Source: Bifidobacterium apousia
Lineage (GTDB): Bacteria; Actinomycetota; Actinomycetes; Actinomycetales; Bifidobacteriaceae
Length of the DNA: 64,000 nucleotides
Assembly: GCF_007559275.1 (NCBI RefSeq)
Contig: NZ_VMHK01000001.1
Location: 186,001 to 250,000 of the forward strand
Direction: 5' to 3'
Positions 1 through 64,000 of the stretch are shown here, one piece after another (within the stretch, counting starts at the first letter, position 1; each line of letters begins with the position of its first letter). Position numbers and translations under genes: made by a program. Under the pieces are notes generated by a model, which saw only the letters and a list, made by a program, of their open reading frames with translations, was not told the DNA's origin and did no database searches.

Positions 1-416
1 TTCAGCTCGAATGCTCTGGCCAGGAGGTCGAACAGATATGGTGCTGCCAGCGGCGTCAGGAGGGATGACGCTACTGCTGCCAAGATGAATAGGACGATGA
101 TGATAGCCAGATTCCCGAAGAGCAGCTGCCAGGGCGTGGCGCCTTGAAGGACCAGCAATGCTAGTTGGTGCCTGCGCTGGTTCAGAGCGGCGGTCACGAC
201 CCACAGCATCACGAACACGGCTATGACCACGCTGAACAGCATTGCTGGGCCGGAAAGGTTGGCGCCTAACCCGGCATCCGGTCCGTGGTAAGCGGCATCA
301 ATAGCCCTGCGCGCGGCGACGATAGTGCACACAGCGGTCTGGGAAACGATTAGTGACAGCCATACGCCGGCCCATACGGCCGGGGCTGCTTTCAGATCAG
401 AGAGTGCGCCCCTCAT
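1..416 (-). CDS. FtsX-type ABC transporter permease, N-terminal part (runs off the window)
   Basis: The reading frame starts with ATG at 416 and is open to the window edge, giving the first ~138 residues. The start overlaps the stop of the ATPase gene upstream (ATGA), the usual translational coupling in such pairs. Two hydrophobic stretches are visible (about residues 18-33 and 62-80), followed by QGATPWQL and a third membrane segment. The phrase N-QRR-x-LALL-LQGATPWQL recurs almost unchanged in the permease at 11649-13070, so the two are paralogues. Proteins of this type form the membrane part of exporters for peptides or lipophilic compounds, often for antimicrobial-peptide resistance. The substrate cannot be inferred, and the C-terminal half lies outside the window. 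Confidence 0.8.
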   Translation of the reverse strand, partial: MRGALSDLKAAPAVWAGVWLSLIVSQTAVCTIVAARRAIDAAYHGPDAGLGANLSGPAMLFSVVIAVFVMLWVVTAALNQRRHQLALLVLQGATPWQLLFGNLAIIIVLFILAAVASSLLTPLAAPYLFDLLARAFEL

Positions 417-1114
417 ATGCGGGCCCCGCTCTCCGTATCAGCGTTCAGCACGTGGCCATCACGGACCTCAACGATCTGGTCGCACTGTCCGGCTACCTCT
501 CCACTGTGGGTCACTATTACTACGGTCCTGCCCGCATCCATAGCCAGGCTTTTGAACACCTGCATGACCTTGGCGCCAGATTCCTGATCCAAGGCTCCAG
601 TCGGCTCGTCGGCGAAAATGATATCTGCATCGGAGAGCAGCACTCGTGCAAGCGCGACACGTTGCTGCTCTCCGCCTGAGAGCATCGTCACGCTCCTTTT
701 TTTCTCGTTTGCCAATCCGAAGTACCGCAACATCTCATCCGCTTTTTGCTTGGGGAGTCGACGGCCGCGCAGGGTGAATGGCAGCGCGAGGTTCTCCTCC
801 ACCGTCATGCTCGTGATCAGGTTGTAGGACTGAAACACGAATCCCAGATGCCGACGCCGAAACCGAGTGAGCGCGGACGCTCGCATATGCGTGATGTCAT
901 GCCCTAGAAGGGAGATGCTTCCGGATGTCGCACGTTCCAATCCCGAAAGGCAGTACAGCAAGGTGGACTTTCCGCTGCCTGAGGGGCCGACAATCCCCGT
1001 GATTCTTCCGGGCTCAGCATGGAAGTCGACATGGTCGAGGATGGTGATCGAATCATCCTTCCTCGGAGTCACCGTCATTGTCAATCCATTTGAACTCACT
1101 GAAGCACCACTCAT
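413..1114 (-). CDS. ABC transporter ATP-binding protein (MacB/LolD-like)
   Basis: A 233-residue ATPase with Walker A GPSGSGKST at residues 43-51, Q-loop near 95, signature LSGGEQQR near 145-152, and Walker B IIFADEPTGALD. The DEPTGALD ending is typical of ATPases that pair with FtsX-fold permeases. ATG at 1114 is preferred to the GTG just before it because GGGAGA lies at a good distance upstream. The gene overlaps the following permease by 4 bases. It is clearly paralogous to the ATPase at 10912-11649. Unlike that module, no two-component genes are seen on this side, though they could lie beyond the window edge. Substrate unknown. Confidence 0.92.
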   Translation of the reverse strand: MSGASVSSNGLTMTVTPRKDDSITILDHVDFHAEPGRITGIVGPSGSGKSTLLYCLSGLERATSGSISLLGHDITHMRASALTRFRRRHLGFVFQSYNLITSMTVEENLALPFTLRGRRLPKQKADEMLRYFGLANEKKRSVTMLSGGEQQRVALARVLLSDADIIFADEPTGALDQESGAKVMQVFKSLAMDAGRTVVIVTHSGEVAGQCDQIVEVRDGHVLNADTESGARI

Positions 1115-1171
1115 CACCGTTCTCCCATCATCGCCGTTCTCGCGACTTATAAATCTTCATCAGAATATTGC

Positions 1172-1203
1172 TATGGATGCCATACAAGGATGGCGCCCAT
1201 AGA
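1172..1203 (-). terminator. Imperfect hairpin between candidate peptide and ABC operon
   Basis: On the minus strand two 12-base arms (TATGG..GCCAT and ATGGC..CCATA) match at 10 positions around a 6-base loop. No T-run follows, so it may be a weak terminator or attenuator, or chance. It lies between the short reading frame at 1313-1432 and the ATPase gene. Confidence 0.25.
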
Positions 1204-1312
1204 CTTACATGACTGTTGTCCCTGCCGTCATCAGGGCAAAAATGACAGCCCATGCCATTTTGGTGAATGCGTCATCGCAGTGGCATATTTTTGTGGATTA
1301 GCTGCAGGTCCA

Positions 1313-1432
1313 TCAACTCCAGATATTATCATGCCCACCGCCGTGGCATGCAAATATGCTGACGCCGCTGTGATGAGCGGCTTCATCATTCATGGCGATA
1401 TTACTATTCTGCAGATCGATAATGTTGTGCAT
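1313..1432 (-). CDS. Candidate 39-residue peptide upstream of ABC module
   Basis: This short frame lies on the same strand as the ABC genes, about 200 bases upstream. It begins MHNIIDLQNSN and ends with a Gly/His-rich tail containing one Cys (FACHGGGHDNIWS). A purine-rich stretch containing AGGAGAG lies about 12 bases before the ATG, slightly far for a ribosome site. The N-terminal half is acidic and could act as a leader, and the tail is the sort of sequence found in small secreted or processed peptides, but it matches no peptide family I can name. The frame also continues upstream in the same phase to 1522. It may be a substrate or inducer of the exporter, or not a gene at all. Confidence 0.22.
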   Translation of the reverse strand: MHNIIDLQNSNIAMNDEAAHHSGVSIFACHGGGHDNIWS

Positions 1433-1685
1433 TTTGTCCGTCTCTCTCCTCTCTTTCTCGTGTTTAGTGCTATTTCCAATGGTGTCTCCACTGAAAGGAT
1501 CGTTAGGGCAGACGGCTGGCAAGAACTACCATGGTTGGCCTATAAGACTATTTACTGCTCAGATAACGCCAGCTGAGCCTGTCGAATAATCACAAGAGGG
1601 TCTTAAATAGGATTCTCAGGGCAGATAAGGGTTTTTATGCCAGATGAGCCCAAATTGATTAAAGCTTTTCTAATGAAGATCTAGT

Positions 1686-1703
1686 ATTTTTTTTGGGGGG
1701 GGG
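1686..1703 (+). repeat. Homopolymer run T8G10
   Basis: Eight T followed directly by ten G, about 235 bases before the P-type ATPase start. Such runs are slippage-prone and could alter promoter spacing; equally, the exact length may be a sequencing artefact. Confidence 0.6.
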
Positions 1704-1937
1704 GATTCGGCAACTAGGGCGCTGCCAAGTTAAGTGCAGCAAAGATACCGTCTCTGTCATGAGACAGGCCTGAGAATGCATACTGAAGCAAAGGCCTTGA
1801 CGACTTCGGCCGTGTTTATGTATATTATTGGTTCAACTTGGCAAGCATCCACGCAGCGTTTTGGTCTGGCCGCCTCTGATTTCTTCCAACGGGCCTCTGA
1901 AGCGTTGACTACTCCGTGGCATAAGCAGGAGAGTGGC

Positions 1938-4900
1938 ATGACTGGGTTGACCAGCGATCCCAAGCATGAGCAATCGACAGATACCGGCGTGATCCCGACT
2001 GCAGGGCAGGGCCATGAGCAGAGGCGCAGAGTGAATGGCCCCGTCCTCAAGGACCCTTCTATAGTAGGTGTCGATCAGGTTGCCCTTGCCCTGAATGTGG
2101 ACCCCGACCGGGGCCTGGATGAGGCCGAGGCGGCGCGTCGGCTGGACAGGTTCGGTCCTAATGAGCTGGCTGGAGCGCCTCCCGTTCCTGCATGGAGGAA
2201 ATTCCTTCAACAGTTCAAGGACCCCTTGGTCTATCTGCTTCTGGCAGCCACGGCCATTTCGTTGGTGGCCTGGGTGGTGGAACGCTCACATCCGGCATCA
2301 GGAGGCGGGGAGCCCCTGCCCTTTGATGCCATCGTCATCATGATCATCCTCATCCTTAATGCCGCCCTGGGGTACGCTCAGGAGGCTAAGGCCGAGCGGG
2401 CTGTGGATGCTCTGGCGAGCATGACGGCCCCGCACGCCTCGGTGCTGCGAGGCGGCCGGGTGGTCAGCCTGGAGACCAGCAGGATCGTGCCTGGTGATGT
2501 AGTAGTCCTGGCTGAAGGCGATTCGGTCGGCGCCGACGGAAGACTGTTCCAGGCCGCGGGTCTGCGCGTGGCCGAGGCATCGCTGACCGGCGAGTCGCTG
2601 CCGGTGGGCAAGCGGCCCGGTCGGCTTGACCAGCCCAAGGCTCTGGGTGACAGAACCAACATGGTCTTCAACGGCACCGCAGTGACCCAGGGGAACGGGC
2701 GCATGATCGTCACCTCTACTGGTATGGACACCCAGGTCGGGAAGATCGCCGACATGCTGGCTGATACCCAGGAGGAACCCACGCCCCTACAGAAGGAGAT
2801 GGCCCGCGTCTCCAAGCTCCTCGGACTGGCCGTCTGCTTGATTGCCGCCCTGGTTTTGGCTGCTTTGGCCCTGATGGAAGGCTTTCAGACAACCCAGGAT
2901 CTGATTGATTCCCTGCTCATGGCCGTATCCCTGGCCGTAGCTGCTGTGCCGGAGGGGCTGACGGCCATCCTGACTGTGGTTCTCGCCCTGGGCGTGCAGC
3001 GCATGGCCAAGCATCATGCCATCGTCAAGAAGCTCAGCTCGGTGGAGACCCTGGGATCGGCATCAGTCATCTGCTCCGACAAGACAGGGACTCTTACACG
3101 CAATGAAATGACCGTTGAACGGGTGGTCGTCCCCTCGGGGCAGGTCAGGCTCACTGGCACCGGGTACGCTCCGGAGGGAACCATGCAGCCGGTCGAGGCC
3201 AGTGGGTCAGATGATCAACAACTGACAGATACCATTGGTTCATCTCTGGCTGAGGCAGTGGAAGAGACCCTGATGGTCGGGGCCATCGCCAACGACGGAG
3301 ACCTGCATTGGCAGCCGGTCGAGGCCGAACCTGATTCCCAGACCCAGTCTGGATCCGGGCAGGGTCACTGGCAGAGCGTCGGCGATCCCACGGAGGTCTC
3401 TCTGATTGTCGCCGCTCGCAAAGTCGGCGCTGATGCCAAGGCTGACGGCTACCGTCGTCTGGCTGAGATTCCTTTCACGTCCGAGCGCAAGCTCATGTCG
3501 GTCCTGGCCGCTCCGCGTGACGGCAGCGAAGGGCAATCGCGCCTCTTCTGCAAGGGTGCTCCCGATGTGCTGCTCGGCCGGTGCGACCGGATTCTCGAAG
3601 ACAGCCAGGTCAGGCCTATGACTAGCGCTGACCGGGAGAGGATACTCGCCCAAGTCAGCCATCTGTCCGGCGATGCCTACAGGACTCTGGGACAGGCTTT
3701 CCGGCCTGTATCCGGTCAGGAACTGTCGTCCCTGACCGAAGATGACGAGGGGGAGAGGCCGTCAAGCATGATTGGGACAGGCCAGACGGACCGTTTGTCT
3801 AAGGAGACTCAGCGTGCTTCCGCAGTTCTCCTGTCTGCGGACAAGGTATTCCAGGAGAGCGCCCATTTGGAAAGCGATTTGATCTGGGCGGGCATGGTCG
3901 GCATCATCGATCCGCCTCGGACTGAGGTACGCCAGGCTGTGGCTCAGGCTCACAGTGCCGGCATCAGAACGATCATGATCACTGGCGACCATCCATTCAC
4001 TGCGGCCAGGATCGCGGGTGACCTGGGCATCACCGAGCCCGGCGGCCCCGCCTGCACCGGCGAGCAGCTGGATGCCATGGACGCGGACCAGCTTCGGGAG
4101 ACCACCTCCAAGGTCTCCGTCTACGCTCGCGTGGCCCCCGAGCACAAGCTGAAGATCGTCGAATCGCTTCAGGACCAGGGCAAGGTCGTGGCCATGACCG
4201 GCGACGGCGTCAACGACGCCCCCGCTGTAAAGGCTGCGGACATCGGCGTGGCCATGGGCATCACCGGGACCGAGGTCACCAAGGAGTCGGCCAAGATGAT
4301 TCTGGCGGACGACAATTTCGCCACCATCGTCCAGGCTGTACGAGAGGGCCGGGGCATATTCGACAACATCCGCAAGTTCCTGCGCTACCTGCTCAGCTCC
4401 AACATGGGCGAGGTTTTCACGGTCTTCGGCGGCGTGGTCTTCGCCGGTCTTCTGGGCATATCGCAGCCCGGCATGGCAGGCGTGACCGTGCCGCTGCTGG
4501 CCACCCAGCTGCTCTGGATCAACCTCCTGACCGACGCGGCTCCCGCGCTGGCCATGGGCGTGGATCCGCAGACCGACGATCTGATGGACCGCCCGCCCCG
4601 CTCCATCCATGACCGGGTGATCGACCGGGACATGTGGGTTGACATCATCTACATAGGCCTGGTCATGGCTGCGGTCACCCTGATCGGCATGGACATGCAT
4701 CTGAGCGGCGGCATCTTCACCGACAGGTCCGTTCAGGCGATTGGTCACGAGGCGCAGATCAGGGAGGCGCGGACCATGGGCTTCACCATCCTGGTCTTCT
4801 CCCAGCTCTTCAACGCGCTTGCCTCCCGATCTTCACGGAAGTCGACCTTCCTGGGGCTCTTCAGCAATCTCTGGCTCTGGGGTGCCATCGGCATCTCCAT

Positions 4901-5069
4901 ACTGCTCCAGCTTCTGGTGATCTATGTGCCCTTCCTGGGCGAGGCTTTCGGCACCGTCCCCCTCCAACCCCAGGCTTGGCTGGAGTGCATCGCGCTGGCT
5001 TCCCTGGTCCTGGTCGCTTCGGAGCTGCGCAAACTGTTCAACTGGGCAGTCAGACGGATACGGGCATGA
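1938..5069 (+). CDS. P2-type cation-transporting ATPase (Ca2+-ATPase-like)
   Basis: A 1043-residue P-type ATPase that would pump a cation across the membrane at the expense of ATP. Motifs in order: actuator TGES at 217-220, membrane segment 4 with VAAVPEGL, phosphorylation site CSDKTGTLT with Asp381, hinge TGDGVNDAP at 754-762, and membrane segment 6 with NLLTDAAPALAMG. The PEGL motif and NLLTD place it with P2A/P2-type pumps (SERCA/PMR1/LMCA1-like), so Ca2+ or Mn2+ is plausible; the ion is not certain. ATG at 1938 is chosen because AGGAGA lies 5 bases upstream; an in-frame extension to 1734 exists but lacks a ribosome site. An acidic insertion of about 50 residues (rich in E, D, Q) follows the phosphorylation domain. 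It stands alone between ABC and helicase genes. Confidence 0.93.
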   Translation: MTGLTSDPKHEQSTDTGVIPTAGQGHEQRRRVNGPVLKDPSIVGVDQVALALNVDPDRGLDEAEAARRLDRFGPNELAGAPPVPAWRKFLQQFKDPLVYLLLAATAISLVAWVVERSHPASGGGEPLPFDAIVIMIILILNAALGYAQEAKAERAVDALASMTAPHASVLRGGRVVSLETSRIVPGDVVVLAEGDSVGADGRLFQAAGLRVAEASLTGESLPVGKRPGRLDQPKALGDRTNMVFNGTAVTQGNGRMIVTSTGMDTQVGKIADMLADTQEEPTPLQKEMARVSKLLGLAVCLIAALVLAALALMEGFQTTQDLIDSLLMAVSLAVAAVPEGLTAILTVVLALGVQRMAKHHAIVKKLSSVETLGSASVICSDKTGTLTRNEMTVERVVVPSGQVRLTGTGYAPEGTMQPVEASGSDDQQLTDTIGSSLAEAVEETLMVGAIANDGDLHWQPVEAEPDSQTQSGSGQGHWQSVGDPTEVSLIVAARKVGADAKADGYRRLAEIPFTSERKLMSVLAAPRDGSEGQSRLFCKGAPDVLLGRCDRILEDSQVRPMTSADRERILAQVSHLSGDAYRTLGQAFRPVSGQELSSLTEDDEGERPSSMIGTGQTDRLSKETQRASAVLLSADKVFQESAHLESDLIWAGMVGIIDPPRTEVRQAVAQAHSAGIRTIMITGDHPFTAARIAGDLGITEPGGPACTGEQLDAMDADQLRETTSKVSVYARVAPEHKLKIVESLQDQGKVVAMTGDGVNDAPAVKAADIGVAMGITGTEVTKESAKMILADDNFATIVQAVREGRGIFDNIRKFLRYLLSSNMGEVFTVFGGVVFAGLLGISQPGMAGVTVPLLATQLLWINLLTDAAPALAMGVDPQTDDLMDRPPRSIHDRVIDRDMWVDIIYIGLVMAAVTLIGMDMHLSGGIFTDRSVQAIGHEAQIREARTMGFTILVFSQLFNALASRSSRKSTFLGLFSNLWLWGAIGISILLQLLVIYVPFLGEAFGTVPLQPQAWLECIALASLVLVASELRKLFNWAVRRIRA

Positions 5070-5191
5070 TCAATTCCTCCTGATGCGGTGATTGCGCTAG
5101 ACATTGCCGCATCGGGATTGCCTCCTATGGCCTCATCCGTGGCTCGAACCTGTTCCTGCGCCTGTCCCCGCTTATCCGCATACTGGCAAAT

Positions 5192-8100
5192 ATGGGGAAC
5201 GATGAGCAACAGCATGCAATGGATGTTTTGTCATATTGGTGCGCGGTTGAACTGTTCTCGCCACAAAATTGGAGGGATAACCAGCTCATTGCTTTATCCT
5301 CCTCCCGCAACGACGACCAAAGGGTAAGCGTTTCTGAGCAGGAGCGACTTCCATGGGATGGCATTCATGCTGATCTTCTCATCGGGCCGGTTGACAATGA
5401 GCATCGTTCCTATACAAACCTCTATAACGACCTGCAGAGCAGGAAAATATACCGGCTGCAGACAGACATGAACGCCCGGCTGACCAAACCTTTCTCGTTT
5501 GCAGAAGATACTGAGAGCTGGTTACGGTCCCAGGCGTTCAAATCGGGACTCGACGAACAGGCCATAACTGGTCTTCTTGAAGAAACAAATCAGCTATGGC
5601 GTGGAATAGTGAATCAATCCGACCCTCTGCCGGTAGGTACCAAGCTGACGGATTCCATGGTTTTGTGTCTTCTAAGGGTAGTGAGAGAGCTGGCAATAAA
5701 AGTCCGGCGGCACGGCGTAGCCTGCGCTGTTTACTGTAAGGACTACGACCCCCGGTTTGTCTCTTCCCCTGTCCTGCGGGCGGTGAAGCTGAAACGAAAC
5801 CGGAAAACATTAGAGACGTATATAGATTGCCCGTGGCTTCATCATGAACGTTTCCGAATAGCTGTCGGACTCCGCCAGGATGTGGTCACGAATGCGTTGA
5901 TGACTGCAGCTAGACTTGTCCGAAATCTGTCATCTGTAGAAGAGATAGCTCAAAACGAGACAATGCTGGAACTTGCTCATCGCCAGTACAAGCGCGGAGG
6001 CGGTCTTGGTGTCATGGCTTCTCTTATAGAGTTTTGCATAGGGGATGACGGCAGATTGGTCTTAGGATCGCTGGCTATCTCTCAATATGCTAAAGCTGTT
6101 TCTTGCTTGTTCAATCATCGAGGTTGGCCTGATTGCCCGACTGGGTGGCCTGATATTACCGAACTCGATGGGGCAGAGAACGAAATCGAATCGTATTTCA
6201 ACACTTCAGTGTGCAAGGAACTCAAAGATGCACAGGGGCAGATAACGCACGAGAAACGCCCGGTTACCAAAAACGACATAAGAGAGCTTATTCGTAGGAC
6301 GACAAACTTGATGAGGCTTGACGACCATAGTATAAGTTGTTCGCCTCTTTTCTCCCCGCAAGACGGATCGCCTCTGATGTGTAATTATGTCAATTGCCAT
6401 TTGGAAGCTGATTCGGAATATCTCAATGGCGGGTTAATCGACTCCTTCTTCTTAGACGATTTGGAAAAGCTTCACAACGACGGACCAAACAATTTTTCTC
6501 GTCCAGTCAGGAGTTATCTGTCGATGAGCCATCCTCGACGATTCAATTTGGCTGAGGATTCAAAGGGTCTTCTCGTTGATGGTGCTGTGAAACCTTCCAG
6601 TATGCCGATTGGAAGATGGCCTAGTGCTTCCAATCAGTTCCAGTCCGTTGGACAGCAGTTTGCCATTAATCAAATACGTGCAGTTGCAGAAGGAATCTGT
6701 GGCTCACCGCTATTAGGTGTCAATGGGCCCCCCGGTACTGGTAAGACTACCCTTTTGAAGGATGTAGTAGCCGAGATTATCGTTGCACGAGCTAAACGAT
6801 TGGCGAAATTACAGCAGCCTGACGATATTTTCAAGTATCAACGTCATGCCACGGATATTTTCGATCGGCGCAAGAGCTATAAATATTGGACGCTTGATCC
6901 GTCGGTGACTGGTTTTGAGATTGTTGTGGCTTCGAGCAACAACAAGGCTGTTGAGAATGTCAGCCAAGAACTGCCTAGAGCCGACGCTATAGACAGTGAG
7001 TGGGAATCCTATATCGAAAGCATGTGGAAACAGGCACCTCGTGGGTTTGATTTTCGGGACATTGCTACATTAATTCTCAATAGTCAGGATAAGCATAATG
7101 GGGGTAAACCCTCCAATGACCGCTCAACCTGGGCTCTAATATCCGCAGTTTTGGGTAATAGGCGCAATAAAAAGCGCTTCTTGGGTTCTTTCAAGAATGA
7201 GTTTGTATATAATTTTTTGAAGAATTTATCTACAACGACAAGTGTAATTGACGGATGGGATGAAGCCAAAAGAGGATTCAATGATGCTCTGAAGAAAGAA
7301 GAGCACATTCGTGCTCAAAAAGTGTATGAGTATAACCTCGTTCGTTCTTATTCAGACCTGTGTGATCAACGATCCGCTCTTTCGGCCAAGCTTGATGAAT
7401 TAAAGATAATGCGGCACGACTTGAAAGTCGAGCAGATGCAGTACGAGAGACAGATCATAGCTGTAAAAGAGCGGCTGTCAAAAGCCAAGCAAGCTGCCGA
7501 TGTCGCATGCGCTGCCCAGGAGCAAGCCGAAACTGCCTATGAGGATCATCTATCATCTTGTCGGGCACATCCTTTGAAACATCTTTTCCAAAAAACGAAA
7601 GAACAACAACAGGATGAGCGCAAGAAACGCACTACTCTGGAAAAGGCGTGGAAGGAAAGGGGCTATTGCGACGCCGAAGTTGATGTTGCCAGTCAGGAGT
7701 TATCTTTTTTGCAGGATAGCCTTGATGATGCGAAACAAGATTCAGAGAATTGCGAAAAACAAGCTACAGACCTGTTCGATCAGCTAACTACGGTAGAAAG
7801 ACAAATTGCTGAAGCCGAGCAGATTCAGTGGCCCAGGCCCGACATTGGCGATGACCATGTTGCGTGGATGGATCAGGAATGGAGCAAGGCGCGGACGAAG
7901 GTCTACATTAAAGCGCTGGCTCTTCATCAGCAGGCCATCATAGGTGCTGCCCACCAGTTCATGTGCAATCTTTCCCTGGCTTGCGCCGTGATGCAGTCGA
8001 ATGGCTTTACGGATGACGAGAGGTTGGTGGCTTGGCAGACTTTCTTCCTGGTGATCCCAGTCGTTTCCTCGTCCTTTGCATCAATATCCAGAATGTTTTC

Positions 8101-9028
8101 AGGGATAGGCAAGGAGGCGCTCGGCTGGGCGATTGTGGATGAGGCCGGACAGGCCCTGCCTCAGGCTGCGGCTGGTCTGCTGCAGCGGGTGAAACATGCG
8201 GTTGCAGTTGGAGATCCTATGCAGCTTCAGCCCGTGGATACCATGCCCAAGCCGATGCGTGAACTCCTGGCGAGCACTCATCACCTCCAGCGCCTGGGAC
8301 TGGAATCTGAAAACATGCAGGCCTTGGTCGATTACCAGACTCCTTGCGGCCTTTTGGACGAGACGGACGACCACTGGCTGGGGATGCCTCTGGTGGTGCA
8401 TCGGCGCTGTGATGAACCCATGTTCTCCATATGCAACGATATGGCCTACTCCGGCAGGATGGTTCGCGTAGGGCCGGAGCATCATCCCTGTTCCTATCCT
8501 TCCGGGCCTCATGCGGGAGATGAGCTGCCGGACTCCTGCTGGTACAATGTGCCGCCTAATTCCGGCGAAACCGGGAGAACGCAATGGAGGCCGCAGGAAG
8601 GCTACGAACTACACAAGCGTCTGTGCGGGCTCTTCAAGGGTGGGATCGACCCCACCAATATTCTGGTCATCGCTCCGTTCAGAGCTGTGGCTAACCAGGT
8701 GCGTGACACCTTCGCGGATGCCTTGCGGCAATGCACTGGTTGCAATGGCAGCGAAGCGAACCGGCTGGCATCGAGCCAGGCCGGAACCGTCCACACCTCT
8801 CAGGGGCGGGAAGCCGATGTGGTCTTTATAGTCCTTGGCAGCAGAGCTGGCAGGCGTGGAGAAGGCTCTCGTTCATGGGTTAACGGGTCGCCCAATCTGC
8901 TCAACGTCGCTGTGTCGCGAGCCAAGTGCCGTGTCTACGTGGTCGGCAATCTTGCTGATTGGAAGAATGGAACCTATACGTCCAGGATCGCAAAGGACCT
9001 ACCGGTGGAGGCGAGCGCAGAAAACTGA
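5192..9028 (+). CDS. Large superfamily 1 helicase (Upf1-like, COG1112 type)
   Basis: A 1278-residue protein. The first ~500 residues carry no motif I recognise. Then Walker A GPPGTGKTTLL (Lys518) begins a split SF1 helicase core. A long charged segment, predicted coiled coil, follows at roughly residues 700-890. Walker B VDEAGQALPQ lies at 982-991 and the Q-rich motif GDPMQLQPV just after, then TVHTSQGREADVVF and the motif VI-like AVSRAKCRVYVVG near the C-terminus. This order is typical of stand-alone Upf1/Dna2-like helicases. No nuclease domain is seen at the C-terminus. The middle of the gene is clearly richer in A+T than the neighbours, a sign of transfer. It has no operon partner; a role in mobile-element defence or DNA/RNA repair is possible but unproven. 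Confidence 0.85.
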   Translation: MGNDEQQHAMDVLSYWCAVELFSPQNWRDNQLIALSSSRNDDQRVSVSEQERLPWDGIHADLLIGPVDNEHRSYTNLYNDLQSRKIYRLQTDMNARLTKPFSFAEDTESWLRSQAFKSGLDEQAITGLLEETNQLWRGIVNQSDPLPVGTKLTDSMVLCLLRVVRELAIKVRRHGVACAVYCKDYDPRFVSSPVLRAVKLKRNRKTLETYIDCPWLHHERFRIAVGLRQDVVTNALMTAARLVRNLSSVEEIAQNETMLELAHRQYKRGGGLGVMASLIEFCIGDDGRLVLGSLAISQYAKAVSCLFNHRGWPDCPTGWPDITELDGAENEIESYFNTSVCKELKDAQGQITHEKRPVTKNDIRELIRRTTNLMRLDDHSISCSPLFSPQDGSPLMCNYVNCHLEADSEYLNGGLIDSFFLDDLEKLHNDGPNNFSRPVRSYLSMSHPRRFNLAEDSKGLLVDGAVKPSSMPIGRWPSASNQFQSVGQQFAINQIRAVAEGICGSPLLGVNGPPGTGKTTLLKDVVAEIIVARAKRLAKLQQPDDIFKYQRHATDIFDRRKSYKYWTLDPSVTGFEIVVASSNNKAVENVSQELPRADAIDSEWESYIESMWKQAPRGFDFRDIATLILNSQDKHNGGKPSNDRSTWALISAVLGNRRNKKRFLGSFKNEFVYNFLKNLSTTTSVIDGWDEAKRGFNDALKKEEHIRAQKVYEYNLVRSYSDLCDQRSALSAKLDELKIMRHDLKVEQMQYERQIIAVKERLSKAKQAADVACAAQEQAETAYEDHLSSCRAHPLKHLFQKTKEQQQDERKKRTTLEKAWKERGYCDAEVDVASQELSFLQDSLDDAKQDSENCEKQATDLFDQLTTVERQIAEAEQIQWPRPDIGDDHVAWMDQEWSKARTKVYIKALALHQQAIIGAAHQFMCNLSLACAVMQSNGFTDDERLVAWQTFFLVIPVVSSSFASISRMFSGIGKEALGWAIVDEAGQALPQAAAGLLQRVKHAVAVGDPMQLQPVDTMPKPMRELLASTHHLQRLGLESENMQALVDYQTPCGLLDETDDHWLGMPLVVHRRCDEPMFSICNDMAYSGRMVRVGPEHHPCSYPSGPHAGDELPDSCWYNVPPNSGETGRTQWRPQEGYELHKRLCGLFKGGIDPTNILVIAPFRAVANQVRDTFADALRQCTGCNGSEANRLASSQAGTVHTSQGREADVVFIVLGSRAGRRGEGSRSWVNGSPNLLNVAVSRAKCRVYVVGNLADWKNGTYTSRIAKDLPVEASAEN

Positions 9029-9275
9029 GTGGAGCTGGAAAGGTGCGGCTAGAATTCCTTTTGATACAGCACGTCATCCTCAGTCTGTAAGACCAATACT
9101 TTTGTTGCAGATTAAAAAGTGAGGCAGGGTTATTAGTGACTTTGCCTTACGCTTTGACTGCCCGTTTATTCTCGCTTGACTGCATTCAGAATAGGGCCGG
9201 AATGGCAATCGGCGTAAAACCTCTGACGTAGCGTGGCTATGATTAATCAGCTGCCTGGTTCCAAGGCTATTGCCC

Positions 9276-9482
9276 TTAAGAGGTGAGCGTAGCTGAGTTC
9301 AGTGTCTTTCTCGTTCGGGCGGTTTGGTTGTAGTAGAAGACCGGTTGACTATCGCTTTCGTAGAGATCCGCTTCGTCAAAGTTGGCTTGGAAGCATGAGT
9401 AGTCGGAATCGCCCAGCGCAGCATGAAGCAATGGATGCATGCTATTGCTGTCAGCTATACACATTGATGCCTTACCATGCAC
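9276..9482 (-). pseudogene. Possible IS3-type transposase C-terminal remnant
   Basis: A 68-codon frame ends with FYYNQTARTRKTLNSATLTS. This resembles the end of IS3/IS150 integrase-like transposases, where an E/D-rich helix is followed by Y-YYN--R-K--L---TP. The pattern is degenerate, the catalytic DDE residues and inverted repeats are missing, and no direct repeats were found. If real, it marks decayed mobile DNA beside the helicase and the toxin-antitoxin pair. Confidence 0.3.
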
Positions 9483-9485
9483 TGC

Positions 9486-9539
9486 AATTTTGCATTAAAG
9501 TAAGAAATCAGCTGTAATTTTGCACTTTAATGCAAAATT
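9486..9539. promoter_or_regulatory. Operator of the RelB/YafQ operon: perfect 16-bp inverted repeat
   Basis: AATTTTGCATTAAAGT (9486-9501) is exactly inverted at 9524-9539, with a 22-base spacer that contains a further partial copy (TAATTTTGCA, 9515-9524). RelB-type ribbon-helix-helix antitoxins autorepress through paired inverted repeats just ahead of their gene. The right arm ends 26 bases before the relB ATG, so promoter elements must lie within or beside this region. Confidence 0.75.
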
Positions 9540-9565
9540 ATAGACAACGAGGAAGGTGGGCTCCG

Positions 9566-9856
9566 ATGGAGAAGATGTCTCAGATTACGGTGCGTATATC
9601 CGATGCAGACAAGCAACAGGTGGATCGTATCGTGAAGGAGCTTGGTCTGGATATGACTACGGTCACCAGAGCCTTTTACAAGCAGATCATTCGGGAGCAG
9701 CGGATCCCCTTGGACTTCAGCCTGGGCCTACCTGCCGAAACCGAGGAGGCCTTGGAGGAATCGCGCCGTCTGGCCATGAGGGGGAAGACTAAGGGGTACG
9801 CCACAGGAAAGGACTTGGTGGATGGCGTGCTAGCAGCTGCTGGCGTGGACCGATGA
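9566..9856 (+). CDS. RelB/DinJ-family antitoxin
   Basis: A 96-residue antitoxin. The N-terminus (SQITVRISDADKQQVD) is the beta strand and first helix of a ribbon-helix-helix DNA-binding fold, followed by LGLDMTTVTRAFYKQI, the typical RelB/DinJ second helix. The C-terminal half would wrap the toxin. ATG at 9566 is chosen because GAGGAAGG lies 8 bases upstream; a second ATG at 9575 is possible. The stop codon overlaps the toxin start by 4 bases (ATGA), so the two are translated together. The inverted repeat just upstream is the likely autoregulatory operator. Confidence 0.9.
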   Translation: MEKMSQITVRISDADKQQVDRIVKELGLDMTTVTRAFYKQIIREQRIPLDFSLGLPAETEEALEESRRLAMRGKTKGYATGKDLVDGVLAAAGVDR

Positions 9857-10158
9857 GGCTTGCGCTGGTTCCCACTGGTGCTTTTACGAGAGACCTGAAG
9901 CGCCTGGCCCGCAGGCATGTCCCATTAGAGTCGGTCGAGGAGGTGCTAGATTTGATAGCGGAGAATTCTGAAGCGTCGCTCCAGACATTGAAGGCGCATC
10001 ATCGGATGCATATGCTGCAAGGCTATGCGGCTGTTTATGAGTGCCATGTGGGCAATGCTGGAGATCTGCTGCTGGTGTGGCATAGGGAGGGCGACGCTGC
10101 CTATATGCTGCGAGTAGGTTCCCACGATCAGGTGTTGGGTAGGCGCGGTAGATACTGA
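9853..10158 (+). CDS. YafQ-family mRNA interferase toxin
   Basis: A 101-residue RelE-superfamily toxin. YafQ cuts mRNA on the ribosome. The protein shows the pattern of the family: an N-terminal F-T-R-DLKRLARR helix, LKAHHRMHMLQGY, YECHVGNAGDLLLVWHRE, and the terminal RVGSHDQV. The His of GSH corresponds to the catalytic His of YafQ. It overlaps the antitoxin gene by 4 bases. Length and residues look intact, so the toxin is probably active. The pair lies between the helicase/IS remnant and tRNA-Lys. Confidence 0.88.
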   Translation: MRLALVPTGAFTRDLKRLARRHVPLESVEEVLDLIAENSEASLQTLKAHHRMHMLQGYAAVYECHVGNAGDLLLVWHREGDAAYMLRVGSHDQVLGRRGRY

Positions 10159-10341
10159 TCCCCAGCAAATGAATCAAGGCTATATATCAGGTGCTCAGCA
10201 CGCTGTTGCCCAGGCGAATGGTCTGGATATATGCTGTGTCGGGGTTGTAGCACTTGGGTATGGCGGGAGATACTCACGCTCTCGTGGTATGAATCTTTTA
10301 CGGAGCATAGTGGCTGGTATTAAATAATCGGTAATCCAAAG

Positions 10342-10414
10342 TGCCCCCCGTGGGACTCGAACCCACAACCCACGACTTAAAAGGACGCTGCTCTAACCAT
10401 TGAGCCAGAGGGGC
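10342..10414 (-). tRNA. tRNA-Lys (anticodon TTT)
   Basis: On the minus strand a full cloverleaf can be drawn: acceptor GCCCCTC/GGGGGGC with one wobble pair, D arm GCTC/GAGC, anticodon loop CTTTTAA, and T arm GTGGG/CCCAC with loop TTCGAGT. The discriminator base is A and no CCA is encoded. The anticodon stem has a T-T mismatch at the fourth pair and a G-T pair at the first. The 3' end faces the toxin-antitoxin, IS-remnant and helicase segment. Confidence 0.93.
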
Positions 10415-10819
10415 AACAGCTCAACACTACATGTTTGTCTTGGATTTTTCCAGTTGGCGGCAAGCCGGTTCTCTGGCGAAGCAAGACCGAGAACCCGTAC
10501 AGATCAACGAAGAATATCAACTTGAAACGCTACCTTTCCGCCCACTTAAGAAGGTTGTTGGGATGCGTGGGGGAGGGGTGGGGCAAACTCTGAACCTGCC
10601 AACGGGATCCGTGCCGGACAGTAAACCAACCTGTCTGCCAAAAGCTTCTGCCAAAGCGTAGGGTAGCTTCCTACCCGTTGCGCAGTGAGTCGGACAATGT
10701 TTTGCCATCTGCAGATGGCGAACTGGCGAGCGACGTTGATTCCCCGTACTCGGATTGAGAGAATCATCCCTGCGAGGCGATCTCTTGTCCTCGCAACTGC
10801 GCTGAGGGAGGGAGCTCCG
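10415..10819 (+). other. Intergenic region upstream of the second ABC/two-component operon
   Basis: About 400 bases. It holds a small hairpin (GGGTAG/CTACCC, 10661-10676) and a perfect 16-base palindrome at 10704-10719, listed separately. No gene or RNA family is recognised. The operon promoter probably lies between the palindrome and 10800. Confidence 0.5.
10704..10719. promoter_or_regulatory. Perfect 16-bp palindrome upstream of ABC/two-component operon
   Basis: GCCATCTGCAGATGGC is fully self-complementary and sits 100 bases before the first reading frame of the operon. It is a candidate operator, perhaps for the response regulator at 14366-15040; it could also be a chance feature. Confidence 0.4.
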
Positions 10820-10915
10820 ATGAAACATCCGGCTCAATGCGCATCGCCGCATGTACAGAGCGGCACAGGCTCATACTGGCATTCACCCGTTTGCAGGCGC
10901 GGGATACTGCTATGA
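10820..10915 (+). CDS. Candidate 31-residue peptide coupled to the ABC ATPase gene
   Basis: ATG at 10820 follows GAGGGAGGGAG at a normal distance, the best ribosome site in this operon. The product starts MKHPAQCASPH and ends SPVCRRGILL, with two Cys. Its stop codon overlaps the preferred ATPase start at 10912 (ATGA). This may be a leader peptide whose translation feeds the ATPase gene, or a small exported or sensed peptide. No family is recognised. The alternative is that the ATPase starts upstream in another phase (10837) and this frame is chance. Confidence 0.4.
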   Translation: MKHPAQCASPHVQSGTGSYWHSPVCRRGILL

Positions 10916-11649
10916 AGTGTACCGTCGATCCTTCCGGCCAGGGCGAGTCCTTCGCCATTCGCGCATCCGGCCTGTGCAAGCAGGTTTCGCCCAGGAAAAG
11001 GGAGACCATAACTCTTTTGGAGAATGTGGAGTTCACTGCTTCCTGGAGAGCCCTGACCGGGATTATAGGGCCATCGGGCAGCGGCAAATCAACTCTGCTC
11101 TACTGCCTGGCTGGTCTCGAACCCGTCAGCTCGGGCCAGGTGGAAGTCCTGGGTCGTCGCATCTCTGCCATGGGGTCTGCAGCGTCAGCGCGATTCCGCC
11201 GCGCGCACTTGGGCTTCGTTTTCCAGTCCTATAATCTCGTGCCTTCGATGAGTGTGGAGGACAACCTCAAGCTGCCCTTCATTCTGCGCAAGACCCGCTG
11301 GCCGGAAGATCGGGCGGTCAAGTTGCTGAACAGACTGGGCATCGGGGGACTGGTCAAGGCCAATGTGACCCTCCTGTCAGGGGGCGAGCAGCAACGTGTG
11401 GCCTTGGCCCGCGCGTTGATTTCGGATCCCGATATCATCTTCGCCGATGAGCCTACTGGCGCCCTTGACCAGGAGACTGGCAATGCGGTCGTCAATGAAC
11501 TCGCCGCCTTCGCCGATCGACCGGGCCACGCAGTGATTATGGTCACCCACAGTCCGGAAGTCGCCTCCCGCTGCAACACCCTGGTGCATCTGTGCGACGG
11601 TCGCATAGCCGCAGCCGACAAGGTTCCCATGCCGAATGCGGGCAGCTGA
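10912..11649 (+). CDS. ABC transporter ATP-binding protein (MacB/LolD-like)
   Basis: A 245-residue ATPase with GPSGSGKSTLLYCLAGLEP (Walker A), LSGGEQQRVALARAL (signature) and DIIFADEPTGALD (Walker B). It is paralogous to the ATPase at 413-1114, sharing the phrases TLLYCL-GLE and RFRR-HLGFVFQSYNL. ATG at 10912 is chosen because it is coupled by ATGA to the small frame before it and gives an N-terminus of the same length as the paralogue; an in-frame ATG at 10837 would add 25 residues and has no good ribosome site. The stop overlaps the permease start (TGATG). The downstream kinase and regulator suggest an inducible export or peptide-sensing module. Confidence 0.92.
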   Translation: MKCTVDPSGQGESFAIRASGLCKQVSPRKRETITLLENVEFTASWRALTGIIGPSGSGKSTLLYCLAGLEPVSSGQVEVLGRRISAMGSAASARFRRAHLGFVFQSYNLVPSMSVEDNLKLPFILRKTRWPEDRAVKLLNRLGIGGLVKANVTLLSGGEQQRVALARALISDPDIIFADEPTGALDQETGNAVVNELAAFADRPGHAVIMVTHSPEVASRCNTLVHLCDGRIAAADKVPMPNAGS

Positions 11650-13070
11650 TGCGACTTCTTCTGCGAGATTTCAAGGATGCCCCCTTGGCTTGGTCTGGCG
11701 TCGCCCTCGTGCTGATCGCCTCGCAAACCACGATCGGCCTGCTTGCCATGATGCTCTCTTCAGCCAGGGCCCTGGGTGATCTTCCCGGCATGGCCGAGCA
11801 AGGCCGCACCGCCTACCAAAATTTGATGATCCCCTTTGTAGCACTTCTCGTTGCCGCAGTATTGATCGTTCTGCAAGTCGTTTCGTCGCTGATCAACCAG
11901 CGCAGACGCAACCTTGCCCTATTAGCCCTGCAAGGCGCCACGCCCTGGCAGCTGACTTCATTGACCTGTCTGCGCGTGCTCATTTTGGCGCTCGCGGCCA
12001 GTTTGGTCTCGCTGACGGCCTCTTTTCTGCTGGTTCGCCCCCTCTACGCCTGGGAGACCTCGCAGTTTCTGATCGGCAAGCAGCCTTTCATCGTCAGCCA
12101 CCAGCTTGCTTCCTGGGCAGCAGGGACCTCATGCGGAGTACTGGTGGCCTTGGTCGGCACGCTGCTGACCATCCGAACCATCAGCCAGATCAGTCCGGTG
12201 GAATCCCTGCGGGCCGCAATCATCCCTCCAAAAGCAGCGGGTTTGGTTCGTTGTATCGCCGCTGCCTTGTGTCTGTTGGTAGCGTCGGCGGTTATGTTGA
12301 TGCCGATTATGCAGGCTAGGACTATACCTGATGAGCAACTGGTCCGTTTGCACACCGCGGCGCCCATCCTGCCTATCGCCATGGGCAGCACTTTCGGTTT
12401 CATGCTCCTGCTGGCTGCAATCTGTTTGGCGGGTCCCTCCCTGCTGGGTGCGGTCACCAGCGGCTGGACCAGGCTCGTCGCTCTTCACAGCCCCTCATGG
12501 CTGATCGCCTGCCGGCAAGCCAGCGCCCGCATGCGTAGTCTCAGCTCCACGGTCCTACCGCTGGTCGTGGGGGTTTCATTGCTGATGATGACCGATTCCT
12601 TCTACCAGACCAGCGCCGATTCCAGTCATCTGCTGCCTCCCAACCTGGATGTCAGCAGCTCTGATTTCTCCATGCTCATTACCCTTCTGGGCCCCGCACT
12701 GGTCGTCACGCTGGCTGGAGTATGCGCAGGATACCTGATCTCAGCCCATGGTCGAAGCCTGGATCTGTCCCTTATCTCGATCGCTGGCGCGGATCCGAAC
12801 CAACTTGAGCTCATGTCCGCTCTCGAAGGGCTCATCATGGCGACTACTGCCGTACTCATATCCTTCACCTCCAGCATCCTGCCCGTCATAGCTTACGCTG
12901 CCGGATTCCGCAAGGTCTTCGGCGCTGCCAGCATTGGCATACCTTGGGCTCATTGGGCGCTGGTCTACCTGCTTCTGTCTTCTGCGGCATCGTTGGCTTC
13001 GTGGGCCACGGTGCGCAAATCAGCAGGTCGTTCCCCTGCCGGTGTGATAGCACAGTACACTGGCGAATGA
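11649..13070 (+). CDS. FtsX-type ABC transporter permease
   Basis: A 473-residue membrane protein, the partner of the ATPase just before it (starts overlap by one base). Hydrophobic segments occur near residues 17-37, 58-82, 110-135, 170-192, 215-235, 260-285, 310-330, 355-380 and further to the C-terminus, giving two FtsX-like halves without a large extracytoplasmic domain. The sequence N-QRRRNLALLALQGATPWQLTS is nearly identical to that in the permease at the left edge of the window. Such short two-half FtsX permeases occur in exporters linked to two-component systems in Gram-positive bacteria, commonly for self-protection against peptides. Substrate unknown. Confidence 0.88.
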   Translation: MRLLLRDFKDAPLAWSGVALVLIASQTTIGLLAMMLSSARALGDLPGMAEQGRTAYQNLMIPFVALLVAAVLIVLQVVSSLINQRRRNLALLALQGATPWQLTSLTCLRVLILALAASLVSLTASFLLVRPLYAWETSQFLIGKQPFIVSHQLASWAAGTSCGVLVALVGTLLTIRTISQISPVESLRAAIIPPKAAGLVRCIAAALCLLVASAVMLMPIMQARTIPDEQLVRLHTAAPILPIAMGSTFGFMLLLAAICLAGPSLLGAVTSGWTRLVALHSPSWLIACRQASARMRSLSSTVLPLVVGVSLLMMTDSFYQTSADSSHLLPPNLDVSSSDFSMLITLLGPALVVTLAGVCAGYLISAHGRSLDLSLISIAGADPNQLELMSALEGLIMATTAVLISFTSSILPVIAYAAGFRKVFGAASIGIPWAHWALVYLLLSSAASLASWATVRKSAGRSPAGVIAQYTGE

Positions 13071-13107
13071 ACCTGGGCATCCTCGGCATACGGCGTGAGG
13101 GGGCGCG

Positions 13108-14373
13108 ATGAAGGGCATGGCAACCTACCTATTCGAGCTGTTGAGCAATCAACGCTTGACCAGATTTGTCGCGCCTCTGCTGAGCCTGGCGTATACGCTT
13201 CTTTATGTCAGCGCCCCCATGTTTCCTCCAGTCTGGGCCGAGAACATTCCTTTGCCCGTTTGGAAGACTGTCATCGGCCTGATCGGACTCCTGTGTTCCT
13301 GCCTGTCGTACTGGAGCAGACAATTTCCCCTGCTCATCACGACCGTGGAGACCCTGGTATACATCGGCCTGTCATTTGCCGCCTCGGACGATAGCTTCCT
13401 GATACCTCTGGTAGGCGCTCTTTATTTCTGTGTCTGTTTATCGTCAGCACCCAGGATTGCGGCAGGCGTGAGTGAGGCAGTCGCGGCCGTCAGCCTGGTC
13501 ACTGTCAGTATGCATGCCGGGCACATGCTCTTTCTGGAATGGTCGGCTCGGATGGCAGTCATCATGGCTGTAGTGGCCGCTGCCGTAGCTGTCAGATCCT
13601 ACCGGATTCGGCGCGAGACGCAACGGCGTGAGGAGCAGGAGCGCATCCGCTCTGAAATGCTTGCCAGGCAAAGGGATCAGGCTATATCACGTGCCCAGGT
13701 AGCAGGGGAGTTGCACGATAGCGTGGGCCACGACCTCACCACGATCATCGCCCTGACCCAGGGATTCGCTGACTCGGTTGAGATCGAAGAGCTGCAAGAG
13801 GTGCTTAAGGGCGTCAACCAAGTGGCTAGGGATGGGTTGTCTGACACCCGACAAGCCGTCCGTACCCTTGTCCAGGGGCATGAGGCGCTGCCTGAAGAGT
13901 CCGATGATGATGGGTGCAGGTTTGGCTCCAGGCTGCACACGCTCGACGAACTCGACACCGTGATCGCCCATGCTCGCGCGGCTGGGCTGGCTGTCGTGTC
14001 TACTAAAACAGGCCATCATCGGCACGATCCCAGACAGGACAACCTCTGCTTCATCGTCAGCAGGGAGGCCATCACCAACACGCTCCGGCATGCCTCAGAC
14101 CCGAGCACCATCGTCATCTCCCGTGACTATGGACAGGACGGCACCCTCCGCATCAGCATCCACGACGATGGGCATGGGGATGAGCATGGGCCAGTCTTGG
14201 GCGATCAGCAACCAGCCATTCATGATCATCCAGGAGTGGGGCTCAAACAGATTGGCGAGCAATGCCGACTGATGGGAGGGAGTCTGAGTTGCGGACCGAG
14301 CGAGAACGGGGGATGGACGGTAAAAGCCGTCCTGCCTGGCACCAGCGAGAAAGGGTGCAACGCCCATGATTGA
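13108..14373 (+). CDS. Sensor histidine kinase (HisKA_3, NarL-type partner)
   Basis: A 421-residue kinase. Five or six membrane segments fill residues ~20-170, with short loops and no large external sensor domain. A coiled linker leads to the HisKA_3 dimerisation box with GELHDSVGHDLTT, in which His203 is the likely phosphorylated residue. The ATPase domain has the N box SREAITNTLRHA and a G box DDGHGDE, then HPGVGLKQIGEQ. The gene overlaps the response regulator by 8 bases. Kinases with this layout usually sense membrane stress, peptides or the state of an adjacent ABC transporter, which fits the operon. Confidence 0.93.
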   Translation: MKGMATYLFELLSNQRLTRFVAPLLSLAYTLLYVSAPMFPPVWAENIPLPVWKTVIGLIGLLCSCLSYWSRQFPLLITTVETLVYIGLSFAASDDSFLIPLVGALYFCVCLSSAPRIAAGVSEAVAAVSLVTVSMHAGHMLFLEWSARMAVIMAVVAAAVAVRSYRIRRETQRREEQERIRSEMLARQRDQAISRAQVAGELHDSVGHDLTTIIALTQGFADSVEIEELQEVLKGVNQVARDGLSDTRQAVRTLVQGHEALPEESDDDGCRFGSRLHTLDELDTVIAHARAAGLAVVSTKTGHHRHDPRQDNLCFIVSREAITNTLRHASDPSTIVISRDYGQDGTLRISIHDDGHGDEHGPVLGDQQPAIHDHPGVGLKQIGEQCRLMGGSLSCGPSENGGWTVKAVLPGTSEKGCNAHD

Positions 14374-15040
14374 CCTGATGCTGGTCGATGACCTTGCGCT
14401 CCTCCGCAAGGGGTTGGTACGCATGATTGAGGCCGACCACGATTTACAGGTAGTCAGACAAGCCTCCAACGGTCAGGAGGCGGTGACCATGCTTCGGGAG
14501 ATGAAAGCAGCCGCCCAGCCGTTGCCTCGAGTGATCCTGATGGACGTTCGCATGCCGGTGATGGACGGCATCAGTGCCACTGCGGTCATTGCCAAGGAGT
14601 TCCCCGACATTCGCACGCTGATTCTGACCACCTATGACGAAGACGATTACGCCTTCACCGGTCTGCACGCAGGCGCCTACGGCTTTCTGCTCAAGGATGT
14701 ATCTACGAGAGATCTGCACCGAGCCATTCACGCAGTGGCTGACGGAGACGCAGTGCTCACCCCCCGTATTACAGCAGAGCTCATCAACCGCGACAGAGCC
14801 TATGCCCGGCATAAGATCAGTGACCCGCAGGCCAGGCAGCAGCTGGATAAGTTGACCCCCAGGGAGTGCGAGATAGCCGGGCTCATCGCTCAAGGGCTCT
14901 CCAACCAGGAAATAGCCCAGCGCCTCACTCTCGAAATCACCTCCGTCCGGCGCTACGTAAGCCGCATACTCGACAAGACCGGTCTGCGAGATCGTACGCA
15001 AATTGTCATCACATGGTTTCAGGCCGGAATGTCTGACTGA
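14366..15040 (+). CDS. NarL/FixJ-family response regulator
   Basis: A 224-residue two-domain regulator. The receiver domain (1-~125) has the acidic pair Asp8/Asp9, phosphoacceptor Asp60 in VILMDVRMPVMDG, and Lys in the FLLKD motif. The LuxR-type helix-turn-helix lies at about 160-215: LTPRECEIAGLIAQGLSNQEIAQ-L. It is translated from inside the end of the kinase gene. It probably controls the operon that encodes it, and possibly the paralogous ABC module at the left edge. No T-rich terminator follows within 100 bases. Confidence 0.94.
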   Translation: MIDLMLVDDLALLRKGLVRMIEADHDLQVVRQASNGQEAVTMLREMKAAAQPLPRVILMDVRMPVMDGISATAVIAKEFPDIRTLILTTYDEDDYAFTGLHAGAYGFLLKDVSTRDLHRAIHAVADGDAVLTPRITAELINRDRAYARHKISDPQARQQLDKLTPRECEIAGLIAQGLSNQEIAQRLTLEITSVRRYVSRILDKTGLRDRTQIVITWFQAGMSD

Positions 15041-15364
15041 CGATCCCTGATCGGCCATTCCGGGCATTGCGGGGAGAAAAGCAGAAAGAATGACAGATTC
15101 CAGAGCGACTCTTTCGCTGACCTGATGAGGCCGAAGCCAGGGACTAAAGCCCAGAACGTAAGTTTGGGAGAACTTTTATTGAACATTGTGATTCTTGCTG
15201 TATTGAGTTTCAACTATTCAGTTATGCACGTGATGTCCCGGCGACACTGGTTCCCTTTTGAAACTTCAGTTCTCTTGAATGCTGCTCAAGTAAGCTGAAT
15301 CACAACTGTTGGTCAGGTTGCAGCTGATAAAGGGTGGTCAAGCATTCGATATAGGAGGTGGATC
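15041..15364. other. Intergenic region before the acetyltransferase gene
   Basis: About 320 bases of locally AT-rich sequence (15160-15260). No gene, RNA family or clear terminator is seen. A strong ribosome site (AGGAGG) lies at its right end. Confidence 0.45.
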
Positions 15365-15952
15365 GTGGGAATCCGTCTGGTGAGGATGGACCAGCCAGGG
15401 GCGGTGGACACCGAAGTGATTTGGGAATATCTGCAGTCCTGTCGTGCCCGGACTGAGGATGAAGCGGCTGGTCTCGGCCCCTTGGAGGGCTGCCACAGCC
15501 TGGATGAGGTTCGTCGGTTTGGTCTGCCGGAGGTGGCTCGTCAGGCGCGTGGTGATGATCTGCCGTCGGGATTTGTGCCCGCTCTGCAGTTCGCCGCCCT
15601 GGACCCCGACGGCAAACTGGTGGGAACGATCCAGCTGAGGCTGCGGCTTACCGAGGCGCTTCTGCGCACAGGCGGCAACATCGGCTATTCAGTTCGTCCG
15701 GACTGTCGTCGGCGGGGCTATGCCGGACTGATGCTGGATGGCTGTCTGCGACGGGCGGCCGCTCTGGGCATGCGCCGGGTCCTGATTACCTGCTCTCCAT
15801 CGAACCTGGCTAGTCGCCGGACCATCCTCTCGTGTGGCGGGCAACTGGAGAATGTGCTCCCTAGCAGATCTGGTCAGCCAGTAGAACGGTATTGGATTGA
15901 GCTGCCTACCGAGTCAACAGGCCAAAGAACACGTCAGCATGAACCAGTGTGA
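15365..15952 (+). CDS. GNAT-family N-acetyltransferase
   Basis: A 195-residue acetyltransferase. The core strands are seen at LVGTIQLRLRL and NIGYSVRPDCRRRGYA, the latter matching the acetyl-CoA loop (R-x-x-G-x-A) of the family. The following helix and SNLASRRTILSCGG match motif B, where the side chain of N and the SRR-x-I-x-x-CGG stretch are usual in GNATs that act on small molecules. Start is GTG at 15365, chosen because AGGAGG lies 8 bases upstream. The substrate cannot be told. The gene stands alone ahead of the ftsY group. Confidence 0.85.
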   Translation: MGIRLVRMDQPGAVDTEVIWEYLQSCRARTEDEAAGLGPLEGCHSLDEVRRFGLPEVARQARGDDLPSGFVPALQFAALDPDGKLVGTIQLRLRLTEALLRTGGNIGYSVRPDCRRRGYAGLMLDGCLRRAAALGMRRVLITCSPSNLASRRTILSCGGQLENVLPSRSGQPVERYWIELPTESTGQRTRQHEPV

Positions 15953-16007
15953 AAGAGACCGATAGATTCCTCGTGTTGTAGCGCGTCTGAGGGGTTCTTC
16001 TGAGAGA

Positions 16008-16580
16008 ATGGCAGGTATGGTCTGGCTGATTGTCCTGGTATGGGTGCTGGTGGTTGCGGCATTCATCGTATTTGTCATGCGCTTGGCGCTTGGTGAGTCC
16101 CAGGACCGTGCCTTCTCCCAGTCTCTGGATGAGCGTGTACGCCGGGCGGCCCGCCGTCAGCAGGAACGAGAGAATAAACTGCCACGTATAGCAGGAGGGC
16201 ATCTGTCTTTTGCCCCTGGATCGGACGAGGGCGCATCAACTGCTGAAGATACCGAACATCCCTATCCGGTCTATGTCAATTCCTCCTCCGTGGTGGAGGT
16301 TCGAGGCATGCTGGCCTCCGATTCCACGGACGAGATAAATCTGCCTCGGCCCCCAAGCGCTGATTCCGCGTCCTCGACCAGCCCGAGACAAAAGAAGAAT
16401 GTTGTACCGTCGGTTTCTGCGACCTCTGGGCCTCCAGCCCCCAGGAGCTCCACCCTGCGATCATCAAGCCCTGAGCCTTCGCGTCGGCAGCGACGGGAGC
16501 CTCAGCCCACCACCTCCGACATCATGCCCGCAGTCCAGAGCGGTCCGCAGGCGGGAACGAGCCATCCGAGCGGGAAGTGA
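16008..16580 (+). CDS. Membrane-anchored protein of unknown function
   Basis: A 190-residue protein with one N-terminal membrane helix (residues ~4-25, VWLIVLVWVLVVAAFIVFVM) followed by a basic segment (RRAARRQQ) and a long low-complexity Ser/Pro-rich cytoplasmic tail. No domain is recognised. ATG at 16017 is an equally possible start. It precedes ftsY by about 50 bases on the same strand, and both proteins share a single N-terminal helix and a disordered Ser-rich linker. A role near membrane protein insertion is only a guess. Confidence 0.6.
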   Translation: MAGMVWLIVLVWVLVVAAFIVFVMRLALGESQDRAFSQSLDERVRRAARRQQERENKLPRIAGGHLSFAPGSDEGASTAEDTEHPYPVYVNSSSVVEVRGMLASDSTDEINLPRPPSADSASSTSPRQKKNVVPSVSATSGPPAPRSSTLRSSSPEPSRRQRREPQPTTSDIMPAVQSGPQAGTSHPSGK

Positions 16581-16629
16581 CCGCTGGTGGTGACCATCCG
16601 TGTCCCTTTTCGCCTTTAGGCTGGTACCT

Positions 16630-17859
16630 ATGACAACACAGCAGCTCCTTATTCTTATCGCGGTGTTGATCGTCCTGGTGCTGGCAGTGGTCGGCATTCT
16701 GGTGGCGGTCCGTAAACACCGGTCCCCGGGGGATTCCGCGCGCCCCGACAGTGCGGAAGAGCCTGGTGCCTTCCCAGCAGCTTCGTCGGGTGACCAGGCA
16801 CCCCGATCTGCTTCGCACGCATCTAGTGCTTCTGCGGGTTCCGGCTCAGTCGATTCAAAGGAGTCCAGTCAGCCGTCCTCGGCTGACCAATCAGCATCGT
16901 CGGCACAGGAGGAGCTGGCGCATCCGGAGGCCTCTGCATCCCGCATGACCAGGCTCAAGGCCAGACTGGCCAAGAGTCCCAACCCCTTTGGCAAGGCCCT
17001 CTTTGCCATTCTGACCAAGGATCATCTGAGCGAGTCCGACTGGGAGGATGTGGAAGACACCCTGCTCATGGCGGATGTGGGTGCCGAGGCCAGCGAACAG
17101 CTGGTGAAGCAATTGCGTGACGATGCTCGGATCACAGGGCAGAAGGATCCTGCAGCAGTGCGTCGTGGCCTTCGTCAGCGCCTGATCGATCTGGTCGATC
17201 CCAATATGGACCGAACTCTTGTGGCTGCCCGACCCCAGGCCAACAGGCCGTCGGTCATTATTATGGTGGGCGTCAACGGCACGGGCAAGACCACCACGGC
17301 GGGCAAGCTGGCCCGGCTCTTCGTGGCCGATGGCAAGTCGGTGGTCATGGGTGCTGCCGACACCTTCCGTGCCGCCGCCGCTGACCAGCTGGAAACCTGG
17401 GGCGGCAAGGTGGGCGTGCCTGTGGTCCGCAGCGACCGTGACGGCGCCGACCCGGCCTCGGTGGCCTTTGAAGCGGCTGAACGGGCCAAAAATGATCAGG
17501 CAGATGTTCTCATTGTGGACACAGCCGGTCGCCTGCAGAACAAGGCCAACCTCATGGATCAGTTGGGCAAGATCCGGCGGGTGATCGAGAAGAACCTGCC
17601 CGTGGACGAGGTTCTGCTGGTCCTGGATGCCACTACCGGGCAGAACGGGATGATCCAGGCCAAGGTCTTCGCCCAGGCCATCGGGGTCACAGGCATTGTC
17701 CTGACTAAGCTGGACGGCTCGGCCAAGGGCGGCATTGTCGTCTCTGTCCAGCGGGAGCTGGGCGTACCCGTCAAGCTGGTCGGGCTGGGCGAGGGGCCCG
17801 ACGATCTGGCCGTTTTCGACCCCGAGTCCTTTGTCGACGGCATCCTGGGAGACGAGTAG
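16630..17859 (+). CDS. ftsY: Signal recognition particle receptor FtsY
   Basis: A 409-residue SRP receptor GTPase that docks ribosome-nascent-chain-SRP complexes at the membrane. It has an N-terminal membrane helix (residues ~5-27), unlike E. coli FtsY but as in other actinobacteria, then a Ser/Ala-rich linker to about residue 100. The N domain and G domain follow: G1 GVNGTGKTTTAGKL starting at 214, the insertion-box DTFRAAAADQLETW, G3 VDTAGRL, G4 TKLDGSAKGG, and the closing GLGEGPDDLAVFDPESFV. ATG at 16630 is used in preference to an in-frame GTG at 16600. The order ftsY-amtB-glnK is conserved in actinobacteria. Confidence 0.96.
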   Translation: MTTQQLLILIAVLIVLVLAVVGILVAVRKHRSPGDSARPDSAEEPGAFPAASSGDQAPRSASHASSASAGSGSVDSKESSQPSSADQSASSAQEELAHPEASASRMTRLKARLAKSPNPFGKALFAILTKDHLSESDWEDVEDTLLMADVGAEASEQLVKQLRDDARITGQKDPAAVRRGLRQRLIDLVDPNMDRTLVAARPQANRPSVIIMVGVNGTGKTTTAGKLARLFVADGKSVVMGAADTFRAAAADQLETWGGKVGVPVVRSDRDGADPASVAFEAAERAKNDQADVLIVDTAGRLQNKANLMDQLGKIRRVIEKNLPVDEVLLVLDATTGQNGMIQAKVFAQAIGVTGIVLTKLDGSAKGGIVVSVQRELGVPVKLVGLGEGPDDLAVFDPESFVDGILGDE

Positions 17860-17915
17860 TCCGGCCGGTCGGTTGGTCATAAGGTGGTCATCCAATAGTC
17901 ACCCGGAGGTAATGC

Positions 17916-17933
17916 GACGGTGACCTGACCGTC
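17916..17933. promoter_or_regulatory. Dyad GACGGT-N6-ACCGTC between ftsY and amtB
   Basis: A perfect 6-bp inverted repeat with 6-base spacer, 56 bases after ftsY and 117 before amtB. No T-run follows, so it is a poor terminator; it could be an operator for nitrogen control of amtB. Confidence 0.3.
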
Positions 17934-18049
17934 ATCCTCTTCCTGTTTGATGAATCGGGAAGTGGAAGAGAATCTGACGTAGGCTGTCCGGAGGGAAGCC
18001 CTCGTTATCGGGGACTGCCCGCCCGGATGGGGAAAAGAGAGGTGTAGGC

Positions 18050-19671
<1,622 letters not shown>

Positions 19672-19721
19672 AGCAGCTACCTGCTGCCGTCTGCATGGTC
19701 GTCTTCCTACTGACCAGTTTC

Positions 19722-19778
19722 GCAGGATCCCGTAGCTGTGGCCAATTTCATGGTCGAGCGGTCGGGGTCCTGCTTTTT
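19722..19778 (+). terminator. Terminator after glnK
   Basis: GCAGGATCCCG (19722-19732) pairs with CGGGGTCCTGC (19763-19773), 11 bp with one wobble, around a 30-base loop, and is followed at once by TTTTT. It ends the amtB-glnK transcript before the convergent MATE gene. Confidence 0.75.
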
Positions 19779-19789
19779 GCTATGACTCT

Positions 19790-21190
19790 TCAGGCTTCCT
19801 TGACCTGGCCAATCGTCCCCATCCAGACATCGGTGCGCGTTCTCCAGCCATTGCAGATAGCTCTGACGCCGATGAAGAGGACATTGAGCACGGCCCAGAG
19901 CATGGCTATCCGCCAGGTGGGCGTCCAGCTCATGGCCAGAGCTGTCATGCCCAGCAGCCCGATCAGGTAGATCACAGCGGTCAGGGAGCAGGTGGCCGCC
20001 AGATAGCGATAGTCCCCGGCCCCGATCAGGATCCCGTCCAGGGCCCACATCCATCCGGCTACGGGCATGAAGACCCCTTGGACGATCATGCCTACGGTGA
20101 TCAGCGACCTGATGGCCGGCGTTGGGCTGAACAGGGGAGCGGCGAAGAGGCCCAGGGCGATCATGACCAGCCCGACCAGCACCCCCATAGCCATGCCTGC
20201 CTTGGCTGACAGGTCGGTCATGACCCGTGCCCGCGACCGCTGTCCGGCGCCCAACTCGGTGGCTACCAGTGACTGACCGGCGATGCCCACGGCATCCAGC
20301 ATGTTCAGTCCGAAGTTCCAGGCCGAGTTGACCCCCTGATAGGCCGCCAGCACCTGCTCGCCCAAGTGGGCTGCAGCCACCACGGTCATAAAGAGGCAGA
20401 CCCGCAGGGCCAGGGTCCGCAGGAAAAGCGGGAAACCGTCGCCCATGCTGGCCGCCATGCCTGAGAGCCGGGGCCGCAGCTGGGCGCCTTCCCGACGGGC
20501 CCAGACCAGGGCGGGGATGGTCAGGAAGAGCCCCATGGCCCACTCGGCGATCAGGGTGGCCAGGCCCGAGCCCAGAATGTCCATGTGCAGGCCGAAGACC
20601 AAAAGGACCTCAAGGGCGGTGTTGAGGATGGCGCCTGACACGGCGGCCACCAGGGTGATCTTTACCTTTTGCAGTCCGCGGAAGATGCCGTTGGCCGCGT
20701 AGACCAGGAGCATGGCCGGAAGGCCGAAGACCAAAGCATTCAGATAGGTCTGCGCCGCCTGCAGGACCGGCCCACGGGCTCCCATCAGGCTGCAGATGGG
20801 TCGGCTCAAAGCCAGGAGAACAGGGCAGACGACCAGACCGATGACGAAGGCCAGCCACATGCCGTCCACACCGGCCTGCATGCCCTCCCGTCGGCGGCCG
20901 GCGCCCATGAGCCGGGCCACCTGGGAGGTGGTTCCGTAGGCCAGAAAGATGCACAGGCCCACGGTGGTCAGCACCACAGTGGATCCGATGGAGAGCCCGG
21001 CCAGGGCCGAGTCGCTGATGTGGCCCACGATGGCGGTGTCGATCATGACGAAGAGCGGGGAGGCGATCAGCTGGCCGAAGGTGGGTATGGCCAGTCCGGC
21101 AATGGTCCGGTAGGTCGCCCGCCGTTCTTCCGGCGTGATTGATCCGGTCTTGGTTTCGGGGATGTTCCTGTGGCTGCGCATGGACGCCAT
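19790..21190 (-). CDS. MATE-family multidrug/toxin exporter (DinF-like)
   Basis: A 466-residue, twelve-helix MATE transporter, which exports organic cations or other small molecules by Na+ or H+ antiport. Typical landmarks are the first helix region LAIPTFGQLIASPLFVMIDTAIVGH, the repeat SIGSTVVLTTVGLCIFLAYGTTSQVARLMGAG, and the corresponding second-half stretch AYQGVNSAWNFGLNMLDAVGIAGQSLVATELGAGQ. This D-TA-VGH-x-D arrangement fits the DinF-type branch. ATG at 21190 or 21181 is the likely start; neither has a strong ribosome site, and a TTG at 21283 is less likely. The gene is convergent with glnK and diverges from dnaB. Substrate unknown. Confidence 0.88.
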   Translation of the reverse strand: MASMRSHRNIPETKTGSITPEERRATYRTIAGLAIPTFGQLIASPLFVMIDTAIVGHISDSALAGLSIGSTVVLTTVGLCIFLAYGTTSQVARLMGAGRRREGMQAGVDGMWLAFVIGLVVCPVLLALSRPICSLMGARGPVLQAAQTYLNALVFGLPAMLLVYAANGIFRGLQKVKITLVAAVSGAILNTALEVLLVFGLHMDILGSGLATLIAEWAMGLFLTIPALVWARREGAQLRPRLSGMAASMGDGFPLFLRTLALRVCLFMTVVAAAHLGEQVLAAYQGVNSAWNFGLNMLDAVGIAGQSLVATELGAGQRSRARVMTDLSAKAGMAMGVLVGLVMIALGLFAAPLFSPTPAIRSLITVGMIVQGVFMPVAGWMWALDGILIGAGDYRYLAATCSLTAVIYLIGLLGMTALAMSWTPTWRIAMLWAVLNVLFIGVRAICNGWRTRTDVWMGTIGQVKEA

Positions 21191-21316
21191 GCTAATGCTC
21201 TGGACTGAATACACAACCCCTGAAAGCCAGTCCGTGGACGCCCTGCCGACAGATGACGTATCACCAAACAGCCCTGAGTGCAAGCTGGATTGACGATGTG
21301 GAAGACTGTCCCCAAG

Positions 21317-21391
21317 TTTTACACAGAGTTATACCCATGAGGTGGATAAGTTGCGCACATGTCCTCTAGGACACGCCTTGAATGTGGATAA
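21317..21391. promoter_or_regulatory. Cluster of DnaA-box-like sites upstream of dnaB
   Basis: Within 75 bases lie a perfect DnaA box, TGTGGATAA (21383-21391), and three sites one base away from the consensus TTATNCACA or its complement: TTTTACACA (21317-21325), TTATACCCA (21329-21337) and GGTGGATAA (21341-21349). They occupy the gap between the divergent MATE and dnaB genes and may let DnaA regulate dnaB. Confidence 0.6.
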
Positions 21392-21521
21392 CTTATTTTT
21401 CTGTACACATACAGGGCGACCCTGTGCCCGTCCAGTACGGTCGGCGCGTCCCGGTGAATGCCTTGAGTGAAATCCGTCTCTTGGGGCTGCCAAGGACGGT
21501 CCTCTTCGTAGAATCGTGGCT

Positions 21522-22937
21522 ATGGCTTCCGACGACTACACCGACTACACCCATCCCGAACAGCGTCCCACCGATCATGCCCAGACCGGCCGCGACATGC
21601 TCTTCGACCGGGTGCCCCCGCATGACGACGATGCGGAGATGGCCGTGCTGGGCGGCATGCTCATGAGTAAGGATGCCATCGGCGAGGTCAGTCAGATGAT
21701 CGACATATCCGACTTCTACCAGCCCAAGCACCAGACCATCTACGAGGCCATCGTCACCCTCTTCTCGGCCTCCCAGCCGGTGGATGCGGTCCTGGTGGCC
21801 AACGAGCTGCTCAAGTCCGGGGACCTGGAGAAGGTGGGGGGCACTGACTATCTGCACTCCCTGGTGGCCTCGGTCCCGACAGCCGCCAACGCCACCTACT
21901 ATGCGGAAATCGTCCACCAGCGTGCCATCCTGCGCAATGTGATCGCGGCCGGCACCAAGATCGCCCAGCTGGGCTACTCGGCCGAGGGCTCCCAGGCGGA
22001 GGACATCGTCAACCTGGCCCAGGCCGAGGTCTACGAGATGAGCGTGGGCAGGGTCCGTCAGGATTACGAGGCCATCGGGCCGGTTGTCCATGACACCCTT
22101 GACCAGCTGGACAAGCTGCAGAACGGCGACATGGAGCGGGGCGTGCCTACCGGCTTCAAGAGCATCGACGACGTGACCCAGGGCCTGCAGCCCGGGCAGA
22201 TGATCGTGGTGGCCGGCCGCCCCGCCATGGGCAAGTCCACCCTGGGCATCGACTTCGCCCGTGCTGCGGCCCTCCACAACAACATGACCACAGTGGTCTT
22301 CTCCCTGGAGATGAGCAAGAACGAGCTGGCCCAGCGCATCATCTCGGCCGAGACCGACATCCCCCTGGTGGCCCTGCGCCGGGCGGACGACATCACCCCT
22401 GAGCGTTGGAACACCCTGAACACCTTCTGGAGCAGACTCCAGGACGCCCCGCTCTTCCTGGACGATTCGCCCAACATGAGCCTGATGGAGATCCGCGCCA
22501 AGTGCCGTCGCCTCAAGCAGACCAACGACCTGAAGCTGGTGGTCATCGACTACCTGCAGCTGATGACCTCGGGCAAGCGGGTCGAATCCCGTCAGCAGGA
22601 GGTCTCCGACTTCTCGCGCGCCCTGAAGCTGCTGGCCAAGGAGCTGGAGGTTCCGGTGGTGGCGTTGAGCCAGCTCAACCGCGGTCCCGAGATGCGCAAC
22701 GACAAGAAGCCCATGCTCTCCGACCTGCGCGAGTCGGGATCCATCGAGCAGGACGCCGACGTGGTCTTCCTGGTCCACCGGCCGGACTTCTACGACAAGG
22801 AGGACCGCCCGGGCGAGGCCGACATCATCCTGGCCAAGCACCGCAACGGCCCCACCGACACCTTCAAGCTGGCCTTTCTGGGCGAGAAGTCCAAGTTCAA
22901 GGACATGCCTCAGGACTACCAGCAGGGAGGGGTCTGA
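21522..22937 (+). CDS. dnaB: Replicative DNA helicase DnaB
   Basis: A 471-residue hexameric helicase that unwinds DNA at the replication fork. The N-terminal domain (DRVPPHDDDAEMAVLGGMLMS onwards, to about 130) is the primase-binding collar; a linker leads to the RecA-like domain with Walker A GRPAMGKST at 232-240, Walker B KLVVIDYLQLM, the QLNRGPE motif and the arginine-finger region SGSIEQDADVVFLVHR. No intein is present. The start could be GTG at 21516 or ATG at 21522; neither has a convincing ribosome site. The upstream gap carries DnaA-box-like sites. murT follows after 2 bases. Confidence 0.96.
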   Translation: MASDDYTDYTHPEQRPTDHAQTGRDMLFDRVPPHDDDAEMAVLGGMLMSKDAIGEVSQMIDISDFYQPKHQTIYEAIVTLFSASQPVDAVLVANELLKSGDLEKVGGTDYLHSLVASVPTAANATYYAEIVHQRAILRNVIAAGTKIAQLGYSAEGSQAEDIVNLAQAEVYEMSVGRVRQDYEAIGPVVHDTLDQLDKLQNGDMERGVPTGFKSIDDVTQGLQPGQMIVVAGRPAMGKSTLGIDFARAAALHNNMTTVVFSLEMSKNELAQRIISAETDIPLVALRRADDITPERWNTLNTFWSRLQDAPLFLDDSPNMSLMEIRAKCRRLKQTNDLKLVVIDYLQLMTSGKRVESRQQEVSDFSRALKLLAKELEVPVVALSQLNRGPEMRNDKKPMLSDLRESGSIEQDADVVFLVHRPDFYDKEDRPGEADIILAKHRNGPTDTFKLAFLGEKSKFKDMPQDYQQGGV

Positions 22938-22939
22938 TC

Positions 22940-24331
22940 ATGCGTTCCACGGCTTCCAAGGCGCAGCCTGCCGATCAGCCCGGTCGTCCCCGTCGGCCTT
23001 GGCGCTCCCTCCTGGCCCTTCTGGTCGGCAAGGCGGTGCGTCTCGTTGCGCGTCTGTCCCATCACGGCGGTTCGGCCCTGCCTGGCAAGGTGGTGGAGCG
23101 GATCGACCTGGGCTTCCTGGCCAGGACCCTGTCGGGGCTGCCTCGCGGGGTGGTTCTGGTCTCGGGGACCAACGGCAAGACCACCACTACCCGAATGGTC
23201 GCCTCCATGCTGGAATCCCTGGGCCTCAAGGTCTTCACCAATCCGACCGGGTCCAACTTCACCCGTGGCGTGGTTTCGGCCTTGGTCTCTACACTGGGGC
23301 TGTCCGGTCGGCTGCATGCTGATATTGCCGTCCTGGAGCTGGACGAGGCCTATGCGGTCCACTTCGTGCGGCAGGTCAAGCCCCGCTACGCCCTCCTGCT
23401 CAATGTCATGCGCGACCAGCTGGACCGGTTTGGGGAGATTGATACTACAGCTCGGTTGCTGGGTCAGGTGGCTCAGGCCACCACAGGCACGGTGGTTCTC
23501 AACCGTGAGGATCCGCGCATCGCTAGGTTGGCCGCCCAGACGCCGGCCCAGACCGGCGTGGCCTACTTCGGTCTGTCGGACGATTTGCTGACCTATTTCC
23601 CCACCGATGACGACATGCATGCCTCGGATCAGGATGCCGATGGTGCTGCTACGGCCAGCGCTTCCCGCCCCGTTCGCCCAGGTCACCGGCTGCCAGCTGA
23701 GGTTACCCTGGAACGGGTCATGGACCACAGGGCCGCCTTCCGCCTGGATGGTCGGCTTCTGGAGACCGATCTGCGTCTGGAGGGCGTCTACAACCTCTAC
23801 AATGCGGCAGCTGCCCTGGTGCTGGTGAGGGTCGTTCTTGAGGACAGGGAGCCTGATGATGCAGCGCTCATGGATGCCCTGTCCAAGGTGACGCCCGCCT
23901 TCGGCCGCGGGGAGGTCATCACCTACCAGGGCGCGCCGGTTGAGCTGGTCCTGGTCAAGAACCCCATGGGCTTCCGCCTGGCCCTGTCCTCCTTTAACCC
24001 TGCCGGCCAGGACACCATGATCGCCATCCGCGACGAGTACGCGGACGGGCGTGACATGAGCTGGCTCTGGGATGTGGACTTCACCTCGCTCAGGGATACC
24101 GGCGTGGCCATGGTCTCCGGCACCCGGGCCTATGACATGGCCCTGCGCCTGGCCTATGACCAGGTGCCCACGGAGGCGATCGAGACCGACCTGGATCGGG
24201 CGCTGACAGCCTTCCTTGAGGTGCATCCCGGCCGACCCAAGCGAATCTACTGCACCTACACGTCTATGCTCCGGCTCCGGTCCGCCCTCGGCAGGATCAC
24301 GAGCGTGGACGATGCCGGGGTGGGCGCATGA
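22940..24331 (+). CDS. murT: Lipid II isoglutaminyl synthase, MurT subunit, without zinc-ribbon cysteines
   Basis: A 463-residue Mur-ligase-like protein. With GatD it amidates the alpha-carboxyl of D-Glu in lipid II peptide. The nucleotide loop SGTNGKTTTTRM (Lys80), the LELDEAYA motif, NVMRDQLDRFGE and GVYNLYNAAAA are as in Mur ligases; the C-terminal MurT-specific domain begins near KNPMGFRLAL. In staphylococcal and streptococcal MurT the middle domain carries a four-Cys zinc ribbon; the corresponding stretch here (about residues 215-255, Asp/Ala-rich) has no Cys at all. It starts 2 bases after dnaB and overlaps gatD by 4 bases. Confidence 0.93.
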   Translation: MRSTASKAQPADQPGRPRRPWRSLLALLVGKAVRLVARLSHHGGSALPGKVVERIDLGFLARTLSGLPRGVVLVSGTNGKTTTTRMVASMLESLGLKVFTNPTGSNFTRGVVSALVSTLGLSGRLHADIAVLELDEAYAVHFVRQVKPRYALLLNVMRDQLDRFGEIDTTARLLGQVAQATTGTVVLNREDPRIARLAAQTPAQTGVAYFGLSDDLLTYFPTDDDMHASDQDADGAATASASRPVRPGHRLPAEVTLERVMDHRAAFRLDGRLLETDLRLEGVYNLYNAAAALVLVRVVLEDREPDDAALMDALSKVTPAFGRGEVITYQGAPVELVLVKNPMGFRLALSSFNPAGQDTMIAIRDEYADGRDMSWLWDVDFTSLRDTGVAMVSGTRAYDMALRLAYDQVPTEAIETDLDRALTAFLEVHPGRPKRIYCTYTSMLRLRSALGRITSVDDAGVGA

Positions 24332-25164
24332 GCGAGCCAACCAAAAGGAGCGCAGGAATGCCGCAGACACAGGATAATGCCAAGGTCGGGGCCGTGGGAG
24401 ACCATCCGCCGCTGCAGATCCTCTCCCTCTACCACCGTGACATGAACATCTATGGGGATTCGGGCAACATTCTCAGCGTGACCCGCCGGGCTGAGCTGTA
24501 CGGGTTCCGCCCCATGGTCCGCTATTACGATCCCGGTGATGCCTGGCCCGAGCGGATCGATATGATTCTGGGCGGCGGCGGCCAGGACCATGGCCAGGAA
24601 CGGATCATCGACGACCTGCGGGAACGGGGCGGTCTTCTGCACGATCTGGCCGACCAGGAGGTGCCCATGCTGATGATCTGCGGGCTCTATCAGCTCTTCG
24701 GACATTATTTTGAGACCTCCGACCATGAGCGCCTGGAGGGGGTCGGCATTCTTGACGTGCACACCATTGCTCAGCCTGAGCGGATGATCGGCAACCTGGT
24801 GGAGCAGGCAGAGGACTTCGGCAGGGTGGTCGGCTATGAGAACCACTCGGGTCTGACCTACCTGGGGGAGGGGGCCCATCCCCTGGGCATGGTGACCGAG
24901 GATGGCCGAGGCAACAACGGCAAGGACCACACCGAGGGGGCCCGATGGAAGAAGGTCATCGGCACCTACATGCATGGGTCGCTGCTGCCGAAGAACCCGG
25001 CTGTTACGGACTTCCTTATCGCTGGCGCAGCCGAAAGGCGGTACGGCCAGGGCACCTTCGCCCAGATGAAGGAGACCATGGACCAGAAGAGCCGGAGCGA
25101 GTTGGAGCGTCTGGACTCCCTGGCGGATCAGGCCAGCCGTATTGCTGCATCAAGGCCCAGATGA
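24328..25164 (+). CDS. gatD: Lipid II isoglutaminyl synthase, GatD glutaminase subunit
   Basis: A 278-residue class I glutamine amidotransferase-like protein which hydrolyses glutamine and passes ammonia to MurT. The catalytic Cys118 lies in MLMICGLYQLFG and His216 in YMHGSLLPKNP, matching Cys94 and His189 of the S. aureus enzyme. GYENHSGLTYLG is the usual substrate-binding stretch. The ATG overlaps the murT stop (ATGA), ensuring a one-to-one product ratio. The protein has an extra ~20 residues at each end compared with the S. aureus form. Amidation of lipid II controls cross-linking, so this pair works with the class A PBP at 58812-61037. Confidence 0.94.
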   Translation: MSEPTKRSAGMPQTQDNAKVGAVGDHPPLQILSLYHRDMNIYGDSGNILSVTRRAELYGFRPMVRYYDPGDAWPERIDMILGGGGQDHGQERIIDDLRERGGLLHDLADQEVPMLMICGLYQLFGHYFETSDHERLEGVGILDVHTIAQPERMIGNLVEQAEDFGRVVGYENHSGLTYLGEGAHPLGMVTEDGRGNNGKDHTEGARWKKVIGTYMHGSLLPKNPAVTDFLIAGAAERRYGQGTFAQMKETMDQKSRSELERLDSLADQASRIAASRPR

Positions 25165-25360
25165 AGAGGAGCCTGCGGTTCCTTCGGTTCCGGCACAGGG
25201 GCGTGCCAAGGAGGCAAGGCGCTGCGGTCCCTCTTGCCATGGTGTTGAATCGGATCGGTCAATGATAACCAGCTAGACTGTAAAGAGAGACGGCCGCTCG
25301 TCTCTTGGCGGTCAAAAGGGCCCGGTACTTCAAGGGCGTATGAATGCTGGGAGGCATATC

Positions 25361-25720
25361 ATGTCGGATTTACATATTGGTGACGGATTGCACAAGGTGC
25401 TTCTGGCTGGCATTGGAGCGCTGGCCACAGGCGTGGAGAAGGGCCAGGAGGTCATCGACAGTCTGGTGAAGAAGGGCGAGCTGACGGTCGAGCAGGGGAA
25501 GATTCTCAACACTGAGCTCAAACGGAACAGGAAGACCCCTCCCGCTCCTGCACCTACTGACAGCGCTCCTGCACCGGCTGCTGGCGCGCCCAGGCCTGCG
25601 ACCCATGTTGCTCCTGACCCCCGTCGTCCCGACCATGATCCCTTGGCGCCAATGCCGAATCGTCGGTCCGGGTCCATCCCCATCACCTCCAATGATCCCA
25701 TTGCAGGTCAGCAGGGCTGA
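25361..25720 (+). CDS. Phasin-like small protein
   Basis: A 119-residue protein. Residues 5-50 form an amphipathic helical pair (LLAGIGALATGVEKGQEVID onwards) resembling the phasin-like small proteins often found beside ABC1/UbiB kinases in Gram-positive and actinobacterial genomes. The C-terminal 65 residues are Pro/Ala-rich and disordered. ATG at 25361 is chosen over the upstream in-frame ATG (25340) because GGGAGG lies 6 bases before it. It precedes the kinase gene by 93 bases on the same strand. Function is unknown; a membrane- or lipid-surface role fits the helix pattern. Confidence 0.7.
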   Translation: MSDLHIGDGLHKVLLAGIGALATGVEKGQEVIDSLVKKGELTVEQGKILNTELKRNRKTPPAPAPTDSAPAPAAGAPRPATHVAPDPRRPDHDPLAPMPNRRSGSIPITSNDPIAGQQG

Positions 25721-25813
25721 AAGGCAGTCAATTACTGTCAGCGTCGGTCGTCTGCGCCGGAATGTCTGCCGCTGGTCGGCCATGCGGATAAAGGACGCAG
25801 GTGAGTGGTGAGT

Positions 25814-27523
25814 ATGGATGCCATGAACGGACATGATGCCCCGGTGCAGACCATTGGCCTCTTCGGGGTCGGCACGGGAGAGCGGCAGGGGGCGGCAGGA
25901 AGGATCCGGCACAGGCGTGGCAGGGCCCGTCGACTGGCTGAGATGATCCGCATCGCCAACCGGTTCGACATCATCCACGGGCTGACTCCGGTCACCATGC
26001 GTCGACTGTTCGAGGCGCTTGGGCCCACTTTCGTCAAGGTGGGCCAGATTCTCTCCATGCGTTCGGAGATCCTGCCGGAGGCCTTTTGCCGTGAGCTCTC
26101 CAAGCTGCGCGCCGACGCGGATCCCATCCCGTACTCCGTGGTGACCAGCACCCTGGCCGCCGAGTATGGCCGTCCGCTCGACCGGATCTTCTCCTCCATA
26201 GACCCTGTTCCCTTGGGGTCGGCTTCCCTGGCGCAGGTGCACCGGGCCCGCCTGGTCAGCGGTGAGGACGTGGCCGTCAAGGTCCAGCGCCCAGGAATTC
26301 AAGAGACCATGGCCCAGGACATCGACATTCTGCGCAGCATGGTCAAGTGGGCCTCCCGGTTCGTCCGCAGCACCCAGGTGATCGACATCCGAGGAGTGGT
26401 CGAGGAGCTCTGGGAGACTTTCCAGTCCGAGGTCGACTTCCAGCAGGAGGCCGCCAATCTGGCGGAGTTCAAGGATTTTTGCGGCTCATACGCCTACATC
26501 GACTGCCCGAAGCCCTATCCTGAGCTTTGCACCAGGCATGTGGTGGTGATGGAGTACATCGACGGGATATCGCTCTCACGGCCCGCCCAGCTGGTGGCCC
26601 AGGGCTATGACCTGAAGGAGATCGGCACCAAGCTGGTCGACAACTATGCCACCCAGATCATGGACCGGGGCTTCTTCCACGCCGATCCGCACCCCGGCAA
26701 CATCATCATCCGCGATGGTTCCATAGTGCTGATCGACCTGGGAATGGTCGGCCGCCTGGACGAGGTGACCAAATCGGCTTTGAAGGACATGATTTTTGCA
26801 GTAGGCCGCGAGGATTCACCTGCCCTGGCCCAGGGGCTGCTCCGTTTCGCCGGTACGGGAGAGGCCAGAGCCGAGGACTACCCTTATCTCCTTGCCGACC
26901 TGGATGCGGTCGTCCAGCGGTTCGGCAAGCTGGATCTGGCCGATCTGGACATCGCCGAATACGTCAATGCCGTGATGAGGCTGGCCGCCCGGCATGGCAT
27001 CAAGGTGCCAGGGTCGGTCACCATGGTGGCGCGGTGCCTGGTCACCCTTGAAGGACTCTTGGACGAGTTCCTGCCTGAGGCCAACATCGTGCAGATCATC
27101 ACTGATCATGTCGCCTATAGCCAGAGCACGGGGTCCATCCTCAAGGAGGAGGCTCGGAAGCTGGGCATCCAAGGCGATCTGGCCCTGCATGGCCTTTTGG
27201 GTGCCCTGGCTGAGTCCCAGACCGCGACCAAGATGCTGACCCGGGGCCAGCTGCGCGCCAATGTGCAGCTGGTAGGCTCCGAGGAACCTCTGCAGCAGCT
27301 GTCCGACATGGTCAACAGACTGACCATGGCTCTCATTGTCGTTGGACTCTATGTGGGCTCTTCAATCGTCTACTTCGCCCGCGTCAAGCCGGTGGTCTTC
27401 GGCATCCCGGTGGTCAGCATGCTGGGGTACGTGGTGGCCTTCATTCTTTCGGTCTGGATAGTCCTGGACATCCTGATCAAGCACCGGGCCCTCAAGCGTC
27501 GGCGACGCAACGGCCAAGGCTAG
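25814..27523 (+). CDS. ABC1/UbiB (AarF)-family atypical kinase
   Basis: A 569-residue protein of the UbiB/Coq8-like family. The family KxGQ motif appears as FVKVGQILSMRSEILPEAF, the Ala-rich nucleotide loop as PLGSASLAQVH, the Lys strand as VAVKVQRPG, and the catalytic centre as HADPHPGNIII--GSIVLIDLGM. Two membrane helices close the protein (about residues 505-525 and 535-555). UbiB proteins assist ubiquinone or menaquinone synthesis, probably as ATPases handling prenyl lipids. Bifidobacteria generally lack respiratory quinones, so the substrate here must differ. ATG at 25814 is used; a GTG at 25805 is possible. Confidence 0.9.
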   Translation: MDAMNGHDAPVQTIGLFGVGTGERQGAAGRIRHRRGRARRLAEMIRIANRFDIIHGLTPVTMRRLFEALGPTFVKVGQILSMRSEILPEAFCRELSKLRADADPIPYSVVTSTLAAEYGRPLDRIFSSIDPVPLGSASLAQVHRARLVSGEDVAVKVQRPGIQETMAQDIDILRSMVKWASRFVRSTQVIDIRGVVEELWETFQSEVDFQQEAANLAEFKDFCGSYAYIDCPKPYPELCTRHVVVMEYIDGISLSRPAQLVAQGYDLKEIGTKLVDNYATQIMDRGFFHADPHPGNIIIRDGSIVLIDLGMVGRLDEVTKSALKDMIFAVGREDSPALAQGLLRFAGTGEARAEDYPYLLADLDAVVQRFGKLDLADLDIAEYVNAVMRLAARHGIKVPGSVTMVARCLVTLEGLLDEFLPEANIVQIITDHVAYSQSTGSILKEEARKLGIQGDLALHGLLGALAESQTATKMLTRGQLRANVQLVGSEEPLQQLSDMVNRLTMALIVVGLYVGSSIVYFARVKPVVFGIPVVSMLGYVVAFILSVWIVLDILIKHRALKRRRRNGQG

Positions 27524-27577
27524 GCTGAGAGCCCGTCCATCCTGCACAGATACTGTCAAATACTGTCAGATGCTGAA

Positions 27578-28438
27578 TCAGTTGGCGAAATCCTCCACGG
27601 TCTCAGGATCCTCATGGTTCATGAAGGCGGATTTGCCGGTGTCCATGGCCCGCAGCCGGCCCATCTCCTGGTCGCTGAGCTGGAAGTCCCAGATGTCGAG
27701 GTTCTCGCGCATGCGCTCGCGGTGGGTGGTCTTGGGGATGACGATGACCCCGTCCTGGACCAGGAAGCGCAGGGCCACCTGGGCTGCGGTCCGGCCGTGC
27801 GCCTGCCCGATCTCGGTCAGGGTCGGGTTGGTGAACATCCCCTGGCGTCCCTCGGCGAAAGGTCCCCAGGATTCGATCCGGGTGCCGTACTTGTCCATGT
27901 AGGTGCGTTCCTGGGGGCGCTGGTGGAAGACGTGGGTCTCCAGCTGGTTGACGGCAGGGACGATTCTGTTGAACTTGACCAGGTCCACATAGCGGTCGGC
28001 GTAGAAGTTCGAGACGCCGATGGCCCGCAGGACCCCCTGGTCGTAGAGGTCCTCAAGGGCGTGCCAGGCTGCGTAGTAGTCGTTGAAGGGCTGGTGGAGG
28101 AGGACCAGGTCCAGGTGGTCAGTGCCCAGCTTCTTCATGGACTCCTCGACCGAGGCCTTGGTCTTGTCGTACCCGTAGTTGGTGATCCAGACCTTGGTGG
28201 TCAGGAAGACCTGGTCGCGGTCGAGGCCGCTCTGGGCCAGGGCATCTCCGACGGCCTGCTCGTTTCCATAGGCCTGGGCCGTGTCGATAGCCCGGTACCC
28301 GGTCTCCAGGGCGTCCAGAACTGAGCGGCGGCACTCGTCCAGGTCGGCGATCTGGTAGACCCCGAAGCCTTCCATAGGCATGAGGACGCCGTTGTTGAGC
28401 TTGACGGACGGGACGGAGGCGGATAAATCATTCTGCAT
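27578..28438 (-). CDS. Aldo/keto reductase (AKR5-like, 2,5-diketo-gluconate reductase type)
   Basis: A 286-residue NADPH-dependent reductase of aldehydes and ketones. The catalytic tetrad is visible: Asp and Tyr in DTAQAYGNEQAVGDAL, Lys in FLTTKVWI, and His in LVLLHQPF. The cofactor region PKTTHRERMRENLDI near the C-terminus is the IPKS/R-x-R type of AKR5 enzymes. The physiological substrate cannot be told. The promoter upstream (28519-28549) has a 19-bp spacer with a dyad, so expression is probably induced by a MerR-type regulator sensing electrophiles or aldehydes, which fits a detoxifying role. It is convergent with the kinase gene. Confidence 0.93.
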   Translation of the reverse strand: MQNDLSASVPSVKLNNGVLMPMEGFGVYQIADLDECRRSVLDALETGYRAIDTAQAYGNEQAVGDALAQSGLDRDQVFLTTKVWITNYGYDKTKASVEESMKKLGTDHLDLVLLHQPFNDYYAAWHALEDLYDQGVLRAIGVSNFYADRYVDLVKFNRIVPAVNQLETHVFHQRPQERTYMDKYGTRIESWGPFAEGRQGMFTNPTLTEIGQAHGRTAAQVALRFLVQDGVIVIPKTTHRERMRENLDIWDFQLSDQEMGRLRAMDTGKSAFMNHEDPETVEDFAN

Positions 28439-28518
28439 GGTATTGCGCTTCTTTCTTGGCAGATTGCTCGACGGAGTTGGCTAAAGGCGGGAGCGTTCCT
28501 CTCTGATCTGCTTGTTCA

Positions 28519-28549
28519 AGGATAGGGCCTTCAAGCAGCTTGAAGTCAA
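28519..28549 (-). promoter_or_regulatory. MerR-type promoter of the aldo/keto reductase gene
   Basis: On the minus strand TTGACT (28549-28544) and TATCCT (28524-28519) are separated by 19 bases, too long for unaided sigma-A binding. The spacer region carries a perfect dyad, CTTCAAG-CTG-CTTGAAG (28545-28529). This is the layout of promoters untwisted by MerR-family activators. No MerR gene is in the window. Confidence 0.75.
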
Positions 28550-28618
28550 GCTCAGCAAAGCGCGTCCAGCCTCCTGCGATGCTAGCGTGGGTAGTGAAGT
28601 AGCTGATGGCTGGAGGCG

Positions 28619-29704
28619 ATGATGGGGTCCAAAGCACGATTGGCCGGCAAGGTCGCACTGGGTCTGGGATTCGGTGTTTTGGGAGGCTGGTGCTGGGCCC
28701 TGGCCCCTGGTCTTTCAGTGGTTGCGGGCCGGAGAAAGCCCGTCGGCCTGTCCTTGCATCCATACGCCCATAGGGGCCTGCATGACGCTGGCTCGGGGAT
28801 GGAGACGACCAATCCCAACCCTGGACAGACCGCCTACCTGCACCGTATCCATGACTGCCTGAAGATTGAATCCGATCGTCCCTCAGGCAGGCACGTCTCG
28901 GCCCAAGCCAAGTCCCCTCGGGTAGTGGCGCCTGAAAATTCTCTGGCTGCCTTCGAGGCGGCCTGCAGGGCCGGCTACGGGATTGAGCTGGATGTTCATC
29001 TCAGCCGGGACGGCCAGGTGGTGGTCATCCACGATGGAGACCTGCAGCGGATGGCTGGCGTCAACCGGGCAGTGGCGGACCTGACCTATGAGCAGCTGCA
29101 GAGGATTCCCCTGTGCCCAAGCCCTGCCCAGGCTCTTGAGTCCGGGGAAGGAATTCCTGGCTCTGCCGACCACGATGGCGGTCCCGAAACGGAGGACGGG
29201 GACGGGGGCCTCAACGATCCCGACGCGCAGCATGTGCCTCTTCTGTCCGAGGTGCTCGCTCTGGTGGATGGCCGGGTGCCCTTGGTCGTCGAGATCAAGA
29301 TGGACAGGGGCTTGGATCGGGAGCTCATGCGTCGGACCGATGCCCTCCTGTCCAGGTACCAGGGCCCCTATGTAATTGAGTCCTTCAACGTCCTGGCCCT
29401 TGCCTGGTATCGGGCTCACCACCCAGGCGTCACCAGGGGGCAACTGGTCGCCCCCTACCATGGCCGGGTGGACTCCCGCTCATCGGCCCTGCGCTGGATG
29501 GCCGGGTCCCTCCTCTTCAACTGGCTGGGGCGGCCGGACTTCGTGGCCTGCGAGTGGCACAGCGGGCACTCACTGCCCATGCGTCTCTATCGGTTCCTAG
29601 GTGGAACGCCCATTGCCTGGACCGTCCGCTCCGAGCATGCGCAGGAGGAGGCCAGTCCGGACTTTGATGGGATTATCTTCGAGTCGTATCTGCCCGAGAG
29701 CTGA
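28619..29704 (+). CDS. Glycerophosphodiester phosphodiesterase
   Basis: A 361-residue GDPD-family enzyme, which splits glycerophosphodiesters (from lipids or teichoic-acid-type polymers) to glycerol 3-phosphate and an alcohol. A hydrophobic N-terminal helix (residues ~8-33) should anchor it. Catalytic residues: HRG in YAHRGLHD, E-N in APENSLAAFEAA, E-x-D in GIELDVHLSRDG, and H in VVIHDGDL; EIKMD provides the later acidic ligand. An extra ~70-residue segment separates HRG from APEN. GGAGG precedes the double ATG (28619 or 28622). The 3' end overlaps the convergent permease gene by 32 bases. Confidence 0.92.
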   Translation: MMGSKARLAGKVALGLGFGVLGGWCWALAPGLSVVAGRRKPVGLSLHPYAHRGLHDAGSGMETTNPNPGQTAYLHRIHDCLKIESDRPSGRHVSAQAKSPRVVAPENSLAAFEAACRAGYGIELDVHLSRDGQVVVIHDGDLQRMAGVNRAVADLTYEQLQRIPLCPSPAQALESGEGIPGSADHDGGPETEDGDGGLNDPDAQHVPLLSEVLALVDGRVPLVVEIKMDRGLDRELMRRTDALLSRYQGPYVIESFNVLALAWYRAHHPGVTRGQLVAPYHGRVDSRSSALRWMAGSLLFNWLGRPDFVACEWHSGHSLPMRLYRFLGGTPIAWTVRSEHAQEEASPDFDGIIFESYLPES

Positions 29705-31748
29705 ACCAGCTATACAGGCCTGAGGCCGCAGCGGCCAGGCCTATCGCCCAGAGTGCCATGGTCAGGAAGTAGCCGTAGGGGAGAGGCACAACGCTCATGT
29801 CTATCTGGCCGGACAACTGGTGGAAGATGACGGCAAGCACCCCCGCCATGGCCAGGGCTGAAAGAAGGATGGCCGAAAGGGCATCGATTACTGACTCCCA
29901 AATCGAGGAGCAGACTAATGTTCCACGTGAAACACCGGCAGCCTGCATTCTCCGATTCTCCTGGCGACGTTCATTGACTGCGATGGCGCATGCCTGGATC
30001 AGGAATATGGCCGTTAGGACGATGGCCCCGTTCGCTATCTGGGGCATGGCCCGTTGCACCTTCTGTGACCTTTGGATGTTGGAACGAATGTACTCCTTCT
30101 TGGTGCAGGCCTTGATGTCCTTCTTGTCCCATGCTGCATTGAGCCGACTGATCAGATCGTCTGTCTGAACTCCTGGGGCGGTCCTGGCCAGGGTGGTCGA
30201 TCCACTGTTGTCGGGCGCCAGTTGCGACAGGTCTGCATCCGTCATCAGGTATTCGCCCGTCTGCCCTGTCGGGGTCATATCGACTACGGCGGTGATGGTC
30301 AGCGTATGGCCTTTGTCGTACCTGTCGATCAGAGTCAGCTTGCGACCAATAGGGTTTTTCTCCTGGGTGCGGCCACTCGCTATGACGGCGATCTTGCCCG
30401 GCCCCAGGTCAGCAGCGGAGCCCTTGATGAAGATTGGGCTAATTGTATTGACGCTCTTGCCTGCTTTGTTGACGTGCATAGCCATGACGGAAGGTTCGTC
30501 ATTGCCGCCATTATCTTCCTTGTCCGCAGTTGTCCAGGATCCCTCGCTATAGGTGACTGCGGATTCGATGTCTACAATGGACCGAAGTCGGCGATCCAGG
30601 TCTCTTGGATCATTGGTCTCTGCGTTGATCATGGTTTCGGCAGCGATCGGCTTATACCGGCTTATGGCTTCTTGTGCCCAGCCGGATCGTCCCAGGGCTA
30701 TAAATCCGGTTACGATGACCAGCATCAGTATGATCGGCACTGCTACGGCGGTGGAGCTCCGGTTTTCCTTCCGCGCCCTTTGCCGCGCCAGGAGACCGGC
30801 GCCTCGGAAGGCCAGTTGGAAGGGGATGCCGATCAGGTTGGCACAGGCCGGAACCAGGACAGGGGCCAGGGCGCCGATGATGACGAGCAGACAGCCGGTC
30901 GAGGCCATGATCTGGATTTCAATGTCCATGCCCTTGAAGCGATGATAGACCATGGCCAGTCCTCCAGCCAGGCCGGCCAGGGCGATTATCAGGCGAAGAG
31001 GACCGATTGACTTGGTCCCTGACCGATTTCCCGAGTCCTGCAGGGCCTCGATGGGAGAGATCGCGGTAATCCTCCTGGCAGCGAACCAGGTTCCCAAGAG
31101 GCCTGCCAGGAGTATCCCTACGAAAGTGAAGAAAATTCCCGTGGGGTGGGGATGCGCGGTCATTTCCAGCGCTTCAAAGCCTGAGTTGATTAGGGACTTG
31201 GCGAATGCGGGCACCAGCAGGCATCCCGCCAAACTGCCCAGGAGGGCGGCCAAACCTACCGGAATCATGAATTCCAGTAGGGAGATGAATCTCACGGTCC
31301 TGGGAGAGACGCCTGAAAGCCGCATCATGGCATACTCGCGACGACGGCGCTCGATCAGGAATCCCACAGAAGTGATGACCAGGAAGATGGAGACGAACCC
31401 GCATATGCAGGCGTACCCTATGGATATCTGTGAAGCGCCGTCTTGGAAGGACAGGGTCATAGCGCGGTCGTAGGAATTCATTGCGCGTGTATCCGGCATT
31501 CCGTCGCCCTTCCGAGCGGCAATGGCTACCTGGATCCAGGCGCTGGTAAGGACCGAAGCGGCCATGACCGCCAGGACCATGACCGTGTAGGAGGACCGAT
31601 GCTCATGCAGGAAGGAACGCACCAGGGAGCCCAGTCCAGGAGTGCGTGCCTTGGTTCGACCTGCGGTTTGCGAGCCGCCCCCGCCCATCGGTCCTGGGGT
31701 CCCGGTTCCTGCCAGCGATCTACCTAGGGAAAGGGACTTGCCCTCCAT
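29673..31748 (-). CDS. Orphan FtsX-type ABC permease
   Basis: A 691-residue permease. A disordered Gly-rich N-terminus (1-40) precedes helix 1 (~55-75). Then come an FtsX domain with helices near 100-125, 150-170 and 195-220, two central helices (~250-300), a periplasmic-type loop of ~200 residues (~345-550), and a second FtsX triplet at the C-terminus. This is the ABC3 type used in bacitracin- or lantibiotic-resistance exporters and lipoprotein release. No ATPase gene lies beside it, so it must borrow one or have lost it. AAAGGAG precedes the ATG. Substrate unknown. Confidence 0.85.
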   Translation of the reverse strand: MEGKSLSLGRSLAGTGTPGPMGGGGSQTAGRTKARTPGLGSLVRSFLHEHRSSYTVMVLAVMAASVLTSAWIQVAIAARKGDGMPDTRAMNSYDRAMTLSFQDGASQISIGYACICGFVSIFLVITSVGFLIERRRREYAMMRLSGVSPRTVRFISLLEFMIPVGLAALLGSLAGCLLVPAFAKSLINSGFEALEMTAHPHPTGIFFTFVGILLAGLLGTWFAARRITAISPIEALQDSGNRSGTKSIGPLRLIIALAGLAGGLAMVYHRFKGMDIEIQIMASTGCLLVIIGALAPVLVPACANLIGIPFQLAFRGAGLLARQRARKENRSSTAVAVPIILMLVIVTGFIALGRSGWAQEAISRYKPIAAETMINAETNDPRDLDRRLRSIVDIESAVTYSEGSWTTADKEDNGGNDEPSVMAMHVNKAGKSVNTISPIFIKGSAADLGPGKIAVIASGRTQEKNPIGRKLTLIDRYDKGHTLTITAVVDMTPTGQTGEYLMTDADLSQLAPDNSGSTTLARTAPGVQTDDLISRLNAAWDKKDIKACTKKEYIRSNIQRSQKVQRAMPQIANGAIVLTAIFLIQACAIAVNERRQENRRMQAAGVSRGTLVCSSIWESVIDALSAILLSALAMAGVLAVIFHQLSGQIDMSVVPLPYGYFLTMALWAIGLAAAASGLYSWFSSRADTTRR

Positions 31749-32042
31749 GGTGTGCTCCTTTCTCGCCCTTGAATGCCGCTGTTCTTATTGCAACACCGGG
31801 CAAAGGCCCACTCAGGGTGTTTTCAGGGTCAGACCAGGGGGAGAACCAGGGTGGCGATGAGCGATTGTGCGCTTGGCGGGGGGGGGTGCGAGGGGGCGGG
31901 AGGAGCACGGATGGAATGGGCGCCCTGCCGAGTGTCTTCAGCTGAGGCTTGCCGTAGAAGGCGATTGAAAAAAGGACCCGAACCGCGCAAAGTTCGGATC
32001 CTCGTCAGAGATGGGGGTTTATGCCCCTGTCAGTTCGCCAGC
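31749..32042. other. Intergenic region with G9 run and upp terminator
   Basis: About 290 bases between the permease start and the upp stop. It contains a run of nine G near 31878-31886 and a further G-rich stretch. The upp terminator is listed separately. No gene is supported. Confidence 0.5.
31967..32002 (-). terminator. Rho-independent terminator of upp
   Basis: On the minus strand AGGATCCGAAC (32002-31992) pairs with GTTCGGGTCCT (31983-31973), 11 bp with one wobble and an 8-base loop, followed by TTTTTT. It lies 40 bases after the upp stop. Confidence 0.9.
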
Positions 32043-32681
32043 TCAGTCGATGACGCCGTAAAGGCGGTCGCCGGCATCGCCCAGGCCGGGCACGATGTAG
32101 GCGTGCTCGTTCAGCTTCTGATCGACTGCGCAGACCACCACCTTCAGGTTGATGGAGGGGTCCATCTCCTCCTTGAGGCGGTTCAGGCCTTCGGGAGCGG
32201 CCAAAATGTTGATGGAGGTCACGTCCTTGGCGCCGCGCTCAGCCAGGTATTTGGTGGCGGCGATCAGGGTGCCGCCGGTGGCCAGCATGGGATCCAGCAG
32301 GAAGCACTGACGGCCGGAGAGGTCCTCCGGCAAGCGGTTGGCGTAGGTGATGATGTCCAGGGTGTTCTCATCGCGCTTGAGGCCAAGGAATCCGACCTCG
32401 GCGGTGGGCAGCAGACGGGTCATGCCGTCAAGCATGCCCAGTCCGGCGCGCAGAATGGGAACCACCATGGGGCGCGGGGAGCAGAGCTTCTTGCCCACCA
32501 TGGGAGCGACCGGGGTCTCGATTGGGTGGTCTTCGATGTCCAGATTTCGGGTGGCCTCATAGGCCTCAAGCATGACCAGTTCGCTGATCAGCTCGCGGAA
32601 GGTGTTGGAAGGGGTGTTTTTGTCCCGCAGTACGGTCAGCTTGTGCTCGATCAGCGGGTGTTCCAGTACGTGAAGTTCCAT
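32043..32681 (-). CDS. upp: Uracil phosphoribosyltransferase
   Basis: A 212-residue enzyme converting uracil and PRPP to UMP in pyrimidine salvage. Landmarks: N-terminal [16 protein letters not shown], the PRPP loop [13 protein letters not shown], the uracil-binding [11 protein letters not shown] at the C-terminus, and [14 protein letters not shown]. Length is standard (about 210). A clear terminator follows. The gene seems to form its own transcription unit; tandem hairpins lie in the region upstream of it. Confidence 0.97.
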
Positions 32682-32778
32682 ACCTCTCAGCGTAGCTCAG
32701 CGGGTCGGCTTCTGGTAGCGACCGGCAAGCCATGCTGCCTTCGATTTGGGAATGGAAATGAAAACGCCGAACCATGCA

Positions 32779-32816
32779 AGCGCCTGTCGGCGCAAACGCC
32801 GCTCGCAGCGGCAACA
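32779..32816 (-). terminator. Two tandem short hairpins between upp and the upstream gene
   Basis: GCGCC-TGTC-GGCGC and GCCGCT-CGC-AGCGGC lie side by side, about 120-150 bases past the stop of the 239-residue gene and 100 bases before upp. Without T-runs they could be weak terminators, mRNA-stabilising elements, or an upp leader structure. Confidence 0.35.
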
Positions 32817-32929
32817 AACGGAGCCCGGGGCTTAGCCATGGTCCGGCGCAGTCCCCATTGTAGGGCATGCCGGAGTCTGATCTGTGCTCACGGCGCGCTT
32901 ACGCTTCCGGCTTGAAAGGGCGGCGGGCT

Positions 32930-33649
32930 CTACTCCAGCCGTCCCCGCCGCCAGAGCGAGGCGCCCCGCATAAAGTCACGGGCCGTCTGATTGAGGGAGT
33001 TGACGGTGCGCTGTGCTGCGTCCACATCCTTGGCCTCCTGACCGTCCAGCTGCCGGCTCTGGGCATCCCGGATGGTGGTCTTGATGCCGCGGGCGATCAC
33101 GTCGCAGAAGGCTCCGGCCCGTTCCAGGGCTATGGCGAAGTCGCCGGTGAAGGCTCCGGAGAGGATGGAGTCGGCGGTTCGGATGATGTCGTCGGCCTCC
33201 GGGGCCTGGTCTACGCCGGCGATGGCTGATGCAGCGGTGTCGGTGGGTTCGCCCAGCCGCCACAGACGACTGATTCCGTCAGCGTCCTTACGCATCCAGC
33301 TGCGAAGCATGTAGAGCCGCCATAGGATGCCGGGCAGGGAGTCGGGGTCGCTGTCGCTCCAGAGCTCGGCCACGACATCCACGCCTTCGCGGTCTACCAG
33401 GGTCAGAACCCGTTTTACTATGACGGGGTCGGCGCTGTGGTGGACCCGGTCCAGCAGGGAGGCTGCAGACACGTGGCTCATCTCGCTGATCTGCTGCGGA
33501 TCCATGCCTCCGGAGAGCTGGTCGGCGATGGCCGGGTCCAGCTGGCCTGGGCGTGAAGGCCGGGATGCTCCGGTGCCGGACGCCACGAATCCCGTACGGG
33601 AAGAGCGGATTGAGGATGAGCCGATTCTGGAGTTGCTGTCAGTAGACAA
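32930..33649 (-). CDS. Conserved protein of unknown function in the ppk operon
   Basis: A 239-residue, mainly helical soluble protein with no recognised domain and no signal peptide. The N-terminal ~30 residues are Ser-rich and disordered. Helical stretches such as QISEMSHVSAASLLDRV, VKRVLTLVDREGVDVVAELW and GILWRLYMLRSWMRKD follow. The start is a TTG at 33649 with AAGGTGA 7 bases upstream, lying inside the end of the mutT1-like gene (11-base overlap). It is the last gene of a ppk-mutT1-unknown operon, so it may act in polyphosphate or nucleotide metabolism, but nothing in the sequence shows this. Confidence 0.75.
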   Translation of the reverse strand: MSTDSNSRIGSSSIRSSRTGFVASGTGASRPSRPGQLDPAIADQLSGGMDPQQISEMSHVSAASLLDRVHHSADPVIVKRVLTLVDREGVDVVAELWSDSDPDSLPGILWRLYMLRSWMRKDADGISRLWRLGEPTDTAASAIAGVDQAPEADDIIRTADSILSGAFTGDFAIALERAGAFCDVIARGIKTTIRDAQSRQLDGQEAKDVDAAQRTVNSLNQTARDFMRGASLWRRGRLE

Positions 33650-34718
33650 TGGGAGTCACCTTCTGTATGTCGATGATGGTCGGATGATTGGGGTCGCCGG
33701 TCAAACTCAGGACGACGGCGTTGCCGGTGGGCATGAAAGGGGAGTCGTCGGGCAGCCGTTTGGACAGTGATCCGCTGGAGCACAGCCCGCGAAGCTTTTC
33801 GAAGATGCCCCCCAGGACCGGGCGATGCATGCAGATCATAGTGGTTCTGTTGCCTGTCAGCAGGTCGGCCATCTGCCTGTCCAGCCAGCTGTGGGCCTGT
33901 TCCGGGCGGCGGTGGTAGGAGGACTCCGTCAGGCAGGCCACCATTTCCATGGGCAGGCCTACCTCGTCGGCGTAGGGTCGCAACGTCTGCACACAACGGA
34001 TCCAGGGTGAGGACAGGAGGCGGTCGGGCGCGAAGCAGGCCAGCTCCCTAGCCAGGGCGTAGGAGGTGCCGGCGCCTCTGGGGGTCAGAGGACGATTCGC
34101 ATCCTTGCCTGTCCACTCCTTCCGTGCCACTGCCTTGCCGTGGCGGACGATGATCAACTGACGAGCCCGGATGCCGCCCTGCTCCACCCGATCCACGAAG
34201 GCGTCCAATATGGTTCTGTCGCTGGGGTGGGTCAATAGTTTGCGGGCTTCGGAGGCTCCGACCCATCGTATCTGGTCGACTTCCCTGGAATCAGGCCGGT
34301 GGATGGGCCCCAGCAGCGTGCTCTGACCGGCGGCGTGTTCCGAGTCGGTCGATGTGGCCATCCAGTAGCAGATATGTTTGAGCCTGCCGCCCTTGCCGCC
34401 CCGGCGTCGGCCCTCGTTGTTCAGGGGATATTCGGCATCCCCTAGGTATGGCCCCAGCCGGACAAGACAGCCTGTCTCCTCGCCCACCTCGCGCACGGCT
34501 GCCCGCATGTGGGTCTCACGATTCTCCAGCTTGCCCTTGGGCCAGCTCCAGTCGTCGTATTTGGGGCGATGAACCAGGCAGAGCTCCAGCTCATCAAGGT
34601 CGGAGCGTGGGCTGGCTCCTGGGGCTGCCCGGCCGTCGTCGCTGAATTTCATCCAGCCCTGGAAGCTTGTGCGCCACCGGTATAGAATGGCTCCGGCTGC
34701 TTCGACCGTCCTGCTCAT
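33639..34718 (-). CDS. mutT1: MutT1-like Nudix hydrolase fused to a histidine phosphatase
   Basis: A 359-residue two-domain protein. The N-terminal Nudix domain (1-~165) has the full box G-x5-E-x7-REVGEETG (GKLENRETHMRAAVREVGEETG). The C-terminal domain (~185-345) is a histidine phosphatase with IVRHGKA and the later CMHRPVL. In mycobacterial MutT1 the same fusion hydrolyses 8-oxo-dGTP and diadenosine polyphosphates, with the phosphatase removing further phosphate. The gene follows ppk by 60 bases on the same strand, a conserved actinobacterial order. The long Nudix loop (GAAPGASPRSD) is slightly extended. Confidence 0.9.
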   Translation of the reverse strand: MSRTVEAAGAILYRWRTSFQGWMKFSDDGRAAPGASPRSDLDELELCLVHRPKYDDWSWPKGKLENRETHMRAAVREVGEETGCLVRLGPYLGDAEYPLNNEGRRRGGKGGRLKHICYWMATSTDSEHAAGQSTLLGPIHRPDSREVDQIRWVGASEARKLLTHPSDRTILDAFVDRVEQGGIRARQLIIVRHGKAVARKEWTGKDANRPLTPRGAGTSYALARELACFAPDRLLSSPWIRCVQTLRPYADEVGLPMEMVACLTESSYHRRPEQAHSWLDRQMADLLTGNRTTMICMHRPVLGGIFEKLRGLCSSGSLSKRLPDDSPFMPTGNAVVLSLTGDPNHPTIIDIQKVTPIVY

Positions 34719-34779
34719 GGCCGGATGCCATCCCGATCGTCCACCTCGGCGGCGGACCTGCCGGCCTGGAGGCGCATCA

Positions 34780-37026
34780 TCATCGCCTGGCCCTGGGGGT
34801 TCGGGCGTGGCGGTCGATCAGGTACTCCTGCGAGTCGACCAAAGGCCGGCCCTGGTCATCCCGGCTGTGGCGCACGTAGGTGCCGTCGGGCTGCATGTGC
34901 CAGGAACTGGTGGTGTCAGCCATCTGCAGATCCACATAGTCGATCAGTCCCTGCACCTGCTCGGGGGCAGTGATCCGGACCAGCGCCTCCACACGGCGGT
35001 CCAGGTTGCGGTGCATCAGGTCGGCAGAGCCTATCCAGACTTCTGGACCGGCCAGGGGACCCTCGCCGATCTGAGGGCCCTGGGAGTTGGCGAAGGCGAA
35101 GATGCGGCTGTGCTCCAGGAACCGTCCCAGGATGGAGTGGACTCGGATGTTCTCACTCAGCCCGGGCACGCCTGGCTTCAGGGCGCAGATGCCGCGCTCC
35201 ACGATGTCGATGCGGACCCCCGCCTGGCTGGCCCGGTAGAGGGCGTCGATGATCTTTTCGTCCACCAGGGAGTTGACCTTGATTCGTATCCATGCAGGCT
35301 TGCCGTTCAGGGCAGTCTCTTCCTCGCGGGCGATCCGCTGCAGCAGCCCGGAGCGAACCGTGCGCGGGGCTACCAATAGGCGGTGGAAGGATGACTTGGG
35401 CGCATAACCTGACAGCTGGTTGAAAAGCCGTGTCAGGTCCTGTCCCACCACCGGGTCACAGGTGAGCAGACCCAGGTCGGTGTACTGGCGGGCGGTCTTG
35501 GGGTTGTAGTTGCCGGTGCCTACGTGGCAGTAACGACGCAGGCCGTCCTGCTCCTGACGGACCACCAGGGAGAGCTTGCAGTGGGTCTTGAGCCCCACGA
35601 TTCCATAGACCACATGGACGCCAGCCCGTTCCAGCTGACGGGCCCAGGCGATGTTGGCCTCCTCATCAAACCGGGCCTTGATCTCTACCAGGGCCAGGAC
35701 CTGCTTGCCAGCGTGAGCGGCATCCACCAGGGCGTTGATGATGGGCGAGTTGCCCGAGGTCCGGTAGAGGGTCTGCTTGATGGCCAGCACTCGCGGATCG
35801 GCCGCCGCCTGCTCCAGGAAGGCCTGGACCGAGGTGGAGAAGGAGTCGTAGGGGTGGTGAAGGAGGATATCATGCTCGCGGATGGCGGCGAAGATGTCCT
35901 GGGCCTGGCTGGATTCCACCTCGGCTATCTGCCGGTTGGTGGTGGGAATGAAGGGGCGAAACTTGAGGTCGGCCCGGTCGATGGATTGCAGCTCGAACAG
36001 GACCGTGCAGTCCAAAGGTGCGGGCAGTCGATAGACCTCCTCCTGGTTGACCCGGAGCTTGCTGGCCAGCAGCTGTGAGAGGAAGGGAGAGGCGGAGTCG
36101 GAAATCTCCAGGCGGATGGGCGGTCCGAACCGACGCTGCAGCAGCTCCTTCTCCATGGCGTTGAGCAGATTTTCGGCGTCGTCCTCTTCTACGTCAATGT
36201 CTTCGTTGCGGGTGACGCGGAAGGAGCGGGCCTCTTTGATGATCATGCCTGGGAAGAGGTATTCCAGGTGGGCGATGATCAGGTTCTCCATGGTGATGAA
36301 CCCGTAGCGCTCCTCCCGGCCCTCCTCGTCGGTCAGATCGTCCACAGGAACCAGACGGGAGAGGTTGTCGGGAATCTTGACGCGGGCGAAGTGGGTCTTG
36401 CCTGAGGTCGGGTTCTCCACCAGGACCGCCAGGTTCAGGGAGTTGCCTGAGATATAGGGGAAGGGGTGGGCCGGGTCGACGGCCAGCGGGGTCAGGACCG
36501 GAAAGACCTGATTACGGAAGAAGTTGGTGAGCCGTTCCTGCTCCTGGCTGCTCAGCTGTGTCCAGCTCAGCAGGATGATGCTTTCGGCGGCCAGATCCGG
36601 CAGGATGTGGTTGATGACATAGTGGGCATGCTCGTCCTGCAGCTTGTGCGCCTGCTCGGAGATGGCCCGCAGTTGTTGACGGGGGCTCATTCCGCTGGCG
36701 GCCGTCACAGCGATGCCGGTGTCCACGCGACGCTTCAGACCCGCCACGCGGACCATGAAGAACTCATCGAGATTGCTGGCGAAGATGGCAGCGAAGTTGG
36801 CGCGCTCCAGCAGGGGCACGCTCTCGTCTTCGGCCAGCTCAAGCACGCGTTTGTTGAACTTGAGCCAGCTCAGCTCCCGGTCGAAATAGCGATCCTCAGG
36901 CAAGGGCGAGACCGGGTGATCCGAGTGCCTGGATACATGCCGTGCCTGGCCGTCGGTCTCGGCAATATGCTCCGCGATCTGGCTGCGTAGCAAGGCCTTG
37001 GAGGGTGCGTCAAATTTCTGAACCAT
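34780..37026 (-). CDS. ppk: Polyphosphate kinase 1
   Basis: A 748-residue enzyme making polyphosphate from ATP. Domain order is usual: N domain from [22 protein letters not shown] domain, then two PLD-like domains. The autophosphorylated His lies in [15 protein letters not shown], and the second conserved His in [14 protein letters not shown]. The ATP-binding Arg/Tyr stretch [11 protein letters not shown] is present. ATG at 37026 is chosen; an in-frame GTG at 37122 would add 32 residues containing no conserved sequence. It begins the ppk-mutT1-unknown operon. A DnaA-box and a hairpin lie in the ~540-base gap upstream. Confidence 0.95.
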
Positions 37027-37570
37027 ACCATAGCACTCTATTCGCAGGTGCCGTCCTCTGCAATCGTCGATAACGCTTGTGGATAAATAAGAACGGCCCC
37101 CCGCAGGAGGCCGTTCCCACAAGGTCGATCCGGATGGAATCTCTGCACAACATCATCGTTGCAACGGTCAAGTCTTATACACCCGTTCAACGTATCGGTC
37201 CTAGTGGCCATACACTTTGTGGGCTTCCTCGTTCTCGAACCGTCCTTGTATATGCCATTATGCCAGTTTTCAGGCCGCTGGCAAGCATGACTGGCAGTTG
37301 GGGCGAAGCAAGTAGTCGGCTTGGTCTTTTGTGCGATTGCGTGCATTACGGCGGGCTGAATACGCCAAGTTTGGAGGAATCTGTTGCTTCCCTGTGATCA
37401 TCTGTGGCCTTTCATAGGTGTGGGCTCAAAAATGCTGCAGTTCCAGGCGTGTCGTAATCTCGATGGATTTATGCACAGTGAGGGTGAAGCGATGTGGAAA
37501 CATGGGGTCATTCGACCACATAAGCTCTGGGGACTGGTGCTGATGCCAGGGGGCGGGTGTACTGGTAGCC
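37027..37570. other. Intergenic region between divergent ppk and tad genes
   Basis: About 540 bases. It holds two DnaA-box matches (TGTGGATAA at 37078-37086 and TTATGCACA at 37469-37477) and an 8-bp hairpin (37091-37116). The remaining sequence (37120-37440) encodes nothing I recognise; no small RNA family is evident. Confidence 0.5.
37091..37116 (-). terminator. Hairpin followed by TTATTTA on the minus strand, upstream of ppk
   Basis: GAACGGCC (37091-37098) and GGCCGTTC (37109-37116) form a perfect 8-bp stem with 10-base loop. On the minus strand it is followed by TTATTTA, resembling a terminator, yet no minus-strand gene precedes it. It could be a ppk leader attenuator or end an unseen small RNA. 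Confidence 0.45.
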
Positions 37571-38659
37571 ATGACTGGAATGAGCATATGCAGACCGCCG
37601 ACGATGATACAAGGTGGCATGAAAGGGCGAGCGCCCGAATGGACTCCGCGCTTTTTTAATTCAGTCGGGTTGTCTCCGGAACACCGACCAGGAAGAGTGG
37701 CGGGCGCGGCCCGACAGTTTGATTTTCCGGGATCCTCAGGATCAGGTCGCCTGCAAGGCGAGGATGCCGTTCGATTCAAGCAACCCATCCTGTCCGATCG
37801 GCGGAGCGTAGGTAAAGATGCTGAACATGAGTCCGTCGTGGCTGGTCTGGTCTTTCTCTCGGCCTCGGGAGGAATTGGGCTGACAACCATGACGGCTCTG
37901 ATGGGCAAACAGCTCCGGGACATGGCCTTGTCATGCGCTCTGGTGGATCTGGACCTGGACGGCGGAGGGATGGATGTCCTGGTCGGCGTCGAGGGAGCGC
38001 CTGGCATGCGGCTTGGGCGAATCCACGCGCCCTTAGGCCGGGTGGATCCTCAGGCACTCCATGAAGAATTGCCGACCTGGGATGGCATCCCGCTGCTCAG
38101 CAACGATCCTTGGAGTGCCCCGCCACAGGGCTGGTGGGATCTGGATGCGGCAGTCAGCGCAATGGCTGGATTTGCTGATCTCTTGCTGATCGATGCCGGT
38201 CGGGGCCGGGGTCTGGGTAATCTGCGCTCGCTGAAAGGGCTGCCTTCGCTATTGATGGTGGACATGACCGTGCTGGGCCTTGCACGGGCGAAGGCGCTTC
38301 TCCATGCTCTGAACGGCCGGAGCAATGCTGGTGATCGAGCCCAAGACAGTCCATTGATTTCATGTAGGCCCCCCATGGCTCTGATTGGAATGATGCCCAC
38401 ACAGCACCGGGTCAGTCATGGCGTCGACCCGGAGCAGGCGGAGGATTTTCTGGGCCGATCGGTGGACGTGGTTCTTAAGCCGCAACCGAAGCTGTCGGCA
38501 TCCGTTCTGGACGGGCGTGGCCTGGAACGGGTGCCGCGTACATACGCACGGGCCCTTCATCCTTTGGTTGAGCGGATCGCAGGGATGATCGTCGTCGGGG
38601 AAAGAAAAGTAGAACGGATATCTTCTCGCGAATCGGTTCGGTCTGGGGCTGTCAAATGA
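37571..38659 (+). CDS. tadZ: TadZ/CpaE-like pilus localisation protein
   Basis: A 362-residue protein of the MinD/ParA superfamily at the head of the Tad cluster; TadZ proteins place the pilus machine at a pole or septum. The loop FLSASGGIGLTTMTALMG is a deviant Walker A in which both expected lysines are missing, as in other actinobacterial TadZ/Ssd proteins. The Walker A' Asp is in ALVDLDLDGGGMDVL, and LLIDAGRG replaces Walker B. The N-terminal ~85 residues look disordered, so the start is unsure (ATG 37571, 37604 or 37619). The stop overlaps tadA by 4 bases. Confidence 0.82.
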   Translation: MTGMSICRPPTMIQGGMKGRAPEWTPRFFNSVGLSPEHRPGRVAGAARQFDFPGSSGSGRLQGEDAVRFKQPILSDRRSVGKDAEHESVVAGLVFLSASGGIGLTTMTALMGKQLRDMALSCALVDLDLDGGGMDVLVGVEGAPGMRLGRIHAPLGRVDPQALHEELPTWDGIPLLSNDPWSAPPQGWWDLDAAVSAMAGFADLLLIDAGRGRGLGNLRSLKGLPSLLMVDMTVLGLARAKALLHALNGRSNAGDRAQDSPLISCRPPMALIGMMPTQHRVSHGVDPEQAEDFLGRSVDVVLKPQPKLSASVLDGRGLERVPRTYARALHPLVERIAGMIVVGERKVERISSRESVRSGAVK

Positions 38660-39744
38660 TCATAGGAAGTGGGGAAAGCAATGAAGATCCATTCACTGAC
38701 GACGATTCCGGTCAGCCGCCCACTTTCGGGTACTTGGACCGGCTGACGAACGATCCTGCGGTGACTGACATCGCAGTGACCGGGCAGGGCCATGTCTGGA
38801 TCGACCGAGGCGCGGGCATGGAGGAGGTCCTGCTTCGGCCTGGATTCGAAGGCCCTCGAGCTGTGAGGGACTTTGCCGTGCAGTTATGCGCTCAGCTGGG
38901 AAGTCGTCTGGACGATGCCCGGCCCATGGCTGATGCTTCCAGCAGGGAGGGGATCAGGGTCCACGCCGTGCTGGCCCCGCTTGTTCCCGAGGGTGCCGCC
39001 ATTTCCATCAGACTGCCCAACAGACACCCGCCAGGTCTGGAGGAGCTGGCGGCTGCCGGGCTGTGTCCCGCCAGCTGGCTCTTCATCCTTCGGGCGCTGG
39101 TGGTCAATCGGGCCAGCATTCTGGTAACCGGAGGCACGGGTGCCGGCAAGACCACACTCCTACGAGCCTTGCTGGGTATGTGCCCACGGGAGCAACGGCT
39201 GGTCGTCGTGGAGGAGGTGCGTGAACTTGGTCGTATCGCCGGCCATGAGAATATGGTTTCCTTGGCTGTCAGAGAATCCAACGTCGAAGGGGCAGGGGGT
39301 GTGGGGCTGGTTGATCTGGTCAAGGCCACACTGCGCATGCGGCCCGATCGGATCATCCTGGGCGAGTGTCGGGGTGAGGAAATAGCTGATCTGCTGCGGG
39401 CTTTCAATTCTGGTCATCGGGGTGGCATGGCGACTCTGCATGCAGACAATGTGGAACGCGTTCCTGCTAGGCTGGCGACTCTGGGGCTGCTGGCGGGGTT
39501 GCAGCCGAGGGCCCTGGCTGCTCTGGCGCAGGGGGCGTTCGATGCTGTTATCCATCTGGAACGTTCCGGCGGCCATAGGCATATCGCTCAAATTGGTCGA
39601 CTGACAACTGCAGCCGATGGCCGGCTTCTTGGGGAGGCCGTCTGTACATGGACGGGCCGAGGGGCCGCTACATATGGAACGTCCTGGTCAATGTTCGCTA
39701 GGCGGTGGGGCATTGTGACCAGCGCCCCGGCGGGCGTTCCGTAG
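38656..39744 (+). CDS. tadA: Tad pilus secretion ATPase TadA (CpaF-like)
   Basis: A 362-residue type IV secretion-system-like ATPase that powers assembly of Flp pili. The N-terminal domain (YLDRLTNDPAVTDIAVTG onwards) precedes the core with Walker A GGTGAGKTTLL (Lys166), the Asp box VVVEEVRELG, Walker B RIILGECRGEE and the His box GGMATLHADN. The protein is shorter than proteobacterial TadA, lacking the extended N-terminal arm. It overlaps tadZ by 4 bases and is followed by the two inner-membrane platform proteins. Confidence 0.93.
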   Translation: MIIGSGESNEDPFTDDDSGQPPTFGYLDRLTNDPAVTDIAVTGQGHVWIDRGAGMEEVLLRPGFEGPRAVRDFAVQLCAQLGSRLDDARPMADASSREGIRVHAVLAPLVPEGAAISIRLPNRHPPGLEELAAAGLCPASWLFILRALVVNRASILVTGGTGAGKTTLLRALLGMCPREQRLVVVEEVRELGRIAGHENMVSLAVRESNVEGAGGVGLVDLVKATLRMRPDRIILGECRGEEIADLLRAFNSGHRGGMATLHADNVERVPARLATLGLLAGLQPRALAALAQGAFDAVIHLERSGGHRHIAQIGRLTTAADGRLLGEAVCTWTGRGAATYGTSWSMFARRWGIVTSAPAGVP

Positions 39745-39756
39745 TTGAGGTGGATT

Positions 39757-40419
39757 ATGCATGACGAGACTGCAGCCTGGCTGGCTGCAATGATGACGGC
39801 TATTGCCTGTCTGGTCTTGTTCGCGCCTAGCGGCAGCGCATCCGCGAGACTGAAGGCCATGTCAGTCAGGCCCTCTGCACAGTCGGATAGGCCCGGCCTG
39901 GCGGTGCTGGTCACTTCCCTGCTTGCCTATGTCGACAATGGAGGCGGTCTGGTAGAGGCTTTCGAGGAGGCATCCGGGCGGCGGTTCGCCACCCAGGAGG
40001 TCACACGGGAACGTGTGATGGCCATGCTGGAGAACCGGTGCCTGCCTCAGGAACGGGGGCCTACTCTGACGATTATGGCCCAGGCTCTGATGGCCTGTTA
40101 TGGGCTCAGCGCCATCCTGGGCTGCCGGGCTTCTGATGGGCTGCGGACAGTGGCAGCTATGCAGAGGCGGCGGGCGGCACTGGATGAGGCGCGAGAAAAA
40201 GCCTTTGCTGTGCCTAGGGCCACGATCCGTCTTCTGTCAGCCTTGCCGGTGCTGACCATCATCATGGGAGAGTTCATGGGTGCGCGACCGTTGTCCTTCC
40301 TATGTCGCCCAGGCCTGGGAACTATATGTCTGATCCTTGGGGCGGCCTTCTATGTTTTTGGTCTGGTTTGGATACATCTGCTGATGAACGATCTGGGCAG
40401 GGAGGATCTATGGATCTGA
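39757..40419 (+). CDS. tadB: Tad pilus membrane platform protein TadB-like
   Basis: A 220-residue membrane protein of the type II/Tad F family. Helices are seen at about residues 7-24, 170-190 and 195-215, and the cytoplasmic part between them contains GGGLVEAFEEASGRRF, the usual small helical bundle. It is smaller than classical TadB, as in other actinobacterial Tad loci. ATG at 39757 follows GAGGTGG 6 bases upstream; a TTG at 39745 is in frame but unlikely. The 3' end overlaps tadC by 10 bases. Confidence 0.85.
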   Translation: MHDETAAWLAAMMTAIACLVLFAPSGSASARLKAMSVRPSAQSDRPGLAVLVTSLLAYVDNGGGLVEAFEEASGRRFATQEVTRERVMAMLENRCLPQERGPTLTIMAQALMACYGLSAILGCRASDGLRTVAAMQRRRAALDEAREKAFAVPRATIRLLSALPVLTIIMGEFMGARPLSFLCRPGLGTICLILGAAFYVFGLVWIHLLMNDLGREDLWI

Positions 40420-40952
40420 AACCACTGATTGCCGCCCTGTCGAGCATACTGGCCTTTCTGCTTATGGAATCCGACGGCCCGGGTGGGCGATTAGCCGATG
40501 AGCAGGTCTCCACGCCATCCTTGAGCCTGGTATTGGCCTTGTTGGGAGTCGCTGTTCGTCAGGGGGCCTCCCTGCCCAGGGCCCTGGGTGTGGTTGGTGG
40601 GCTGCTGCCAGGCCCTTATGGGCTTCGGATGGTTCGCGTGGCTCACCTGCTCGGACGTGGCAACGGATGGGATCTGTCTTGGTCGGGAGCGATCGGGGAT
40701 CCTGATTATGGGCAGTCCATGCAGGTCCTGGCTGACTGTCTGGAGCCGTCCTGGCGTTTGGGATCATCGCCTCTGACGCGTATCGAGACGACCCTGCGCC
40801 AGCTGGATTACCATGCCCGCAGCGTGCTGGCCCGGGCCACAGCGGCGATAACCGTCAGGCTGCTGGTGCCGACCGGACTGTGTATTCTGCCGGCCTTCGT
40901 GCTGATAGGAGTCATCCCCTGCATTGCGGCCTTCGTAGGCCGGATTTCCTGA
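40410..40952 (+). CDS. tadC: Tad pilus membrane platform protein TadC-like
   Basis: A 180-residue protein with an N-terminal helix (LIAALSSILAFLLM), a T2SSF-like cytoplasmic bundle (LALLGVAVRQGASLPRALGVV onwards) and two C-terminal helices (TAAITVRLLVPTGLC and FVLIGVIPCIAAFVG). It would pair with TadB to form the platform on which TadA acts. GGGAGG precedes ATG 40410, inside the end of tadB. Reduced length compared with proteobacterial TadC is normal for this group. Confidence 0.83.
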   Translation: MDLKPLIAALSSILAFLLMESDGPGGRLADEQVSTPSLSLVLALLGVAVRQGASLPRALGVVGGLLPGPYGLRMVRVAHLLGRGNGWDLSWSGAIGDPDYGQSMQVLADCLEPSWRLGSSPLTRIETTLRQLDYHARSVLARATAAITVRLLVPTGLCILPAFVLIGVIPCIAAFVGRIS

Positions 40953-41139
40953 GGGCATGGAGTCCATGCTGACAGAGTTGTCCACAGGCTGCCGATGCAG
41001 GTTCACTCGTCCACATGCATCCGATAAGGCGACCGAGGCCGACCGGAACGGGCACAGTGAAAGGTACCGGATGCCGATTCCCCTGAGGAACGGCCATTCG
41101 TCGGGGCGGGGAAGGCAAGGAAAGGCAAAGGCGAGAACG

Positions 41140-41520
41140 ATGACATATTCACAGGAGGTTGCGACGGTCTTCCATCTGCAGACCAGACAGGCAGGAGGGC
41201 AATTGGTGCCAACTGAGACATGGCCTGCTGCAGGTGCCGGGTCCTGGTGGCTGCAAAGAATGAGGCAGCGCTCCAACCGGTTCATGACGGCTTTGTATGT
41301 TCGCATCAGCCAAGCTATGGACTCTGCAGCGAGTGCCCTGCGTGCGCGTATGGGTGTGGTGCTGGCCAGACCTGAATCGGGGGCCATCACTGCCGAATAC
41401 GCCGTGATCATGGTGGCAGCTGCCACGCTGGCCGGCGTATTGCTGGCCATTGTTAAATCCTCTTCCACGCGCACTCTGCTGATGGGTTTGGTGAAGAAGG
41501 CGCTCAGTGCCGTTGGCTGA
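41140..41520 (+). CDS. flp: Flp-type major pilin precursor
   Basis: The C-terminal 45 residues are a Flp pilin: cleavage after Gly in ESG-AITAEYAVIMVAAATLAG, with Glu at position +5 and Tyr at +6 of the mature chain, exactly as in Flp/DUF4244 pilins, then a hydrophobic helix and a basic tail (LVKKALSAVG). The leader is very long if translation begins at 41140 (81 residues). Alternatives are ATG 41260 (41-residue leader, as in DUF4244 proteins), 41317 or 41350; none has a strong ribosome site. The 187 bases between tadC and 41140 may hold its promoter. The gene overlaps tadE by 14 bases. Confidence 0.8.
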   Translation: MTYSQEVATVFHLQTRQAGGQLVPTETWPAAGAGSWWLQRMRQRSNRFMTALYVRISQAMDSAASALRARMGVVLARPESGAITAEYAVIMVAAATLAGVLLAIVKSSSTRTLLMGLVKKALSAVG

Positions 41521-41884
41521 AAGACGGTCCGAGTGGAGACGACGGTGGCGATCCGACAGCGGCACGGTAACGGCCGAGTTCGCCATCGTGCTTCCCGCCG
41601 TCATGGTTCTGGCTCTCTTACTGCTGACGCTGACTCAGACGATCAGAACCGGCATGGTTTGTCAGGATGCGGCTAACGCGGCTGCCAGAGACCTGATCGT
41701 CACCCGGGGCAAGGGCGATCCCCAAGGGCTGGTGCACCGGATGGCCGGTCCGCATACTCAAGTGAAGTTGAGCCCATCGGCCGGACAGACGGCAGTCAGG
41801 GTGTCATGCCCAGTGGTTTCCGGCCCGATGGGCGTGCTGCCTGCACAGGTCCATGGCGATGCCGTGGCCATATTGGAGGAATGA
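41507..41884 (+). CDS. tadE: TadE-like pseudopilin
   Basis: A 125-residue TadE-family protein. A basic leader (ERRSEWRRRWRSDSG) is followed by TVTAEFAIVLPAVMVLALLLL, again with Glu at +5 after the cleavage Gly, then a Cys-containing external domain (VCQDAANAAARD). The start is GTG at 41507, inside the end of flp. TadE proteins are minor pilins cleaved by the same prepilin peptidase as Flp; no such peptidase gene is in this cluster. Confidence 0.87.
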   Translation: MPLAERRSEWRRRWRSDSGTVTAEFAIVLPAVMVLALLLLTLTQTIRTGMVCQDAANAAARDLIVTRGKGDPQGLVHRMAGPHTQVKLSPSAGQTAVRVSCPVVSGPMGVLPAQVHGDAVAILEE

Positions 41885-41887
41885 GTC

Positions 41888-42283
41888 ATGCTCGGACATG
41901 TCAGGAGGACGCGCGTGGAGCGTACCGGTTCATGGCTAGGGGGTTCGGATCCTGGATCTGGTACGGTTCTGGGCATCATACTGATGGCTCTGGTTGGCCT
42001 GGGTCTGGTTCTGGCGGCCCTGCTGGGCAATCTCATGATCTGTCGAGCACATGCACGCACCGGTGCCGATGTCTCGGCTCTGGCTGCAGCTTCTGCCCTG
42101 GACGAAGGACAGGCGCAACCCTGTACTCTGGCCTCCCGGGTCGCCCGTCTCAACAGCGGGATCCTGACAGACTGCCAGGTGGATGGGAGCGACGTGAAAG
42201 TCTCGGTGGGGGTAGACACCGGAGTCTCGATGATTCCGCGTCTGGTCCAGTCGGCCCGGGCAGGGCCTGAGCCCTGTGAATGA
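41888..42283 (+). CDS. TadE/TadF-like (Rv3654c-type) minor pilus protein
   Basis: A 131-residue protein with a short basic leader, the motif DPGSGTVLGIILMALVGLGL and one membrane helix. It continues with HARTGADVSALAAASAL, typical of the helical external part of Rv3654c-type proteins found at the end of actinobacterial Tad loci. Three Cys occur in the C-terminal domain (C-T-L, DCQ, PCE). It starts 3 bases after tadE stops. It probably acts as a minor pilus subunit. Confidence 0.8.
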   Translation: MLGHVRRTRVERTGSWLGGSDPGSGTVLGIILMALVGLGLVLAALLGNLMICRAHARTGADVSALAAASALDEGQAQPCTLASRVARLNSGILTDCQVDGSDVKVSVGVDTGVSMIPRLVQSARAGPEPCE

Positions 42284-42354
42284 GAACAGGAAGCGTGGTC
42301 GGAAGCCTTCGGAAGGAAAGCGAACGTGTCTAAAGAAATGGATAGCCTTGAACC

Positions 42355-45276
42355 ATGGCACTAGCACTCTATCGGCGGTATCGGCCTGACACTTTTGACG
42401 GCATCATCGGTCAGAAGCAGGTCACGGTGCCCCTTACCCGAGCTCTGGATGAGAACCGGCTGACCCATGCCTACCTGTTCTCCGGTCCCAGGGGATGTGG
42501 AAAGACCAGCAGTGCCCGGATTTTCGCCCGCTGTGTCAACTGCGCCAAGGGACCGACCAGCCATCCCTGCGGCGAATGTGACAGCTGCAGGGATCTGGCC
42601 ACGGGAGGCCCCGGTTCCATCGACGTGGTGGAGATTGACGCCGCCAGCCATAATGGCGTCGACGATGCAAGGGAGCTCAGGGAGCGGGCAGGCTTTGCCC
42701 CTGTGCGTGACCGCTACAAGATCTTCATTTTGGATGAGGCTCATATGGTCACCCAGCAAGGATTCAACGCCCTGCTGAAAATCGTCGAAGAACCGCCGGA
42801 ACACGTCATGTTCATCTTCGCCACCACAGAGCCGGAGAAGGTGATCGGCACTATCCGCTCCCGCACCCACCATTACCCCTTCCGTCTCGTGCCCCAGGAA
42901 GTCATGGGGCCTTATCTCGAGGGCATCTGCGAAAAAGAGGGCATCAAGGCCGAACCCGGTGTTCTCAAGCTGGCCATGCGGGCTGGAGGCGGATCGGTGC
43001 GTGACACCCTTTCTGTGTTGGACCAGCTCATGGTAGGCGCTGACGAGCACACCATCACCTATGATGCGGCTGTAGCTCTGCTGGGGTTCACTCCTGCCGC
43101 ACTGATCGGCGAAGCTGTGGATACGCTGATCGACCACGATGGTGCTGGCCTCTACGGGGTCATTCAAAAGGTTGTCGTCGGCGGGTTCGAGCCCCAGCGC
43201 TTCGTTGAGGATCTGCTGGCCCATGTCCGCGACCTGCTGGTTCTCAAACTGGCGGGGGACCGGGCTGAAAGCGTGCTGAGCGAAGATGGCGACGACGACC
43301 AGGTGGCCGATCTGCGTCGGCAGGCGGATGCTTTGGATCTGCAGGTCCTGACCAGAATGGCCGACATCATCAACGATGCACTGGCGGGAATGAACGGGGC
43401 CACTTCGCCCAGGATGCGCTTGGAGCTGCTGGCTGCCAGGCTGCTGGCAATTGGCTGCGAACCTATGGAGCAGGCATCGGCCGCAGGGGCAGCTTCCCCC
43501 TCCGGGTCGGCCACGGCGCCCGCCCGCGGTGGGTTCATTGGCGCTGACAGGTCGCAGCGGAGCGGTCGGCCGTCCACAGCATCGCAGTCTGGCAGTGCTG
43601 ATGGCGCTGATCGCCCCGAACAATCCAGCATGGCAGGCTCGCCATCTGTTGTAGCGCCCGCCTCCTCTGCCGGGCCACAGACCATGGCCGGCTCTCATTC
43701 TGATTCCTCCGCTTATGGACAGCGAGAGGGCGAAGAGCAGTCGCCCCATTCCGGCTCTGATCCTATCCAACCCGAGCGCAAGGAAGCTCCCTCCTGGCCG
43801 ACTGGACAGGCGGAGGGACAAGCTAGGCCATCCAGTCCCTCCAGACCCGCCCGGTCCGCGGAAACACCTCGGCCTGCACAACAGGAGACTGCGCAAGGGC
43901 AGGCAAACGAGGTGCCGACTGGTACAGAGCTGGATAAGCGCTGGGATGCCCTGGTTGCTGCCCTGCCTGATGAGGTCCGCCAGTATGTCGTGCGAGACCG
44001 GGTGCCCACCGTAGCCATGACAGCAGGCCCCTCCGGCCGCAAGCGGCTGTCTATGACCTTCGACCGTCCACTCAGTCAACATGCCTTCGCCATGGCCGTG
44101 GCTGCACAGTCGGTTGACGGGGAGACCAAGGTGCCGCGTATCGTCATGGTCCGCGCTCGCCAGGAGTTCGGACAGTCCACCATGATCGCCCCATCGGGGA
44201 CGGCTGCCAACGGTGAGACTGTGGAGTCCGTCAACAGGATGTCTCCCCAGCGCCGGGCAGAGGTCAAGAAGGAGGTGGCTCTAGCGCGAGCCGGGTTAGC
44301 CACCATGAACCTTGGGGCGGCGGTCATGCCTCATGCGGCCACAGAGCAGGGGCATGCTCCTAGAGGGATGACGGCCTCGGCCGGTCATGATGGTGGGGCC
44401 GGAGCATCGGCATCAGACGGGAAGTCCACTCCTGGAGAAGCTTCAGGCGAAGGGAGCTCCGACGACGCTCACCACCCGGTCGGTGGCCCTGTCCAGTCGT
44501 CTTCGAAACCGCTTCCAGCGGCGGGTTTCGGCTCGACCGCTTCAACGGTGTTGCCGGACGATGATCCCTGGGCTCACCCCATGCCAGCGATTCATGCGCC
44601 GCAAAAGACCTGGCAGCCTGATCAGGGCGGCGATGGATCCACTGGCCAGAAAGACCATGAGTCCAAAAAGGTGGCCCTGCCGGACATGACCGATGACACG
44701 GATCCTTGGGCTGTGCCCGATTCCGGGACCAGCGCCGTAGTCTCTGCAGAGTCCTCCAACAGTCAAGGCCATGAAGCTTCTCAGTCGGTAGATTCATCCG
44801 GTCAGGGAGGCGTCTCGAGCGCCACCTCGGCTTCGACATTGGGAACTGGATCGGTTTCCGGTGAAGGGGTCATGGCGACTGGCGCATCAACCTTGTCGGA
44901 TGCGCAGAGCGACGATCACGGTTCCGATGCTGTCGGTGGCTCGGATGGCCCCCAGACAATGGCAAAGGTTGCTGGAGCTGAGGGCAGGAGAGCGCCAGCA
45001 GGCTTCGCTAGTCCGGCCTCCAGTGGTCCCGGTCAGGACGGGGCCTCGTCTGCTGCAGTTTCCTCCCAGACCTCAAGGCCGTCAGTGGATCCCGAGGACG
45101 ATGTCTATTCCATGGACGATGCCAGACTCGGGGCGGACAATGCCATGAACCAGGATGAACTGACCAAATTGTTCGACGTGACCAAGGTGGAGGACTTTGC
45201 TGCTGACGATCCCCAGAATCCGATCAACGTCCAAAAGCGCCGGCAGGAACAGGCGCAGCGACAGGGAGGTGAATGA
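42355..45276 (+). CDS. dnaX: DNA polymerase III subunits gamma/tau
   Basis: A 973-residue clamp-loader subunit. The AAA+ part (1-~370) has [16 protein letters not shown] (Walker A), the zinc ligands CVNCAKG-x4-HPCGECDSC, FILDEAHM (Walker B) and the SRC-equivalent [10 protein letters not shown]. Domain III follows to about 365. The remaining ~600 residues are mostly Ser/Gly/Pro-rich disorder, interrupted by a folded piece (~530-645, [20 protein letters not shown] onwards). Two copies of DPWA-x-P occur in the tail (738-742 and 784-788). It is longer than most DnaX. No convincing frameshift site for gamma is seen. recR overlaps its stop. Confidence 0.95.
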
Positions 45277-45878
45277 TGGCTGCTACCTATGATGGAGCCA
45301 TTCAAGAGCTGATCGATGCTTTTGCGCAACTGCCGGGCATTGGCCCCAAGGGCGCGCAGCGCATCGCCTTCTACATTCTGGGAGCCGATCGGCGTAGCGC
45401 TCAGGATTTGGCCGATGCTATCGTCGCCGCCAAGGAGAAGGTTCGGTTTTGCGAGATCTGTGGCAATGTCTGCGAGACCAGCCCATGCCCTATCTGCCAG
45501 GATCCGCGTCGTGACCGCAGCATCATCTGCGTCGTCGAGGAACCCAAGGATGTCATGAGCATTGAGCGGACCGGAGAGTATAGGGGCCTTTATCATGTCT
45601 TGGGCGGGGCCATCGACCCTATGTCCAACGTCGGTCCTGGCGATCTGCGCATTCCCGAGCTCTTGAAGCGGTTGGGCACGGATCAGGTCAAGGAGGTCAT
45701 GCTGGCCTTGGATCCCAACATTGAAGGCGAGGCCACCACCACCTACCTGGGACGGCTGCTGGGCCCTCTGGATCTGCGGGTCACCAGGCTGGCCAGCGGT
45801 CTGCCTGTCGGCAGCGATCTGGAATATGCCGACGAGATCACCCTTGGCCGGGCAATATCCGGCCGTCGCGATCTGTAA
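45273..45878 (+). CDS. recR: Recombination protein RecR
   Basis: A 201-residue protein that helps RecO/RecF load RecA at gaps. The helix-hairpin-helix [17 protein letters not shown], the zinc finger CEIC-x5-CETSPCPIC and the Toprim domain with [12 protein letters not shown] and [12 protein letters not shown] are all present. The ATG is coupled to the dnaX stop, as in most bacteria. GGGAGGTGA lies just upstream of the double ATG. Confidence 0.97.
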
Positions 45879-45966
45879 GGCCTGCGGTCACTGATTCGTA
45901 GCCTCCCTGGCTGCCGTCAATGTTTCGCATATTGGTGGAGGGGGTCTGATAGAACGGTGTCGTTCG

Positions 45967-45972
45967 TATAAT
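45967..45972 (+). promoter_or_regulatory. Candidate -10 box of the aspartokinase operon
   Basis: A consensus TATAAT preceded by TCG, 64 bases before the lysC start. No good -35 hexamer is found at the usual distance. Confidence 0.45.
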
Positions 45973-46035
45973 CCATGTAATCAACATGTTGCAGATGATG
46001 GTCTAGTGGCTTAACCGTCGCGGGATGGAACAGCA

Positions 46036-46842
46036 GTGGCACTTATCGTTCAGAAGTATGGCGGGTCCTCGGTGGCGGACTCGGACTCCATCAAGCGTGT
46101 GGCCAAGCGCATTATTGACACCAAGCGCGCCGGCAATGACATTGCTGTGGTGGTTTCCGCTATGGGGGACACCACTGATGATCTGATTGACCAGGCCATG
46201 GACGTGGATTCCAATCCTCCTGCCCGAGAGATGGACATGCTCATGACGGCGGGTGAGCGCATCTCCATGAGCCTGCTGGCCATGAGCATCCATGCACAAG
46301 GCGAGCATGCCCATTCCTTCACCGGCTCGCAGGCGGGATTCATGACTGATGCACGCTACGGCGCAGCCCACATCCGCCATGTTCGACCTCAGCGAGTCAT
46401 GAAGGCCTTGGACCGAGGTGAAGTGGGGATTGTGGCCGGCTTTCAGGGGGTCAATTCAGACGGCGACGCCACCACCCTGGGTCGTGGCGGCTCGGATACC
46501 TCGGCTGTGGCCCTAGCCGTGGCACTCAAGGCGGATGTCTGCGAGATCTATACCGATGTGGACGGGGTTTTCACCGCCGATCCGCGCATCGTTCCCACCG
46601 CCCGTAGAATCGCCCGCATTTCATATGAGGAAATGCTGGAGATGGCGGCCGGCGGATCCAAGGTGCTGGCCCTGCGCTGCGTGGAGTATGCCCAGCGTTT
46701 CCGCATGCCCATCCATGTGCGCAGTTCCTTTTCCCATCGCCCAGGCACGCTGATCATGCCCGACGATGTCGATGCTGACAAGATTCCCAATTTGGAGACC
46801 GGCCAGCTGCCGGATCGCCCCGCCGCACGCGCTGACAGGTGA
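46036..46842 (+). CDS. lysC: Aspartate kinase, catalytic domain only
   Basis: A 268-residue protein corresponding to the amino-acid kinase domain alone: it begins [18 protein letters not shown], has the [26 protein letters not shown] substrate loop, [15 protein letters not shown], and ends shortly after [13 protein letters not shown]. In most actinobacteria this domain is followed in the same polypeptide by two ACT domains (about 420 residues in all). Here a stop codon intervenes and the ACT domains are a separate gene 23 bases on. Start is GTG 46036. It makes aspartyl phosphate for lysine, threonine, methionine and cell-wall synthesis. Confidence 0.93.
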
Positions 46843-46865
46843 CGGGATATGACGGAAGGAAGGAC

Positions 46866-48535
<1,670 letters not shown>

Positions 48536-48596
48536 TTGCGCATCTGGGCTGATCGGTTCTACCAGGCTCCGTCTGCCTGATGGTTTTCATGCAGGG

Positions 48597-49637
48597 TCAG
48601 CCCTGCTTGGCCTCTGCTTGGCTCGGGGTTTGTGAGGCTTTTCTGCCTGCCCTCCTCTGCCGTTGTTCCAGCTCAAGTATCCCTTCGGCCGTGTCGCGGT
48701 CGGTGGCCAGTGCAGAGATGAGCCCAGCCCGCAGACAGGCGAGGATGCTGGCAACCTTTTGCGGCCCCCAGGCCACGCCTATGACCAGAGGGATCCGCTT
48801 CAGGCGTTCGAATTCAATCGATATAGTGCGTTCACACAGGCTGGTTCGGATGTGGCGACCCTGGGCATCGATGTGATGCCCGCAGATGTGTCCCACGGCC
48901 TTGAGCTCGGTCACCTCCTTGATGAAAGCCGCATTCTCGTAGTCTTTGAAAATGTGTCCTGACCTTCCCTCCTTGACCGACCCGACTCCCACCACCGCAA
49001 CGTCGGCGTGTCCGCCCAGAGTCAGGGTGTCGGCGATCTGGCGTTCTTTGCGCATGGCTTCAGCTACGGATGTCGAAGAAAGGATCATGGGCACCGGCAG
49101 CGACGAGTAGCTGCCGCCCAGTCGCTGGGCCAGCATGCGGCATATCTCCGGTGAATCCGTCATAGGATTGGTCGGCGACAGGGAACCGATCATCTGCACG
49201 ACCTTGGACTTTGCCCAGTTTTGCAGGGGAACTTCTCGAACCGTGTAGGCGACGGCGTTGCCATTGGAGACGGTTATCAAAGAGTCGGGCCTGGTCTGCT
49301 CAACCAGGAGAGCCGCCGCGCTTCGGGGTACGACATCATACCCGGTGCATCCTTGCGGTGGCTCCGAGACCCGAGCACAACGGAGGTTGAATTGCCGGAT
49401 CAGCCTGGACTCCAGGTCTTCAAGCCGTTCCAGTGGATTCTCAATGGAGATCTTTACCAGTCCTCGCTCTTGGGCCTCTTTCAGCATCCGGGAGACGGAG
49501 GGGCGGGAATAGCCTGTCTCTGTGGCGATCTGGGACTGCAGCATGTGGTCCTGGTAGTACATGCGGGCTATGCGAAGAAGCAGCTGGACCCGCTTGCGAG
49601 CATCCGAGCTGGTCATCATCTGTAAATCGCTGAACAT
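48597..49637 (-). CDS. SorC/DeoR-type sugar-binding transcriptional regulator
   Basis: A 346-residue regulator. The N-terminal helix-turn-helix is RIARMYYQDHMLQSQIATETGYSRPSVSRMLKEAQERGLVKISI, characteristic of the SorC family; the C-terminal domain (from ~65) is the sugar-phosphate-binding Rossmann-like fold, with VSNGNAVAYTVREV and ADVAVVGVGSVKEG. It diverges from the lactonase operon and should repress it until a pathway phosphate ester appears. The first ATG (49637) lies inside one operator copy and has no ribosome site, so it could be leaderless or start at 49619. A 6-bp hairpin overlaps its stop codon. Confidence 0.9.
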   Translation of the reverse strand: MFSDLQMMTSSDARKRVQLLLRIARMYYQDHMLQSQIATETGYSRPSVSRMLKEAQERGLVKISIENPLERLEDLESRLIRQFNLRCARVSEPPQGCTGYDVVPRSAAALLVEQTRPDSLITVSNGNAVAYTVREVPLQNWAKSKVVQMIGSLSPTNPMTDSPEICRMLAQRLGGSYSSLPVPMILSSTSVAEAMRKERQIADTLTLGGHADVAVVGVGSVKEGRSGHIFKDYENAAFIKEVTELKAVGHICGHHIDAQGRHIRTSLCERTISIEFERLKRIPLVIGVAWGPQKVASILACLRAGLISALATDRDTAEGILELEQRQRRAGRKASQTPSQAEAKQG

Positions 49638-49644
49638 ATGTACA
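49631..49644. promoter_or_regulatory. Operator copy 1 (TGAACATATGTACA) for the SorC-type regulator
   Basis: A near-palindromic 14-mer at the regulator's own start. A 13-base exact inverted copy occurs at 49750-49762. Two matching sites in one divergent promoter region strongly suggest the binding site of the adjacent regulator, and this one would give autoregulation. Confidence 0.65.
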
Positions 49645-49701
49645 TTTTATCAGAATTCGCATACACGAGCCTAGCTGTCCCAAATGGTCTAAAGAAAGCT
49701 C

Positions 49702-49729
49702 TTGTAATGCTGGAAATGAAATATATAAA
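49702..49729 (+). promoter_or_regulatory. Candidate promoter of the lactonase operon
   Basis: TTGTAA (49702-49707) and TATAAA (49724-49729) with a 16-base spacer in AT-rich sequence. The predicted transcript start (~49736) lies just before operator copy 2 at 49750-49762, a good position for repression. Confidence 0.5.
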
Positions 49730-49749
49730 GATATAAATTTATTCTTCAA

Positions 49750-49762
49750 GTACATATGTTCA
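49750..49762. promoter_or_regulatory. Operator copy 2 (GTACATATGTTCA) for the SorC-type regulator
   Basis: The exact reverse complement of bases 49631-49643. It lies 120 bases before the lactonase start and just downstream of the candidate promoter. Confidence 0.65.
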
Positions 49763-49813
49763 TCGATATCCTTGTTGTTCTCTGATGGCTCCCATAGTCT
49801 GTTTCCTGTCAAA

Positions 49814-49845
49814 GGCACCGGAAGAAAAGCCTGAAGACCGGTGCC
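49814..49845 (+). promoter_or_regulatory. 8-bp hairpin in the leader of the lactonase operon
   Basis: GGCACCGG (49814-49821) and CCGGTGCC (49838-49845) are perfectly complementary, with a 16-base loop. It lies between the predicted transcript start and the ribosome site (AAGGAG) of the lactonase gene. It may stabilise the transcript or take part in control. Confidence 0.45.
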
Positions 49846-49881
49846 GCGAAGTCGCAGAGCACAAACAACAAAGGAGTTCAC

Positions 49882-50871
49882 ATGGCATTCGCACGAACCA
49901 TTCTGGGTGATGTCGATCCGAGCACGCTTGGCGTAGTCAACAGCCACGACCATCTGATCCGGGTGGGAGCCGGTGAGGTCTACCTGGACAAGGACCATCA
50001 ACTGGATTCAGTCGAGAAGGCAGAGACCGAGGCCGGCTATTTCGCCAAGGCCTCGCTGAAGTGGAGCAAGCAGGGCGGCACCGTGGTGGACATGTGCCCC
50101 ATCAACTGCGGCCGTGACATCGAGAAGCTGGCTGAGGTGGCCCGCTCGGTGGAGAACCTGCAGATCATAGGGGCCACCGGCTTCCATCGTGAGCATGTCT
50201 ACCTGGAGACCCAGTCCCACTGGATCAACCGCTACAGCGTCGATCAGATCGCCGATCTGGTCATCGCCGATATCCGTGAGGGCATCGATCGCAACGACTA
50301 CACCGGCCCCCTGGTGGATCGCAGCCCCTATAAGGCAGGTGTCATCAAGATCGGCACTGCTTACGGCGAGATCACGCCTTTCGAGCATAAGTGCATGGAG
50401 GCTGCTGCCAAGGCGGCCATCGAAACCGGCGCTCCCATCAACACACACACCACCTATGGAACCTGTGGCCTGGAACAGGCCCAGACTCTGATCGGGCTGG
50501 GGGTCCCCGCGGACCAGATCGCCATCGGCCACATTCAGCGCAATGCTGATGTCTACTACCTGGAGGAGATCCTGGATCTGGGCGTTTACCTGGAAATCGA
50601 CGGCACCAACAGGATCAAGTATCAGCCCGATTCCAACAGGATGATGGAGCTCAAGGCTTTCAAGAAAGACGGCTATGAGGACCGTATCCTCCTGGGCACG
50701 GACTCCGGCAAGCGCTCCTACCAGAAGGTCTACGGCTCTGTGAGCGGCGTGGACTACAACCCGGCAGTGGACGGCCCCCGCATGATCGCCGAAGGCTTTG
50801 ATCCCGACTACGTGGACAAGCTGCTCATCCGCAACGCCCACAACTTCTTCTCCTTCCGTAAGGAGGCCTGA
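49882..50871 (+). CDS. Phosphotriesterase-family (phospho-)lactonase
   Basis: A 329-residue TIM-barrel metal enzyme of the phosphotriesterase/amidohydrolase superfamily. All ligands of the binuclear centre are present: His22 and His24 (HDH), carbamylated Lys156 (VIKIGTAYG), His189 (NTHTTYG), His217 (IGHIQRN) and Asp274 (LGTDSG). Related proteins from Listeria, Bacillus and Mycoplasma are known phospho-furanose lactonases. Placed before UlaD- and UlaE-like genes, it most likely opens a sugar-lactone phosphate, the step done by the unrelated UlaG in the E. coli ascorbate pathway. It starts with AAAGGAG upstream and is followed after 5 bases by the decarboxylase. Confidence 0.88.
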   Translation: MAFARTILGDVDPSTLGVVNSHDHLIRVGAGEVYLDKDHQLDSVEKAETEAGYFAKASLKWSKQGGTVVDMCPINCGRDIEKLAEVARSVENLQIIGATGFHREHVYLETQSHWINRYSVDQIADLVIADIREGIDRNDYTGPLVDRSPYKAGVIKIGTAYGEITPFEHKCMEAAAKAAIETGAPINTHTTYGTCGLEQAQTLIGLGVPADQIAIGHIQRNADVYYLEEILDLGVYLEIDGTNRIKYQPDSNRMMELKAFKKDGYEDRILLGTDSGKRSYQKVYGSVSGVDYNPAVDGPRMIAEGFDPDYVDKLLIRNAHNFFSFRKEA

Positions 50872-50876
50872 GCGCG

Positions 50877-51551
50877 ATGGCAGCAGACAAGACCCTGGAA
50901 CGCCCCCAGCTTCAGATCGCGCTGGACACCTTTGATATGCCCTCGGCCCTGAGGCCTCTGAATGCGGCCGTCAGCCAAGTGGATGTCATCGAGTGCGGAA
51001 CGGTCCTGATCATCGCCGAAGGGCTGAGAGCCGTGCGCGAGATCCGTGCTCTCTATCCCAATAAGACCATCCTGGCTGATGTCAGGATCGCCGAGGCTGG
51101 TGCGGTCATCTCCCGCGCCTGCTTCGAGGCGGGTGCCAGCTGGGTCTCGGTGGTCGCCGGGGCCAGCATGACCACGGTCGAGCAGGTGGTGAAGGTGGCC
51201 CAGGAGTTCGGCGGTGAGGTCCAGATTGAGCTGGGTGAAACCTACGATCCCGAACAGGCGCGCGAATGGCGGCGACTTGGAGCTACCCAGGTCATCGTCC
51301 ATCGTTCTCGCGACGCTGAAGCGGCCGGAAAGCTGACCTGGGGGGAGGACGACAAGGATCGCATCCGCCAGCTGCATCAGATGGGCTTCAAGGTCACTGT
51401 GACCGGCGGGGTCACGGCCAAGGATCTGCCCTTCTTCCAAGGAGTTCCCGTCGGAGTGGTGATCTCCGGCCGCGGCATTGTCAAGGCTGACGACCCCCTG
51501 GCCGCTGCGACCGAGCTGCGGGAGACCATCGGCAGGGTGTGGCCGCAATGA
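50877..51551 (+). CDS. ulaD: UlaD-like 3-keto-L-gulonate-6-phosphate decarboxylase with altered active site
   Basis: A 224-residue enzyme of the OMP-decarboxylase suprafamily, alignable with E. coli UlaD over its whole length. Matching residues include Asp17, Glu39 (E. coli Glu33) and the VHRSRDAEAAG stretch with the Arg139 equivalent, and TVTGG near the C-terminus. However the catalytic D-x-K-x-x-D motif reads LADVRIAEAG: Asp68 is kept, but Lys64 and Asp67 of E. coli become Arg70 and Glu73. The family reaction is loss of CO2 from 3-keto-L-gulonate 6-phosphate to give L-xylulose 5-phosphate. The substitutions suggest a different substrate or mechanism. The stop overlaps the epimerase start. 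Confidence 0.85.
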   Translation: MAADKTLERPQLQIALDTFDMPSALRPLNAAVSQVDVIECGTVLIIAEGLRAVREIRALYPNKTILADVRIAEAGAVISRACFEAGASWVSVVAGASMTTVEQVVKVAQEFGGEVQIELGETYDPEQAREWRRLGATQVIVHRSRDAEAAGKLTWGEDDKDRIRQLHQMGFKVTVTGGVTAKDLPFFQGVPVGVVISGRGIVKADDPLAAATELRETIGRVWPQ

Positions 51552-52417
51552 GCGGCAGCATCACCCTGGGCATCTATGAGAAGGCCCTGAAGTCCCCCGC
51601 CGAGCCGGATGATTGGGATGCGTTCATGTCCCAGGTGGCGGCCGATGGGTTCACCTTCATGGATCTGTCCATTGACGAAAGCGACAAGCGGATGGCCCGC
51701 TTGGACTGGACGGCTGCCCAGGCTTCCACCTTCCGTCAGGCCGCTGACCGCCAGGGCGTCCAGGTCGGAGGGATCTGCCTGAGCTGCCACCGTAAGGTTG
51801 GCCCTGGCTCGGCCGATCCGGCTGTCCGCCGTCAGGCCTATGAGATCTTCCTCAAGGCGATCGATCTGGCTCATGAGGCGGGCATTCCCCTGATTCAGGT
51901 AGCCGGTTACTACGCCTACTACGAGGACCCTGATCCCGACCAGCGCGCCAGGTATGTGGAGGTTTTGGCCAGGGCGGCTGAGTATGCGGCCCAGGCCGGC
52001 GTCATGCTGGGCATAGAGAATGTGGATGGCAATGACATCACCTCCATCACCAAGGGTCTGGCCATCTGCGATCAGGTCGGGTCCTCCTGGTTGAGCATGT
52101 ACCCGGATATCGGCAACCTCTACGAGCAGGAGCTGGATGCCGTGGCTGAGCTCAGGGCTGGAGCCGGCAGAATGCTGGCCATCCATGTCAAGGATGTGCT
52201 CCCAGGGCAGCCGCGTCGCATCACCATGGGCGAGGGCTGTGCCGATTTTCCCACGGCTTTCGCCGAGCTGGCCCGGCAATCCTGGTCGGGGCGGATCATG
52301 CTGGAGATGTGGAACGATGATTCGGACCAGGCCGATCAGATCGTCGCGAATGCAAGGAAGAAAGTGGAAACCTGGCTGCGAGGGGCTGACATGGAGGTGC
52401 TTGACCCCAGAGGCTGA
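51548..52417 (+). CDS. ulaE: UlaE-like L-xylulose-5-phosphate 3-epimerase
   Basis: A 289-residue TIM-barrel epimerase. The start MSGSITLGIYEKALKSP matches the beginning of UlaE/SgaU proteins, and conserved segments are GGICLSCHRK, LIQVAGYYAYYE, LGIENVDGN (metal-binding Glu), YPDIGNLYE (Asp), HVKD (His) and LEMWNDD (Glu), giving the usual E-D-H-E metal centre. The family interconverts L-xylulose 5-phosphate and L-ribulose 5-phosphate. It overlaps the decarboxylase gene by 4 bases. About 210 bases separate it from the kinase gene, with a G/C-rich dyad in between. Confidence 0.88.
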   Translation: MSGSITLGIYEKALKSPAEPDDWDAFMSQVAADGFTFMDLSIDESDKRMARLDWTAAQASTFRQAADRQGVQVGGICLSCHRKVGPGSADPAVRRQAYEIFLKAIDLAHEAGIPLIQVAGYYAYYEDPDPDQRARYVEVLARAAEYAAQAGVMLGIENVDGNDITSITKGLAICDQVGSSWLSMYPDIGNLYEQELDAVAELRAGAGRMLAIHVKDVLPGQPRRITMGEGCADFPTAFAELARQSWSGRIMLEMWNDDSDQADQIVANARKKVETWLRGADMEVLDPRG

Positions 52418-52455
52418 AGTACAGGTCGCAGCGGTCACGGTTGCGACCCGGGGGT

Positions 52456-52487
52456 GGTTGTGCCGGTCCTCCACCCCCTTGGCATCG
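52456..52487 (+). terminator. 8-bp G/C hairpin after the epimerase gene
   Basis: GGGGGTGG and CCACCCCC pair around a 13-base loop, about 35 bases after the epimerase stop; no T-run follows. It may attenuate transcription between the enzymes and the kinase/transporter genes. Another small dyad (GTCGCA/TGCGAC) lies just before it. Confidence 0.4.
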
Positions 52488-52629
52488 GCAGGGAGGCAAT
52501 GATGCCAGCGGTCGCCCCTGGAGGGTCGACCCGATCGGTGCGAGTTTGAATGTGACAGGTCGTAATACGGAATGAAGCGGACGTCGTGGTCCATTCTAGA
52601 GAAGCGGCCATGTAGACAAGGAGCAAGTG

Positions 52630-53586
52630 ATGGCAGAACATGCATATGACCTTTCGACCATAGGAGAGGGGCAGATCAGGCTCACGGTCAGGAGGGGGGA
52701 GCGGCTGATGAACGCCCGGTCGGTCCTGATGAATCCAGCCTGTTCCGAGGCCAATGTGGCTGGAGTGTTGGCTCAGCTTCAGCGCAAGACCCTGTGGACC
52801 TCTTCGCTGCCGGAGGGGGATTTGGGCGAATACGTCCTGAGCGAGTACAGGTCTGTGGGTGTTGATCTGAGCACCATGGTCCGCAAGCCGGCCAGCCGAA
52901 TCGCCCTCTACTTCATGGAGCCGGGCGAACCCCCCATGCCGGCCAACGTCATCTACGACCGCGAGTACACCCCCTTCAGGTCGACGGGGATCGAGGATTA
53001 CGACTGGGACCGGATGCTGGACACCCGCCTGCTCTTCCTGACCGGCATCACCGCGGCCCTGACCGATACCACCGCTCAGGTGGTGACTTATGCGGCCGAG
53101 CAGGCGGAGAAGCGCGGCATCGACATCGCCTTTGACGTGAACTTCCGCAGCAAGCTTTGGTCTGGTGACCAGGCCAGAAAGGTTTTGGAGCCCATCGCTC
53201 ATAAGGCCCGCATTCTCTTCTGCTCCATCAAGGACGCCAAAAGCGTCTTCGGAATCGAGGGGACAGGCGAGGAGGTCTGCGAGCAGCTCTACCAGCGCTT
53301 CGGCAATGAGTACATTGTTTCCACCAATCACTTGGATGGTCCTTACTTGAGAACCTCCAAGGGAATCAAGAAGTACGTCACCACGACGGTTCCGGTGGTG
53401 GATCGTCCCGGCGCCGGGGATTCCTTCGTGGCTGCCACCCTCCACGGCTTCCTCTCCGATGATGTGGAGTGCGGTGTCAGGTGGGGACAGCGGGCCGCCG
53501 AGTATGCCCTGACGCATATGGGCGATCTGACCCGTATCCGCGCCCAGGAACTGGATATTCCGCTGGGCGGGGATATCAACCGTTGA
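52630..53586 (+). CDS. PfkB-family carbohydrate kinase (KdgK-like)
   Basis: A 318-residue ribokinase-superfamily kinase. Substrate-binding N-terminal features such as NVAGVLAQLQRKTLWTSSLPEGDLGEYVLSEYRSVGVDLS are as in 2-keto-3-deoxygluconate kinases, and the catalytic DRPGAGDSFVAATLHGFL carries the nucleotide loop and the base Asp (GAGD). KdgK-like enzymes phosphorylate sugar acids. In this cluster it most likely phosphorylates the imported lactone or sugar acid, replacing the PTS that does so in the classical ascorbate pathway. ATG 52630 is used (a GTG lies just before); AAGGAG is upstream. Confidence 0.9.
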   Translation: MAEHAYDLSTIGEGQIRLTVRRGERLMNARSVLMNPACSEANVAGVLAQLQRKTLWTSSLPEGDLGEYVLSEYRSVGVDLSTMVRKPASRIALYFMEPGEPPMPANVIYDREYTPFRSTGIEDYDWDRMLDTRLLFLTGITAALTDTTAQVVTYAAEQAEKRGIDIAFDVNFRSKLWSGDQARKVLEPIAHKARILFCSIKDAKSVFGIEGTGEEVCEQLYQRFGNEYIVSTNHLDGPYLRTSKGIKKYVTTTVPVVDRPGAGDSFVAATLHGFLSDDVECGVRWGQRAAEYALTHMGDLTRIRAQELDIPLGGDINR

Positions 53587-53717
53587 CCGTTCCTTCATGA
53601 TCCAAGGCCGCCGCAGCATTCTCCAAGGAAGGAGAGAGCGACCTGGATCCTCAGGTCAGATCCGTACGGGGGTCGGGCCGCCATCATCATGACCATCCGA
53701 GAAAGAAAAGCACCATT

Positions 53718-55079
53718 ATGAGTGATACACATGTCACACAGGCCGGGGAGACACTGACCGCATACGAGCAGATAGACGCTCGTCCCCTGACCGGACATCA
53801 GAAAAGCATCATCGGCCTGGCCATAGCCGGCAACATATCCGAATTCTTCGATATGTTCCTGATTGGTTTCGTGGTCTCCCTCCTGACTTCGGCCTGGCAC
53901 CTGACCGGGGTTTCCGCTGGAATCATCCTGGCCTGCTCCGGGCTGGGCACGGTCATCGGATCCATCCTCTGGGGGCGTTTGGCCGATCGCTTCGGCCGCA
54001 AGCATGCCTTCCAGTGGTGTGTTCTCTGCTTCGTGGTCTTCACGGCCCTGTCAGTCTTCCTGCCTGACGGTGCCTGGATCCTGCTGGCCATCCTGCGCAT
54101 CGGCGTGGGTGTCGGCGTAGGCGGCCTGAACATCATCTCCATCCCCTACGTCCAGGAATTCGTGCCGGCCAGACAGCGCGGCATGCTCTCCGGCCTGGCC
54201 TCGGTCTTCATTCCTCTGGGTCTGCTCCTGGGATCCGTCTCGCAGAGCCTGATTGGCGACAATTGGCGCGTGCTGGTGGCCCTGGGCGTTATCCCTGTCC
54301 TTCTTCTGTTCTGGTTGGCGACGGTGCCGGAGTCCCCTCGTTTCTATCAGAGCGTGGGACGTGACAATGATGCCCGCAAGGCCTTGGCATGGGCTCTTGA
54401 GCTTCCCGCGGACCAGGTCGGCGCCCTGCCCAAGGTCGAGCAGGAGCAGAAGGCCAGTTATCGTCTGCTTCTGTCCAAGCATCTAAGGCCGCTGGTCATC
54501 ATTTCGGTTGGCTCCTTCTGCTTCATTCTGGGTTCCTTCGCCATCCAATCCTGGGGTCAAACGCTGATGAAGGATGCTTTCGGCTTCTCAACGCAGATGG
54601 TGGCCTACCTGTTCATGGGCGTCTCCGTGGCCGACTGCATCGGCAGATTCGGCTCTGCCTGGCTGGCTGACATCATCGGTCGGCGTTGGACCATGTTCTC
54701 CTTCGGCATCATCGGGGCTCTGGGATGCTTCTACGCGGCCTTCTTCCACAATTCCGGCTGGCAGTTCTACATCGCTGTCCTGGTCATCATGACCTTCGCC
54801 GACGGTGTCTTCGGCATTCTCAACGCTTTCGGCGGCGAGCAGTTACCCAACGATGTTCGTTCCACCGGACTGGGGCTGGGATACGGCATCGGCGCCACGG
54901 CCAAGATCGTAGGCCCTATATTCATGGGGCTCCTGGTGGGCGGCGACTATGTCTCCCAGCACATCAACATCGGCGTTGTCACCACGGCATTCACCTTCTT
55001 CGGTGTCTGCCTGGTCATCGGCGCTGTTATTTATCTCTTTGCCCAGGAGACCAAGGGCAAGGATCTGGAAAGCCTGTGA
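53718..55079 (+). CDS. MFS transporter (sugar/metabolite:H+ symporter type)
   Basis: A 453-residue, twelve-helix MFS permease. The first-half signature WGRLADRFGRKHAF, the conserved SIPYVQEFVPARQRGMLSGLA and the helix-6 ending PESPRFYQSVGR mark the sugar-porter/metabolite symporter branch. The second half has SAWLADIIGRRWTMF. The N-terminal ~35 residues are cytoplasmic. As it lies inside the lactonase/decarboxylase/kinase cluster, it is the probable importer of the pathway substrate in unphosphorylated form. Confidence 0.9.
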   Translation: MSDTHVTQAGETLTAYEQIDARPLTGHQKSIIGLAIAGNISEFFDMFLIGFVVSLLTSAWHLTGVSAGIILACSGLGTVIGSILWGRLADRFGRKHAFQWCVLCFVVFTALSVFLPDGAWILLAILRIGVGVGVGGLNIISIPYVQEFVPARQRGMLSGLASVFIPLGLLLGSVSQSLIGDNWRVLVALGVIPVLLLFWLATVPESPRFYQSVGRDNDARKALAWALELPADQVGALPKVEQEQKASYRLLLSKHLRPLVIISVGSFCFILGSFAIQSWGQTLMKDAFGFSTQMVAYLFMGVSVADCIGRFGSAWLADIIGRRWTMFSFGIIGALGCFYAAFFHNSGWQFYIAVLVIMTFADGVFGILNAFGGEQLPNDVRSTGLGLGYGIGATAKIVGPIFMGLLVGGDYVSQHINIGVVTTAFTFFGVCLVIGAVIYLFAQETKGKDLESL

Positions 55080-55173
55080 GGATACGCAGCAGGGTCTGTG
55101 CACGCAGGTAAGCAAACCGGGCCGGCTTTTCGCAGGAAGGGTCGGCCCCTTATTGGGAATGGTGGTGGTTCGT

Positions 55174-55866
55174 ATGACGTCCTTGGCTGATTTTTCTGAT
55201 GAGGTACGTGTCGAAGTGGGATTGGTTCGTGAGCATGTTGCCGCCCTGCATGAGCAGTTGATCAAGTGGGGGCTGGTGGTGTGGACGGCGGGGAATGTCT
55301 CGCAACGCCTGCATTCAGCCGACTTGCTGGTGATCAAGCCATCCGGGGTGCGCTACGAGCAGTTAACGCCGGAATCAATGGTGGTCACGGATCTGGAAGG
55401 GCATGTGGTGGACGGATCTGCCGCCCCCTCCTCGGATGTGTTTTCGCACGCCTACATCTACCGGCACATGCCTGAAGTATTTGGCGTGGTGCATACGCAT
55501 TCGACCTTTGCTACGGCCTTTGCTGCAGTGGGCCGGTCAATTCCATGCGTATTGACGATGATGGGTGACGAGTTCGGTGGTCCGGTGCCGGTGGGTCCCT
55601 TCGCCTTGATTGGTTCGGACCAGATAGGTCGTGGGGTGGTCGAAACCCTGGCGGAACATCCGGGCTGTCCTGCGGTGCTCATGCGCAATCACGGCCCCTT
55701 CACGGTCGGTGCTGATGCTGAGGCTGCGGTCAAGGCGGCGGCGATGACGGAGGAGGTGGCGCGTACGGTGTGGGCTGCTGAGCAAATCGGTACGCCTGTG
55801 CCATTGTCCGACGAGGATGTGGCCAGTCTGAACGACCGTTATCAGCACGTGTACGGCCAGCACTAA
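55174..55866 (+). CDS. AraD/UlaF-like L-ribulose-5-phosphate 4-epimerase
   Basis: A 230-residue class II aldolase-fold protein, the same length as E. coli AraD and UlaF. Landmarks are LVVWTAGNVSQRL, KPSGVRYEQLTPESMVVTDL, the zinc ligands H-T-H in VVHTHSTFATAFAAVG, and MRNHGPFTVGADAEAAVKAA with the third His. The family interconverts L-ribulose 5-phosphate and D-xylulose 5-phosphate. With the UlaD- and UlaE-like genes upstream it would complete the route to D-xylulose 5-phosphate. ATG 55174 is preferred; 55159 is possible. Confidence 0.88.
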   Translation: MTSLADFSDEVRVEVGLVREHVAALHEQLIKWGLVVWTAGNVSQRLHSADLLVIKPSGVRYEQLTPESMVVTDLEGHVVDGSAAPSSDVFSHAYIYRHMPEVFGVVHTHSTFATAFAAVGRSIPCVLTMMGDEFGGPVPVGPFALIGSDQIGRGVVETLAEHPGCPAVLMRNHGPFTVGADAEAAVKAAAMTEEVARTVWAAEQIGTPVPLSDEDVASLNDRYQHVYGQH

Positions 55867-55950
55867 ATCGGAATACGATACCTCGCCCTGGCAGGTGAGT
55901 GTCGAGAGTGTAGGTGCTCGCGGGGGCAGATTCGAATTAGACTGGAGGCT

Positions 55951-56571
55951 ATGACCAGATCTTCCCAAGAAGTGCAGCGGCAACTGGATCGGATCGTGGC
56001 CCTGGGCTATCCGGATGTGGCGGACATCAGCGCCGCCGCCTTCAGAGCCTTGGCCCAACCCCTGATTTCCGCGCTGGAGTCCACTGAGCTGGGCGAGCAG
56101 ATCCTGCTCATCCCCACCAGAGAGCTGGTCTCGCCCGAGTCGCTGATCGCCCGGACCAGCATCAACCGCATGGCCGGCTTCACCACCATGCCGCCGCGTG
56201 ACATCGCCAGCTTCCTGCCCCAGAACGGGTTCGAGCCGCCCGAGGGTCCCTTTTACATCGTCCTGGAGCCGCATACCGGGACCTGCTACACCAACCGCGA
56301 ACCCGACGTGGCCCGCAAACTGATCGACTCCGACGACCGCCTCCCTCTGACCTTGGAGGAGGGTCTGGCCATCGCCACCCAGCATCCCGACTGGCTGGCG
56401 GTCAAGAACGGCTTCAACCTGCTGGGGTCCCACAGCGCCGATGGGCGTGTGCCCAGCATCTGGATGAGCCAGAACGCCCCCCGCCTGGGTTCGGTCTGGC
56501 CCAACTCGCGTCACACCTGGCTGGGCAACGCCTACTGCGAGGGCCGTCGCGGCGTCTCCCTTTTCCAGTGA
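55951..56571 (+). CDS. DUF5701 family protein
   Basis: A 206-residue soluble protein. The order of conserved segments (GYPDVADISAAAFRALAQPL, LLIPTRELVSPESLI, GFEPPEGPFYIVLEP, LPLTLEEGLAIATQHPDWL, GFNLLGSHSADGRVPSIWMSQNAPRLG, HTWLGNAYCEGRRGVS) is that of DUF5701, a widespread actinobacterial family without known function. GGAGG precedes the ATG. It shares no operon logic with the sugar-acid cluster before it or with leuA after it. Confidence 0.8.
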   Translation: MTRSSQEVQRQLDRIVALGYPDVADISAAAFRALAQPLISALESTELGEQILLIPTRELVSPESLIARTSINRMAGFTTMPPRDIASFLPQNGFEPPEGPFYIVLEPHTGTCYTNREPDVARKLIDSDDRLPLTLEEGLAIATQHPDWLAVKNGFNLLGSHSADGRVPSIWMSQNAPRLGSVWPNSRHTWLGNAYCEGRRGVSLFQ

Positions 56572-56797
56572 GCACTCTGTCAGCGCTTGCATCGTGTGGT
56601 ATTTGCATCCTTGGCAACCTCGCAAATTATGCCAGGCTCCGCGCGCTCGCCTTCCGCTGCGTCGTAATGCGGACCCGGACCGCATGTCCCGGCCCTCCTC
56701 CGGTAAGATAATGACACCCCCGGTGCGGTTTCGACATGCCCGAACGCCTATAGCCGGGCGACATTGTGGTTTCCGACGAACGAAAGAAGGAGGAGAG

Positions 56798-58708
56798 ATG
56801 GATCAGGATCGTGCATCCGTGTTTGATCTTGCGGCCCAGGCCGCGGCGTCCAATGGAGGGAACAACGACCTGCTGCTGCCTCCCCCCAGGTTTGTGGGTT
56901 CGCCGCAGAAGCCCAGCGCCATGCCCTACACCAAGTATGTGGCCTACAACAAGCAGGTTCCCTTTGACTATCCGCAGCGCACCTGGCCGGGCAAGACCCT
57001 GAAGCGGGCGCCTCGCTGGTGCTCGGTGGATCTTCGCGACGGCAACCAGGCCCTGGTCGACCCCATGGATTCCGAGCGCAAGCTGAGATTCTGGAATCTG
57101 CTGATCTCCATGGGTTTCAAGGAGATCGAGGTGGGCTTCCCCTCGGCCTCCGAAACCGATTACGACTTCATCCGCCTCCTGATAGAGCGCGAGCTGATCC
57201 CTGACGACGTGACCATCGTGGTCCTGACTCAGGCCCGCGAGCATCTGATCCGCCGTACCTACGAGGCCCTGCGTGGGGCCAAGCGGGCGGTGGTCCACTT
57301 CTACAACTCGGTCTCGGTCCTGCAGCGGGAGGTCGTCTTCCACAAGGACAAGGCCGGCATCAAGCAGCTGGCCACTGACGCAGCCGAGCTCTGCCGATCT
57401 CTGGAGGCCGATGCCGGGGGCACCGACCTTTCCTACGAGTATTCGCCCGAATCCTTCTCTGGCGCAGAGCCTGAGTACTCCCTGGAGGTCTGCAACGCGG
57501 TCATCGACGTGATCCGGCCTACGCCGGAGCATCCCATGATCATCAACCTGCCCAACACCGTGGAGATGACCACCCCCAATGTCTTCGCTGACGAGGTGGA
57601 GTACATATCCACCAACCTCAAGGACCGGGATGCAGTGGTGCTCTCCCTGCACCCCCACAATGACGAGGGCATGGCCGTGGCCGCCACCGAGCTCAGCCTG
57701 CTGGCCGGGGCCGACCGGGTCGAGGGCTGCCTGCTGGGCAATGGCGAACGCACCGGCAATGTCGACATTTGCACGGTGGGGCTGAACCTGCTGGTCCAGG
57801 GAATCGACCCCCAGCTGGACTTCTCCGACATGCCCGGCATCCGTCGGACGGTGGAGTACTGCAATCAGATCGCCGTCTCCGAGCGGCACCCCTATGTGGG
57901 CAACTTTGTCTTTACAGCCTTCTCCGGCTCCCACCAGGACGCGATCAAGAAGGGGCTGGATGCCCGGCAGCAGGCGGCTCTGCGCGCCAACGCCAACCCC
58001 GACGACTTCCTCTGGCTGGTGCCCTACCTGCCCATCGATCCCAAGGATGTGGGCGGCAACTACGAGGCCATCATCCGGGTCAACTCCCAATCGGGCAAGG
58101 GCGGCATGGCCTACCTGCTCAAGGCCAACCACCATCTGGATCTGCCCAAGCGCCTTCAGGTGGAGTTCGAACGACTGGTCCAGAGCTATGCCGACAGGAC
58201 CAAGCGCGAGGTCAAGGATGCCGACATCTGGCGGCTCTTCAAGGACGAGTACCTGCCCGTGGAGGCCGGCGGAAGCGTGGTCGGCGGCGAGTCCATGGCC
58301 GATCAGCGCGACGAGACCCTGCAGCAGTGGGGACGCTTCAAGCTCCTGAATGTGGCAGTCACCTCCGGCGAGGACGGCTCCGACACTGTTCTCGATGCCA
58401 CCCTGCTGGACCGGGGACTTGCCCCAGGCGATCCTGAGGAGCGCCGTCGTGTTCAGGGGCATGGGAACGGTCCTATTGCGGCCTTCCTGGATGCACTCAA
58501 GTCCCTGGATCAGACCGTTTCGGTTCTGGACTACGCCGAGCACGCTATGACCGCAGGCACGGATGCCCTGGCCGCCTCCTACGTGGAATGCCGGGTGGGC
58601 GAACCGGCCAGGTCCCGGGTGATCTGGGGCGTGGGCATCGATTCGTCCATCTCCACCAGCTCCCTCAAGGCCATCATCTCGGCCCTCAACCGCTTCCAGC
58701 GCGGCTAG
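56798..58708 (+). CDS. leuA: 2-isopropylmalate synthase
   Basis: A 636-residue enzyme that joins acetyl-CoA and 2-oxoisovalerate, the first step of leucine synthesis. The DRE-TIM barrel shows VDLRDGNQAL (catalytic Arg and metal Asp), EVGFPSASETDYDF and LHPHNDEGMA (metal His pair), with GNGERTGNVD. The C-terminal third (after ~450) includes the regulatory LeuA dimer domain for leucine feedback. It belongs to the longer actinobacterial/fungal group. ATG 56798 follows AAGGAGGAG at a perfect distance. A TAAGAT promoter-like box lies near 56705; no leader peptide rich in Leu was seen. Confidence 0.96.
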   Translation: MDQDRASVFDLAAQAAASNGGNNDLLLPPPRFVGSPQKPSAMPYTKYVAYNKQVPFDYPQRTWPGKTLKRAPRWCSVDLRDGNQALVDPMDSERKLRFWNLLISMGFKEIEVGFPSASETDYDFIRLLIERELIPDDVTIVVLTQAREHLIRRTYEALRGAKRAVVHFYNSVSVLQREVVFHKDKAGIKQLATDAAELCRSLEADAGGTDLSYEYSPESFSGAEPEYSLEVCNAVIDVIRPTPEHPMIINLPNTVEMTTPNVFADEVEYISTNLKDRDAVVLSLHPHNDEGMAVAATELSLLAGADRVEGCLLGNGERTGNVDICTVGLNLLVQGIDPQLDFSDMPGIRRTVEYCNQIAVSERHPYVGNFVFTAFSGSHQDAIKKGLDARQQAALRANANPDDFLWLVPYLPIDPKDVGGNYEAIIRVNSQSGKGGMAYLLKANHHLDLPKRLQVEFERLVQSYADRTKREVKDADIWRLFKDEYLPVEAGGSVVGGESMADQRDETLQQWGRFKLLNVAVTSGEDGSDTVLDATLLDRGLAPGDPEERRRVQGHGNGPIAAFLDALKSLDQTVSVLDYAEHAMTAGTDALAASYVECRVGEPARSRVIWGVGIDSSISTSSLKAIISALNRFQRG

Positions 58709-58754
58709 CGGTCATAGGGGATAAAGCAACCCCAGACCAGCTAGACCAGCCTTA

Positions 58755-58795
58755 CGGTCCGATCCGAGCGCAGCTGATTCGTCCGGATCGGACCG
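58755..58795. terminator. Perfect 12-bp dyad between convergent leuA and PBP genes
   Basis: CGGTCCGATCCG (58755-58766) and CGGATCGGACCG (58784-58795) pair perfectly around a 17-base loop. There is no T-run, but its place between two convergent stops suggests a bidirectional transcription end. Confidence 0.6.
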
Positions 58796-58811
58796 GTCTG
58801 TCCGGACAGCC

Positions 58812-61037
58812 TTACTGTTGGGATGACTCTGACCCGGAGTTGCCCTCGGTGGTTCCGCCGTTGCCGCCTTCGGCCCCGCCTCCATTGCCTGAGCCCGAGC
58901 CGCTGCCGGCTCCTGACTCCTCCTGCGGGACTATCTGCTGCTGGTTGCGCTGCTGAGGCACGTATTCATAGTTGTAGTTGCGCCTGGGCGTATAGGAGTA
59001 GCTCGGCTTATACCCGGTGCCCCAGCTGCCGTCCGGTCCGCCGATCTTGCCATGGTCCTCGGCCGCAGGGAAGCGCTCCACCGGGCTGTTGCCCAGGGCC
59101 GACTTCATATACTGGGTGAACAGCTGGACCGGATAGAACTCGTTCTGATAGACATCAGGCACCTTGAGGGCACTGCCATCCTGTCCTTGGTTCCAGACGG
59201 CGAAGGTGGTCAGCAGCGAGGGAGTGAATCCGATGAAGGAGATGGCTGTCTGGTCGTTGGCTGTACCTGTCTTGCCGGCGATGGGCCGGCCCAGGGAACG
59301 CGCGTAGGAGGCGGTGCCGTACTGAACCGTGGTGGTCATGGCCTTCTGCAGCAGGGCCACCTGGTCGGCATTGAAGACCTGGTCCGACTGGATCGCCGCG
59401 GTGTAGAGCTCCTGATCCTTGGCGTCCTTGACCTGGGCCACCAGATGCAGCAGGGGTCGCTTGCCCCCGTTGGCCAGAGTGGCGTAGCCCTGGGTCACGT
59501 CATAGACCGAAAGAGCATCCAGACCCAGGGTGTCGAAGGTGGTCGTGTCGTCGATCTTGCCGGTGATGCCGGCCGTATGTGCCAGCTGGGCCGTCTTCTG
59601 GGAGGTCACGTGCTCGCCCAGATCCATGAAGACCGTGTTGACCGAGTTGGCGAAGGCCGAGTAGAGGTTGATGTACCCGTAGCTGACCTGCCCGGCATTA
59701 GCGACGGACTTGCCTACGCTGGAGAAAGTGCGTGGAGAGTTGCCATTGAAGACCGTGTTGAGGCTGACCCCATCCTGGATGGCTCCCAACAGGGTGTAGG
59801 CCTTCATGGTCGAACCCACCTGGAAGGTGGCCTGGTCCACATTGTTGAGCTGGTGGGTCAGATAGTCGTCCCCCGCGTACAAGGAGATGATAGCGCCGGT
59901 CTTGGGGTCGACCGAGAGCCCTCCGGTCTGCAGGGTGGGTGGCTGGTGCTTGTTGCCGGTGGTTGGACTGGCCACTTGGAACATCAGATCCTGTTTGTCT
60001 TTCTGAATGGTGGTGATGATCCGGTAGCCGCCCGTGTCCAGGTCGTCTGCGGTGAAGGGGGCCTTTTTGCCGGAGGACAGCTCATTGCGCACCATGCGCA
60101 GCAGGTAGCCGTTGGGCCCCTGGTAGACGTTCTCCGGCGAGTACTTGATGGTCTGCGGCATCTGGGCGCCGACCCGGTCCTTGTGGCTGATGTAGTGGTC
60201 TTCCTCCATGATGCCCAGCACCCGGTGGAAGCGCGATTCAGCCTGCTTAGGGTTGATCGCCGGATCCCAGGAGGCCGGGGCGGGGATGATGCCGGCCAGC
60301 ATGGCCGACTCGGGCATGGTCAGCTCCTTGGCGTCCTTGCCGAAGTAATTCTGGGCGGCGGCCTGGATACCGTAGGCGCCGCGGCCGAAGTAGATGGTGT
60401 TCATATAGTTGCACAGGACCGTGTCCTTATTCTCGGTCCTGGAGATCTTCAGGGAGAGGATGGCCTCGCGCAGCTTGCCCTTGTAGGAGGTGGTCTCGCC
60501 CAGATAGTAGCGCTCGGCATACTGCTGGGTGATGGTGGATCCGCCCTGCCGGGTGCCCTTGGTCACGTTGTTGAGCAAGGCCCGGCCGATGCCCTTGAGG
60601 TCGATGCCGTTGTCCTTGTAGAAGGAGCGGTTCTCCGAGGCGACGACCGCATTGCCCACGTATTTGGGAAGGACCGTGCAGTCGATGATCTGCCGGTTCT
60701 GGTCGGCGTAGGTGCCAATGGGGGTGGTGCCGTCCGCATAGTAGACTGTGGTCTTTTGCGCCAGGGCCTGCTTCTCCGGTGGGATGATCTCAGTGGTCAG
60801 GTACAGATAGGCGAAGGCCGCCGCTCCGGCGACCAGCACCAGTCCCAGCAGGGCCAGGATCCACTTGAGTACACGATGTGACTTGCGGCGCTGTCCGCGG
60901 CGGGGCCCGTTACCCCGGGGGTTCCGGTCGGCATGCCGCGAGGTGGGTCTGTCGGTGCGATTGCCGCTCCCGCGCGACCCGGACTGGGCCCTGCGGGTGG
61001 GCGAGGTCGAACTGACTGAACGAGTCTGATTGGCCAT
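58812..61037 (-). CDS. Class A penicillin-binding protein (glycosyltransferase/transpeptidase)
   Basis: A 741-residue bifunctional cell-wall synthase. A basic, disordered cytoplasmic N-terminus (1-~55) leads to a membrane helix (~58-80). The GT51 domain has ASENRSFYKDNGID (catalytic Glu; a variant of E-D-x2-F-x2-H-x-G), QGGSTITQQ and MNTIYFGRGAYG. The transpeptidase domain has S-x-x-K in VGSTMKAYT, S-x-N in ANSVNTVF and K-T-G in AGKTGTAND. The last ~60 residues are Gly/Ser/Glu-rich low complexity outside the cell. ATG 61037 (MANQTRS) is preferred. It would use lipid II amidated by MurT-GatD. Confidence 0.95.
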   Translation of the reverse strand: MANQTRSVSSTSPTRRAQSGSRGSGNRTDRPTSRHADRNPRGNGPRRGQRRKSHRVLKWILALLGLVLVAGAAAFAYLYLTTEIIPPEKQALAQKTTVYYADGTTPIGTYADQNRQIIDCTVLPKYVGNAVVASENRSFYKDNGIDLKGIGRALLNNVTKGTRQGGSTITQQYAERYYLGETTSYKGKLREAILSLKISRTENKDTVLCNYMNTIYFGRGAYGIQAAAQNYFGKDAKELTMPESAMLAGIIPAPASWDPAINPKQAESRFHRVLGIMEEDHYISHKDRVGAQMPQTIKYSPENVYQGPNGYLLRMVRNELSSGKKAPFTADDLDTGGYRIITTIQKDKQDLMFQVASPTTGNKHQPPTLQTGGLSVDPKTGAIISLYAGDDYLTHQLNNVDQATFQVGSTMKAYTLLGAIQDGVSLNTVFNGNSPRTFSSVGKSVANAGQVSYGYINLYSAFANSVNTVFMDLGEHVTSQKTAQLAHTAGITGKIDDTTTFDTLGLDALSVYDVTQGYATLANGGKRPLLHLVAQVKDAKDQELYTAAIQSDQVFNADQVALLQKAMTTTVQYGTASYARSLGRPIAGKTGTANDQTAISFIGFTPSLLTTFAVWNQGQDGSALKVPDVYQNEFYPVQLFTQYMKSALGNSPVERFPAAEDHGKIGGPDGSWGTGYKPSYSYTPRRNYNYEYVPQQRNQQQIVPQEESGAGSGSGSGNGGGAEGGNGGTTEGNSGSESSQQ

Positions 61038-61046
61038 GCCAACCAC

Positions 61047-61231
61047 GCTATCCGGCAGGGCTGAAAACTGTTCGACCTAGGGCTGAACGTTCATCATTTT
61101 CGTACGTTTGTGCCCTCCCGGGAGGTCTGTCCTGCCAGCTGGCACGCATATGAGGCTTCATGCCACCATGCAATCCATCGGGAGAAGGTATGCTTAGGTT
61201 GGAAATAACTCAGTAAATCAGAGGAGTTTGT
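61047..61231 (+). other. Promoter region between divergent PBP and ino1
   Basis: About 185 bases with a 12-bp palindrome TGCCAGCTGGCA at 61133-61144 and a TATGCT -10-like box near 61189. No other feature is seen. Confidence 0.4.
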
Positions 61232-62374
61232 ATGAGCATCCGTGTAGCTATAGCGGGCGTGGGCAACTGCGCTTCCTCGCTGGTACAGGGAGTCGAATAT
61301 TACAAGGACGCCAAGGATGATGACAAGATCCCTGGCATCATGCATGCCAACTTCGGAGGCTACCGCATTCGTGACGTGGAGTTCGTGACCGCCTTCGACG
61401 TGGATTCCCTCAAGGTCGGCAAGGACCTGAGCGAGGCCATTTTCGCCTCGCAGAACAACACCTACAAGTTCTGCGACGTTCCCAACAAGGGCGTGGAGGT
61501 CCTGCGCGGGCCGACCGGCGATGGACTGGGCGAGTACTACAGCAAGATGATCACCGAGTCGGATGCGGAGCCCGTGGATGTGGCCCAGGTTCTGCGTGAC
61601 AAGAAGGTCGATGTGCTGGTCTCCTACCTGCCCGTCGGTTCTGAGCAGGCTGACAAGGCCTACGCCACCGCCGCCATCGAGGCCGGGTGCGCCTTCGTCA
61701 ACTGCCTGCCTGTCTTCATCGCCTCCGACCCCGAGTGGGCCCAGAAGTTCCGCGATGCCGGCCTGCCCATCGTGGGCGACGATATCAAGAGCCAGGTGGG
61801 CGCCACCATCACGCACCGCGTCATGGCCCGCCTCTTTGAGGACCGCGGCGTGCGTCTGGACCGCACCTACCAGCTGAACGTGGGCGGCAACATGGACTTC
61901 ATGAACATGCTGCAGCGCTCCCGTCTGGAGTCCAAGAAGGTTTCCAAGACCCGTGCGGTCACCTCCATCGTTCCCCACGATATGGATCCCCACAACGTCC
62001 ACATCGGTCCCTCCGACTATGTGGCCTGGCTGGATGACCGCAAGCTGGCCTTCGTGCGCCTGGAGGGCACCACCTTCGGCGATGTCCCGCTGAATCTGGA
62101 GTACAAGCTGGAGGTCTGGGATTCGCCCAACTCGGCCGGCATCGTCATCGATGCCCTGCGTGCCGCCAAGATCGCCCTGGACCGCCACCTGGCCGGCCCG
62201 GTGCTGGCACCCAGCTCCTACTTCATGAAGTCCCCGGCTGTTCAGCATGAGGACAACGAGGCCCGCCAGCTGGTCGAGGATTACATCGCCGGCAAGGTCG
62301 AGGGCGACGAGAGCGCCCTGGATGCCGATGTCAAGGCCGCCAAGGAGAACGGCAAGGACGTCTGGCACGCCTGA
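61232..62374 (+). CDS. ino1: Inositol-3-phosphate synthase
   Basis: A 380-residue NAD-dependent synthase of 1L-myo-inositol 3-phosphate from glucose 6-phosphate, of the short actinobacterial type. It begins with the Rossmann motif [42 protein letters not shown] and the Lys-rich active-site stretch [11 protein letters not shown] are typical. Products feed phosphatidylinositol and related glycolipids. AGAGGAG precedes the ATG, and a strong terminator follows. Confidence 0.95.
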
Positions 62375-62458
62375 GCCTGCAGATTCTGCCTGATTGATGT
62401 CTGGGGCGCCTCTTCCAAGGTCGCCCCGGATGCATGAATGGCAGATGCTTGGTCTGGA

Positions 62459-62496
62459 AAGAGGCCGGTCGCTTTTCATAGGCGGCCGGCCTCTTT
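62459..62496 (+). terminator. Rho-independent terminator of ino1
   Basis: AAGAGGCCGGTCGC (62459-62472) pairs with GCGGCCGGCCTCTT (62482-62495), 14 bp with one wobble, 9-base loop, followed by TTTGTATT. A smaller GGGGCG/CGCCCC dyad lies 30-55 bases earlier. Confidence 0.9.
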
Positions 62497-62625
62497 GTAT
62501 TCTGAACGGAACAGTGCTTTCGGATTTGCTGGCTCAACCTGGCGCCGAGTTCTTCAGTCTCAGGCTCCCTTCAAGGATTTCCTCTGAATTGCCCCTGGAA
62601 GATCGTCAGGAGTGCAATCAGGGTT

Positions 62626-63804
62626 TCAGTCCTTGGTGTGGCCTACCAGGGGAGCGATCCGCTTATCCCAGGCATCCAGAGCTGAATTGATGACCTGGTG
62701 CATGTCGTAGTAGGCGTAGGTGCCCAGGCGGCCGCCGAAGACCACCTTCGGCTGCTGGGCGGCCAGCTGCTTGTACTGGGTGTAGAGGGCGCGGTCGTCG
62801 CCCGTGTTGATGGGGTAGTAGGGTTCGTCGCCCTTGCCGGCGAATCGGCTGTACTCCTCCCAGACCACGGTGCGCTCATGATTCTGGCGGTCGTAGCGCT
62901 CGGGGTTGAAGTTCTTGAACTCGATGGCGCGGGTGTAGGGCACGTCAGGATCGGAGAAGTTCATGACCGGGCAGCCGAAGTGGTCGTCCTCGTCGTAGCG
63001 GCGCTCCTTGAAGTCCACGGTCCGCCACTTGAGCTCGCCCAGACGGTAGTCGAAGTAACGGTCGACCGGGCCCGTGTAGACCACGGGGACCTGCCCCACC
63101 AGAGCATCCCGGTTCCAGGGCTGGGAGTCGTCGAAGAAGTCGGTCTTCAGGCTCACCTGGATGTGTGGGTCGTCGATCATCCGCTCGAACCAGGCCGTGT
63201 AGCCGTCCTTGGGCAGGCCCTCCCAGGTGTCCTTGAAGTAGTGGTTGTCGTAGTTGAATCGCACTGGCAGCCGCTTGATGATGGAGGCGGGCAGCTGTGA
63301 GGGGTCGGTCTGCCACTGCTTGGCCGTGTAGTTTTTGATGAAGGCCTCATAGAGGGGGCGGCCGATCAGGCTGATCCCCTGATCGTTCAGGTTGCCCGGG
63401 TCGGTCCCGGCCAATTCGCCGGCCTGTTGACGAATCAAATCCCTGGCCTGCTGGGGGGTGTAGTGGGCGTGGAAGAACTGGTTGATGGTGCCCAGGTTGA
63501 TGGGTAGGGGATAGACCTCGCCCTTGTGGGTGGTGTAGACCCGATGGGTGTAGTCAGTGAATTCGGTGAAGCGATTGACGTACTCCCAGACCTTGCGGTT
63601 GGAGGTGTGGAAGAGGTGTGCGCCGTACTTGTGAATTTCGGCCCCGGTCTCCTCGTCCATGTAGGAGTATGCGTTGCCGCCGATGTGATCGCGCACGTCG
63701 ATGATCTGCACTCGGGCTCCACTGTGCTCGACCGCCTGCTGGGCCACGGTCAGGCCAAACAAGCCAGCGCCTACAATCACCAAATCAGCATCCATGTCAG
63801 CCAT
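62626..63804 (-). CDS. glf: UDP-galactopyranose mutase
   Basis: A 392-residue flavoenzyme interconverting UDP-galactopyranose and UDP-galactofuranose for surface glycans. The FAD loop is LVIVGAGLFGLTVAQQ, followed by RDHIGGNAYSY and the substrate-binding KYGAHLFHTSN. The region NYTAKQWQTDPSQLPASIIKRLPVRF and the conserved active-site Arg/Tyr stretches VVYTGPVDRYFDYRLGELKWRTV and PYYPINT are intact. Start could be ATG 63822, 63804 or 63795; none has an ideal ribosome site. It points to galactofuranose in the cell-surface polysaccharide. Confidence 0.95.
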   Translation of the reverse strand: MADMDADLVIVGAGLFGLTVAQQAVEHSGARVQIIDVRDHIGGNAYSYMDEETGAEIHKYGAHLFHTSNRKVWEYVNRFTEFTDYTHRVYTTHKGEVYPLPINLGTINQFFHAHYTPQQARDLIRQQAGELAGTDPGNLNDQGISLIGRPLYEAFIKNYTAKQWQTDPSQLPASIIKRLPVRFNYDNHYFKDTWEGLPKDGYTAWFERMIDDPHIQVSLKTDFFDDSQPWNRDALVGQVPVVYTGPVDRYFDYRLGELKWRTVDFKERRYDEDDHFGCPVMNFSDPDVPYTRAIEFKNFNPERYDRQNHERTVVWEEYSRFAGKGDEPYYPINTGDDRALYTQYKQLAAQQPKVVFGGRLGTYAYYDMHQVINSALDAWDKRIAPLVGHTKD

Positions 63805-63822
63805 TCGTCTTCTGCCATCCAT

Positions 63823-64000
63823 CCCTTGTCGCTGTGATGCCGGGGTGCCTATTGTCTATTGTCAGGGTCCGGCATGATCCGTGATCAACCGCTGGAGTAC
63901 GGCGATCCTGTTGTTTACATGCTAGCGTACGGGCCTGGTTGGGGAAACGGCGGGCGGTGATGTCAACTGAATGCGCACCTGGCACGGAGGGTTCGGTGCC
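63823..64000. other. Sequence upstream of glf to the window end
   Basis: About 180 bases holding the glf promoter region. No other gene, RNA or repeat is seen. Confidence 0.4.

Follow-up and report, generated by a model that had tools for sequence, protein, structure and literature searches.

What does Bifidobacterium apousia, a Bifidobacterium of the bee-gut type, do with a set of genes that resembles the ula regulon and has a kinase and an MFS transporter in the place of a PTS? In E. coli, L-ascorbate is used through the ula regulon, which comprises the UlaABC PTS, UlaG, UlaD, UlaE, and UlaF. In the 64,000-nucleotide stretch of B. apousia DNA that we analyzed as a whole (the window), a SorC regulator gene is divergent from co-directional PTE, UlaD-like, UlaE-like, PfkB, MFS, and AraD genes (Table 1). 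All seven ORFs were recovered in the order, places, and strands given in the initial annotation, and a domain profile search matched the families named there (SorC sugar-binding domain, PTE, OMPdecase/HUMPS, AP_endonuc_2, PfkB, MFS, and Aldolase_II). Regarding the translation starts, ATG 51548, which forms an ATGA overlap with the stop of the UlaD gene, is more likely for UlaE than the alternative GTG 51539, ATG 52630 and ATG 55174 are more likely than the original calls for PfkB and AraD, respectively, and the SorC gene may start at ATG 49619, in which case operator 1 would lie upstream of the gene. A search of a plasmid collection with the operon returned zero matches.

Table 1. Features of the B. 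apousia cluster, with positions in the window.
Feature	Position	Strand	Evidence or remarks
SorC/DeoR-type transcriptional regulator	48597..49637	-	PF04198 196.7 bits; divergent in most clusters
Predicted SorC operator 1, GAACATATGTAC	49632..49643	.	palindrome, recurrent upstream of PTE
Predicted SorC operator 2, GTACATATGTTC	49750..49761	.	palindrome; second copy kept in many relatives
PTE-fold (amidohydrolase) phospho-lactonase, proposed L-ascorbate-6-phosphate lactonase	49882..50871	+	PF02126 159.7 bits
UlaD-like decarboxylase	50877..51551	+	PRK13306 255 bits, cut-off 250
UlaE-like L-xylulose/L-ribulose-5-phosphate 3-epimerase	51548..52417	+	PRK13209 320 bits, cut-off 317
PfkB kinase, KDG-kinase-like, proposed L-ascorbate 6-kinase	52630..53586	+	PF00294 93 bits
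MFS acid/H+ symporter-like transporter, proposed ascorbate importer	53718..55079	+	MFS_1 167 bits
AraD/UlaF-like L-ribulose-5-phosphate 4-epimerase	55174..55866	+	PRK06557 357 bits, cut-off 251

Judging from the sequences, the operon probably encodes a PTS-independent pathway for L-ascorbate catabolism that proceeds via an ATP-using PfkB kinase. The MFS protein would import ascorbate, which the kinase would phosphorylate at O6 with ATP to give ascorbate-6-phosphate. The PTE-fold enzyme (UlaG elsewhere) would hydrolyze L-ascorbate-6-phosphate to 3-keto-L-gulonate-6-phosphate, from which the UlaD-like enzyme would form L-xylulose-5-phosphate by decarboxylation. Epimerization at C3 by UlaE would then yield L-ribulose-5-phosphate, and epimerization at C4 by AraD would yield D-xylulose-5-phosphate, which would enter the phosphoketolase shunt of bifidobacteria. 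The core of this reading, a PTS-independent, kinase-based ascorbate/3-keto-L-gulonate route to D-xylulose-5-phosphate, had been put forward in the initial annotation; it gains support from the occurrence of UlaG in kinase clusters, from clusters free of PTS genes, and from genomes without a PF03611 IIC (see below). Also as annotated initially, no dehydrogenase was found in the window cluster; a reductase was likewise not found there, and a dehydrogenase-fed aldonate pathway was rejected, as the cluster has no such gene. D-erythorbate was rejected as a substrate because it would yield D-ribulose-5-phosphate, leaving both UlaE and AraD unneeded.

Kinase-type clusters that lack PTE have in its place a true UlaG, the lactonase of L-ascorbate-6-phosphate, with scores of 586-659 bits against a cut-off of 306, and one of these proteins matches E. 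coli UlaG (2wyl) over its full length with 584 bits. Among the loci whose decarboxylase has the motif DxRxxE, 76 have PTE only, 11 UlaG only, 1 both, and 3 neither, counts that take in near-duplicates and in which all three loci with neither gene are cut by contig ends. According to the decarboxylase (UlaD) tree, in which the placement of L044 and L045 is a long-branch artefact, the swap between PTE and UlaG requires at least three changes. In the UlaG tree, sequences from kinase clusters and from PTS clusters interleave, and all of the 114 invariant columns that they share are identical, with no fixed difference between the two groups. Because of this, the substrate of UlaG in the kinase clusters should be ascorbate-6-phosphate. 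In clusters without a PTS, only the PfkB kinase could make this compound, and it is from the occurrence of UlaG in kinase clusters that we infer an L-ascorbate 6-kinase. That a genuine UlaG replaces PTE in related kinase clusters also supports the earlier suggestion that the PTE-fold enzyme stands in UlaG's place. One genome (locus L119) carries both lactonases, in separate operons; this counts against the main reading, since PTE may serve a further function.

The nearest solved structures to the PTE protein are 3msr/3ovg. Its metal ligands (H22, H24, K156, H189, H217, and D274) are invariant in 59/59 sequences, and so are R220, K246, Y247, K277, and Y280, the equivalents of a phosphate site. 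In the Mycoplasma phospho-furanose lactonases we take this site to be K217, K244, Y245, R275, and Y278, matched by R/K/Y/K/Y in PTE. The protein thus resembles these enzymes (3msr/3ovg, NF045706) in fold, metal ligands, and phosphate-site residues, and its score against NF045706 (phospho-furanose lactonase) is 250 bits, below the equivalog cut-off of 630. In Mycoplasma, the lactonase genes show linkage to genes of the ula type, and the known 3msr/3ovg-type members were reportedly assayed on D-xylono- and L-arabino-lactone-5-phosphate.

The PfkB protein scores under all equivalog cut-offs in NCBIfam. Its nearest solved structures are 2-keto-3-deoxygluconate kinases, which it resembles in fold, in the GAGD motif, and in the acid-site Arg and Tyr (motif and acid site invariant in 66/66), and it shares 31% identity with T. 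thermophilus KDGK over the aligned part. For the MFS protein, the nearest NCBIfam subfamily is aromatic acid/H+ symport, with a score under the cut-off of that subfamily. Both genes are present in nearly all clusters.

The three remaining enzymes pass the NCBIfam cut-offs for 3-dehydro-L-gulonate-6-phosphate decarboxylase, L-ribulose-5-phosphate 3-epimerase, and L-ribulose-5-phosphate 4-epimerase, respectively (Table 1). The decarboxylase, whose nearest solved structure is E. coli KGPDC, is predicted to act on 3-keto-L-gulonate-6-phosphate. In all 74 kinase-type clusters scored, DxRxxE replaces its hallmark DxKxxD (K64R, D67E), whereas the K and D are kept in 6/6 UlaG/PTS-type controls; the lack of this Lys and Asp speaks against the main reading. 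The equivalent of the phosphate-binding R192 is kept in 74/74, those of Glu112 and Thr169 are invariant, that of R139 is found in 73/74, and many relatives also have the change H136K. A 3-hexulose-6-phosphate synthase was ruled out, given a score of 149 bits against a cut-off of 200 and the retention of R139 and T169. The metal ligands of the UlaE-like protein align with those of E. coli UlaE (3cqh) and are conserved, as are, by comparison with E. coli AraD (1jdi), the His ligands and Asp120 equivalents of the AraD-like protein. A series of two epimerases fits L-xylulose-5-phosphate and therefore the L-threo configuration that ascorbate has at C4-C5. In B. indicum (G058), which carries the cluster, no UlaE homologue was found genome-wide at E<=1e-8, a further observation at odds with the main reading.

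The gene set was found in 24 of the 151 Bifidobacteriaceae genomes sampled and UlaG in none of them (0/151, B. apousia included). The set is far from a chance association, given its conservation in Bifidobacterium, Bombiscardovia, and a large number of other Actinomycetota; it also recurs in Chloroflexota and Alphaproteobacteria. Bifidobacterium, Cutibacterium, and Actinomyces, genera with bacteria of bees, primates, skin, and the mouth, are among those represented in the sampled clusters. PTS genes are absent from the kinase clusters, with the exception of B. psychraerophilum, which has a separate PTS operon downstream, while the PTS-type controls L120 and L122-L125 carry them. The initial annotation had described UlaABC and UlaG as missing, which holds for UlaG and for UlaABC within the cluster but not for UlaABC in the genome, where two UlaABC-like PTS operons (PF03611) lie to the right of the window, 8-20 kb past its end and 20-35 kb away from the cluster. 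A PF03611 IIC is absent genome-wide from 9 of the 24 cluster-bearing Bifidobacteriaceae. Some genomes carry a PF03611 PTS and no cluster.

SorC would control the operon by binding two GAACATATGTTC-like operators. With up to two mismatches allowed, the palindrome was found upstream of PTE in 41/60 clusters vs 2% of shuffled regions. The two copies lie ~95-120 bp apart, the second being retained in many relatives, and in L119 the pair is present ahead of each of two operons, PfkB-MFS-UlaG and PTE-UlaD-UlaE-AraD. In B. apousia, the motif occurs in only four genomic places and is not exclusive to the cluster: of two further exact copies, one is flanked by the gene for another SorC-type regulator and by a deoC-like gene, and the other lies where a reading frame begins. 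A motif scan did not find the operator at the UlaABC-like PTS. Scans for sigma-70 promoters and terminators gave results near chance level.

With E. coli ula, the cluster would share the chemistry from ascorbate-6-phosphate to D-xylulose-5-phosphate, and its homologues of UlaD, UlaE, and UlaF pass the cut-offs; it differs in having MFS and PfkB proteins for the PTS, a PTE-fold lactonase for UlaG, SorC for UlaR, and DxRxxE in the decarboxylase. E. coli yiaK-S/sgb (LyxK, SgbH, SgbU, and SgbE) already provides an example of a route that passes through 3-keto-L-gulonate and depends on a kinase; it likewise uses an ATP kinase, not a PTS, and its SgbH, SgbU, and SgbE are homologues of UlaD, UlaE, and UlaF. 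Unlike the B. apousia cluster, with its PfkB kinase, MFS transporter, and no reductase, yia/sgb has a reductase (YiaK) that makes 3-keto-L-gulonate, an FGGY-type LyxK, TRAP import, and no lactonase. The yia system is a precedent for the other order of reactions, in which the lactonase would open free ascorbate and PfkB would then phosphorylate 3-keto-L-gulonate, as LyxK does. The KDG-kinase-like PfkB protein keeps the acid-site Arg and Tyr, and KDG kinases take open-chain sugar acids, which makes 3-keto-L-gulonate a natural alternative substrate and weighs against the main reading. Nevertheless, we regard this order as unlikely, as PTS-cluster UlaG, from which kinase-cluster UlaG has no fixed difference, must take a phosphorylated lactone, and the PTE enzyme retains the phosphate-site-like pentad.

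It is more doubtful still that, instead of free ascorbate, the pathway takes a related compound (2,3-diketo-L-gulonate, a product formed when ascorbate esters or glycosides are broken down, or a different L-threo 3-keto-acid lactone). The DxRxxE and H136K changes, the action of PTE relatives on pentono-lactone phosphates (reported for 3msr/3ovg), and the two lactonases of L119 would suit such a compound, but the absence of a reductase or dehydrogenase from the window cluster, the swap-in of UlaG, and the sugar configuration fixed by the two epimerases argue for ascorbate itself. The two PF03611 operons of B. apousia, whose proximity to the cluster also tells against the main reading, could mean that a UlaABC-like PTS supplies ascorbate-6-phosphate while the MFS protein and the kinase handle some other substrate, such as L-xylulose. 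This seems very improbable in view of the cluster-bearing genomes without PF03611 IIC, the PTS-bearing genomes without the cluster, the PTS without the SorC operator, and the near-constant presence of kinase and MFS in the clusters.

We know of no ATP-dependent ascorbate kinase, and a phrase search did not find "ascorbate kinase" in any of 5.39 million open papers. Among the papers covered, a literature search found none on a PfkB kinase with 3-keto-L-gulonate and a lactonase, on lactone-5-phosphate PTE lactonases, or on a bifidobacterial 3-keto-L-gulonate-6-phosphate decarboxylase. We are inclined to think that the cluster represents an ascorbate pathway that is widespread in Actinomycetota, Chloroflexota, and Alphaproteobacteria and has so far gone undescribed. 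In it, a PfkB protein would be the L-ascorbate 6-kinase, a PTE-fold enzyme would replace UlaG non-orthologously as the lactonase of L-ascorbate-6-phosphate, and the decarboxylase would work with Arg/Glu where Lys/Asp is the hallmark in the OMP decarboxylase suprafamily. If true, vitamin C would be usable by bacteria without a PTS, a substrate would be assigned within a PTE-fold enzyme family noted for promiscuity, and the decarboxylase would offer a natural test of the need for the catalytic Lys and Asp in the KGPDC/OMPDC suprafamily.

The decarboxylase separates the loci bearing a PfkB gene, hereafter kinase-type clusters, from the UlaG/PTS-type controls. Residues K64 and D67 (E. coli numbering) are replaced by Arg and Glu in all 74 kinase-type clusters scored, giving the motif DxRxxE, whereas Lys and Asp were found at these positions in 6 of 6 controls (DxKxxD). 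Position H136 is Lys in 48 of the 74 clusters and His in the other 26, and the remaining active-site residues that we checked are conserved. All aligned Bifidobacteriaceae rows carry His at position 136. In the window, where the genes are arranged as listed in the table, those for UlaD and UlaE overlap by ATGA. By their decarboxylase, the closest named relatives are B. mizhiense, B. mellis, and B. asteroides.

Genes of the cluster in the window, and UlaABC-like PTS operons elsewhere in the B. apousia genome (C6, contig handle)
Feature	Position	Strand	Remarks
SorC-type regulator	48597-49637	minus	divergent from the six-gene operon
PTE-fold lactonase, UlaD-like decarboxylase, UlaE-like 3-epimerase, PfkB kinase, MFS transporter, AraD-like 4-epimerase	49882-55866	plus	
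UlaABC-like PTS operon 1	C6:257900-262200		with LacI, HPr, and EI genes
UlaABC-like PTS operon 2	C6:267800-270100		with a GntR regulator and an amidohydrolase-like gene

The substrate is best approached through the lactonase. Among the loci with a DxRxxE decarboxylase, 76 have only the PTE gene, 11 only UlaG, one has both, and three have neither, a tally in which some genomes, seen by two tools, are counted twice; the three loci lacking both are all cut by contig ends. On the decarboxylase tree, this alternation requires at least three changes. The UlaG of a kinase cluster aligns with E. coli UlaG over its full length. When the UlaG proteins of kinase clusters are compared with those of PTS clusters, 114 columns are invariant in both groups and none shows a fixed difference; in the UlaG tree the two groups interleave. 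In the PTS clusters, represented by loci L120 and L122-L125, where UlaG is accompanied by PTS IIA/IIC genes, the substrate of this enzyme must be L-ascorbate-6-phosphate, and the simplest reading is that the UlaG of kinase clusters would take it as well. If so, its supplier can only be the PfkB kinase. No PTS IIA/IIC genes were found in kinase clusters except in B. psychraerophilum, whose cluster is followed by a PTS operon about 3 kb further downstream. In locus L121, from an Erysipelotrichaceae genome, a DxKxxD decarboxylase gene adjoins a distant PTE homologue and UlaG, an arrangement resembling the Mycoplasma gene context.

The order of steps can be judged from residues that would bind phosphate. 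In the PTE enzyme, all six metal ligands are conserved in 59 of 59 sequences, and so are five residues matching the phosphate site of the Mycoplasma phospho-furanose lactonase. The phosphate-binding Arg of the decarboxylase is kept in 74 of 74. The conservation of both sites favors phosphorylation before ring opening, with PfkB as a probable true ascorbate kinase. That the kinase acts instead on 3-keto-L-gulonate is in keeping with its closest relatives, the KDG kinases, whose Arg/Tyr acid site it retains, but we favor this reading less than ascorbate phosphorylation. For the later steps, the presence of UlaE and AraD in series fits an L-xylulose-5-P intermediate, which agrees with how L-ascorbate is configured at C4-C5. 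Two loci (L044, G055:C27:38000-55000, and L045, G101:C1:957000-974000) hold a second copy of the seven genes that has diverged, at 32-33% identity to the window for PTE, 36-43% for UlaD, and 37% for PfkB. Its decarboxylase reads DxRxxR and carries T169A and R192S, the latter removing the phosphate-binding Arg; the substrate of this enzyme may therefore be unphosphorylated.

The initial annotation had raised the question of whether other bifidobacteria carry these genes, and they do: of 151 Bifidobacteriaceae genomes, 24 have a PTE gene of this family, and at each of these loci it is adjoined by genes for SorC and UlaD. A scan of named genomes also found the set in Cutibacterium, Actinomyces, Corynebacterium, Propionibacteriaceae, Phycicoccus, Micropruina, Pleomorphomonas, Acetobacteraceae, and Chloroflexota; the clusters of the last group gave no MFS match and contain ABC permease genes. 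Some bifidobacteria lack the UlaE gene next to UlaD and have a different one (37-39% identical) after the MFS gene, as one would predict for a pathway that needs this epimerization. The cluster of B. indicum (L052) has PTE, UlaD, PfkB, and MFS, and no UlaE homologue was found at E<=1e-8 in this single-contig genome (G058), where either the pathway is decaying or another epimerase is in use. Phycicoccus flavus holds two copies of the cluster on two scaffolds (L066 and L067) with identical decarboxylase and UlaG proteins, reflecting either a recent duplication or an assembly effect.

In 41 of 60 clusters, the region upstream of PTE contains a GAACATATGTTC-like palindrome, frequently in two copies, compared with 2% of shuffled regions, and two of the four places where its strict form occurs in the B. 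apousia genome are at this locus. In a Propionibacteriaceae locus (L119:1998-9596), PTE and UlaG both fall within one predicted SorC regulon, with the predicted palindromic operator pair preceding PfkB-MFS-UlaG and also PTE-UlaD-UlaE-AraD. UlaABC and UlaG had both been described as missing. No UlaG was found in the B. apousia genome, which has one PTE gene and a single UlaD-like gene, the one in the cluster. The absence of UlaABC holds for the cluster but not for the genome, as two UlaABC-like PTS operons lie 8-20 kb beyond the right end of the window. We do not regard these operons as tied to the pathway, since 9 of the 24 cluster-bearing genomes have no PF03611 (IIC profile) protein, several genomes have the PTS without the cluster, and no exact copy of the predicted SorC operator was found at either operon. 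A regulon study of ten genomes predicted the ascorbate regulator SgaR2 and the L-xylulose regulator SgaR in B. bifidum only (PMC4746261), and the present gene set is not described in its main text.

Taken as comparative genomics, these results support the initial proposal of a kinase-based, PTS-independent route for ascorbate. This route would differ from the known pathway in that a kinase takes the place of the PTS and a PTE-fold enzyme that of UlaG, and in its DxRxxE decarboxylase. The yia system of E. coli is a precedent for a kinase in place of a PTS. As judged from sequence comparison, the cluster would encode a new variant of the known ascorbate pathway.
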